The notes below the pieces were generated by a model. It was not told the DNA's origin. It made no database searches and was given only the letters and a program-made list of their open reading frames with translations. From positions 1 to 34,823 of the forward strand of contig JAURFU010000021.1 in the NCBI GenBank assembly GCA_030834165.1: DNA of 34,823 nucleotides. Direction: 5' to 3'. The translations under genes were made by a program, and so were the position numbers. Shown one piece after another: positions 1-34,823 of the stretch (its first letter is position 1; each line of letters opens with the position of its first letter). The stretch comes from Verrucomicrobiota bacterium. Its GTDB lineage: Bacteria; Verrucomicrobiota; Verrucomicrobiia; Opitutales; UBA953.

Positions 1-613
1 CCGCCAGCACCACGACGACATCGCAGCTCCGCGCGAACGCCAAGTCATGCGTCGCGACGACCACGGCCCCGCCCGCTTGCGCGAAGCGGCGGATGGCCTC
101 CGCCGCCAGCGCCTGACGGCCGACGTCGAGCGAATCCGCCGGCTCGTCGAGCAACAGGAAGTTTCCGAAAGGATCGGCGAGCGAAGCGAAGGCCATCGCG
201 AGATGCGCCGCTTTCTGTTCTCCGCCGGAAAGCCGGGTGAGACGTCGTTCACCTAGCTCGCTCAGGCCGAGCCGATCCAGCCATTCGGTGAAAGCCTCCG
301 GTGCGCCGACGATCTCGCCGAGGTCGCTCACGCGATAATCCCAGGCGCAGGCCGGTTTCTGGGCGCAATAAGCGCGGCGACGCGCGTTGGCTTGCGCGGA
401 GGCCCGGCGAGGATCCTCTCCCGCGACGTGGAGTTCGCCGGTCGAGTCGACCAGCCCCGCCAAGGCGCGCAGCAGCGAAGTCTTGCCGGCGCCGTTCGGC
501 CCGACGACCGCCACGACCTGTCCGGCGCTCGCGCGCAGCGAGACGCCGTCGACGACCCTGCGTCCGCCGAGTTCCACGGCGAGGCCGACGGCCTCGAGCC
601 GCGCCTCACTCAT
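1..613 (-). CDS. ABC transporter ATP-binding protein, FecE/BtuD type (partial)
   Basis: Cytoplasmic ATPase subunit of a metal-chelate (siderophore, haem or cobalamin) importer; it would hydrolyse ATP to drive the permease encoded just upstream. Reading leftward from the ATG at 613, the visible 204 residues contain Walker A GPNGAGKTS (about residues 38-46), the signature LSGGEQ (127-132), Walker B FLLLDEP (151-157) and the H-loop ATHDL (H188). The C-terminus lies beyond position 1. The start overlaps the permease stop in ATGAGTGA, so translation is probably coupled. The short spacing and the LSGGEQ signature fit the FecE/BtuD/HmuV group. The substrate cannot be told, because no substrate-binding protein or TonB receptor is in view. 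The ATPase assignment is secure; the chelate class is inferred from the FecCD permease. Confidence 0.9.
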   Translation of the reverse strand, partial: MSEARLEAVGLAVELGGRRVVDGVSLRASAGQVVAVVGPNGAGKTSLLRALAGLVDSTGELHVAGEDPRRASAQANARRRAYCAQKPACAWDYRVSDLGEIVGAPEAFTEWLDRLGLSELGERRLTRLSGGEQKAAHLAMAFASLADPFGNFLLLDEPADSLDVGRQALAAEAIRRFAQAGGAVVVATHDLAFARSCDVVVVLA

Positions 614-1547
614 GGCGCCCCCTTGCTATCCAGATGAAGAGCGGCGCCCCGAGCACGGCGGTGACGGCGGCGGCGGACAACGGCGCCTGCGGCCAGAGTC
701 CTCGTCCCAGCGTGTCGGCGGCGAGCAACAAGGCCGCGCCGAGCAGGGCGGAGCAAGGCAAGGCCCACGCATGACGCGGGCCGACGATCCGCCGGGCCAG
801 ATGCGGCGCGAGCAGTCCGATGAAGGCCACCTGGCCGACCAGGCAGGTCGCGGCCGCCGCGGCCAGCGCGGTGAGCAGGACGGCGTCGCGTCGGGCGCCG
901 CCGACATCGGTTCCGAAGCCGCGCGCGGCGTCTTCGCCGAAAGCGAGCAGGTCGAAGGCACGCGCCGAAGGCAGGAGCAGCAACGTCGCGAGGAAACAGA
1001 GCAGGATCGGCAGCCAGGTGAGTTCGAACGTCGCCATGCCCAGCCAGTCGCCGAAGGCGCCGTTGGTGAGCAGTTCGCGGGACTCGCCGCTGCGCGAAGC
1101 GATCACCAGCGTGCCGGCCGCGGTGAACGCGTTCAGCCCGAGGCCGGTCAGCAGCAGGCGTGCGGTGGAGCCTCCGCCGCCGCAGAGCACGAGCAGCGCG
1201 GACGTGCCCAGCGCGCCCGCGAAGGCCGCCGCCGGGAGGAACCAGGCGTGCCGCCAGGCCGCTTCCGGCGCCACGCCGAGCAGCAGGGCGATGCCGAAGA
1301 GCGCGCCGCCGAAGACGCCCGTGAGGCCCGGGTCGGCGAGCGGATTGCGGAAGACGCCTTGCTGAGCCGCGCCGCCGATGCCGAGCGCCAGGCCGGCCGC
1401 CATCGCCGCGAGCACGCGAGGGGCGCGCAGGAGGGCCCAGGCGCCGCCGTCGCCCCAGCCGAAGCCTTGGGCGCCGACGGAAAGAGCCAGGGCGACGAGC
1501 GCCACGAGGCCGGCGAGTCCGGCCAAGGTCGCGCGCGCCGGTGTCAT
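606..1547 (-). CDS. FecCD-family ABC transporter permease
   Basis: Inner-membrane permease for uptake of an iron-siderophore, haem or vitamin B12. The 313-residue protein is almost entirely hydrophobic with about nine or ten membrane segments. It carries the two family landmarks: the RAPRVLAA...GGAAQQ...NPLADPG block at residues 42-76, and FIGLLAPHLARR near residue 242, where the permease contacts the ATPase. I prefer the ATG at 1547, which overlaps the stop of the upstream AsmA-like gene as ATGA; a TTG one codon earlier is also open. The 3' end overlaps the ATPase start by 8 nt. Joint transcription with an AsmA-like gene is unusual for a chelate importer. Which chelate is moved cannot be decided from sequence. 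Confidence 0.88.
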   Translation of the reverse strand: MTPARATLAGLAGLVALVALALSVGAQGFGWGDGGAWALLRAPRVLAAMAAGLALGIGGAAQQGVFRNPLADPGLTGVFGGALFGIALLLGVAPEAAWRHAWFLPAAAFAGALGTSALLVLCGGGGSTARLLLTGLGLNAFTAAGTLVIASRSGESRELLTNGAFGDWLGMATFELTWLPILLCFLATLLLLPSARAFDLLAFGEDAARGFGTDVGGARRDAVLLTALAAAAATCLVGQVAFIGLLAPHLARRIVGPRHAWALPCSALLGAALLLAADTLGRGLWPQAPLSAAAVTAVLGAPLFIWIARGRHE

Positions 1548-4500
1548 CAACGCCCGAGCTCGTTGAGCAGGTCGCCCAACGGATTACGTTTGCGGGGCGT
1601 CGGCGCGGGCGCGGCCTGTCCGCCGGGCGCGGCCTGCGGGGCTTGGCCGGCCGGGGCCGCGGAGGGAGCGTTGCGCGTCCGGTCGATCGCGGCCTGCAGC
1701 TTCTCGGCCAGGTCGGTCCGGATCTGGTTCAGCGAGCCGGTCACGTTGACGCCGGGGCCGTCGGTGAAGCCGTCGGTGGGCGAGGGGCCGACGCCGAAGC
1801 CCAGCACCCTGAAGTATTCGGCGAATTCGCCGGAGCCGCGCAGCTGGGTCGTGAACGCCATCGGCCAGTCGGCGAAGGCGGCTTTGGGGTCGATGTTGAT
1901 GCCTCCTTTGGCGGAGAGTTGCAGCGTCTCGCTGCGGATGTCGGCCGTCTCGAGCTTGATCGTGCCCGAGGCCAGGCGGGAAGCCTTGATGGTCGCGGAG
2001 GTATAGGCGAATTCCGCGACGGCTTTCTGGAGCTTGGCGGCCGCGGTCATCGCGGCGCCGACCTTGGCGATCTTCTCGCCCTGCTGCTGGTTCTTCGTCA
2101 GCGCGCCCGCGATCAGCGCGATGCCGCCGAGCACTTCGGTCACTTCGCCCGCTTTGTTGGCCGACAGCGCCATGCCGCTGTTCTTGTCGCCGAAGGCGCG
2201 GATGACGCCGCCGCGCGACGTCAGCTGGACGTCGGCCTGGAGCCGGCCCGCAAGTTCGCCGGGCGTGCCGCTGACGCTGGTCAGGGAGGCGGTGGCGTCG
2301 CCTCTGCCTTGGAGGAAATCCTTGGCCGCGGGGACCGCCTGCGCGACTTCGCCGAAGTTGAACTGCGACAGGCTGACGGTGGCGGCGAGCGCGTAGGGGC
2401 CGTTGCTGATCGTCGGCTGGAAACCCAGCTGGCCCCGTCCGCTGAGCGTGCCTTCGGCGAGGCGGCCGGTGAGCTGCGTCAGGCGCAGGCCTTTCTCCTG
2501 CGCATCGGCGCGCACGACGACGTTCTCGGCGCGGATGCCGTAGGCCTTCGCGGCGCCGATGGTCAGGTCGAGGGAGCCGGCGTGGCCGGTCCAGAAGGGT
2601 TTCTTGTCTGGCGCGGGCCGGGCCGTCGGGGCTTCGGCGATCGTCTCGTCCTTCTTGGGGAGGAGCGAGAGGACGTCGTCCACGTCGACGGCGTCGACGG
2701 TGACCTTGGCCTGCCAGTCGTGTCTCGTGCCCACGGTCCGTTGCGTGAGGGTGAACTTGCCGGAGCTGACGTGCGCGGCCTGCAGGCGGAAGCCGCCTTC
2801 GGCGTCGAGGCCGTCGGCCTGCGGGGCGTAGCGTCCCGCGATGTTCGCCTGCCTGATGCGGCCCTCGCTCTGACGCAGGCCGACGTCGCTGACCTCCAGG
2901 GAGACCTTGATCTCGCCGTCTTGGGCGCGGTTCGCGCTGGCGCGGTAGCGGCCGCCGGTGACGACGCCCAGCGGACCGGCGAAAGGCTGTTCGGCCAAGG
3001 CGCCGAGGTCGCCCTGCAGGCGGAGGGTCGTGCCGGCTTCGCCGAGTCCGACCTTGATGTCGCCGGCCGCGAGGACGCGGTTCTGGTTCTTCAAGGAGGC
3101 TTGGTTGAAGCCGATGGTCGTCGAGAGCTCGCCGATCAGGATGTCCAGCCCGGCGGCGAGGTCGCATTCCTTCACCCATGGTCTGCCGGCCCAGCTGACG
3201 CTGGTGCCGGCGAAAGCGAGCGGCGCGCCCTCGGTCCGGATGAAGAGCCCTTCGCGGCTGAAGCCGGCGACGAGGTCGGCGCGCGTGAGGTCTCCGGAGA
3301 GCTTGAGGCCGGGCACCACGGCCGCGAGGGATTCCAGCGGCAGCTCACGCGCCGTCGCTTCGACGAGCACGCCGGTGGGGCGCGCGCCTTCGGTCGGGAA
3401 GGGCTGGCGGAGCTTCAAGGCGAGCAGGTTGCGTCCTTGGCGGAAGATGCGCGCCTCGGCGGCGGCGACGACCGGCGCCTTGCCGGCCGCGCGCTCGACG
3501 GAGGCCTTCGCGCTGACACGGATGCCCTTGAGCTTGTCGACGGGGAGGTCTCCCCAGTTCGGCTGGGAGGCGAGTTCGACGATGCCCACGTCGACGTCGG
3601 CGAGCGCGGTCCAGGCGCCGTCGGCGCCGGGACGCAGGGTGAGGTTGCCTCCCGCGATCTCGCCGGCGCCGCTGCGGACGCTGAAAGGTCCGAGCGCGAC
3701 GGCGCCGCCGGCGGAGCTCACCGGGAGTTCGGCGTCGATGCCGACCATGAGCGGCTTGCCCGCCTGTTCGAGGGAGACGCCTTTCAGGCTGTGCGTGCGT
3801 ACGCTGCTTACGACCGGCTGTCCGTCCTTGAAGGATACCGAGGCTTCGCCGGTCCACCGGCCGGTCGTCACGGTGACGCCCGCCGCCGCGAGGAAGGGGT
3901 TCAGCGCGATCAGGTCGGCGTCGTCGGCGGCGATGGTCACCGTCGCCTCGGCGGCGTTGGCGGGCAGGAGGCCGTCTTTCCAGGTGAGCGTCTGCGGGAT
4001 GGCGATCCTCACGCCGTGTCCCGTGATCGCGAGGCGGTTGACCGCGAAGCCCGCGTCCGTGCTCTGCGCGTTCGCGGCGAGACGCCATTCGGAGCGCGCG
4101 CCTTTGGGCAGGCTGGCGGAGATCTTGCCGAGGTCGGCCCACAGCGCCTTGAGGTCGGCGTCGGCCTGCCAGCGGGAGCCTTCCAGCTCACCTTTCGCCC
4201 CGCCGGTGATGCGTACGTCGGGAAGCTGCTGGCTGAGGATGCCGAAGCGGGAGGGGTCGACGTCGAGTTCGGCGGTGACCGAGGTGCGGCCGGCGAGGTG
4301 TTCGCCGCGGAGCTTCACCGCGGGCTTGCCGGCGGAGTCGCTCATCGTGCCGGTGAAGGTCATGCCGGGCTTGCCCGGCACGGAGGCGGCGTCGAGGACG
4401 AAGCCGACCGAACCGGCGGCGACGGGGCTCGCATCCTTGGCCGCGAGTTCCAGGCGCAGGGAGCCGAGGTCGTCGAAGAGCGCATCCGCACCGAGGCCTT

Positions 4501-5122
4501 CGCCTCCGAGCGGCCGGCGGAACACGGCCTTCAAGGAGACTTCGCCGCGCGGATCGGTGGTCTGCTTGCCGACGGAGAAACCGGGCCAGGCGATGCCGGC
4601 GCGCAGGTCGGCCGAGCCGCGGGAGTCGAATACGTCGCCGCGCACGCTGAAGCGGAGCAGCTGATCGTCGGCGAGACGGACGCGTCCCGTCGCCGCGTAA
4701 GGGCCGAGCACGAAAGGAGGGAGCTTGGCTTTCTCATCCGCGGCGGCCGCAGGGGCGTCCTTCGGGGCGACGACGGGACGACGTGTGCTCAGGTCGACGT
4801 CGAGCGTCTTGAGTTCGAGGCTGCGCAGGGCGTAGGTCCCGCCGATGATCGCGAAGAGGTCGGCCTCGCCTTTCAGGGACGCCGCGGAGATCTTGGTGCC
4901 GTCGGCCAGCACGAGGTCGACGCCCTCGGCGGAGAAACGTCCGTCGAGGGAAGCTTCGATGCGGGCGATGCCGCCCTTGATGCCGGCGTCGGCGAGGAGG
5001 CCCTTGACGCGGGCGCCGAGGGGTTCGGGGCGGAGCTGGGCTTCGACCCAGAAAAGGGTGGCTCCGACGGCGACGGCGACGAGGCCGACGCTCCAGAGGG
5101 TGATGCGGAGAGCGCGGGACAT
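1547..5122 (-). CDS. AsmA-like large inner-membrane/periplasmic protein
   Basis: A 1191-residue protein with one N-terminal membrane segment (about residues 5-26) followed by a very long region rich in beta-strand-like alternation. The C-terminal part (about 900-1130) has the repeated SGTIKLETADI / LSAKGGINID style of AsmA C-terminal modules. A Pro/Ala/Gln-rich tail (about 1145-1175) ends the protein. AsmA-like proteins (AsmA, TamB, YhdP) span the periplasm and are linked to phospholipid transport to the outer membrane and to outer-membrane protein assembly; a similar role here is inference. The gene overlaps the downstream permease by ATGA. A terminator of the preceding VWA gene lies about 40-75 nt upstream of the ATG, so it probably has its own promoter in that short gap. 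No Shine-Dalgarno is seen; the start context is CCTCCC-ATG. Confidence 0.7.
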   Translation of the reverse strand: MSRALRITLWSVGLVAVAVGATLFWVEAQLRPEPLGARVKGLLADAGIKGGIARIEASLDGRFSAEGVDLVLADGTKISAASLKGEADLFAIIGGTYALRSLELKTLDVDLSTRRPVVAPKDAPAAAADEKAKLPPFVLGPYAATGRVRLADDQLLRFSVRGDVFDSRGSADLRAGIAWPGFSVGKQTTDPRGEVSLKAVFRRPLGGEGLGADALFDDLGSLRLELAAKDASPVAAGSVGFVLDAASVPGKPGMTFTGTMSDSAGKPAVKLRGEHLAGRTSVTAELDVDPSRFGILSQQLPDVRITGGAKGELEGSRWQADADLKALWADLGKISASLPKGARSEWRLAANAQSTDAGFAVNRLAITGHGVRIAIPQTLTWKDGLLPANAAEATVTIAADDADLIALNPFLAAAGVTVTTGRWTGEASVSFKDGQPVVSSVRTHSLKGVSLEQAGKPLMVGIDAELPVSSAGGAVALGPFSVRSGAGEIAGGNLTLRPGADGAWTALADVDVGIVELASQPNWGDLPVDKLKGIRVSAKASVERAAGKAPVVAAAEARIFRQGRNLLALKLRQPFPTEGARPTGVLVEATARELPLESLAAVVPGLKLSGDLTRADLVAGFSREGLFIRTEGAPLAFAGTSVSWAGRPWVKECDLAAGLDILIGELSTTIGFNQASLKNQNRVLAAGDIKVGLGEAGTTLRLQGDLGALAEQPFAGPLGVVTGGRYRASANRAQDGEIKVSLEVSDVGLRQSEGRIRQANIAGRYAPQADGLDAEGGFRLQAAHVSSGKFTLTQRTVGTRHDWQAKVTVDAVDVDDVLSLLPKKDETIAEAPTARPAPDKKPFWTGHAGSLDLTIGAAKAYGIRAENVVVRADAQEKGLRLTQLTGRLAEGTLSGRGQLGFQPTISNGPYALAATVSLSQFNFGEVAQAVPAAKDFLQGRGDATASLTSVSGTPGELAGRLQADVQLTSRGGVIRAFGDKNSGMALSANKAGEVTEVLGGIALIAGALTKNQQQGEKIAKVGAAMTAAAKLQKAVAEFAYTSATIKASRLASGTIKLETADIRSETLQLSAKGGINIDPKAAFADWPMAFTTQLRGSGEFAEYFRVLGFGVGPSPTDGFTDGPGVNVTGSLNQIRTDLAEKLQAAIDRTRNAPSAAPAGQAPQAAPGGQAAPAPTPRKRNPLGDLLNELGR

Positions 5123-5163
5123 GGGAGGCGGATGGTCATCTTGCCCGGCCGCCCGGAGCGGGC

Positions 5164-5198
5164 AACAAAAAGCCCGGTGGAATCGCTCCCACCGGGCT
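5164..5198 (-). terminator. Rho-independent terminator after the VWA gene
   Basis: A perfect 10-bp stem, AGCCCGGTGG (5171-5180) with CCACCGGGCT (5189-5198), encloses an 8-nt loop. On the minus strand it is followed by TTTTGTTG (5170-5163). It sits 25 nt past the stop of the VWA gene and in front of the AsmA-like gene, so it separates the two transcription units. A second inverted repeat, TTGCCCG/CGGGCAA (5141-5165), lies immediately downstream in the AsmA leader. Confidence 0.85.
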
Positions 5199-5222
5199 GA
5201 AAAACCCGTCTCTTCGCTCAGG

Positions 5223-6590
5223 TCAGGCCTGCGGGGCCTGGCCGCCCTTCGTGCCGCCCTGAGGGGGCTTCGGTTTACGGGCGGCGCCGGCCACGATCTT
5301 CTTCTGAAGGTAGATCGGTTTCGCGTCTTCCGAGGCGACGCAGAACTGCGTGTCGAAGTCGCGCATCATCGCGACCTTGGTCTGCCGGAGCATGCGGCTT
5401 CGGCCGTAGCGCATCTCCTTCATCGCCATGATGGCGTCCTCGTCGAGCAGCTGCTTCAGGTACTCGACCTTCTGCTTGGCCCAGTCCGAAAGATCGCTCC
5501 GCTTGAGCAGCTCTTCGAATTCCTTCTTCGCTTCGGCGAGCTTGCCTTGGCGCGCGAGGGCTTCGATGAACTCGATCTTTTCCGAGACGATTGCTTCGCC
5601 CACCGCCGCGGCGACGGAGGGGTCGACGGCAAGGACGGAGAAGGCGGCGAGGTCCGTCTCGGGCAGGGCGATCAGTTCGGGGCCGAACTTGACGGTCTCG
5701 CCTTCCTTGGTGAGCGCCTCGAAATTCACCGCCGCGAGCGCGTCGGCCTTGGCGCCGGCGCCGATCCTGAGTTCCACGACCGCGACCAGCGAGGCGTTCC
5801 AGGGCAGGGTGCCGAGCTTGCGGCTGCGGGCGACGCCCTCTTCGAGGATCTCGCCGACCAGGCGGGCCTGCACGTCGCTGCCGCCCTGCACGGTGACCTT
5901 GACCTGACGCAGGAAGGTGTTGGACAGGATGGCGAACTGCTCCTCGAAGGCCTCGTCGAGGTCGTCGGCGGTCTGGCCGAAGTTCGCGACGCCTTCGCCG
6001 GCGGTCGCCATGCCCGTCATGAGCGATTCGTTGAAGCCGTGGCCGAGGCCGACCGTGGAGGTCGTGATGCCGGCGCCGGCGGCCTTGGTGACGCGGGCGA
6101 AGATCTCCTGTTCGTCGACGAGGCCCTGGTTGGCCTGGCCGTCGCTGAGGAGGATCACGCGGGCGATGCGGTCCTTGCGGGTGAAGGGCGCGAGCTGCTT
6201 CACCGCTTCTTCCCAGCCGCCGAAGAGGTCGGTCGAGCCGCGGGCGTCGATGCCCTCGATGCGGCGGACGAGTTCTGCGCGGTCGGTCACCGTGGTGAGC
6301 GGCTGGACGACTTCGATGTGGCTGTCGAAGGCCACGACGGAGACGCGGTCATCGGGGCGCAGTCCGTTCACGATGCGGATGGCGCTTTCGCGGGCGGCTT
6401 CGAGGGGGTGCCCGGACATCGAGCCGGAGCGGTCGATGACGAGGGCGAGGTCGAGCGGGGCGCGGGGGGTGGCGACCGTGTCCGCCGGCTGGCTCGGGGC
6501 GACGATGCGGACGAGGACGTGCGTCGCTTCGGAGGCGGCGCGGAGGAAGCCCTTCTTCAAGGGCAGGATTTCGATCTTGGGTTGGCTCAT
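5223..6590 (-). CDS. VWA-domain protein
   Basis: A 455-residue soluble protein with a von Willebrand factor A domain and no signal peptide or membrane segment. The metal-ion-dependent adhesion site is complete: D53-x-S55-x-S57 in DRSGSMSG, T120 in GSTDLFGG and D150 in LLSDGQAN. Such domains bind partner proteins through a divalent metal. The C-terminal third (about 340-420) is helical and charged, with a Lys/Pro/Gly/Gln-rich tail. I chose the ATG at 6590 because the conserved-looking part begins there; ATGs at 6602 and 6614 are in frame. It follows a MerR-like regulator gene after a 98-nt AT-rich gap and ends at a strong terminator. Partner and process are unknown; no MoxR-type AAA ATPase gene, the common VWA partner, is nearby. 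Confidence 0.82.
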   Translation of the reverse strand: MSQPKIEILPLKKGFLRAASEATHVLVRIVAPSQPADTVATPRAPLDLALVIDRSGSMSGHPLEAARESAIRIVNGLRPDDRVSVVAFDSHIEVVQPLTTVTDRAELVRRIEGIDARGSTDLFGGWEEAVKQLAPFTRKDRIARVILLSDGQANQGLVDEQEIFARVTKAAGAGITTSTVGLGHGFNESLMTGMATAGEGVANFGQTADDLDEAFEEQFAILSNTFLRQVKVTVQGGSDVQARLVGEILEEGVARSRKLGTLPWNASLVAVVELRIGAGAKADALAAVNFEALTKEGETVKFGPELIALPETDLAAFSVLAVDPSVAAAVGEAIVSEKIEFIEALARQGKLAEAKKEFEELLKRSDLSDWAKQKVEYLKQLLDEDAIMAMKEMRYGRSRMLRQTKVAMMRDFDTQFCVASEDAKPIYLQKKIVAGAARKPKPPQGGTKGGQAPQA

Positions 6591-6688
6591 GGGAGGAATC
6601 ATCCCCACCACCATGCTCCAAACCTTTATACTGTCAACATCAAGTTAGATACTATGACGAAAATACCATCCAACTCGGGCTGTCATTA

Positions 6689-7522
6689 TTATAAATACTT
6701 CTTCATCAAGGCTTTGCTGAAATTATCGGCGATTTCTAACAGTTCTTCCTTGGTCGGGGTCATGCGGTGATCGATGTTGAAGTGGGCTTCGCACCAGTGG
6801 GTCAGCTTCACTTTGGTCCATCTTTCGGTCTTCGGCTCGTCTCCTCGTGAGGTCGGATTGAAGGCCAATAGCTGATCGAGCAGGTTACGTGCGGCCTGGT
6901 TGAGGTCGTCGCGGGCCAGCTCCTTTTTTATCATCAGGCGCAGCGCTTCGGCCGGAGATTCGTCGGATTCCGCGATCTGCTTCATCTGCTGCACCATCGC
7001 GAAGCTGGACTTGCGGGCGGGCTTGTAGGCGGGCGCGGAAGGTTCGGCCAAATCGTCGCGCTGCGAGTAGGCCGGCGGCATGCGGGAATGAAGCCTGCTG
7101 CGCTCGGAGCGGAGGGCCGCGGTCGCGGCTTCGTCGTCGCTGGAGCGCGTACGGAAGAAGAGCTTTTCCGCCTCGGTGGGCGTGGCTAATTCGTCGATCA
7201 GCTTGTTCAGGGCGCTGAGCTCCTGGTTCTGCAGGAGCAGGGTGCGGATGCGGTCGAGGTCCCAGCCGCGTTCGGCCAGCAGGCGGGCGAGCAGGAGTTG
7301 GCGGACCTGCAGCGGGCCGAAGAGGCGCTGACGTCCGTCGTCGGGGGCTTTCTCCGGGCGGCTCAGCAGCTTCTGATAGGCGTAGAAGCGGACCAGGCGC
7401 TCGGACGAACGATGGCGTTCGCCGAAGCCGAGCTCGGCCAGTTTTTCGGACACGAAGGCGGCGAGTTCTTCGGCGGTGCCTTGGAAGTCCCGGTCGTTGA
7501 GTTGGGCTGAGATCTTTAGCAT
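6689..7522 (-). CDS. MerR-like HTH protein preceding the VWA gene
   Basis: A 277-residue cytoplasmic protein. Residues about 38-98 fit a MerR-type winged helix: ERLVRFYAYQKLLSRP, then a GRQRLFGPLQV wing and a LLAERGWDLDRIRTLL helix. The N-terminal 35 residues (LNDRDFQGTAEELAAFVSEK) and the C-terminal half match no family I can name. The middle (about 140-190) is polar and probably a linker. There is no Cys cluster of a metal sensor. The ATG at 7522 is chosen because codons further upstream run through AT-rich intergenic sequence; it has no Shine-Dalgarno. Same-strand placement before the VWA gene suggests a co-expressed pair, with the HTH protein possibly autoregulating. That is inference; the effector is unknown. 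Confidence 0.7.
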   Translation of the reverse strand: MLKISAQLNDRDFQGTAEELAAFVSEKLAELGFGERHRSSERLVRFYAYQKLLSRPEKAPDDGRQRLFGPLQVRQLLLARLLAERGWDLDRIRTLLLQNQELSALNKLIDELATPTEAEKLFFRTRSSDDEAATAALRSERSRLHSRMPPAYSQRDDLAEPSAPAYKPARKSSFAMVQQMKQIAESDESPAEALRLMIKKELARDDLNQAARNLLDQLLAFNPTSRGDEPKTERWTKVKLTHWCEAHFNIDHRMTPTKEELLEIADNFSKALMKKYL

Positions 7523-7539
7523 GGCTGACGGATAGAGAC

Positions 7540-7569
7540 AATTAAGTGTCAGTATCTGATTATTGGCAA
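7540..7569 (-). promoter_or_regulatory. Putative sigma-70 promoter with internal dyad
   Basis: Upstream of the MerR-like gene the minus strand reads TTGCCA (7569-7564), a 17-nt spacer and CTTAAT (7546-7541). The spacer contains the dyad TCAG-ATA-CTGA (about 7550-7560). MerR regulators bind dyads between -35 and -10, so this could be an autoregulatory site. The AT-rich composition stands out from the surrounding DNA. Confidence 0.35.
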
Positions 7570-7613
7570 TTCCATAGTAATGCGGATGACTGTCAGGAAA
7601 TCCCGTCAAAGAT

Positions 7614-7641
7614 GCAGGCCGTCCGCTAGCGGACGGCCTGC
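7614..7641 (-). terminator. 28-bp perfect palindrome after the first amt gene
   Basis: A perfect inverted repeat (arms GCAGGCCGTCCGCT and AGCGGACGGCCTGC, no spacer) lies 23 nt beyond the amt stop at 7665. On the minus strand it is followed only by ATCTTTG, a weak U-tract. It most likely ends the amt transcript and protects the boundary with the MerR/VWA unit. A protein-binding palindrome is the alternative. Confidence 0.55.
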
Positions 7642-7664
7642 GAGGGGGCTCCCTGGAGGGAGTC

Positions 7665-9143
7665 TCAGGAATTGTGGCTGTAACCTTCTTCGCCGTGGTC
7701 CGAGATGTCCAAGCCACGGGATTCTTCTTCTTCGGTCGGCCGGAGGCCGACGAGGGCTTTGACGAGGTAGGCGAGGACGGCGGTAGCCAGGAGGGAGATC
7801 AGCAGGGTGACGCCGATCGCCTTGAACTGTTCGAGCCAGAGCGTCTTGCCCACGATGTCCTTGAGGTTCGAGCTGAGGTTGCCGTTGACGTCGGCCGAGG
7901 CGAGGAAGCCGGTCACGATCGCCCCGAGGGTGCCGCCGACCGCGTGCACGCCGAAGGTGTCGAGCGCGTCGTCATAGCCGAGCTTGGACTTCATGTAGAC
8001 CACGGCGAGGAAGGGGATGATTCCGGCGAGGACGCCGATCAGCACCGCCGCGCTGGCGCTCACGAAGCCCGCCGCGGGCGTGATGACGACGAGGCCGGCG
8101 ACGGCGCCGGAGCAGAGGCCGAGGATGCTCGCATGACGGCGCAGCATCCATTCGAGGGCGCCCCAGGTGAAGGCGGCGACGCCCGCGGCGAGGGTCGTGG
8201 TCATGAAAGCCTGCGCGGCGACGCCGTCGGAGGCGAGGGCCGAGCCGGCGTTGAAGCCATACCAACCCACCCAGAGCATCCCGGTGCCGATGGCGCAGAG
8301 CACCATGCTGTGGGGCGTCATGGCCTTCTTGCCGAAGCCGAGACGGGGTCCGAGGATGATGCAGAGCAGGAGCGCCGACCAGCCGGAGGTCATGTGGACG
8401 ACCGTGCCGCCGGCGAAATCGATCGCCTTGATGGAAGCCTTGGCGTTCCACACGCCGTTCATCTCGCCGGTGATGCCCCAGATATGGTGGGCCATCGGGA
8501 AGTAGACGAGGAACATCCAGCCGAACATGAACAGCATGACCGCGGAGAACTTCATGCGCTCGGCGATGGCTCCGACGATGAGGGCCGGGGTGATGATCGC
8601 GAACATCAGTTGGAACATCGAGAAGACGTTCTGGGAGATCCAGTAGGCGTAGTCGGTGTTGGGCGCCGAACCGACGCCGTTCAGGAAGAAGAATTCGCTG
8701 CCGCCGAAGATCCGGCCGAGGAAGCTGCCGTCGAAGTTCTTGCCGAAGACAAGGGAGTAACCCACGGCCCACCACAGGATGGCGACCAGGCCGGCCAGGC
8801 CGAAGCACTGGGCGACCACGGACAAGACGTTCTTCGAGCGGACCAGGCCGCCGTAGAACAGGAAGAGGCCGGGCAGGGTCATGAACAACACCAAGGCGGC
8901 GCAGACCATGATGAAAGCGTTATGGCCGGGCCCGGGAGACGCGGCGATGGGGCCGGCGGCGACTTTGTCGTCCCCCGCCTTGGGGCCACCGTTGTTGACG
9001 TACGCCTCCAGGTCGGCGACACGCTGTTCGAGCGTCGCGGCGGTCGGGGCGCCCTTCGCCGGGGCTGCGTCCGAGGGCGTCTGGGCGCGGGCTTCGCCGA
9101 GGAAGCCGGTAAAAAGAAGGAGGATGAGGGCAATATAGCGCAT
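7665..9143 (-). CDS. amt: Ammonium transporter (Amt family), copy 1
   Basis: Inner-membrane ammonium channel/transporter of the Amt/MEP/Rh family. The 492 residues comprise a signal peptide (about 1-20, ending ARAQ), a periplasmic linker with a short heptad-like stretch (TLEQRVADLEAYV, 37-49), and about eleven membrane segments. The conserved pore residues are present: D242 and H250 in DFAGGTVVH, and the second twin-His H400 in DTFGVHAVGG. The cytoplasmic tail has the conserved GLDI..HGEEGY motif seen in trimeric Amts. The sequence resembles copy 3 (GKKAMTPHSMVL versus GKRAMPPHSMVL), pointing to duplication. It is transcribed from its own sigma-54 promoter; predicted +1 is only about 4 nt before the ATG. 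No glnK/glnB gene adjoins it. Confidence 0.96.
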   Translation of the reverse strand: MRYIALILLLFTGFLGEARAQTPSDAAPAKGAPTAATLEQRVADLEAYVNNGGPKAGDDKVAAGPIAASPGPGHNAFIMVCAALVLFMTLPGLFLFYGGLVRSKNVLSVVAQCFGLAGLVAILWWAVGYSLVFGKNFDGSFLGRIFGGSEFFFLNGVGSAPNTDYAYWISQNVFSMFQLMFAIITPALIVGAIAERMKFSAVMLFMFGWMFLVYFPMAHHIWGITGEMNGVWNAKASIKAIDFAGGTVVHMTSGWSALLLCIILGPRLGFGKKAMTPHSMVLCAIGTGMLWVGWYGFNAGSALASDGVAAQAFMTTTLAAGVAAFTWGALEWMLRRHASILGLCSGAVAGLVVITPAAGFVSASAAVLIGVLAGIIPFLAVVYMKSKLGYDDALDTFGVHAVGGTLGAIVTGFLASADVNGNLSSNLKDIVGKTLWLEQFKAIGVTLLISLLATAVLAYLVKALVGLRPTEEEESRGLDISDHGEEGYSHNS

Positions 9144-9158
9144 GTCGTCGATTTTATA

Positions 9159-9174
9159 GCAACCCGCGTGCCAA
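9159..9174 (-). promoter_or_regulatory. Sigma-54 (-24/-12) promoter of amt copy 1
   Basis: The minus strand reads TTGGCACGCGGGTTGC, an exact match to the RpoN consensus (TGGCAC-N5-TTGC). The final C of TTGC is 15 nt from the ATG, so transcription starting about 12 nt downstream gives a leader of roughly 4 nt. The promoter lies about 10 nt past the U-tract of the copy 2 terminator, so any enhancer-binding site must be within or beyond copy 2. Confidence 0.85.
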
Positions 9175-9183
9175 GTCCCTGAC

Positions 9184-9214
9184 CAAAGAAAAAGGCCGCC
9201 CGAAGGCGGCCTTT
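9184..9214 (-). terminator. Rho-independent terminator after amt copy 2
   Basis: A 10-bp perfect stem, AAAGGCCGCC (9191-9200) with GGCGGCCTTT (9205-9214), has a TTCG tetraloop on the transcribed strand and is followed by TTCTTTGG. It lies 24 nt past the stop at 9238. Confidence 0.9.
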
Positions 9215-9237
9215 GCCGGGAAGTGTCCCTTTTCGGC

Positions 9238-10656
9238 TTACTTGCTCGAGCGCTGGAAGTCGGGGTAGGCCTCGTTGCCGTGCTCCGCGAGGTCGAGTCC
9301 GTTGGTTTCTTCTTCCGGCGAGACCCGCAGGCCCATGACCGCCTTGATGATCAGGAAGAGGACGTACGCGAACACGAAGGAGAACAGGCCCACGGCGCCG
9401 ACGCCCTTGAGCTGGCTGATGAACTGGTCGAGACCCGCCTTGGCGCCGAAGAGGCCTACGCAGAGGGTGCCCCAGACGCCGCACACCAGGTGGACCGAGA
9501 GCGCGCCGACCGGGTCGTCGAGCTTGAGCTTGTCGAAGATCAGCACGGAGAGCACCACGATCACGCCGGACGACAGGCCGATGATGATCGAGGAGTTCAT
9601 GTTCATCTGGTCGGCGCCGGCGGTGATGCCGACCAAGCCGGCCAGGATGCCGTTGAGGACCATCGAGAGGTCGGGCTTCTTGAGCACGAGCCACGAGGTG
9701 ACCATCGAGGCAACGGCGCCTGCGGCGGCCGCGATCGAAGTTGTGACCAAGGTCAGGGAGACGAGGCCCGGATCGGCGGAAAGCACCGAGCCGCCGTTGA
9801 AGCCGAACCAGCCGAGCCACAGGAGGAAGACGCCGATCGTGGCCAGAGGCATGCTATGCCCCGGGACGGGGATGACCTTGCCGTCGGCCCGGTAGCGGCC
9901 AAGTCGGGGGCCGAGGATCATCACGCCGGCGAGGGCGCCCCAGCCGCCGACGGAGTGCACGAGCGTCGAGCCGGCGAAGTCATAGAACGGAGTGGCCATG
10001 GTGTTGAGCCAGCCGTTGCCCCACTTCCACATCCCGGTCATCGGGTAGCAGATCGCCACGAACACGGTCGAGAACACGAGGAAGCTCGACAGCTTGATGC
10101 GTTCGGCCACGGCGCCGGAGACGATGGTCGCGGCCGTGGCGGCGAACATGGCCTGGAAGAGGAAGTCGGTCCAGTAGGTGTAACCGGCGTTATAGACGTC
10201 GGTCAGCGCGGCGACGTCATCCGTCACGGTGACCCCGAAACCGGAGAAGCCGAACCATTTTCCGGCGAAGTCCGCTCCCGGGTACATCAGGTTGAAGCCC
10301 ACGATGGCGTACGTGAGGATGCCGATGCAGGGGATCAGCGTGTTCTTGAAGAGGATGTTCACGGTGTTCTTCGAACGTGTCAGGCCGGTCTCCAAGGTCG
10401 CGAAGCCCAGGTGCATGATGAAGACCAGTCCGGCCGCCAGCATCATCCAGGTGTTGTTGACCGTGAAGGTCGCGTAACCGGAGGATTCCTTGAATGCCGC
10501 GGTGTCTTTGTACTTGGGCGCCGCCGGTGCGGCGTCCGTCTTGACCTCCGCGGCGGCGGCAGGAGGAGCGGCCGGAGCCGGGGCGTTCTGCGCCGGCGAC
10601 AGATAAGGCACTGCCGCCAGGGCGAGGATGGTGAGAGTTCGTAGCAGGGATTTCAT
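9238..10656 (-). CDS. amt: Ammonium transporter (Amt family), copy 2, divergent
   Basis: A 472-residue Amt protein from a different subgroup than its neighbours. A signal peptide (about 1-22) is followed by an Ala/Pro-rich linker (about 23-50) and about eleven membrane segments. Twin-His residues are H234 (DFAGSTLVH) and H389 (GALSVH), with the conserved D227. Differences from copies 1 and 3 include a TLETGLTRSKN first helix, an LVCGVWGTLC segment after the second His, and the tail NGLDLAEHGNEAYPDF. The divergent sequence suggests an older duplication or separate acquisition and perhaps different affinity. It has its own sigma-54 promoter 15 nt before the ATG and its own terminator, so it is an independent transcription unit within the tandem array. 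Confidence 0.95.
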   Translation of the reverse strand: MKSLLRTLTILALAAVPYLSPAQNAPAPAAPPAAAAEVKTDAAPAAPKYKDTAAFKESSGYATFTVNNTWMMLAAGLVFIMHLGFATLETGLTRSKNTVNILFKNTLIPCIGILTYAIVGFNLMYPGADFAGKWFGFSGFGVTVTDDVAALTDVYNAGYTYWTDFLFQAMFAATAATIVSGAVAERIKLSSFLVFSTVFVAICYPMTGMWKWGNGWLNTMATPFYDFAGSTLVHSVGGWGALAGVMILGPRLGRYRADGKVIPVPGHSMPLATIGVFLLWLGWFGFNGGSVLSADPGLVSLTLVTTSIAAAAGAVASMVTSWLVLKKPDLSMVLNGILAGLVGITAGADQMNMNSSIIIGLSSGVIVVLSVLIFDKLKLDDPVGALSVHLVCGVWGTLCVGLFGAKAGLDQFISQLKGVGAVGLFSFVFAYVLFLIIKAVMGLRVSPEEETNGLDLAEHGNEAYPDFQRSSK

Positions 10657-10671
10657 GGCGTAGGGGCTTTC

Positions 10672-10687
10672 GCAACCCCCGTGCCAA
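10672..10687 (-). promoter_or_regulatory. Sigma-54 (-24/-12) promoter of amt copy 2
   Basis: The minus strand reads TTGGCACGGGGGTTGC, a perfect RpoN match ending 15 nt before the ATG at 10656. About 30 nt further upstream is the inverted repeat GTGCT-N6-AGCAC (10717-10732), a possible activator site; its half-site polarity is opposite to the usual NtrC box. Confidence 0.85.
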
Positions 10688-10741
10688 CCCCTCCGTTCGC
10701 CTGTTTCGTCCCGAATGTGCTTATTTTAGCACGCAAGGCTT

Positions 10742-10783
10742 GCCGGCCGTTGCTCTTTTCCGAGCACGACTCCCTCGGCCGGC
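10742..10783 (-). terminator. Nested hairpin after amt copy 3
   Basis: Outer stem GCCGGCCG (10742-10749) with CGGCCGGC (10776-10783); inside it TGCTC (10751-10755) pairs with GAGCA (10762-10766). It begins 13 nt past the amt stop at 10796. No U-tract follows, so it may stabilise a 3' end or act with Rho rather than terminate by itself. Confidence 0.4.
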
Positions 10784-10795
10784 GACGAAAACAGC

Positions 10796-12076
10796 TTAGT
10801 TCGCGTTGTAGCCTTCTTCGCCGTGGTCGGCGATATCGAGTCCCTGGGCCTCGCCTTCTTCCGTCGGACGCAGACCGATGGTCGCGCCGACGAGCTTGGC
10901 GATCACCCAGGTAAGCAGGAGCGAGAGCCCGATGCAGAGCGCCATCGCCGTCAGCTGCCCTTTGAGGAGGCCTTGGGCGATGAGCTTGCCGCCCGCTTCG
11001 TTCAAGGCGCCGTCCATGAGGAGGGCCGTCGCGAGCGCGCCGATCGTGCCGCCGACGCCGTGCACGCCAAAGGTGTCGAGGGCGTCGTCGTAGCCGAAGC
11101 GGGTCTTGAGGACCGAGCAGGCCCAGTAAGAGACGCCGCCGGCGAACAGTCCGATGATCACGGCCGAGCCAGCCGACACGAAGCCGGCCGCGTTGGTCAC
11201 GGTGGCGAGTCCGGCGATGGCGCCTGAGCAAAGACCGAGCACCGAGACCTTGCCGCGGTGGAGTTTCTCGACGAACGCCCAGGTCAGCGTGGCCGTGGCC
11301 GCGCCGAGCGTGGTCGTCAGGACGGCCTGCAGGGCCACGGCGTCGGCCGCCAGGGCCGAGCCGGCGTTGAAGCCATACCAGCCGAACCAGAGCAGGCCGG
11401 TGCCGATGACGCAAAGGACCATGCTGTGCGGGGGCATGGCGCGCTTGCCGAAGCCGGCGCGCGGGCCGACCAGCATGCACAGCAGCAGGGCGGACCAGCC
11501 CGAAGTCATATGCACGACGATGCCGCCGGCGAAGTCCGCGGCCTTGAAGGCGGCCTCGCCGTTGGCGATGCCCGCGAAGTCTCCCGTGACTCCCCAGACG
11601 GCGTGCGCCATGGGGTAGTAGACGAAGATCGTCCAGAGGAACGAGAAGAGCATGACGGCCGAGAACTTCATGCGTTCCGCGACCGCGCCGATGATGAGCG
11701 CCGGCGTGATGGCCGCGAACATCGCCTGGAAGAGGGCGAACGCGCCGGAGGAGATGCCGGCCGCGTAGGCGGGGTCCGGGGCGAAGCCGACGCCGGCGAA
11801 GCCGAGATGCTCGCTGCCGCCGAAGACGTGGCCGAGCAGTCCGCCGGAGAAGTTCTTGCCGAAGACGAGGCTGTAGCCGAAGGCCCACCACATGAGGATG
11901 CCCATGGCGGTGAGCGCCAGACACTGCGCCGCGATGGAGAGCACGTTCTTGCCGCGCACGAGGCCACCGTAGAAAAGGAAGAGGCCCGGGATGCACATCA
12001 TCAGGACCAAGGCGGTGCTGATCAGGACCCAGACGTTGTCGGCGGCATTCGGCGCAGGCGTGGCAGAAATAATCAT
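10796..12076 (-). CDS. amt: Ammonium transporter (Amt family), copy 3
   Basis: A 426-residue Amt protein without the long signal/linker region of the other two copies; only 13 residues precede the first membrane helix. Pore residues are intact: D181 and H189 in DFAGGIVVH, H339 in DTFGVHGVGG. The tail carries GLDIADHGEEGY. It is close to copy 1 over its whole length and is the more compact paralogue. Its sigma-54 promoter ends 15 nt before the ATG at 12076. It is divergent from the outer-membrane barrel gene at 12172, with a 95-nt AT-rich gap between them. Substrate (ammonium, possibly methylammonium) follows from the family. Confidence 0.96.
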   Translation of the reverse strand: MIISATPAPNAADNVWVLISTALVLMMCIPGLFLFYGGLVRGKNVLSIAAQCLALTAMGILMWWAFGYSLVFGKNFSGGLLGHVFGGSEHLGFAGVGFAPDPAYAAGISSGAFALFQAMFAAITPALIIGAVAERMKFSAVMLFSFLWTIFVYYPMAHAVWGVTGDFAGIANGEAAFKAADFAGGIVVHMTSGWSALLLCMLVGPRAGFGKRAMPPHSMVLCVIGTGLLWFGWYGFNAGSALAADAVALQAVLTTTLGAATATLTWAFVEKLHRGKVSVLGLCSGAIAGLATVTNAAGFVSAGSAVIIGLFAGGVSYWACSVLKTRFGYDDALDTFGVHGVGGTIGALATALLMDGALNEAGGKLIAQGLLKGQLTAMALCIGLSLLLTWVIAKLVGATIGLRPTEEGEAQGLDIADHGEEGYNAN

Positions 12077-12090
12077 ATTGCGACTTAATA

Positions 12091-12107
12091 AGCAAAAAGC
12101 GTGCCAT
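12091..12107 (-). promoter_or_regulatory. Sigma-54 (-24/-12) promoter of amt copy 3
   Basis: The minus strand reads TATGGCACGCTTTTTGCT; TGGCAC and TTGC are separated by exactly 5 nt, as RpoN requires. The TTGC ends 15 nt before the ATG, the same geometry as the other two amt genes. The DNA upstream (12107-12171) is AT-rich, but I see no clear activator repeat. Confidence 0.88.
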
Positions 12108-12171
12108 AAATTAACCAGCGATGCTTCCCCGCTTGCTATGAGGGTTTTTCAGGGATTTATTTTTTTTAACG

Positions 12172-13071
12172 ATGAAACATCTGCACAAACTTGGGCAAAT
12201 CGCCAAGATTTGCTTATTCCTATGCACCTTCTCGGCGGCCTTTGCCCAGACTCAGCCTAAACCCTGGTTGCTCATGGTCGACGGGCAGTATCGCGCCGCC
12301 GACGTCATCACCCACGCCGGGGGTGTCACCGGTTCCTTCGGTCGTTCGCGTACGGGCGTCGAACTCATCCATCAGGACGCAGACCGTGCCATCGACCTGG
12401 AGTGGTATCGCTACGAGCACACATTCGCCGGCGCCGTCGCCGGCACCGAGCGCTCCTACGGCAATACGCAGGACCTGATTCTGTCCGGCTTCCGCCAGTG
12501 GCGACTTTCCGACAAGTATGCCGGTCAGATCATCTATGGGTTGGAGCTCGCCGCGGAGGAATCCATCGGCCTCGAGGACGGTTTCCGCTGGGGGCTGGGC
12601 GGCGCTTTGCGCTGGCGGCACGACGACGAGACCGATGTCGCCTTGGGCCTGATGTTCCAGGATCGCTTCGAGAACTCGATCCTGCCGGTGCCCTACGTGA
12701 AGGCTTTCTGGCGTCCTTGCCGTTACGCCGAAGTGGAGCTTCGCGCGACGGGCCTCCAGAACGGCGTCATCTTCCGGGGTTTCCCCACGGGCGATCGCGC
12801 GACGACGGTGGACCTGCTCGTGGCTTACGAGACGCTCAATTTCCGGCTTGCCGACGCCGCCTACGGCAGCCGGGCGGTGGTCGTCGGCGAAGTGCCCCTC
12901 CGCCTCGGCGTCACCCAGTTCCTCGAACCCACCGGCACGTGGTTCCTGCGCGCCCAGTTCGAGTGGGTCGCCTTCGCGCGTCACAGCTTCAAGCACGCCG
13001 GCGAGACCCAAGGCGCTTTCCAGCCGGGCGCGACCTGGGGGGTCGGGGGTCGCGTGGGCGCCCGCTTCTGA
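12172..13071 (+). CDS. Outer-membrane beta-barrel protein, function unknown
   Basis: A 299-residue exported protein. A signal peptide (about 1-25, ending AAFAQ) is followed by alternating short strands rich in aromatic residues. The last residues, VGARF, end in Phe, the classic BamA-recognised C-terminus of outer-membrane barrels. Repeated strand patterns such as TDVALGLMFQDRF and PYVKAFWRP suggest a small barrel; I suspect the DUF6268-like group but cannot prove it. The ATG at 12172 is preceded by a run of eight T and no Shine-Dalgarno. It is divergent from amt copy 3, so it could share regulation through the 95-nt spacer. No substrate is apparent. Confidence 0.7.
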   Translation: MKHLHKLGQIAKICLFLCTFSAAFAQTQPKPWLLMVDGQYRAADVITHAGGVTGSFGRSRTGVELIHQDADRAIDLEWYRYEHTFAGAVAGTERSYGNTQDLILSGFRQWRLSDKYAGQIIYGLELAAEESIGLEDGFRWGLGGALRWRHDDETDVALGLMFQDRFENSILPVPYVKAFWRPCRYAEVELRATGLQNGVIFRGFPTGDRATTVDLLVAYETLNFRLADAAYGSRAVVVGEVPLRLGVTQFLEPTGTWFLRAQFEWVAFARHSFKHAGETQGAFQPGATWGVGGRVGARF

Positions 13072-13110
13072 GCGGCGTCCCCGCACGTGACGAAGACGCC
13101 GTCCGGACGT

Positions 13111-13344
13111 TCAGGCGGCGGCCGTGCTCAGCGCTTCGTCGCGCCGCCGGATCGCCAGCTCGAGGTCATGGGTGCGGAGCGAGCGGCGGACGCGGCGTTT
13201 GGTGAAGTCCGCGAGGTGTTCGGTGTAGTGCAGCCACCACGTTCCGTTGTTGTTCCAGAGGTGGTGCAGGCGGTTGGCCTCGCTGACGCGGATGGACAGC
13301 TTGGGGGCGGCGGGACGGGCGGCGGTGTCTTGGGTGTTGATCAT
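13111..13344 (-). CDS. 77-residue integrase-arm-like small protein
   Basis: A small basic protein. The stretch LHHLWNNNGTWWLHYTEH followed by KRRVRRSLRTHDLELAIRRRDEAL resembles the N-terminal arm-binding part of tyrosine recombinases, where an aromatic strand pair is followed by a K/R-R-RSL-T-D-x-x-x-A-x-x-R-R helix. No catalytic domain follows; the stop is at 13111. I recall similar short proteins in Opitutaceae genomes but cannot verify it here. The ATG at 13344 has no Shine-Dalgarno (context CCCACC-ATG). Upstream on the same strand is a 170-nt array of hairpins (13403-13577), which suggests an RNA-plus-ORF element. It could be a remnant of an integrase gene or a dedicated DNA-binding protein. 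Confidence 0.55.
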   Translation of the reverse strand: MINTQDTAARPAAPKLSIRVSEANRLHHLWNNNGTWWLHYTEHLADFTKRRVRRSLRTHDLELAIRRRDEALSTAAA

Positions 13345-13402
13345 GGTGGGCGGCGGTGAAGGGGACGCGCAGCACGATCAATCCGCAGGGGACTGGGTTT
13401 TT

Positions 13403-13577
13403 AGCCTTTCGGCTCTCATCTCGGCGCCTTGCGGCTCCGATGACCACCGTGACCCCGGAAAGGGCTCGGTTGGTGCAGGTTCGGCTTTCGCCCATCCTGC
13501 TCGTGATGCGTCTGAGGGAGAACTGCCCCCAATATGGGCGGTCCCCCGGCCGAAGGCAAGCGGGACCTGCGTTGCAG
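13403..13577 (-). ncRNA. Hairpin-rich region, candidate structured RNA upstream of the 77-residue ORF
   Basis: Read on the minus strand this gene-free stretch holds a series of short hairpins. In order: CTGC-AAC-GCAG (13577-13567); GCC-TTC-GGC (13557-13549); GCCC/GGGC (13539-13525); GCAGG...CCTGC enclosing GGC-GAAA-GCC (13500-13475); ACC..CCC..GGG..GGT (13470-13446); CGG-A-GCC-GCAA-GGC-G-CCG (13439-13422); and AGCC-GAAA-GGCT followed by AAAA (13414-13403). Three loops are GNRA tetraloops, typical of folded RNA. The region lies 60 nt upstream of the ATG of the 77-residue gene. The rest of the 309-nt gap (13345-13653) has a GC-rich inverted repeat at 13606-13635 (GCCTGC-CTCC-GCAGGC) and nothing else I recognise. 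Whether the RNA exists is inference from pairing alone. Confidence 0.5.
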
Positions 13578-13653
13578 AGTGTCATAAGAAAAGGGCGAGG
13601 GGCCCGGCAGGCGGCGCTTGCCTGCCTCCGCAGGCCGCCCACGCTGGTCACCG

Positions 13654-13917
13654 ATGGGTTTCTTCCGTTTCCGCAAAACCATCCCCCTCGGGAAATTCTT
13701 CCGGATCAACGTCGCGAAGACGGGCGCCTCGGTCTCCGTCGGCCGCCCCGGCGCGACCGTCAACGTGCGCAAGGATCGCGTCGACGGCACGGTGGGGATC
13801 CCGGGCAGCGGACTCTCGTACAAGGAGCGCCTTTCGAACCGCGGGTGCGCTTCCGTGCTGGTATTCGCGCTCGTGCTCGCGGCGTCGCTCGCCGGCGTCG
13901 TCGCCTGGGCGCGCTGA
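13654..13917 (+). CDS. DUF4236-domain protein
   Basis: An 87-residue protein. The N-terminal half fits DUF4236: MGFFRFRKTIPLG, then NVAKTGASVSVGRPGATVNV and VGIPGSGLSY, a small repeated-strand unit of unknown function. A single hydrophobic segment (about 65-84, VLVFALVLAASLAGVV) ends the protein, so it is probably membrane-anchored. The ATG at 13654 is chosen because the domain begins exactly there; the longer frame to 13618 runs through a GC-rich inverted repeat. It lies between the hairpin region and a tRNA gene, a location typical of accessory insertions, but no integrase is visible. Function unknown. Confidence 0.7.
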   Translation: MGFFRFRKTIPLGKFFRINVAKTGASVSVGRPGATVNVRKDRVDGTVGIPGSGLSYKERLSNRGCASVLVFALVLAASLAGVVAWAR

Positions 13918-13969
13918 GCGCGTGGCCGTCCGCCGTCGCTGGCGCGTCGTCGGCGATCATCGCCGCAAG

Positions 13970-14053
13970 TGCCCGGGAAAGGACTCGAACCTTCACGCCT
14001 TTAGAGGGCGGCGGATTTTGAGTCCGCTGCGGCTGCCATTTCGCCACCCGGGC
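13970..14053 (-). tRNA. tRNA-Leu (anticodon CAA)
   Basis: The minus strand folds as a class II tRNA: acceptor GCCCGGG (14053-14047) with CCCGGGC (13977-13971), anticodon stem GCGGA/TCCGC around the loop CTCAAAA (anticodon CAA), a long variable arm CGCC-N7-GGCG, and T-arm GAAGG-TTCGAGT-CCTTT. Discriminator A is at 13970. CCA is not encoded. It reads UUG leucine codons. Confidence 0.95.
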
Positions 14054-14148
14054 GGATTGCGTGCCTGCATTCATTCTCCGCTCGGTCGCGCGTGCAAGAA
14101 AAACCGTGCCAGCCTTCGCGTGATGCGTCGCGCGTCCGTCCGGCCGAC

Positions 14149-14178
14149 AAAAAAGGCGCTCCTTGCGGAGCGCCTTTT
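14149..14178 (-). terminator. Rho-independent terminator after the HU-like gene
   Basis: A 12-bp perfect stem, AAAAGGCGCTCC (14151-14162) with GGAGCGCCTTTT (14167-14178), and a 4-nt loop. On the minus strand it runs into TTTTTT (14154-14149). It lies 20 nt past the stop at 14199. The symmetric A/T flanks could also stop plus-strand transcripts. Confidence 0.9.
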
Positions 14179-14198
14179 GGCGAGCATCTCGAGAGAGA

Positions 14199-14486
14199 TT
14201 ACTTGGCGCCGAGGATCGCGTCCTTCGCGGCCTTGGCCACGCGGAACTTCACGACCTTCTTGGCCTTGATCTGGATGGTTTCGCCGGTGGCCGGGTTGCG
14301 ACCCAGGCGAGCCTTGCGATGGACGAGGACGAGCTTGCCGAGGCCCGGGAGCGTGAAGGAGTTCTTCGCGTTCTTGTAAGCGAGGGCGGCGATGATCTCG
14401 AGGATCGCGGTGGCCTGCTTCTTGCTGATCTCAGCTTTTTCGGCGATGGCACCGGCGATTTGGGACTTGGTGAGGGCTTTGGACAT
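14199..14486 (-). CDS. hup: HU/IHF-family DNA-binding protein
   Basis: A 95-residue nucleoid protein, a normal length for HU. MSKALTKSQIAGAIAEKAEISKKQA forms the N-terminal helices, FTLPGLGKLVL the core strands, and RKARLGRNPATGETIQI the beta-arm containing the conserved RNPATG tip whose Pro intercalates into DNA. The C-terminal FRVAKAAKDAI helix closes the fold. Homodimers bend DNA non-specifically and organise the chromosome; whether this copy is HU-like or has IHF-like preference cannot be told. The ATG at 14486 matches the family start; the upstream codons are leader. The leader is A/C-rich (CACAAACAAC-ATG) with no Shine-Dalgarno. A strong terminator follows, so the gene is monocistronic. 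Confidence 0.93.
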   Translation of the reverse strand: MSKALTKSQIAGAIAEKAEISKKQATAILEIIAALAYKNAKNSFTLPGLGKLVLVHRKARLGRNPATGETIQIKAKKVVKFRVAKAAKDAILGAK

Positions 14487-14659
14487 GTTGTTTGTGGGTT
14501 GGTTGTGCAGTGATGCGGATGTATTCAGTAGCGAACCGTGCGCTGAAAACCAGCGAAAAATAAGGGTGGGGCGAATGTTTCTTCCGGGCCCCTCGGACGG
14601 GCAAAAAATCTTTTGCATGCGCCCGCCTTCCGACTTAGGTGTCAGGCGTACCCCCAACC

Positions 14660-15985
14660 ATGAGACTCCGCCCGTCCGTCGCCCTCCTGTTTTCGCTCCT
14701 GCTCGGGGTGACTCCCGTCCTCGCTCAGGATGCGGTCGTCTCCCTGGAGCCTGCCTTCCCGGGCATGAAGTTCAGCCTCCCGGTGGCGGTCGCTCCGTTG
14801 CCCGGGAGCAAGGACGCGGTCTTCGTCATCGAGAAGGGCGACCCCGTGCCGGGTGCCTCGTCCGATAAGAAGAAGAAGGCCAGCGAGTATCACGGAGGCA
14901 AGGTCCAGATGATCTACGGGCTCGCCGCCGGCCGCCCCGTCAAGACCGAGGTATTCCAGTTAAACCCCAAGGATGGCAAGTTTGAGGCCGGTGGGGAATG
15001 TGGCTTCCTTGGGTTCGCGGTACATCCACAGTATAAGGAAAACAAGCAAGTCTTTGTCTATTATAGCCTTAAGATTGAAGGAAAGTTGCACCAGCGCGTC
15101 TCCCGCTTCCTCCTTTCAAGCGTTGAGCCCTTCAAGGTGGACCCCCTTTCCGAGCAGCCTTTCATTACCCAGCTGGACCCCGCTGCCAATCATAACGGCG
15201 GAGATATCCACTTCGGTCCCGACGGTTATCTTTACATCAGCTGCGGTGATGGCGGCGCCGGAGGCGATGCTTTCGATACGGCTGGCTATATCAACAAGGG
15301 CTTCCATGCCGCCGTCTTCCGAATCGACGTCGACAAGAAGGCCGGCAATCCAGCCCCCAATCCTCACGAGTCGGTGAACACCGACGCCCAGGGGCAGTCC
15401 TTCTACGCCATCCCTGCGGATAACCCCTTCCTGAAGGCCACTTCCCATCGCGGACGCCCCGTGGCCGCCGGCTCCGTCCGGACCGAAACCTGGGCCACCG
15501 GCCTGCGTAACGCCTGGCGCTTCTCCTTCGACCCCAAGACGGGGGCCTGCTTCGCCGGCGACGTCGGCCAGGGCCTCTACGAGGAGATCGACATCCTGGT
15601 CGCCGGCGGCGACTACGGCTGGCACGACGTCGAGGGGTTCCACCTCTTCAACCAGAAGGACTCCGGCGGCAAGAAGGCCAAGCCCGGCCTCGCCCCCGCC
15701 TCGGACTTCAAGGCCCCGATCCACGAGTATGACCGCTCGCGCGGAAACTCCGTGACCGGCGGCGTCGTCTGCCGCGGCGACCGCGTACCGGCCATCGCCG
15801 GCGCCTACGTCTTCGGCGATTTCGCCTCGGGACGCATCTTTTCCCTGCACGAACGCGCCGGTAAGTGGGAGTCCCGTGAGATCGCCCGCGACACCACCGT
15901 CGCCGGTTTCGGCCACGACCCCAGCAACGGCGACGTGCTCGTCGCTTCGCTCGCCGGTCAGGTCAAGCGCATCGTCAGGAAGTAA
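14660..15985 (+). CDS. PQQ-type sugar dehydrogenase (glucose/sorbosone family)
   Basis: An exported 441-residue six-bladed propeller of the glucose/sorbosone dehydrogenase family, which oxidises sugars in the periplasm with PQQ. A signal peptide (about 1-22, ending VLAQ) precedes the domain. Family landmarks are GECGFLGFAVHPQY, NHNGGDIHFGPDGYLYISCGDGG, TWATGLRNAWRFSFDP, GDVGQGLYEEIDI and GGDYGWHDVEG. The ATG at 14660 starts the signal peptide. A TIM-barrel isomerase gene follows 4 nt after the stop and a cytochrome-bearing dehydrogenase follows that, suggesting one oxidation pathway. Between about 14,950 and 15,360 third positions are noticeably richer in A and T than in the rest of the gene, as if part had been replaced by recombination. 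The true sugar is unknown. Confidence 0.85.
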   Translation: MRLRPSVALLFSLLLGVTPVLAQDAVVSLEPAFPGMKFSLPVAVAPLPGSKDAVFVIEKGDPVPGASSDKKKKASEYHGGKVQMIYGLAAGRPVKTEVFQLNPKDGKFEAGGECGFLGFAVHPQYKENKQVFVYYSLKIEGKLHQRVSRFLLSSVEPFKVDPLSEQPFITQLDPAANHNGGDIHFGPDGYLYISCGDGGAGGDAFDTAGYINKGFHAAVFRIDVDKKAGNPAPNPHESVNTDAQGQSFYAIPADNPFLKATSHRGRPVAAGSVRTETWATGLRNAWRFSFDPKTGACFAGDVGQGLYEEIDILVAGGDYGWHDVEGFHLFNQKDSGGKKAKPGLAPASDFKAPIHEYDRSRGNSVTGGVVCRGDRVPAIAGAYVFGDFASGRIFSLHERAGKWESREIARDTTVAGFGHDPSNGDVLVASLAGQVKRIVRK

Positions 15986-15989
15986 GCCG

Positions 15990-16892
15990 ATGCTCTCCCG
16001 CCGTTCGCTGCTGGGTCTTTCCGGTTCGCTGATGGCGGGAGCGATGCTCCGGCCGTTGCTCGCGGCGACGCCCTCGCCGAAGGCTCCGGCGTTCAGCCTC
16101 TTCACGAAGCACCTCGTCGGCCTGCCTTACGACCAGCTCGCGGAGACCGTGGCGAGCCTCGGTTTCAAAGGCGTCGAGGCGCCCGTGCGCAAAGGCGGCC
16201 ACGTCGAGCCCGCCCGCGTCGAGGAAGACCTGCCCAAGCTCGTCGAGGCTTTCAAGAAATGCGGGGTGGCGATCACGCTCATGACGACCGACATCAATTC
16301 GGTCAACGCGGACGACCGCACCGAGAAGGTGCTGCGCACCGGCGCCGCGCTCGGTATTCCGAGCTACCGGATGAAATGGTACGCCTACGCCGCCGGCAGG
16401 TCTCCCTGGGCCCAGCTCGACGACATCAAGCCCCAGCTGCGCGACCTCGTGGCCCTGAGCCGCGAGCTCCGCATCCTGCCCGGCTACCAGAACCACTCCG
16501 GCGCGAAGTACGTCGGCGCCGGCGTCTGGGACATGGCGATGCTGATGAAGGACTACCGTCCCGACGAGCTGTCCTGGAACTTCGACTTCTTCCATGCGAT
16601 GGTCGAAGGCGGCCTTTCCTGGCCCAATGAGCTCGCCCTCGCCCGGGAGCACATCTCGATGGTCTACTACAAGAGTTTCCGCTGGCAAGGCAGGGTGCCG
16701 GTCGGTTGCCCGTTGTCCGAAGGGTCCGTCGGCAAGGATTCCGTCGCGCTGCTCCGCAAGTCGGCCTACGCCGGCCCGGTCTGCCTGCACGTCGAATACC
16801 TGAAGGGCAAGGTCACGGACGCCGGCGCCTTGCAGGCCGCCGTCGAGGCCACCCGTAAGGATTTCGCCACGCTCAAGGAGTGGTGGGCCTGA
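15990..16892 (+). CDS. Tat-exported sugar isomerase/epimerase-like TIM-barrel protein
   Basis: A 300-residue member of the xylose isomerase-like TIM-barrel (AP endonuclease 2) superfamily, many of which isomerise or epimerise sugars or sugar derivatives. A twin-arginine signal (SRRSLLGLSGSLMAGA, residues 3-18) indicates export in folded form. Barrel motifs include LGFKGVEAPVRKGGHV, YQNHSGAKYVG (metal-site His region), ELSWNFDFFHAMVEGG and GPVCLHVEYL. The start is ATG 15990, 4 nt after the dehydrogenase stop; AGGAAG overlapping that stop could serve as a ribosome site, one of the few in the window. Co-transcription with the PQQ-type dehydrogenase is likely. Substrate and exact reaction are unknown. 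Confidence 0.82.
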   Translation: MLSRRSLLGLSGSLMAGAMLRPLLAATPSPKAPAFSLFTKHLVGLPYDQLAETVASLGFKGVEAPVRKGGHVEPARVEEDLPKLVEAFKKCGVAITLMTTDINSVNADDRTEKVLRTGAALGIPSYRMKWYAYAAGRSPWAQLDDIKPQLRDLVALSRELRILPGYQNHSGAKYVGAGVWDMAMLMKDYRPDELSWNFDFFHAMVEGGLSWPNELALAREHISMVYYKSFRWQGRVPVGCPLSEGSVGKDSVALLRKSAYAGPVCLHVEYLKGKVTDAGALQAAVEATRKDFATLKEWWA

Positions 16893-16970
16893 TCCGGGGG
16901 CAGGGCAGGGTGCTTTCCGAAAGATAGGCTGGAACTTGCGGTCTCCGGGGTTGTAGAAATCTTAACCCCC

Positions 16971-19700
16971 ATGATCCCTCGTTCCGCGCTTTTCCTCCTC
17001 GCCGCCGCATCCCTCGTCGCCGCGCCCAAACCCGCCCCTGCCGCCAAGCCGGCGCCGGAGCCGTACAAGCCCTCCGAAGGAGGCTCCCTTCCGGCCGGCC
17101 TCTTCCAGCTGCCGGAAGGCCTTGAGGTCACGCTCTGGGCTCGTTCGCCCATGCTGGCGAATCCGACCAACATCGACTTCGACGCCCAAGGCCGTCTCTG
17201 GGTCAACGAAGGCGTCAACTACCGCACCTACAACAAGGGCGGTAAGCGCCGCCCCGAAGGCGACCGCGTGATCGTCCTCAGCGACACCAAGGGCCAAGGC
17301 TTCGCCGACTCCGTGCAGACGTTCGTCCAGGACCCTGACTGGACCTCCCCGCTCGGCATCGCCGTCATCGACAACGTCGTCTACGTCTCGCACGCCCCGA
17401 CCATCACGAAGTACACCGACGTGAACCGCGACGGCAGGTTCGACGCCGCCGTCGACAAGCAGGAGACCTTCCTCACCGGCTTCGGCGGCCAGGACCATGA
17501 CCACTCGCTCCACGCCGTGGTCGCCGGTCCGGACGGCAAGCTCTACATCAACTCCGGCAACTGCGGCGCGGTCGTGACCGACAAGTCCGGCAAGACCTTC
17601 CGCGTCACCAGCGGCTACGTCGACGAACGCGGCGGCAAGTGGCCCTTCGACGCCCGCGCCAACATCGGCGCGAAGAGCGACGACGGCTTCGTCTGGTCCT
17701 CCGGTTTCTCCGGCCGCCTCAACGCCGACGGCACGGGGCTCGAGATCCTCGGCAACGGCTACCGCAACAGCTTCGAGAGCTTCCCGTCCTCGCTCGGCGA
17801 CCTCTTCCAGGGCGACAACGACGACTCGCAGAGCTGCCGCACCTCCTTCGTCCTCGAATACGGTTCCGCCGGTTACACCACGCCCACCGGCGCCGGCTAC
17901 GGCTCCGTCCGCCGCCCCGGCCAGCCGATGCCCCGCGCCCACTGGCGCCAGGACGACCCCGACACGATGGACGTCGGCGACGTCTACGGCGGCGGTTCGC
18001 CCACCGGCATCACGGTCTACGAGAACGGCGCGCTCGGCGCCGCCTTCGAAGGCACGCTCCTGAACTGCGAGCCTTCCCGCAACACGGTCCTCGCTTACAA
18101 GCTCGTCGCGCAGAAGGGCACCTACGCCCTGAGCGAAGCCACGCGCAAGGATCTGATCACTTCGAACCCGGCCCGCGAGTTCGTCGGCACCGACTTCAAG
18201 AAGATCTCGCCCGAGGAAGCGGCCAAGCCCAACGAGCGCATCCTCTTCCGTCCTTCCGACGTCGCCGTCGGTCCGGACGGCGCGGTCTACGTCGCCGACT
18301 GGTACGACTCCCGCGTCGGCGGCCACCAGACCCTCGACGACACCTGCACCGGCGCGATCTACCGCATCGCGCCCAAGGGCTTCAAGTCCGTCATCCCGAA
18401 GGTCGACCTCTCCACGCCCGAAGGCGCCGCCGCCGTGCTGCGCAATCCGGCCGTCAACGTCCGTCACCTCGGCTTCAACGCCCTCAAGGGTTTCGGCGCG
18501 AAGTCGCTGCCGGTCGTCTCGGAGATCCTCCGCGACGCCAATCCCTACGTCGCCGCCCGTGGCGTCTGGCTCCTGCCTCACCTCGGCGAAGAAGGCGTGA
18601 GCCGCGTCAAAGCCCTGCTCAAGGACCCGAATCCGTCGCTACGTCGCCTCGCCTTCCAGTCCCTGCGCCGCGCCGGTCATGACACCCTCGGCATCGCCGC
18701 CGAACTCGCCAAGGACGCCGATGTCGCCGTCCGTCGTGACGTCGCCACCTCGCTCCACGCCGCGCCGGCCGACAAGGCCGTGCCGATCCTGATCGAGCTC
18801 GCCCGTCGCCTCGACGTCTCCGACAAGAACTCCGTCGCCGCCTTCGGCATCGGTTCCGCCAACAAGCAGGATGCCGTCTGGTCCGCCGTGAAGTCGACGC
18901 TCGCCAAGGACGGCGCCGAAGCCTGGTCCCCCGAAGTCGATCGCATCGCCTGGCTCCTGCACCCCGCCTCCGCGGTCTCGGACTTCCTCGCCCGCGCTTC
19001 TTCCGCCAAGGTCTCGCAGGCTTCCCGCACGCTCGCCGTCGAGTCGCTCTCGTTCGTCGACAGCAAGGAAGCCGCCCTCGCGATGATCAAGCTGTGCGCC
19101 GAGGGTTCGCCCTCCGCCTCCGAAGCCAAGAGCTGGGCCCTGATGCGCATGACCGGCCTCTGGTCGGCCTACGATATCCGCGCCGAGCTCAAGAACGCCG
19201 GCGTCTACGACGCCAAGAAGGTCGTCGTGAACGCGATCGAAGTCCCTGAGGCCCCGGCCGGCACCTACGCCGAGCAGGACGTCCTGGCCAGGACCGGCGA
19301 CGCCGCCAAGGGCGCCGCCCTCGCCCAGCGCTGCATCATGTGCCACCAGCTCAACGGCAACGGCCCTGCCTACGGTCCTGAGCTCAAGGGCTGGGCCGCC
19401 CGCCAGAGCCGCGAGGCCCTCGTCCGCGCCATCGTCAACCCCTCGGCTGACATCGCCCTCGGCTACGAAGGTGTCTCCCTTAAGCTGAAGGCCGGCGGCC
19501 GCATCGACGGCCGCCTCCAGTCCAACAACGACCCGATCGTCATCACCTCGACCGGCGGAGTCACCCAGTTGGTCCCCAAGGACCGGGTGGCCGGCGGCCA
19601 GGCCAAGATGACCCGTTCTCTGATGATGTCCGGCGAGCAGCTGGGCCTGAGCGCCCAGGATGTGGCCGATATCGCCGCCTACCTGGCCACCTATAAGTAA
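16971..19700 (+). CDS. PVC-type membrane-bound dehydrogenase / HEAT / CxxCH cytochrome fusion
   Basis: A 909-residue exported protein with three parts. A signal peptide (about 1-18) and Pro/Ala linker lead into a propeller dehydrogenase domain (about 45-480; LANPTNIDFDAQGRLWVNE, HDHSLHAVVAGPDGKLYIN, RPSDVAVGPDGAVYVADWYD). A HEAT-like helical repeat region follows (about 490-740). A cytochrome c domain ends the protein with CIMCH (C788, C791, H792) and a likely Met ligand near the C-terminus (LMMSGEQLGLS). This arrangement is typical of Planctomycetes and Verrucomicrobia, where such proteins are thought to oxidise sugars and pass electrons to the haem; the substrate here is unknown. It begins 78 nt after the isomerase gene and ends at a strong terminator. 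There is no Shine-Dalgarno (TTAACCCCC-ATG). Confidence 0.9.
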   Translation: MIPRSALFLLAAASLVAAPKPAPAAKPAPEPYKPSEGGSLPAGLFQLPEGLEVTLWARSPMLANPTNIDFDAQGRLWVNEGVNYRTYNKGGKRRPEGDRVIVLSDTKGQGFADSVQTFVQDPDWTSPLGIAVIDNVVYVSHAPTITKYTDVNRDGRFDAAVDKQETFLTGFGGQDHDHSLHAVVAGPDGKLYINSGNCGAVVTDKSGKTFRVTSGYVDERGGKWPFDARANIGAKSDDGFVWSSGFSGRLNADGTGLEILGNGYRNSFESFPSSLGDLFQGDNDDSQSCRTSFVLEYGSAGYTTPTGAGYGSVRRPGQPMPRAHWRQDDPDTMDVGDVYGGGSPTGITVYENGALGAAFEGTLLNCEPSRNTVLAYKLVAQKGTYALSEATRKDLITSNPAREFVGTDFKKISPEEAAKPNERILFRPSDVAVGPDGAVYVADWYDSRVGGHQTLDDTCTGAIYRIAPKGFKSVIPKVDLSTPEGAAAVLRNPAVNVRHLGFNALKGFGAKSLPVVSEILRDANPYVAARGVWLLPHLGEEGVSRVKALLKDPNPSLRRLAFQSLRRAGHDTLGIAAELAKDADVAVRRDVATSLHAAPADKAVPILIELARRLDVSDKNSVAAFGIGSANKQDAVWSAVKSTLAKDGAEAWSPEVDRIAWLLHPASAVSDFLARASSAKVSQASRTLAVESLSFVDSKEAALAMIKLCAEGSPSASEAKSWALMRMTGLWSAYDIRAELKNAGVYDAKKVVVNAIEVPEAPAGTYAEQDVLARTGDAAKGAALAQRCIMCHQLNGNGPAYGPELKGWAARQSREALVRAIVNPSADIALGYEGVSLKLKAGGRIDGRLQSNNDPIVITSTGGVTQLVPKDRVAGGQAKMTRSLMMSGEQLGLSAQDVADIAAYLATYK

Positions 19701-19726
19701 GCCAAACCGCTTAAAGGCTCGTTTCG

Positions 19727-19757
19727 AGGGGGTTTTCCGCAGGGAAGACCCCCTTTT
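19727..19757 (+). terminator. Rho-independent terminator after the PVC-type dehydrogenase gene
   Basis: An 11-bp stem, GGGGGTTTTCC (19728-19738) with GGAAGACCCCC (19743-19753; one G-T pair), a GCAG loop and TTTTAATTT downstream. It lies 27 nt past the stop and closes the sugar-oxidation unit. Confidence 0.92.
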
Positions 19758-19876
19758 AATTTACCGCTTGCTTCTCTGGCCGGGTTTATCAGGTTCGACC
19801 CTCCTTTCCCTAGGCGAGGCACGGCCGCATGACGCGGGTCCGCGACTCACCGGGCACCAAAAGACCTTATACCAAC

Positions 19877-20569
19877 ATGAAGCAGCTCACCCTTAACGTC
19901 ACCAGCCGCGCGCTCCATGGCCGCGGTCCCGCCCGCCGCCTCCGCGTCGAAGGCTCCATTCCCGCCATCATCTACGGCAAGTCCGGCAACCAGAGCGTCG
20001 CCGTCAAACAGGAGGCTTTCCGCGACCTCATGCGCGCCAAGGGCAACGCCGCCTCCCTCATCAATCTGGATCTCGACGGCAAGAAGATGCTCTCCCTCAT
20101 CAAGGAGTTCCAGCGTCACCCGATCACCCAGAAGTTCCTCCATATCGACATCATGGAGATCGACCCGAATTCCCCGATGACCGCCGCCATCCCGGTCCGT
20201 GCCGTCGGCGAGGCCTACGGCGTCAAGACCGACGGTGGCACGCTCGCCATCGTCTCACAGACCATCAACGTCCGCTGCCTCCCGAAGGATCTCCCTGAGT
20301 TCATCGAGATCGACGTCACCGAGCTCAAGGTCAACGAGTCCATCCACGTCGGCGAGGTGAAGGCTCCCCAGGGCATCACCTTCCCGGGCGACCCCAAGCG
20401 CGTCGTCATCGTCTGCTCCGAGATGGCCGAAGAAGAGGCCGCCGCCGATGCGACCCCTGCCGCCGGCGCCGCCGCCGCTCCGGCCGAAGGAGCCGCCGCT
20501 CCCGCCGCCGGTGCCGCCGGTGCCGCGCCTGCCGCTGCTGCCGCCGCCGCTCCGGCCGCCAAGAAGTAA
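19877..20569 (+). CDS. rplY: 50S ribosomal protein bL25, long (Ctc/TL5) form
   Basis: A 230-residue protein that binds 5S rRNA in the large ribosomal subunit. Residues 1-95 form the L25 domain (ARRLRVEGSIPAIIYGK, LIKEFQRHPITQKFLHIDIMEI) and about 96-180 the beta-rich TL5 C-terminal domain (VRAVGEAYGVKTDGGTL, FIEIDVTELKVNESIHVGEV). A low-complexity Ala/Pro tail (about 190-230) follows. The ATG at 19877 matches the family start. TTATAC lies 5 nt upstream of CAAC-ATG and could be a -10 element giving an almost leaderless mRNA, but I see no convincing -35. It is followed by pth, a common pairing across bacteria. A small GC hairpin (20577-20592) separates the two. Confidence 0.95.
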   Translation: MKQLTLNVTSRALHGRGPARRLRVEGSIPAIIYGKSGNQSVAVKQEAFRDLMRAKGNAASLINLDLDGKKMLSLIKEFQRHPITQKFLHIDIMEIDPNSPMTAAIPVRAVGEAYGVKTDGGTLAIVSQTINVRCLPKDLPEFIEIDVTELKVNESIHVGEVKAPQGITFPGDPKRVVIVCSEMAEEEAAADATPAAGAAAAPAEGAAAPAAGAAGAAPAAAAAAAPAAKK

Positions 20570-20576
20570 TTTCCGC

Positions 20577-20592
20577 GCCGGGCGTCCCCGGC
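20577..20592 (+). terminator. Weak hairpin between rplY and pth
   Basis: GCCGGG (20577-20582) pairs with CCCGGC (20587-20592) around CGTC and is followed by ACCTGTTCTTT. The T-tract is poor, so it probably attenuates rather than ends transcription into pth. Confidence 0.3.
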
Positions 20593-20611
20593 ACCTGTTC
20601 TTTGAAGTCAA

Positions 20612-21196
20612 ATGCCATTCTCGGTCATCGCCGCCCTCGGCAATCCGGGCCGAGAATATGCCGCCACCCGCCACAATGCGGGCTGGATCGTCATCGACGC
20701 GCTCGCCGCCCAGGCCGGCGCGGCGTGGAGGGAAGAGAGCCGTTTTTCGGCCTCGGTCGCGAAGATCACGTTCGGAGGTTCCTCCGTCCATCTGATCAAG
20801 CCGCTCACCTTCATGAACGACAGCGGCTCGCCTCTGGCGGCCTTCCTCCGGTTCCACCGGATCGAGCTCTCCGAGCTCGTCGTCCTGCACGATGACATCG
20901 CCTTCGAGCCCGGTCAGCTCCGCCTCTCACTGGGAGGTTCCGCCGCCGGCCACAACGGCGTCGCCAGCTGCATCCGCCACCTCGGCGAACAGTTCGTCCG
21001 CGCCCGGTTGGGCATCGGACCGAAGAAGCATCCCGGCCAGGACCTCGCCGACCATGTCCTCGGGCGTCTCCCCGACGCCGACCTCGCCGCCCTGACCCAG
21101 CGCATCCCCGACTTCATCAAGCACCTCGAAACCCTCCTTTCCCAAGGCCTCCCGGCCGCCCAAAACCTCACCAACAGAAAATCACCATCACCATGA
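20612..21196 (+). CDS. pth: Peptidyl-tRNA hydrolase
   Basis: A 194-residue cytoplasmic hydrolase that releases peptides from tRNAs dropped by stalled ribosomes. All active-site residues are in place, shifted by one from E. coli: N11 (GNPG), H21 (TRHNAGW), N69 (FMNDSG), D94 (LHDD) and N115 (GHNG). Length is normal. The ATG at 20612 starts 42 nt after rplY; there is no Shine-Dalgarno. The stop overlaps the rpsF start (ATGA), so pth is coupled to the ribosomal genes behind it. The last 15 residues (LTNRKSPSP) are a non-conserved tail. Confidence 0.97.
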   Translation: MPFSVIAALGNPGREYAATRHNAGWIVIDALAAQAGAAWREESRFSASVAKITFGGSSVHLIKPLTFMNDSGSPLAAFLRFHRIELSELVVLHDDIAFEPGQLRLSLGGSAAGHNGVASCIRHLGEQFVRARLGIGPKKHPGQDLADHVLGRLPDADLAALTQRIPDFIKHLETLLSQGLPAAQNLTNRKSPSP

Positions 21197-21498
21197 CCAC
21201 CGCCACGCTCCGCCGCGCCTACCGCGCCAGCCTCATCCTCGACCTCCGCGGTTCCACGGATGCGCCCGAGACCGTCATCGACAAGCTCAAGGACATCCTG
21301 AAGTCCATCGACTGCGACGTCAGCGAGGTCGAGAACCTCGGCCAGAAGGAATTCTCCCGCGTCGTCGACCGCAAGTTCCCTTCCGGTCTCTACGTCCAGT
21401 TCCACTTCGAAGGCCCGGTCACCGCTCCGAAGACCTTCCGCGAGAAGCTCCGGCTCGACCGCACCGTCAACCGCCTGCTCGTGCAGGTGACCAAGTAA
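21193..21498 (+). CDS. rpsF: 30S ribosomal protein bS6
   Basis: A 101-residue small-subunit protein, normally placed beside bS18 on the platform. It has the bS6 ferredoxin-like pattern: YRASLILDLRG first strand, a helix with DKLKDILKSI, GQKEFSRVVDRKFPSGLYVQFHFEG, and a final RLDRTVNRLLVQV. It starts inside the pth stop (ATGA). ssb follows after 19 nt. Its usual partner gene rpsR is not in this operon. Confidence 0.93.
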   Translation: MTTATLRRAYRASLILDLRGSTDAPETVIDKLKDILKSIDCDVSEVENLGQKEFSRVVDRKFPSGLYVQFHFEGPVTAPKTFREKLRLDRTVNRLLVQVTK

Positions 21499-21517
21499 TC
21501 TCCGACCCCGACCCGCC

Positions 21518-21955
21518 GTGGCCTCTTCCTTCAATCGCGTGATCCTCGCGGGCAACATGACCCGCGACCCCGAGGCCCGCGCCCTTCCTTCCGGCCAGGC
21601 CCTCACCAAGTTCTCCCTCGCCGTCAACCGCGCCTATACCACCAAGGAAGGCGAGAAGCGCGAGGAAGTCACCTACGTCGACATCGAGAGCTACGGCAAG
21701 CAGGCTGAGATCATCGCCAAGTACTGCGGCAAGGGCTCCGGCATCCTCGTCGAAGGACGCCTCAAGCTCGACCAGTGGGAAGACAAGAAGACCGGCGAGA
21801 AGCGTTCGCGCCTCGGCGTCGTGCTCGAGAACTTCACCTTCATCGGCGGCAAGTCCCAGGGCGGCGAAGAAGGCGGTTCCGCTCCCCGCTCCCGCGGCGG
21901 CAACGACACCCCGGCTCCCTCCGGCGACCACGGCGGCGACGACGTCCCCTTCTAA
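21518..21955 (+). CDS. ssb: Single-stranded DNA-binding protein
   Basis: A 145-residue SSB. The OB-fold spans about residues 3-112 (FNRVILAGNMTRDPEAR, TKFSLAVNRAY, VDIESYGKQAE, SGILVEGRLKLDQWED). A Gly/Ser/Arg-rich linker leads to the acidic tip DDVPF that recruits replication and repair proteins. It starts at GTG 21518, 19 nt after rpsF; the frame has no better upstream start. It protects single strands at the fork, fitting its place in an operon that leads to dnaB. Confidence 0.96.
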   Translation: MASSFNRVILAGNMTRDPEARALPSGQALTKFSLAVNRAYTTKEGEKREEVTYVDIESYGKQAEIIAKYCGKGSGILVEGRLKLDQWEDKKTGEKRSRLGVVLENFTFIGGKSQGGEEGGSAPRSRGGNDTPAPSGDHGGDDVPF

Positions 21956-21991
21956 ATCACCCCTCACCCACCTTATAACCCAAGCAAGATC

Positions 21992-22561
21992 ATGGCATTC
22001 ACCGAAGTCCTCCTCATCAAGCCCGTCGACGGCCTAGGCGCCGAAGGCGAACAGGTCCGCGTCCGCGCGGGTTTCGCCCGCAACTTCCTGCTCCCGCAGG
22101 GCGTCGCGCTCCCCGTCAACCGTTCGAACACCAAGTACGTCGAGGCCCTCAAGAAGGCCCGCGAGGCCCGCGAGGCCCGCGACCTTGACGCCGCCAACGC
22201 GACCGCCGCCAAGCTCGCCGCCATCAAGCTCGTCTTCGCCGTCAAGACCGGCGAGGGAGGCAAGATGTTCGGCGCGATCAGCACCGCCGAAATCGCCGCC
22301 AAGCTCGCCGAGCACGGCGTCGAGATCGAGCGTAAGCGCATCCACCTCGGCCAGGGTCCGGTCAAGCTCCTCGGCAAGCACACCACGAGCATCCGCCTCC
22401 ATGGTTCCGTCATGGTCGAACAGGAGTTCGAAGTCGTCTCCGAGAACCCGATCGAAGTCGCCGCCGAAGAGGCGCCGGAAGAAGAAGAACGCGAGTTCCG
22501 CGACGACAAGGGCAAGAAGGCCCGCAAGCCGCGCAAGGAGAAGGCCGCCAAGTCCGAGTGA
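21992..22561 (+). CDS. rplI: 50S ribosomal protein bL9 with extended tail
   Basis: A 189-residue large-subunit protein, about 40 residues longer than the usual 148. The N-domain (FTEVLLIKPVDGLGAEGEQV, RAGFARNFLLPQGVA) binds 23S rRNA, and a long helix (about 45-75, KKAREAREARDLDAANATAAK) joins it to the C-domain (KMFGAISTAEIAAKL, KLLGKHTTSIRLHGSV). The extra tail has a Glu run (about 154-164) and then a Lys/Arg-rich end. rpsR, normally just upstream, is absent. The ATG at 21992 is 36 nt after ssb, with TTATAA 15 nt before it. A strong terminator closes the unit. Confidence 0.95.
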   Translation: MAFTEVLLIKPVDGLGAEGEQVRVRAGFARNFLLPQGVALPVNRSNTKYVEALKKAREAREARDLDAANATAAKLAAIKLVFAVKTGEGGKMFGAISTAEIAAKLAEHGVEIERKRIHLGQGPVKLLGKHTTSIRLHGSVMVEQEFEVVSENPIEVAAEEAPEEEEREFRDDKGKKARKPRKEKAAKSE

Positions 22562-22578
22562 TCGGACCGGCTCCCCGG

Positions 22579-22611
22579 AAAGGCGCGAAGCTCCGGCTTC
22601 GCGCCTTTTTT
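22579..22611 (+). terminator. Rho-independent terminator after rplI
   Basis: A 13-bp perfect stem, AAAGGCGCGAAGC (22579-22591) with GCTTCGCGCCTTT (22596-22608), a TCCG loop and a run of six T. It ends the rplY-pth-rpsF-ssb-rplI unit. Confidence 0.93.
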
Positions 22612-22628
22612 GTTTTGCGGCCCGGGCT

Positions 22629-22660
22629 GTGAATAGGCCGTGAACAAGGCGTGAACGGTC
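22629..22660 (+). repeat. Three GTGAA repeats with 11-bp period upstream of dnaB
   Basis: GTGAATAGGCC, GTGAACAAGGC and GTGAACGGTCG start at 22629, 22640 and 22651, exactly one helical turn apart. The complement of the first, CTATTCACA, differs from a DnaA box by one base. They lie 53 nt before the dnaB ATG and could be a regulator site; this is inference. Confidence 0.5.
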
Positions 22661-22712
22661 GTCGCCTTTGGCGCTGTCCACCGGTCCTCCCCCTTCCATA
22701 CTGGCTTTTCCC

Positions 22713-24143
22713 ATGGCCGAACGACCCCAGCGCCAACGCCGCGAGGCCGCCCCTAATTACGGCGACCGCGTCCCCCCGCACAACCTCGACGCCGAACGCG
22801 GCCTGATCGCCAGCATCGTCATCGACGGCGGCGACACCCTGCAGCGCTGCCTCGAGCAACGCGTCACGCCGGATTATTTCTTCGATCCCAAGCACCAGGA
22901 TATCTACGAGACCGCCGTCAAGCTGGCCCAGGCCAGCACCGGCATCGACGAGATCACGCTGACCGAGCAGCTCCGCCGCGACGGCAAGCTGGAGTCGGCC
23001 GGCGGCGCGACCTACGTCAACGAGCTGACCGGGCTGATCTCCTCCAGCGCGCACGCGCCCCACTGGCTGGCCATCATCCGCGAGAAGCACTTCCTCCGGC
23101 AGCTGATCTCCACCGCCGTCACGACGGTCGAGAAGGCCCACTCGCACGCCGAAGGCATCGAGCGTCTCCTCGAGGAGGTCGAGCAGTCCTTCTTCCGCAT
23201 CAGCGAGGACCGCATCTCCGAATCCGCGCAGACCATCGACGGCCCCATCGCCGAGGCGATGGAGCTCGTCCAGCGCATCATCCGCGACCGCAGCTCGGTC
23301 CAGGGCGTGCCCACGGGCTTCCCGGACCTCGACGCGATGACCTTCGGCTTCCAGCCGGGCCAGATGATCGTCGTCGCCGCCCGTCCCGGCATGGGCAAGA
23401 CGTCCATCGCCCTCAATTTCATCGAGGCCGCGCTCTTCCCCAAGCCGAGCGAGAACCGCAAGCCGTCCAACGTGCTGCTGTTCTCCCTCGAAATGCCCGC
23501 CCGCGAACTGGCCCTCCGTCTGCTCTGCTCCCGCGCCCGCGTGAACATGCAGAAGCTGCGCACCGCCCACCCGGACGAACGCATGCAGGTCGACCTCGTC
23601 CAGGCCGCCAACGAGTACAAAGGCCTCCCGCTCGTCGTCGACGACAACGGCGGCCAGAACATCCTCGAGATCCGCGCCAAGTGCCGGCGCGTCCATGCCC
23701 GCACGCCCCTGGACATGGTGGTCATCGACTACATCCAGCTCATCAACGGCCTGGATTCGGGCCTGCCCCGCGAACAGCAGATCGCCGAGGTCTCCCGCAG
23801 CATCAAGGCCATGGCCAAGGAGTTCAAGATCCCGATCATCGCCCTGGCCCAGCTCAACCGTAAGTCCGAGGACGAAGCCCGCCAGCCGCGCATGTCCGAC
23901 CTCCGCGAGTCCGGCTCCATCGAGCAGGACGCCGACATCGTCATGCTCATCTCCAAGCCCCCGGTCAGCCAGGGCAAGGCCGCCGAGGCCGAGGCCGAGC
24001 AGGCCGGCCAGGACGGGTGTTACGCCCGCCAGCTCATCGTGGCGAAGAACCGTAACGGACCCACCTCCGACATCAACTTGCTCTTCAATCCGGGGCTGAC
24101 ACGCTTCGAAACCCCGGCTAGAGACTTCCGCAATAATGAATAA
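22713..24143 (+). CDS. dnaB: Replicative DNA helicase DnaB
   Basis: A 476-residue hexameric 5'-3' helicase of the replication fork. The N-terminal domain (about 22-125, starting PPHNLDAERGLIASI) interacts with primase. The RecA-like domain has Walker A RPGMGKTS (224-231), the SLEMP motif, Walker B MVVIDYIQL, and the arginine-rich end LRESGSIEQDADIVMLI. No intein is inserted at the Walker A site, where they often occur. The ATG at 22713 fits the family start; an in-frame ATG at 22668 would add 15 poorly fitting residues. The 3' end overlaps bamA by 8 nt, linking replication and envelope genes in one transcript. Confidence 0.97.
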   Translation: MAERPQRQRREAAPNYGDRVPPHNLDAERGLIASIVIDGGDTLQRCLEQRVTPDYFFDPKHQDIYETAVKLAQASTGIDEITLTEQLRRDGKLESAGGATYVNELTGLISSSAHAPHWLAIIREKHFLRQLISTAVTTVEKAHSHAEGIERLLEEVEQSFFRISEDRISESAQTIDGPIAEAMELVQRIIRDRSSVQGVPTGFPDLDAMTFGFQPGQMIVVAARPGMGKTSIALNFIEAALFPKPSENRKPSNVLLFSLEMPARELALRLLCSRARVNMQKLRTAHPDERMQVDLVQAANEYKGLPLVVDDNGGQNILEIRAKCRRVHARTPLDMVVIDYIQLINGLDSGLPREQQIAEVSRSIKAMAKEFKIPIIALAQLNRKSEDEARQPRMSDLRESGSIEQDADIVMLISKPPVSQGKAAEAEAEQAGQDGCYARQLIVAKNRNGPTSDINLLFNPGLTRFETPARDFRNNE

Positions 24144-26622
24144 GACCATCCTTCGCCCCAGCTGGCTGCGCGCCGCCTGTTTCGCCCTCGCCCTGACGCC
24201 GCTCGTCGGCGAGGCCCAGAACGCCGCCGGCCCGAAGGAGCCCAAGGTGCGGACGATCCGCATCCAGGCTTCCGGCGCCGCGGTCTCCGAGCAGTTCGTG
24301 CGCGGCTTCGTCGCCCTCCGCGAAGGCCAGTCTTTCTCCAAGGACGCGGTCGCGAGCACCGTCCGTTCGCTCTATGCGACCGGCCGCTTCGCCCAGGCTT
24401 CCGTCGAGCCGGTCCTCGATCCGGTCACCGGCGAGGTCGACGTCGTCGTGACCGTCGAGCCCCGCCCCATCCTCAAGGGCGTCGAATACATCGGCGGCGA
24501 CGGCCTCGTCGGCGCGGACGCCTCCTGGTTCGGCGGCGAGGAGCTGCAGGACATCAAGCTCGGCGAACCGCTCGACATGGCCCAGCTCCGCCGCGCCGAG
24601 ATCAAGCTGCAGGAGTCGCTCCGCAAGAAGCGGCCTTTCGCCCGCGTCTCGTCCCAGTTCCGCGACGTGGCCGGCGGCAAGATGGTCTCGGTGGTCGTCG
24701 ACGAAGGCATCGAGCTCAGGATCGACACCTACCGTTTCGAGGGCGCCAAGTCCTTCGACCGGTCCGAGCTCTGGCGCGAGGCCGGCCTCGAGACCAGCGA
24801 GTACCGCTGGTATAAGTGGTCGTGGCTGCTCGGCACCGGGCGGCTCGACCCCGAGCAGTACCGCGCCGACTGCCGCAAGCTCCGCGACTTCTACCGGAAC
24901 AAGGGCTATCTCGACGTCCAGGTCGAGGAGGCGGACCCCGAGAAAGTCTGCGTCGTCAAGGACGTGAGCGGCTCCGCCGGCTGGCTCGACGTCGTGTTCA
25001 AGCTGACCGAAGGCCGTCGCTACGTCGTCGGCGCCCTGGCCATCGAAGGCAACCGTCTCGGCCTGACCGACCCGATCTTCGCCACCGACGCCCTCCGCCG
25101 GATCGTCGCCGAGCCTTCGCTCCGCCGCGGCGCGCACCCCGTCGAGTTCGATCAGCTCAAGACCGGCGAGGCTTTCGCCGTCCCCGCCGTCGAGGCCGCC
25201 GCCGACAAACTCAAGGAATATTACGGCCAGATGGGCTACATCAACGCCTCCGTCCAGGTGGTGCGCAAGCCCGACCTGACGACCGGCGCGATCGACGTCC
25301 GCTTCGTCATCGAAGAAGGCCAGCGCCACACCGTCCGCGCGGTCGACATCCAGGGCAACACCAAGACCCGCTCCACCGTCATCGCGCGCGAGCTCGCCCT
25401 CGGGCCCGGCGAGGTCTTCGATCTCGCCCGCACGCGCGTGTCCGAGGCGCGCCTGCGCAACACCCAGTTCTTCCAGGAGGTCCGCGTGGCCCCTGTCCCG
25501 ACCCCGGTTCCCGGCCAGAGCGACCTCCGCGTCACGGTCAAGGAAGGCCCGACCGGCCAGGTGAGCTTCGGCGCCGGCTTCAGCACCGTCGAGGGCCTCG
25601 TCGGCTTCGTGGAATATTCCGAAGCCAACTTCGACTTCAGCAATCCCGAAGGCTGGTATCGCGGCGACGGCCAGAAGTTCCGGGTACGTCTCTCGGTCGG
25701 CAGCCTGACCAATTCCTTCGAACATTCCTTCGAGGAGCCCGCCCTCTGGGAGCGCGACCTCGCCGTCGGCTACTCGATCGAGCGCCGCTACGCCGGCTTC
25801 GCCTCCGCCGATTACGCCGTCCTCACGGAAGGCGTGAATCTGTACGCGCGCCGCCGCGTCTTCGGCAACGTCGAGGGCCGCGTGGGCTACAACCTGCGCC
25901 AGGTCACGGTGCAGAACGTCAGCGCCACGGCCCCGGCCGAAGTCATCGCCGAGGGCGCTGCGGGCGGCAAGGTGATCTCCTCCGTGTCCGCCTCCCTCGT
26001 CTATGACACCCGCGACGAGTATAACTTCCCCACGCGCGGTTCGCGCATCTCCCTGACCGAGGAGCTGGGCGGCAACGGCCTCGGCGGAGACCTGAAGTAC
26101 CTGCGCTCCGAGCTTCGTTCGGGCCGTTGGTTCCTCGTCTCGCCCACCGCCGAACAGACCCTCGGCATCGTCGGCCGCGTCGGCCTGCTCACCGGCACCG
26201 CCGGGGCGCTGCCGTTCTACGAACGCTTCTATCTCGGCGGCGCCTACGACATGCGCGGCTTCAACTTCAACGACGTCGGCGGTTACTCGACCTACGACAC
26301 CCAGTTCGGGAACGAGCCGATGGGCGGCCTGACCTACGGTTTCTTCAGCGCCGAATACACGATCAAGGCGGCCGACAACCTCCGTTTCGCGGCTTTCTAC
26401 GACCACGGCCTGGTCAACCGCGGCGAATCCGACTTCGGCTTCGGCGAGGCGAACTCCAACTACGGCGTCGGCATGCGCATCCTCCTCGGCGGAGCCGTCA
26501 TGCGTCTGGATTTCGGCTTCCCGCTCCAGATGACCAAGGTCCCGGCCGGCCAGCCTAACGCCGGCGCCACCGTCAACGACGACGGCATGAAGTTCAACTT
26601 CAGCTTCGGCACGGTGTTTTGA
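24136..26622 (+). CDS. bamA: Outer-membrane protein assembly factor BamA
   Basis: An 828-residue outer-membrane protein of the Omp85 family that folds barrel proteins into the membrane. A signal peptide (about 1-28, ending GEAQ) is followed by about five POTRA domains (about 35-460; VSEQFVRGFVALREGQSFS, VVVTVEPRPILKGVEYIG, LREFY-like RKLRDFYRNKGYLDVQV, FVIEEGQRHTVRAVDIQGN) and a 16-strand barrel. The barrel contains the conserved MRGFNF loop-6 motif and ends in FNFSFGTVF with terminal Phe. The start overlaps the dnaB stop by 8 nt. skp and lpxD follow, the typical order for envelope biogenesis. Confidence 0.96.
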   Translation: MNKTILRPSWLRAACFALALTPLVGEAQNAAGPKEPKVRTIRIQASGAAVSEQFVRGFVALREGQSFSKDAVASTVRSLYATGRFAQASVEPVLDPVTGEVDVVVTVEPRPILKGVEYIGGDGLVGADASWFGGEELQDIKLGEPLDMAQLRRAEIKLQESLRKKRPFARVSSQFRDVAGGKMVSVVVDEGIELRIDTYRFEGAKSFDRSELWREAGLETSEYRWYKWSWLLGTGRLDPEQYRADCRKLRDFYRNKGYLDVQVEEADPEKVCVVKDVSGSAGWLDVVFKLTEGRRYVVGALAIEGNRLGLTDPIFATDALRRIVAEPSLRRGAHPVEFDQLKTGEAFAVPAVEAAADKLKEYYGQMGYINASVQVVRKPDLTTGAIDVRFVIEEGQRHTVRAVDIQGNTKTRSTVIARELALGPGEVFDLARTRVSEARLRNTQFFQEVRVAPVPTPVPGQSDLRVTVKEGPTGQVSFGAGFSTVEGLVGFVEYSEANFDFSNPEGWYRGDGQKFRVRLSVGSLTNSFEHSFEEPALWERDLAVGYSIERRYAGFASADYAVLTEGVNLYARRRVFGNVEGRVGYNLRQVTVQNVSATAPAEVIAEGAAGGKVISSVSASLVYDTRDEYNFPTRGSRISLTEELGGNGLGGDLKYLRSELRSGRWFLVSPTAEQTLGIVGRVGLLTGTAGALPFYERFYLGGAYDMRGFNFNDVGGYSTYDTQFGNEPMGGLTYGFFSAEYTIKAADNLRFAAFYDHGLVNRGESDFGFGEANSNYGVGMRILLGGAVMRLDFGFPLQMTKVPAGQPNAGATVNDDGMKFNFSFGTVF

Positions 26623-26665
26623 TTGCCAACCCCCCCGCTTAACGCTTCCTCAACGTCATCCCACC

Positions 26666-27286
26666 ATGAAGTCCTTCTTCGCCCTCCTGCTCGCCTCCGC
26701 CTCCGTCTGCGCGGCCGCCCCCAACGTCGGCCTCCTCGACGAACAGGAGGTCTTCAAGAAATACGCCAAGGCCGTCGACCTGCAGGCCGAGGTCCGCAAG
26801 TCCGAGGAATCCGCCCAGGCTTCCGTCGGCGAGCGCAGCAAGGCCGTCGAGCAGCTCCAGACCGAGCTGGTCGCCGTCCAGAAGCGCGGCCAGGACCCGA
26901 TGCTCAGCGAGAACGGGAAGAAGGCCGTCGACGCCGAGTTCCAGCAGAAGCTCGCGACCTTCCAGCAGCGTCGCGCCGAGCTCCAGAACTTCGTCAACGA
27001 AGCCCGCGGGGCCATCCAGCAGCGCGTGGGTGAGATGAACAAGCAGATCCTTGCCGACGCCCGCGTGCAGGCCGAGAAGGTCGCCAAGGCCAAGGGCCTG
27101 CAGCTGGTCCTCGGCAAGAGCCAGGCTTTCTTCTCCGACGCCTCCCTCGACATCACGGAAGACGTCCTCAAGGAGATGAACGCCGCCTACAAGGCCGCCA
27201 CTCCCGCCGTGGCCCCGGCCCCGGCCGCCCCGGCCGCCCCGGCCGCTCCCGCCCCCGCCGCCGGCGACAAGCCGGCCGCCAAGTAA
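26666..27286 (+). CDS. skp: OmpH/Skp-family periplasmic chaperone
   Basis: A 206-residue exported protein. A signal peptide (about 1-17) leads into VGLLDEQEVFKKYAKA, the conserved OmpH beginning, then two long coiled-coil helices (about 35-150, rich in Gln/Glu/Ala/Lys) as in Skp's tentacles, and QLVLGKSQAFFSDASLDITEDVLKEM, the family's C-terminal strand and helix. Skp trimers hold unfolded outer-membrane proteins for BamA. An Ala/Pro tail (about 180-206) is extra. It lies 43 nt after bamA and before lpxD, which supports the assignment. No Shine-Dalgarno (CATCCCACC-ATG). Confidence 0.88.
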   Translation: MKSFFALLLASASVCAAAPNVGLLDEQEVFKKYAKAVDLQAEVRKSEESAQASVGERSKAVEQLQTELVAVQKRGQDPMLSENGKKAVDAEFQQKLATFQQRRAELQNFVNEARGAIQQRVGEMNKQILADARVQAEKVAKAKGLQLVLGKSQAFFSDASLDITEDVLKEMNAAYKAATPAVAPAPAAPAAPAAPAPAAGDKPAAK

Positions 27287-27295
27287 GACTTTGCC

Positions 27296-27318
27296 GCGCC
27301 CCTGCCAGTCAGGGGCGC
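27296..27318 (+). terminator. Hairpin between skp and lpxD
   Basis: A 9-bp perfect stem GCGCCCCTG (27296-27304) with CAGGGGCGC (27310-27318) and loop CCAGT, followed by TTCATTT. The U-tract is imperfect and the lpxD ATG is only 13 nt away, so it may attenuate transcription or lie in the lpxD leader. Confidence 0.45.
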
Positions 27319-27331
27319 TTCATTTGGGATC

Positions 27332-28375
27332 ATGACGACTTCCTTCACCATCGCCGAACTGGCCTCCCTGACCGGAGCCAAGTCCGTCGAGGGTGCCTGC
27401 GTCGGTCCGATCACCGGCGTCGCCGCGCTGGCCGAAGCGGCCTCCGCCGATCTTTCCTTCCTCGGCAACGCCAAGTACGCCGATGCGGTCGCCGCCTCCA
27501 AGGCCGGCGCGATCCTCGTCCCCGCCGCCTTCGCGGGCCAGCCGGCCGCGGGCCAGGCCTTCCTCCGCGTCGACAATCCTTCCTACGCGCTCGCGCTGTT
27601 CTGCGGCGTCCTCGAAGCGCGCCTCTGGCCCCGCCCCCCGGCCGGCATCCACGCCAGCGCGGTCGTCGCGGCCTCCGCCAAGGTCGATGCTTCCGCCCAC
27701 GTCGGCCCGCTCTGCGTCATCGGCGAAGGCGCCGTCGTCGCCGCCGGCGCGGTGCTCGAGGCGCGTTGCTTCGTCGGCGCCCGCGCTTCGGTCGGACCCG
27801 ATTGCTGGCTCAAGCCCGGCGTGACCATCGGCGACTATTGCGTCCTCGGCGCCCGCTGCCGCCTGCAGTCCGGCGCCGTCATCGGCTCCGACGGCTTCGG
27901 CTACGAACCGGTGAAGGGCGAGATCCAGCGCATCCCGCAGATCGGCAACGTGGTCCTCGAGGACGACGTCGAGGTCGGCGCCAACTCCACCCTCGACCGC
28001 GCCCGCTTCAGCCAGACGGTGGTAGGGCGGGGCACCAAGATCGATAACCTCGTCCAGATCGCCCATAACGTGCGCATCGGCCGCCAGTGCCTCATCACCG
28101 CGCAGGTGGGCATCGCCGGCAGCACGACGCTCGGCGACCATTGCGTGCTCGGCGGCCAGTCCGGCGTGGCCGGCCACCTCACGCTCGGCGACCGCGTCAA
28201 GCTCGGCGCCCAGACGGGCCTGTTCGAGGACGTGCCCGCCGACGGCTTCATGAACGGCACGCCCGCCGTGCCCTTCGGTCTGGAGCGTCGCCTGGTCGTC
28301 CTTTCCCGCCGCCTGCCCGAATTGTTCAAAAAGGTTGATTCGCTGGCCGCCTCCTTGGACTCTGCTGGAAGCTAA
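27332..28375 (+). CDS. lpxD: UDP-3-O-acylglucosamine N-acyltransferase LpxD
   Basis: A 347-residue enzyme that adds the second fatty acyl chain to the lipid A precursor using acyl-ACP. The N-terminal uridine-binding domain (about 1-100) has [18 protein letters not shown] and [11 protein letters not shown]. The middle is a left-handed beta-helix of hexapeptide repeats (about 105-300; [41 protein letters not shown]). The catalytic His is H245 in NLVQIAHNV. The C-terminal helix ([17 protein letters not shown]) completes the trimeric fold. This shows an LPS-bearing outer membrane. The stop is 5 nt before prs. Confidence 0.96.
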
Positions 28376-28380
28376 CCGAC

Positions 28381-29334
28381 ATGAGCCTACCTGAGATGAA
28401 GATTTTCACCGGCAACGCCAACCCGGCGCTGGCCAAGGAAATCTGCGAGCATCTCGGCGTCCCGCTCGGCACCGCCACCGTCAACCGTTTCCCCGACGGC
28501 GAGACGTTCGTGCAGATCAACGAGAACATCCGCGGCTGCGACGTCTACGTCATCCAGCCCACCTGCGCGCCGGCCAACGACCGCATCATGGAGCTGCTGA
28601 TCATGATCGACGCTCTCCGCCGCGCCTCCGCCGCGCGCATCACGGCCGTCATCCCGTTCTTCGGCTACGCGCGCCAGGACCGCAAGGACAAGCCCCGCGT
28701 GCCGATCACGGCCAAGCTCGTCGCGAACCTGCTCACCGCCGCCGGCGCCAACCGCGTCCTCACGGTCGACCTGCACGCCCAGCAGATCCAGGGCTTCTTC
28801 GACATCCCGGTCGACCATCTCTACGCCTCCCCGGTCTTCTACAAGCACATCAAGGACAAGCCCTGGCTCAAGGACGCCACGGTCTTCTCGCCCGACGTGG
28901 GCGGCCTGAAGTACGCTTCGGCCGTGGCCGACATGCTCAGCCTGCCGTACGGCTTCGTCGCCAAGCGCCGCACGAGCGCGACCACCGTCCAGGCCACGAG
29001 CCTCGTCGGCGAAGTCGAAGGCCGTGACATCATCCTGGTCGACGACATGACGGAGACCGCGGGAACGCTCGTGGCTGCCGCCGAACTCCTCAAGAAGAAC
29101 GGCGCCCGCTCGGTGCGCGCCGTCGTCTCCCACTGCATGATCCAGGACATCGCTTACGAGCGCCTGCGCCGCGGCGTCATCGACGAGGTCATCACGACCA
29201 ACTCCGTGCCGGCCGAATGGCCGAAGGACCTGCCGATCACGGTGCTCTCGATCGCCCCGCTGCTTTCCGACGCGATCCGTCGCATCCACGGCAACAACAG
29301 CGTGACCGACCTCTTCCCGATCAAGGGCCACTGA
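28381..29334 (+). CDS. prs: Ribose-phosphate pyrophosphokinase (PRPP synthase)
   Basis: A 317-residue enzyme making PRPP from ribose 5-phosphate and ATP, for nucleotide, His and Trp synthesis. Motifs: NRFPDGE (35-41), FFGYARQDRK (93-102), LTVDLHAQQIQGFF (127-140, H132), the flexible-loop K195/R196 in VAKRRT, and the PRPP-binding loop DDMTETAGTL (221-230). This is a class I Prs of normal length. ATG 28381 is 5 nt after lpxD, so it probably shares that transcript; a convergent terminator follows. Confidence 0.96.
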   Translation: MSLPEMKIFTGNANPALAKEICEHLGVPLGTATVNRFPDGETFVQINENIRGCDVYVIQPTCAPANDRIMELLIMIDALRRASAARITAVIPFFGYARQDRKDKPRVPITAKLVANLLTAAGANRVLTVDLHAQQIQGFFDIPVDHLYASPVFYKHIKDKPWLKDATVFSPDVGGLKYASAVADMLSLPYGFVAKRRTSATTVQATSLVGEVEGRDIILVDDMTETAGTLVAAAELLKKNGARSVRAVVSHCMIQDIAYERLRRGVIDEVITTNSVPAEWPKDLPITVLSIAPLLSDAIRRIHGNNSVTDLFPIKGH

Positions 29335-29354
29335 GCTCGGCTTCAGGACACGAA

Positions 29355-29382
29355 AAAGGCCGCATCGATCGATGCGGCCTTT
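29355..29382. terminator. Bidirectional terminator between prs and the peroxiredoxin gene
   Basis: A perfect 28-bp palindrome (arms AAAGGCCGCATCGA and TCGATGCGGCCTTT) with an A-run on the left (29353-29357) and TTTCTGTT on the right. It lies between the convergent ends of prs (29334) and the peroxiredoxin gene (29405) and should stop both. Confidence 0.88.
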
Positions 29383-29404
29383 CTGTTGGCAGGGTCTGAA
29401 GCGC

Positions 29405-29917
29405 TTACTTCTTCGACGACGCGAGGAAGTCGAGGATCACCTTGGCCTGGTCGCTGGTGTGGCCCTTGTGGTCGGCGTACACGCACTTGCCGTCCTTGAA
29501 GAGGAAGGCGCTGCGACCGGCCATGCCGATCAGGTTCTTCACGCCGAAGGCTTCGGTGACGGCCTTCTTCTCCTTGTCGGCGAGGAGGCGGAAGGGGAAC
29601 TTCTGCTCTTCCTTGAATTCCTTCTGCAGCTTCTCGTCGTCGGTGCTGACGCCGAGGACGTTCACGCCGGCCTTCTGGAGGTCGGCCCAGCCGTCGCGCA
29701 GCGAGCAGCCCTGCTTGGTGCAGCCGCCGGTCTTGGCCTTCGGGTAGAAGTAGACGAGCAGGTAGCCCTTGGCGCCTTCCTTGGCGAGGGAGACGGCGTT
29801 GCCGTCCTGGTCGTTGCAGGTGACGTCCGGGATGGAGGCGCCGACGGCGAGCTTTTCAGCCGCGTCACCGAAGAAGGGGAGGAGGGACATGAGCAGGGTG
29901 GCGAAGAGGGTCTTCAT
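29405..29917 (-). CDS. Exported PrxQ/BCP-type peroxiredoxin
   Basis: A 170-residue thiol peroxidase. A signal peptide (about 1-19, MKTLFATLLMSLLPFFGDA) sends it to the periplasm, unlike the cytoplasmic E. coli Bcp. The thioredoxin-like fold starts at IPDVTCNDQDGN. The peroxidatic Cys is C66 in KTGGCTKQGC and C71 is the resolving Cys, the 5-residue spacing of PrxQ. FPFRLLADKEKKAVTEAFGV is the family's middle block. It would reduce hydrogen peroxide and organic peroxides with thioredoxin-like electron supply. It is divergent from fabZ across a 93-nt gap and convergent with prs; it forms a single-gene unit. Confidence 0.9.
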   Translation of the reverse strand: MKTLFATLLMSLLPFFGDAAEKLAVGASIPDVTCNDQDGNAVSLAKEGAKGYLLVYFYPKAKTGGCTKQGCSLRDGWADLQKAGVNVLGVSTDDEKLQKEFKEEQKFPFRLLADKEKKAVTEAFGVKNLIGMAGRSAFLFKDGKCVYADHKGHTSDQAKVILDFLASSKK

Positions 29918-30010
29918 GCGCGATACCTTAGGCGCCCGCCCGCAAAAGGCAAACGCGACCGCCGGTGTTTTGTGTCGCTTGTCCGACTTTCCGGGGGCAA
30001 AAATAAGCCC

Positions 30011-30451
30011 ATGTTGCAGGCCGTCCTCGACACCATCCCTCATCGCCCGCCGTTCCTCTTCCTGGACCGCATCGACGAGGTCCGGGCCGATGGCGCGACG
30101 TGCACCCGGACCTTCCGCGCCGACGAGCCTTTCTACTCCGGCCACTACCCGGGCAATCCGATCACGCCGGGCGTCCTGCTCTGCGAATCGGTCTTCCAGG
30201 CCGGTGCGGTCTACCTGACCAAGAAGCTCCAGTCCGAAGGCGGCGCCCCCGCCGGCAAGACCCCGGTGCTCTGCCGCATCGAGGAGGCCAAGTTCAAGGG
30301 CATGGTGAAGCCCGGCGATACGGTCTCGATCGAAGTGAAGCACGTCGAGACGCTCCAGCAGTTCCACTTCATGACCGGCACGGTGCGCCGCGACGGCAAG
30401 GCCGTCCTGACCCTCCGCTTCGCCCTCGCCCTCGTCGACCAACCCGCCTGA
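30011..30451 (+). CDS. fabZ: 3-hydroxyacyl-ACP dehydratase, FabZ-like
   Basis: A 146-residue hotdog-fold dehydratase. The active-site block is YSGHYPGNPITPGVLLCES: H45 and E59 have the 14-residue spacing of E. coli FabZ H54/E68. TIPHRPPFLFLDRIDEV is the family N-terminus. It removes water from 3-hydroxyacyl-ACP during fatty-acid elongation. It lies 3 nt ahead of the fabI-like gene and so begins the fab/ole operon. The ATG at 30011 follows GGGGGCAAAAATAAGCCC; TTGTCC and AAATAA spaced 16 nt apart upstream might be a promoter with a very short leader. Confidence 0.85.
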   Translation: MLQAVLDTIPHRPPFLFLDRIDEVRADGATCTRTFRADEPFYSGHYPGNPITPGVLLCESVFQAGAVYLTKKLQSEGGAPAGKTPVLCRIEEAKFKGMVKPGDTVSIEVKHVETLQQFHFMTGTVRRDGKAVLTLRFALALVDQPA

Positions 30452-30454
30452 CCT

Positions 30455-31261
30455 ATGTCCTTCCTCGGCCTCACCGGTAAGACCTTCCTCGTCCTCGGCG
30501 TCGCGAACAAGAAGTCCGTCGCCTGGCACGTCGCCAAGACCCTCGAGTCCGAAGGCGCCAAGGTGGTCTACTCCGTCCGCTCCCAGGCCCGGCTCGATTC
30601 GCTCAAGGGCCTGCTCGACGGCAAGCCGGTCTACCTCTGCGACCTCGAGCACGAAGCGCAGACGCGGAAGCTCGCCGCCGACGTCGGTCGCGACCACGGC
30701 CCGCTCGACGGCGTCCTGCACAGCGTGGCGTTCGCCAACTTCTCCCGCGGCATGCAGCCGTTCCACGAGACGGTGCGCGCCGATTTCCTCCAGGCCACCG
30801 CGATCTCCGCGTTCTCGCTCGTCGAGCTCGCCCGCGCGCTCAAGCCGCACCTGAAGCCCGATGCTTCCGTGGTCTCCGTCGGCATCTCCTCGCAGGTGAC
30901 CGCTTCCAACTACGGGTACATGTCGCCGATCAAGGCCGCGCTCGAATCCGCCGGCCGCTTCCTCGCGAAGTCCTTCTCGGCCGACACCCGCGTGCGTTTC
31001 AATTCCGTCAACGCCGGCCCGCTCAAGACCAGCGCGAGCGCCGGCATCCCGGGCTATCTCCATAACTACCTCCACGCGGAGAAGATGACCTTCCGCAAGG
31101 AGGCCCTGAAGACGCAGGAGGTCGCCGACACGGCGGTCTGGCTGCTTTCGCCGCGCTCGAGCGGCGTCAACGGCCAGGGCATCGTGGTCGACGCCGGCAT
31201 GGGCTGGAACTTCTTCGACGAAGAACTCGTGGCCGCCTCTTCCCGTCTTCCCGGCGCGTGA
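30455..31261 (+). CDS. fabI: FabI-like enoyl-ACP reductase (SDR family), atypical active site
   Basis: A 268-residue short-chain dehydrogenase of the FabI group. LVLGVANKKSVAWHVAKTL is the FabI-type cofactor loop, LHSVAFAN the NAG-like segment, NAGPLKTSASAGI the substrate loop, and VDAGMGWNF the C-terminal signature. The catalytic YX6K pair is Y153/K160. The second active-site Tyr of E. coli FabI (Y146) appears replaced by glycine (G143 by counting back from Y153). It would reduce enoyl-ACP with NAD(P)H in the last elongation step, or act on a related acyl substrate. It lies 3 nt after fabZ and overlaps oleA by GTGA. Whether this is the only enoyl reductase of the cell cannot be told. Confidence 0.8.
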   Translation: MSFLGLTGKTFLVLGVANKKSVAWHVAKTLESEGAKVVYSVRSQARLDSLKGLLDGKPVYLCDLEHEAQTRKLAADVGRDHGPLDGVLHSVAFANFSRGMQPFHETVRADFLQATAISAFSLVELARALKPHLKPDASVVSVGISSQVTASNYGYMSPIKAALESAGRFLAKSFSADTRVRFNSVNAGPLKTSASAGIPGYLHNYLHAEKMTFRKEALKTQEVADTAVWLLSPRSSGVNGQGIVVDAGMGWNFFDEELVAASSRLPGA

Positions 31262-32295
31262 TCTTCCGGCGCACAGTCCTGTCCGGCCTCGTGGCCGAAC
31301 TGCCTCCCGAGGTCTGGTCCTCCGACGAGGTGGAGCGCCGCCTGGCGCCCCTTTACGGCCGCCTGAAGCTGCCGGAAGGCCGTCTCGAGCTGATGACGGG
31401 CATCAAGGAGCGTCGCTTCTGGCCGCAGGCGATCCGCCCTTCCGCCGCCTCCGCTTTGGCCGGCCGCCGCGCGATGCAGGCCGCGGGCGTGGGCCCTGCC
31501 GACATCGACCTGCTGATCCACTCGTCGGTCTGCCGCGACCGCCTCGAGCCTTCGACCGCCGCCTACGTGCATGGCCTCCTCGGCCTCGGCCCGCAGGCGC
31601 AGATCCTCGACGTCTCCAACGCCTGCCTGGGTTTCCTCAACGCCGTGGCGCTCGCCGCGGGCATGGTGGAATCAGGCCAGATCCGACGCGCGCTCGTCTG
31701 CTCGGGCGAGGACGGTCGTCCGCTCGTCGAACGGACCATCCGGATGCTCAACGACGACCTCGCGCTCACGCGCGAGACGATCAAGCCGTACTTCGCCAAC
31801 CTCACCATCGGCGCCGGGGGCGCCGCCGCGGTCGTGTGCCGCGACGATCTCGCCGGTCCCGGTTCGATCCGGCTCCTCGGCGGCGCCGCCGAGACCGATT
31901 CCTCCGCCAACGGACTCTGCGAGGGCGATACGTCCTTCGCCGAACTCGACATGCGCACCGATTCCGAAGCGCTGCTCGCCGCCGGCGTCGCGCTGGCCCG
32001 GCGCTGCTGGGGTCGCTTCAAAGGCGTCACGGGTTGGGACGAATCCACGCCGCATCGCGTGGTGACGCACCAGGTCGGCCGCCGCCATTCGTCGTTGCTG
32101 TTCGAGAAGCTCGGCCTGGACCCCGCCAAGGATTACCAGACCTTCGATCGGCTCGGCAACGTCGGCTCCGTCTCCGTGCCCGCCACGCTGGCGCTCGGTC
32201 TCGCCGAGGGCCGGATCAAGCCGGGTGAACGCGTCGCGCTGCTGGGCATCGGCAGCGGCCTCGCCAGCATGATGCTCGCCGTCGAATGCCGATGA
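31258..32295 (+). CDS. oleA: OleA-like thiolase for head-to-head acyl condensation
   Basis: A 345-residue thiolase-superfamily enzyme. OleA condenses two fatty acyl-CoAs into a 2-alkyl-3-ketoacid, the first step of long-chain olefin synthesis. Residues: C123 (VSNACLGF), H271 (THQVGRRH), N301 (LGNVGSVS), and E97 in LEPSTA, exactly 26 residues before the Cys. That Glu corresponds to the catalytic base E117 of Xanthomonas OleA and separates it from FabH. The ending ALLGIGSGL also matches OleA. It starts at GTG 31258 overlapping the fabI stop (GTGA). oleB follows, overlapping by up to 10 nt. FabH is the alternative, but E97 and the oleB neighbour favour OleA. Confidence 0.85.
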   Translation: MIFRRTVLSGLVAELPPEVWSSDEVERRLAPLYGRLKLPEGRLELMTGIKERRFWPQAIRPSAASALAGRRAMQAAGVGPADIDLLIHSSVCRDRLEPSTAAYVHGLLGLGPQAQILDVSNACLGFLNAVALAAGMVESGQIRRALVCSGEDGRPLVERTIRMLNDDLALTRETIKPYFANLTIGAGGAAAVVCRDDLAGPGSIRLLGGAAETDSSANGLCEGDTSFAELDMRTDSEALLAAGVALARRCWGRFKGVTGWDESTPHRVVTHQVGRRHSSLLFEKLGLDPAKDYQTFDRLGNVGSVSVPATLALGLAEGRIKPGERVALLGIGSGLASMMLAVECR

Positions 32296-33176
32296 CCGCT
32301 TCCGGACTTTCTCCCGACGTGCAGGCGTCGTATCCGTTCACGCCGAAGGATTTCGCCGCGCCCTCGGGTCGCATGAGCTACGTCGACCACGGACCCCGCG
32401 ACGGACGTCCGGTGCTCCTGCTGCATGGCAATCCCTCGTGGTCGTTCCTCTGGCGCGACCTGATCCTGAAGCTCGCCGCCCAAGGTCGCCGCGTGATCGC
32501 GCCCGACCATGTCGGCATGGGCCTCTCCGCGCGGCCGGATCGTTTCCTGCGTCTGGCGGACCGTATCGCCGACGTCGAAGCGCTCCTCTCCCATCTCGGC
32601 ATCAAGGAGTTCGACCTGGGCGTCCATGACTGGGGTGGCGCCATCGGCTTCGGCGTCGCCGGTCGCCGCCCGGAAAGGGTAGGGAAGATCCTCGTCACCA
32701 ACACCGGTGCCTTCCTCTCGGAACGCATCCCAGCCCGTATCGCCCTCTGCCGGGTCCCCTTGCTCGGACGTTTCCTCGTCCAGGGTCTGAACGGCTTCGC
32801 CTGGCCTGCGACCTGGATGTCGGTCGAGAAACCCCTTAGCCCGGCCGCCAAGGCGGGTTTCCTGGCTCCCTATGGGTCCGCCGGGGTCCGCCGGGCCGTG
32901 GCCGATTTCGTGGCCGATATCCCCATGGAGGCCGACCACCCGACCCGCTCGGTCCTGGCGGCCGTCGAGGCCTCCCTGCCTGACCTGAAGGGCAAGCCCA
33001 TGCTGCTCTGCTGGGGCATGCGTGACTTCTGCTTCGACGTGACCTTCCTGGAGGGCTTCATCCGTCGTTTTCCGTCCGCCGAGCAGCTCCTTTTCCCCGA
33101 AGCCGGGCACTACGTCCTGGAGGATGCGGGTGAGGCGGCCCTGGGTCGGATCGGCGCCTTTTTCGGACCCGCCTGA
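32286..33176 (+). CDS. oleB: OleB-like alpha/beta hydrolase (beta-lactone decarboxylase)
   Basis: A 296-residue protein of the haloalkane dehalogenase-like alpha/beta hydrolase group. The oxyanion and halide-pocket motif HGNPSWSFLWR is at 47-57; the nucleophile is D115 in VHDWGG; the base is H275 in AGHYVLEDA; the acid is probably D247 or D251 in GMRDFCFD. OleB removes CO2 from the beta-lactone made by OleC to give the cis-olefin. Directly behind an OleA gene this is the likely role; a true dehalogenase is less likely. The start is ATG 32286, or ATG 32292, which would give an ATGA overlap. No oleC (AMP-forming synthetase) or oleD (reductase) lies downstream in the window. A GC hairpin without T-run (33178-33192) follows the stop. 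Confidence 0.82.
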   Translation: MPMTASGLSPDVQASYPFTPKDFAAPSGRMSYVDHGPRDGRPVLLLHGNPSWSFLWRDLILKLAAQGRRVIAPDHVGMGLSARPDRFLRLADRIADVEALLSHLGIKEFDLGVHDWGGAIGFGVAGRRPERVGKILVTNTGAFLSERIPARIALCRVPLLGRFLVQGLNGFAWPATWMSVEKPLSPAAKAGFLAPYGSAGVRRAVADFVADIPMEADHPTRSVLAAVEASLPDLKGKPMLLCWGMRDFCFDVTFLEGFIRRFPSAEQLLFPEAGHYVLEDAGEAALGRIGAFFGPA

Positions 33177-33217
33177 GCCCCCTCGGAGGGGGTGGGGTCA
33201 CGGGGTCGGAAAAGGGC

Positions 33218-34823
<1,606 letters not shown>

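Follow-up and report, generated by a model that had tools for sequence, protein, structure and literature searches.

Conserved and probably nearly leaderless spacing of sigma-54-type promoters upstream of ammonium transporter genes in a family of the Verrucomicrobiota

The DNA analysed here, referred to as the window, is a stretch of 34,823 nucleotides from a member of the Verrucomicrobiota (Opitutales; UBA953) and carries three tandem ammonium transporter genes, designated amt3, amt2, and amt1 (Table 1). All three gene products exceed the curated cut-offs of PF00909 and TIGR00836 and are genuine Amt transporters. The start codons (ATG at 9143, 10656, and 12076 for amt1, amt2, and amt3, respectively) look secure because the N-termini of amt1 and amt2, judged by eye, resemble signal peptides and the TIGR00836 match of amt3 starts at residue 13 of that protein. 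As stated in a first-pass annotation of the sequence, each gene is preceded by a perfect TGGCAC-N5-TTGC site (10/10 positions), and the gap between the final C and the ATG is exactly 15 nt in each case while its bases differ, just 2, 5, and 7 of 15 being shared in the pairwise comparisons. The 2.25-Mb draft genome contains four perfect matches to this pattern, compared to one for a reversed-pattern control; three of the four are the amt promoters, and the fourth is located within a reading frame that stays open for the 1.2 kb preceding the next ATG. It is extremely improbable that these sites are chance occurrences or relicts and that the mRNAs are made with a normal leader from an unseen promoter further upstream, given this concentration of perfect sites at amt genes and the conservation of the sites across the family; a weaker argument against it is that no sigma-70-type promoter was found at 7500–12400, although chance alone would give just 0.5. 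Terminator-like hairpins, one of which is listed in Table 1, are no more frequent in the region than expected by chance (3 found, 3.5 expected).

Table 1 Predicted features of the amt region in the window
Feature	Position	Strand	Remarks
amt3 second candidate activator site TGCATAGGAATAAGCA	12211..12226	minus	11/12; 120 nt upstream
amt3 candidate activator site TGCCCAAGTTTGTGCA	12182..12197	minus	8/12; 91 nt from its first base to the T of the -24 element
amt3 sigma-54 promoter TGGCACGCTTTTTGC (-24/-12 elements)	12092..12106	minus	10/10 match; kept across the genus
amt3 spacer, 15 nt	12077..12091	minus	predicted +1: A at position 12079 (AAT as leader)
amt3, ammonium transporter	10796..12076	minus	above the PF00909 and TIGR00836 cut-offs; no signal peptide seen
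amt2 candidate activator site TGCTCGGAAAAGAGCA	10751..10766	minus	8/12, 5-bp arms matching perfectly; 80 nt before the T of the -24 element
amt2 second upstream palindrome GTGCTAAAATAAGCAC	10717..10732	minus	chance possible
amt2 sigma-54 promoter TGGCACGGGGGTTGC	10672..10686	minus	10/10 match; kept across the genus
amt2 spacer, 15 nt	10657..10671	minus	predicted +1: G at position 10659 (GCC as leader)
amt2, ammonium transporter	9238..10656	minus	closest to TIGR03644 (marine subtype), under the TIGR03644 cut-off
Terminator-like hairpin, amt2/amt1 promoter gap	9191..9214	minus	10 pairs, T-rich tail
amt1 sigma-54 promoter TGGCACGCGGGTTGC	9159..9173	minus	10/10 match
amt1 spacer, 15 nt	9144..9158	minus	predicted +1: G at position 9146 (GAC as leader)
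amt1, ammonium transporter	7665..9143	minus	above the PF00909 and TIGR00836 cut-offs

Within the genus of the window, an ATG lies 15 nt from the sigma-54 site in 92 of the 99 amt genes with upstream DNA, the three of the window included, and a single amt gene (L381) lacks a sigma-54 site 8–40 nt before an ATG. The spacers differ in sequence (mean identity 0.60–0.65). Among the other genera of the family, the distance is 15 nt in all four amt genes of g5, 13–16 nt in eight of the nine of g2, and 12 nt in the only one of g3. The amt1 orthologues in the five other genomes with an amt2-type core have distances of 12, 18, 19, 20, and 20 nt. The initial proposal that spacing rather than sequence is conserved is thus well supported for the amt3 and amt2 positions, where the spacer appears to have kept its length while its sequence drifted, but is not supported for the amt1 orthologues. 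Duplication of one promoter as the source of the equal spacing was considered and rejected: the three spacers share so few bases, and the amt1 orthologues scatter so much, that the equal spacing at amt1 of the window is not a matter of simple inheritance.

The scan of related genomes that had been suggested as a check bears out the 15-nt distance for the genus, but neither for amt1 nor for the related family Opitutaceae, in which the amt distances show a peak at 16 nt plus a tail. In this family, a site is located 12–24 nt before the ATG at 34 of 72 starts, whereas shuffled sequences give 0.65 on average. Of the 74 amt frames, 25 are without a site of 8/10; among the 49 with one, 14 have no ATG 10–30 nt after it. 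In a set of 94 Amt frames from 80 named loci, 22 have a site scoring 8/10 or better, which lies 10–25 nt before an ATG in only four cases (Cephaloticoccus, Opitutaceae bacterium EW11, one Kiritimatiellae, and one Acidobacteriota record). The claims made here extend to two families only, that of the window and the Opitutaceae.

The genome encodes RpoN (PF04552, E-value 9e-52, 524-aa frame) and a response-regulator/sigma-54-activator/Fis protein composed of a receiver domain, a full PF00158 domain, and an HTH_8 domain. Five other PF00158 matches of the genome are partial, and PF00158 also matches in 14 of 14 control genomes. With 486.8 bits, the activator remains below the cut-off of TIGR01818 (ntrC, 558.6 bits) and is named NtrC-like only. 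A PII protein is also encoded (PF00543, 116.6 bits at a cut-off of 25), on a different contig from the amt genes. The distance between the site and the ATG of the NtrC-like gene is 15 nt in 23 of 30 loci, 14 nt in four, and 12 nt in three; the 15-nt spacers are nearly identical, with six distinct sequences among the 23. Sigma-54-like sites also precede the PII gene (49 nt from the ATG), a DUF748-like gene (18, 19, and 20 nt in three loci), and dnaK, for which the distance is 29–36 nt and once 50 nt in the genus of the window (18 loci), 15–18 nt in ten of eleven loci of genera g2 and g4 (68 nt in the eleventh), and 75 nt in the single locus of g3. A universal rule of 15 nt at every sigma-54 gene was dropped in view of the PII, DUF748-like, and dnaK genes; as judged from these predicted sites, the distance is gene-specific.

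The constant 15 nt might reflect common descent with few insertions and deletions, the promoters being real and the leaders short without any selection on length. The amt3 and amt2-position promoters are indeed orthologous throughout the genus, and the spacers of the NtrC-like gene are almost identical. However, 91 of 97 genes retain an ATG at 15 nt despite the low mean identity of the spacers, the dnaK spacer drifts in the same genus, and the distances still cluster in g2, g5, and the Opitutaceae, so that we regard this explanation as unlikely compared with selection on the distance.

Spacer bases 12 and 13 form a pyrimidine-purine step in all 55 distinct 15-nt spacers, of which 25 of 25 belong to amt3, and the other 30 of 30, from the pooled amt1 and amt2 types, have a pyrimidine at position 12 and G at position 13. 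Of 34 distinct spacers in the Opitutaceae, 19 have this step at 12/13, compared to 3–9 at neighbouring steps. This suggests that transcription starts at spacer base 13, leaving a leader of 3 nt, rather than about 4 nt before the ATG as first assumed, and that there is no leader where the ATG follows at 12 nt. The conserved GCC before the ATG of amt2 could be a translation signal instead of an initiator. From the promoter position and this step, the mRNA would begin at or within a few nucleotides of the AUG and, provided that the promoter is used, would contain no Shine-Dalgarno sequence because only 15 nt lie between the -12 element and the ATG. The proposed combination of RpoN-type control and a nearly leaderless mRNA with no room for a Shine-Dalgarno sequence seems to apply to amt3, amt2, and, at the same distance, the NtrC-like gene, but is unsupported as a general rule, whether for the three amt genes together or for sigma-54 genes at large. 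There is likewise no support for a lost anti-Shine-Dalgarno sequence as the cause, as the single 16S sequence recovered from the family (in one of 79 genomes, in genus g4 and not in that of the window) ends with GGATCACCTCCTTTCT. Tetramers resembling Shine-Dalgarno sequences precede 2 of 30 dnaK starts, compared to 10% of random 14-mers. The short distance could also be a by-product of promoter-proximal regulation, for example by a bound protein or polymerase covering the start codon, with no translational role. On general grounds, a promoter-bound polymerase should extend as far as the ATG here. No sign of such a repressor turned up in searches aimed at other features, however, and the distances of 12, 14, 15, and 16 nt match predicted leaders of 0–4 nt; we assign this explanation a low probability.

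Palindromes of at least 9/12 are present upstream of 29 of 29 NtrC-like, 36 of 41 amt3, and 29 of 49 amt2-position promoters, compared to 5–8% of shuffles; since the consensus was derived from the amt3 upstream regions, amt3 provides no independent test. Their commonest distances before the -24 element are 69 nt for the NtrC-like gene, 91 nt for amt3 (21 of 41 genes), and 80 nt for the amt2 position (23 of 49 relatives), and they are possibly activator sites. A search with the window's own sequence and two mismatches allowed gave 7 matches where 5.4 were expected. The amt3 candidate site at 12182..12197 falls inside a divergent reading frame. Within 200 nt upstream of the amt1 promoter of the window, there is no palindrome of at least 8/12, and none of the six amt1 orthologues, that of the window included, has one at 9/12. 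Because amt1 in the window has no such palindrome and its distance varies among orthologues, its regulation is less certain.

From the sites, their spacing and conservation, the initiator signature, the palindromes, and the presence of RpoN, activator, and PII, all of which are read from the sequence, we infer the following mechanism, which we consider probable as a whole. The three amt genes would be separate sigma-54 transcription units within a nitrogen-stress regulon, whose NtrC-like activator would itself be produced from a sigma-54 promoter of the same spacing. Under nitrogen limitation, the activator would bind upstream palindromes like TGCTTAAATTTAAGCA, located on the same helical face, and open the RpoN-polymerase at TGGCAC-N5-TTGC. 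Transcription would start at the purine 13 nt past the C of TTGC, giving an mRNA R-N-N-AUG with a 3-nt leader, or, for an ATG at 12 nt, at the A of the AUG, and translation would initiate without a Shine-Dalgarno sequence. The distance between the -12 element and the ATG at the main promoters would be maintained by selection, as extending the leader somewhat, with no ribosome-binding site in it, would presumably impair translation. A further idea, which we consider rather unlikely, is that this lineage holds the sigma-54 promoters serving its core nitrogen-stress genes (amt, activator) close to the start codon so that starvation mRNAs take a separate, Shine-Dalgarno-independent (leaderless-type) initiation route, which would tie the choice of sigma factor to that of the translation route.

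Across the relatives, the predicted leader of this regulon is 0, 2, 3, or 4 nt, a natural series for which dnaK and PII, whose leaders would be longer, serve as internal controls; the tolerance of leaderless-type initiation is therefore directly testable. The layout would also call for caution with gene finders relying on a ribosome-binding site, as the promoter here sits where such a site usually lies.

As far as can be judged from sequence, this is a sigma-54 nitrogen regulon of a known kind with an unusual, conserved, and nearly leaderless layout. No earlier description of such a layout was found in the literature searched, in agreement with the first-pass annotation, which knew of no example of such fixed geometry. 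In the classical NtrC/sigma-54 nitrogen regulon (glnK-amtB type), the leader carries a ribosome-binding site. Common to both are RpoN, an NtrC-like activator, PII, amt, -24/-12 promoters, and upstream palindromic activator sites (candidates here); in contrast to the classical case, the inferred leader is 0–3 nt, the activator gene shares the spacing, amt and PII are on different contigs, and the activator is under the NCBIfam ntrC cut-off. Leptospira interrogans likewise has a sigma-54 site before amtB and thus a sigma-54 promoter of an ammonium transporter outside the Pseudomonadota, for which the text available gives no distance to the start codon (PMC5243855). In Akkermansia muciniphila, a verrucomicrobium and thus of the same phylum as the Opitutaceae, 10% of the mapped starts are leaderless, at start codons, and a pyrimidine-purine initiator occurs in all four species of that study; unlike here, the portion of the report available ties the leaderless starts neither to sigma-54 nor to nitrogen genes (PMC4782308). 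Leaderless mRNAs and RpoN promoters are combined in the genomes of Sinorhizobium and Bradyrhizobium, and the motif of the leaderless genes in Bradyrhizobium is an extended -10 box rather than a -24/-12 promoter (PMC3616915; PMC4842269). A further known system resembles the present one in that leaderless mRNA results from a promoter element located a few base pairs from the open reading frame, but this element is a -10 motif there and of the -24/-12 sigma-54 type here.

Before each of the three ammonium transporter (amt) genes of the window, all of whose proteins passed the PF00909 and TIGR00836 profiles, the first-pass annotation had described a perfect sigma-54 site at an equal distance, and this was borne out: each gene is preceded by a 10/10 match to TGGCAC-N5-TTGC, with exactly 15 nt between the C of TTGC and the ATG. 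The draft genome (150 contigs, 2.25 Mb, 81% complete) contains four perfect matches to this pattern and one to a control pattern. The looser TGGCAY-N6-TGC followed by an ATG after 9-26 nt has eight matches versus two for the control, and the gap is 15 nt in four of the eight, namely the three amt genes and the gene of an NtrC-like activator. Also present are an RpoN gene, a PII gene on a contig other than that of the window, and six PF00158 matches, one of which covers the whole domain; the protein concerned is composed of receiver, sigma-54 interaction and Fis-type helix-turn-helix domains, and its top NCBIfam match is ntrC, with a score under the cut-off of that model. Within the amt region no sigma-70-type promoter was found (chance expectation 0.5), and a terminator-like hairpin is located between amt2 and the amt1 promoter, the region holding three such sites versus 3.5 expected by chance.

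The family was sampled with 79 genomes from five genera, 66 of which gave an amt match. Besides the window, amt regions of 51 genomes in its genus and nine in a second genus (g2) were taken, four further stretches being added later. For each gene the top-scoring site was chosen from an interval running from 200 nt before the open frame to the conserved core. In the genus, 97 amt genes, including the three of the window, had upstream DNA and a site of at least 8/10; five more were cut by contig ends, and the matches G034:C150, G037:C436 and G070:C45, likewise cut at contig ends, were left out. The ATG lies at 15 nt in 91 of the 97 (with a second ATG at 12 nt in five of these) and at 12, 12, 18, 19, 20 and 20 nt in the six exceptions. 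Of two added genes, L380 is also at 15 nt, whereas L381 has no site 8-40 nt before an ATG. The equal spacing predicted for homologues thus holds for 92/99 genus amt genes, but the spacing of the amt1 orthologues scatters. Among the remaining genera, amt genes are at 15 nt in g5 (4/4) and at 12 nt in g3 (1/1); g2 has 15 nt in four of nine and an ATG at 13-16 nt in eight of nine, and no amt match was obtained in any of the eight g4 genomes. The NtrC-like gene, matched in 61/79 family genomes, has a 9/10 site before its ATG in all 30 loci examined, at 15 nt (23), 14 nt (4) or 12 nt (3); since these spacers are nearly identical in sequence, they are weaker evidence for conservation of length than those of the amt genes.

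The 15-nt amt spacers vary considerably, with 25 distinct sequences from 41 amt3 genes (mean pairwise identity 0.65, minimum 0.33) and 30 from 50 genes of the amt1/amt2 type (mean 0.60, minimum 0.27). In 55/55 distinct sequences, a pyrimidine at base 12 is followed by a purine at base 13. As pyrimidine-purine is the usual -1/+1 initiator pair (PMC4782308), this places the predicted +1 of the corresponding mRNAs at base 13, leaving a 3-nt leader. Where the ATG is at 12 nt (L160, L168, L378 and three activator genes), its A is base 13 and the base before it is C in 6/6 by eye, so that these mRNAs would be strictly leaderless. In four amt1 orthologues at 18-20 nt, the pair, again judged by eye, is kept at bases 12/13 in two and occurs one or two bases earlier in two. 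These organisms have other sigma-54-like promoters at which the length does drift: for dnaK in the genus, the site (9/10 or 8/10) is 29-36 nt from the ATG in 17/18 loci and 50 nt from it in the remaining locus, and the 9/10 site of PII is 49 nt away.

A palindrome, TGCTTA-N4-TAAGCA, was derived from amt3 upstream regions. A score of 9/12 is reached by 36/41 amt3, 29/49 amt2-position and 29/29 activator promoters of the genus versus 8%, 5% and 8% of shuffled sequences, respectively, and by 0/6 amt1 orthologues, including that of the window. Its commonest distances to the -24 T are 91 nt (amt3, 21/41), 80 nt (amt2 position, 23/49) and 69 nt (activator, 26/29), i.e. steps of 11 bp or about one helical turn. 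The PII promoter also carries a match, scoring 10/12 at 47 nt. We infer that the NtrC-like protein is the probable binder of this candidate activator site.

Amt genes of the window and their upstream palindromes (distance from first palindrome base to -24 T)
Gene	Coordinates	Strand	Palindrome distance (score)
amt1	7665..9143	minus	none
amt2	9238..10656	minus	80 nt (8/12)
amt3	10796..12076	minus	91 nt (8/12), 120 nt (11/12)

In relatives with two amt genes, the amt2-position gene (four tested) resembles window amt2 in its promoter and signal peptide (21-24 of 25 N-terminal residues), but its core is 88-91% identical to amt1 versus 38% to amt2. The amt2-type core occurs in six genomes (the window's, G040, G041, G044, G045 and G065). 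The simplest reading is that in these the old promoter and signal peptide acquired a different amt core, and that the old core lives on further downstream, where its signal peptide and promoter are new. Within 7665-10656, amt2 looks chimeric, an ancestral amt1-type promoter and signal peptide being joined to another core and the original one having moved downstream. A new amt1 promoter would explain the scattered amt1 spacing, and window amt1 may have come to 15 nt independently.

The closest named relative of amt2 among the matches listed (75%) is from a Cephaloticoccus MAG, by taxonomy a genus of the Opitutaceae. On this single protein family, the window would probably belong near the Opitutales. 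In this second family, 85/100 genomes gave an amt1-like match, and 70 loci, mostly from the top of the match list (30 + 40), yielded 74 amt frames with upstream DNA. A site of at least 8/10 is present in 49 and absent from 25; among those with a site, 35 have an ATG at a distance of 10-30 nt and 14 have none there. Among 72 distinct starts, 34 have a site 12-24 nt before the ATG (shuffle mean 0.65, maximum 4 in 200 shuffles), with a peak at 16 nt (15/34), and the pyrimidine-purine step falls at 12/13 in 19/34 distinct spacers versus 3-9/34 at neighbouring steps. The near-leaderless layout is thus shared with the Opitutaceae but looser there.

Sigma-54-like sites were also observed before other genes. 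Among the loci L091-L095 and L348-L377, they lie at 15-18 nt in 10/11 dnaK loci of g2 and g4 and, in two g4 loci each, at 18 and 17 nt from clpB and at 17 nt from htpG, one clpB and one htpG locus being named by a separate check. This suggests a putative sigma-54 heat-shock regulon; sigma-54 chaperone enrichment is reported for Planctomycetota and Bacteroidota (PMC12316311). Four genus dnaK loci inspected carry an upstream GACA-N3-TGTC palindrome. The genus also has a conserved DUF748-like gene (L101, L110, L317; Pfam score of L110 45.3, under the cut-off of 50) with a sigma-54-like site 18-20 nt before the ATG. In Opitutaceae bacterium EW11 (L210, L219), perfect sites precede an flhB-like gene (18 nt) and a flagellar rod (flgB-like) gene (14 nt), both identified by Pfam match on the first 70 residues only; short spacing here reaches beyond nitrogen genes.

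The claim that no example of such geometry had been described stands only as far as searches of open-access full text reach, in which no recognisable description of sigma-54 promoters at a fixed start-codon distance was found. A 2025 sigma-54 regulon survey takes in Opitutia, and the terms leaderless, start codon and UTR are absent from the text searched (PMC12316311). Verrucomicrobia include Shine-Dalgarno-poor species with intact CCUCC (PMC10783764), and 10% of starts in Akkermansia are leaderless (PMC4782308). Taken together, the comparisons argue for a real, conserved near-leaderless sigma-54 layout, with the predicted arrangement strongest at amt3, the amt2 position and the activator gene. 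Its components are known, and their combination and conservation appear to be new within the open-access literature searched; the layout is a variation on the known sigma-54 nitrogen regulon.
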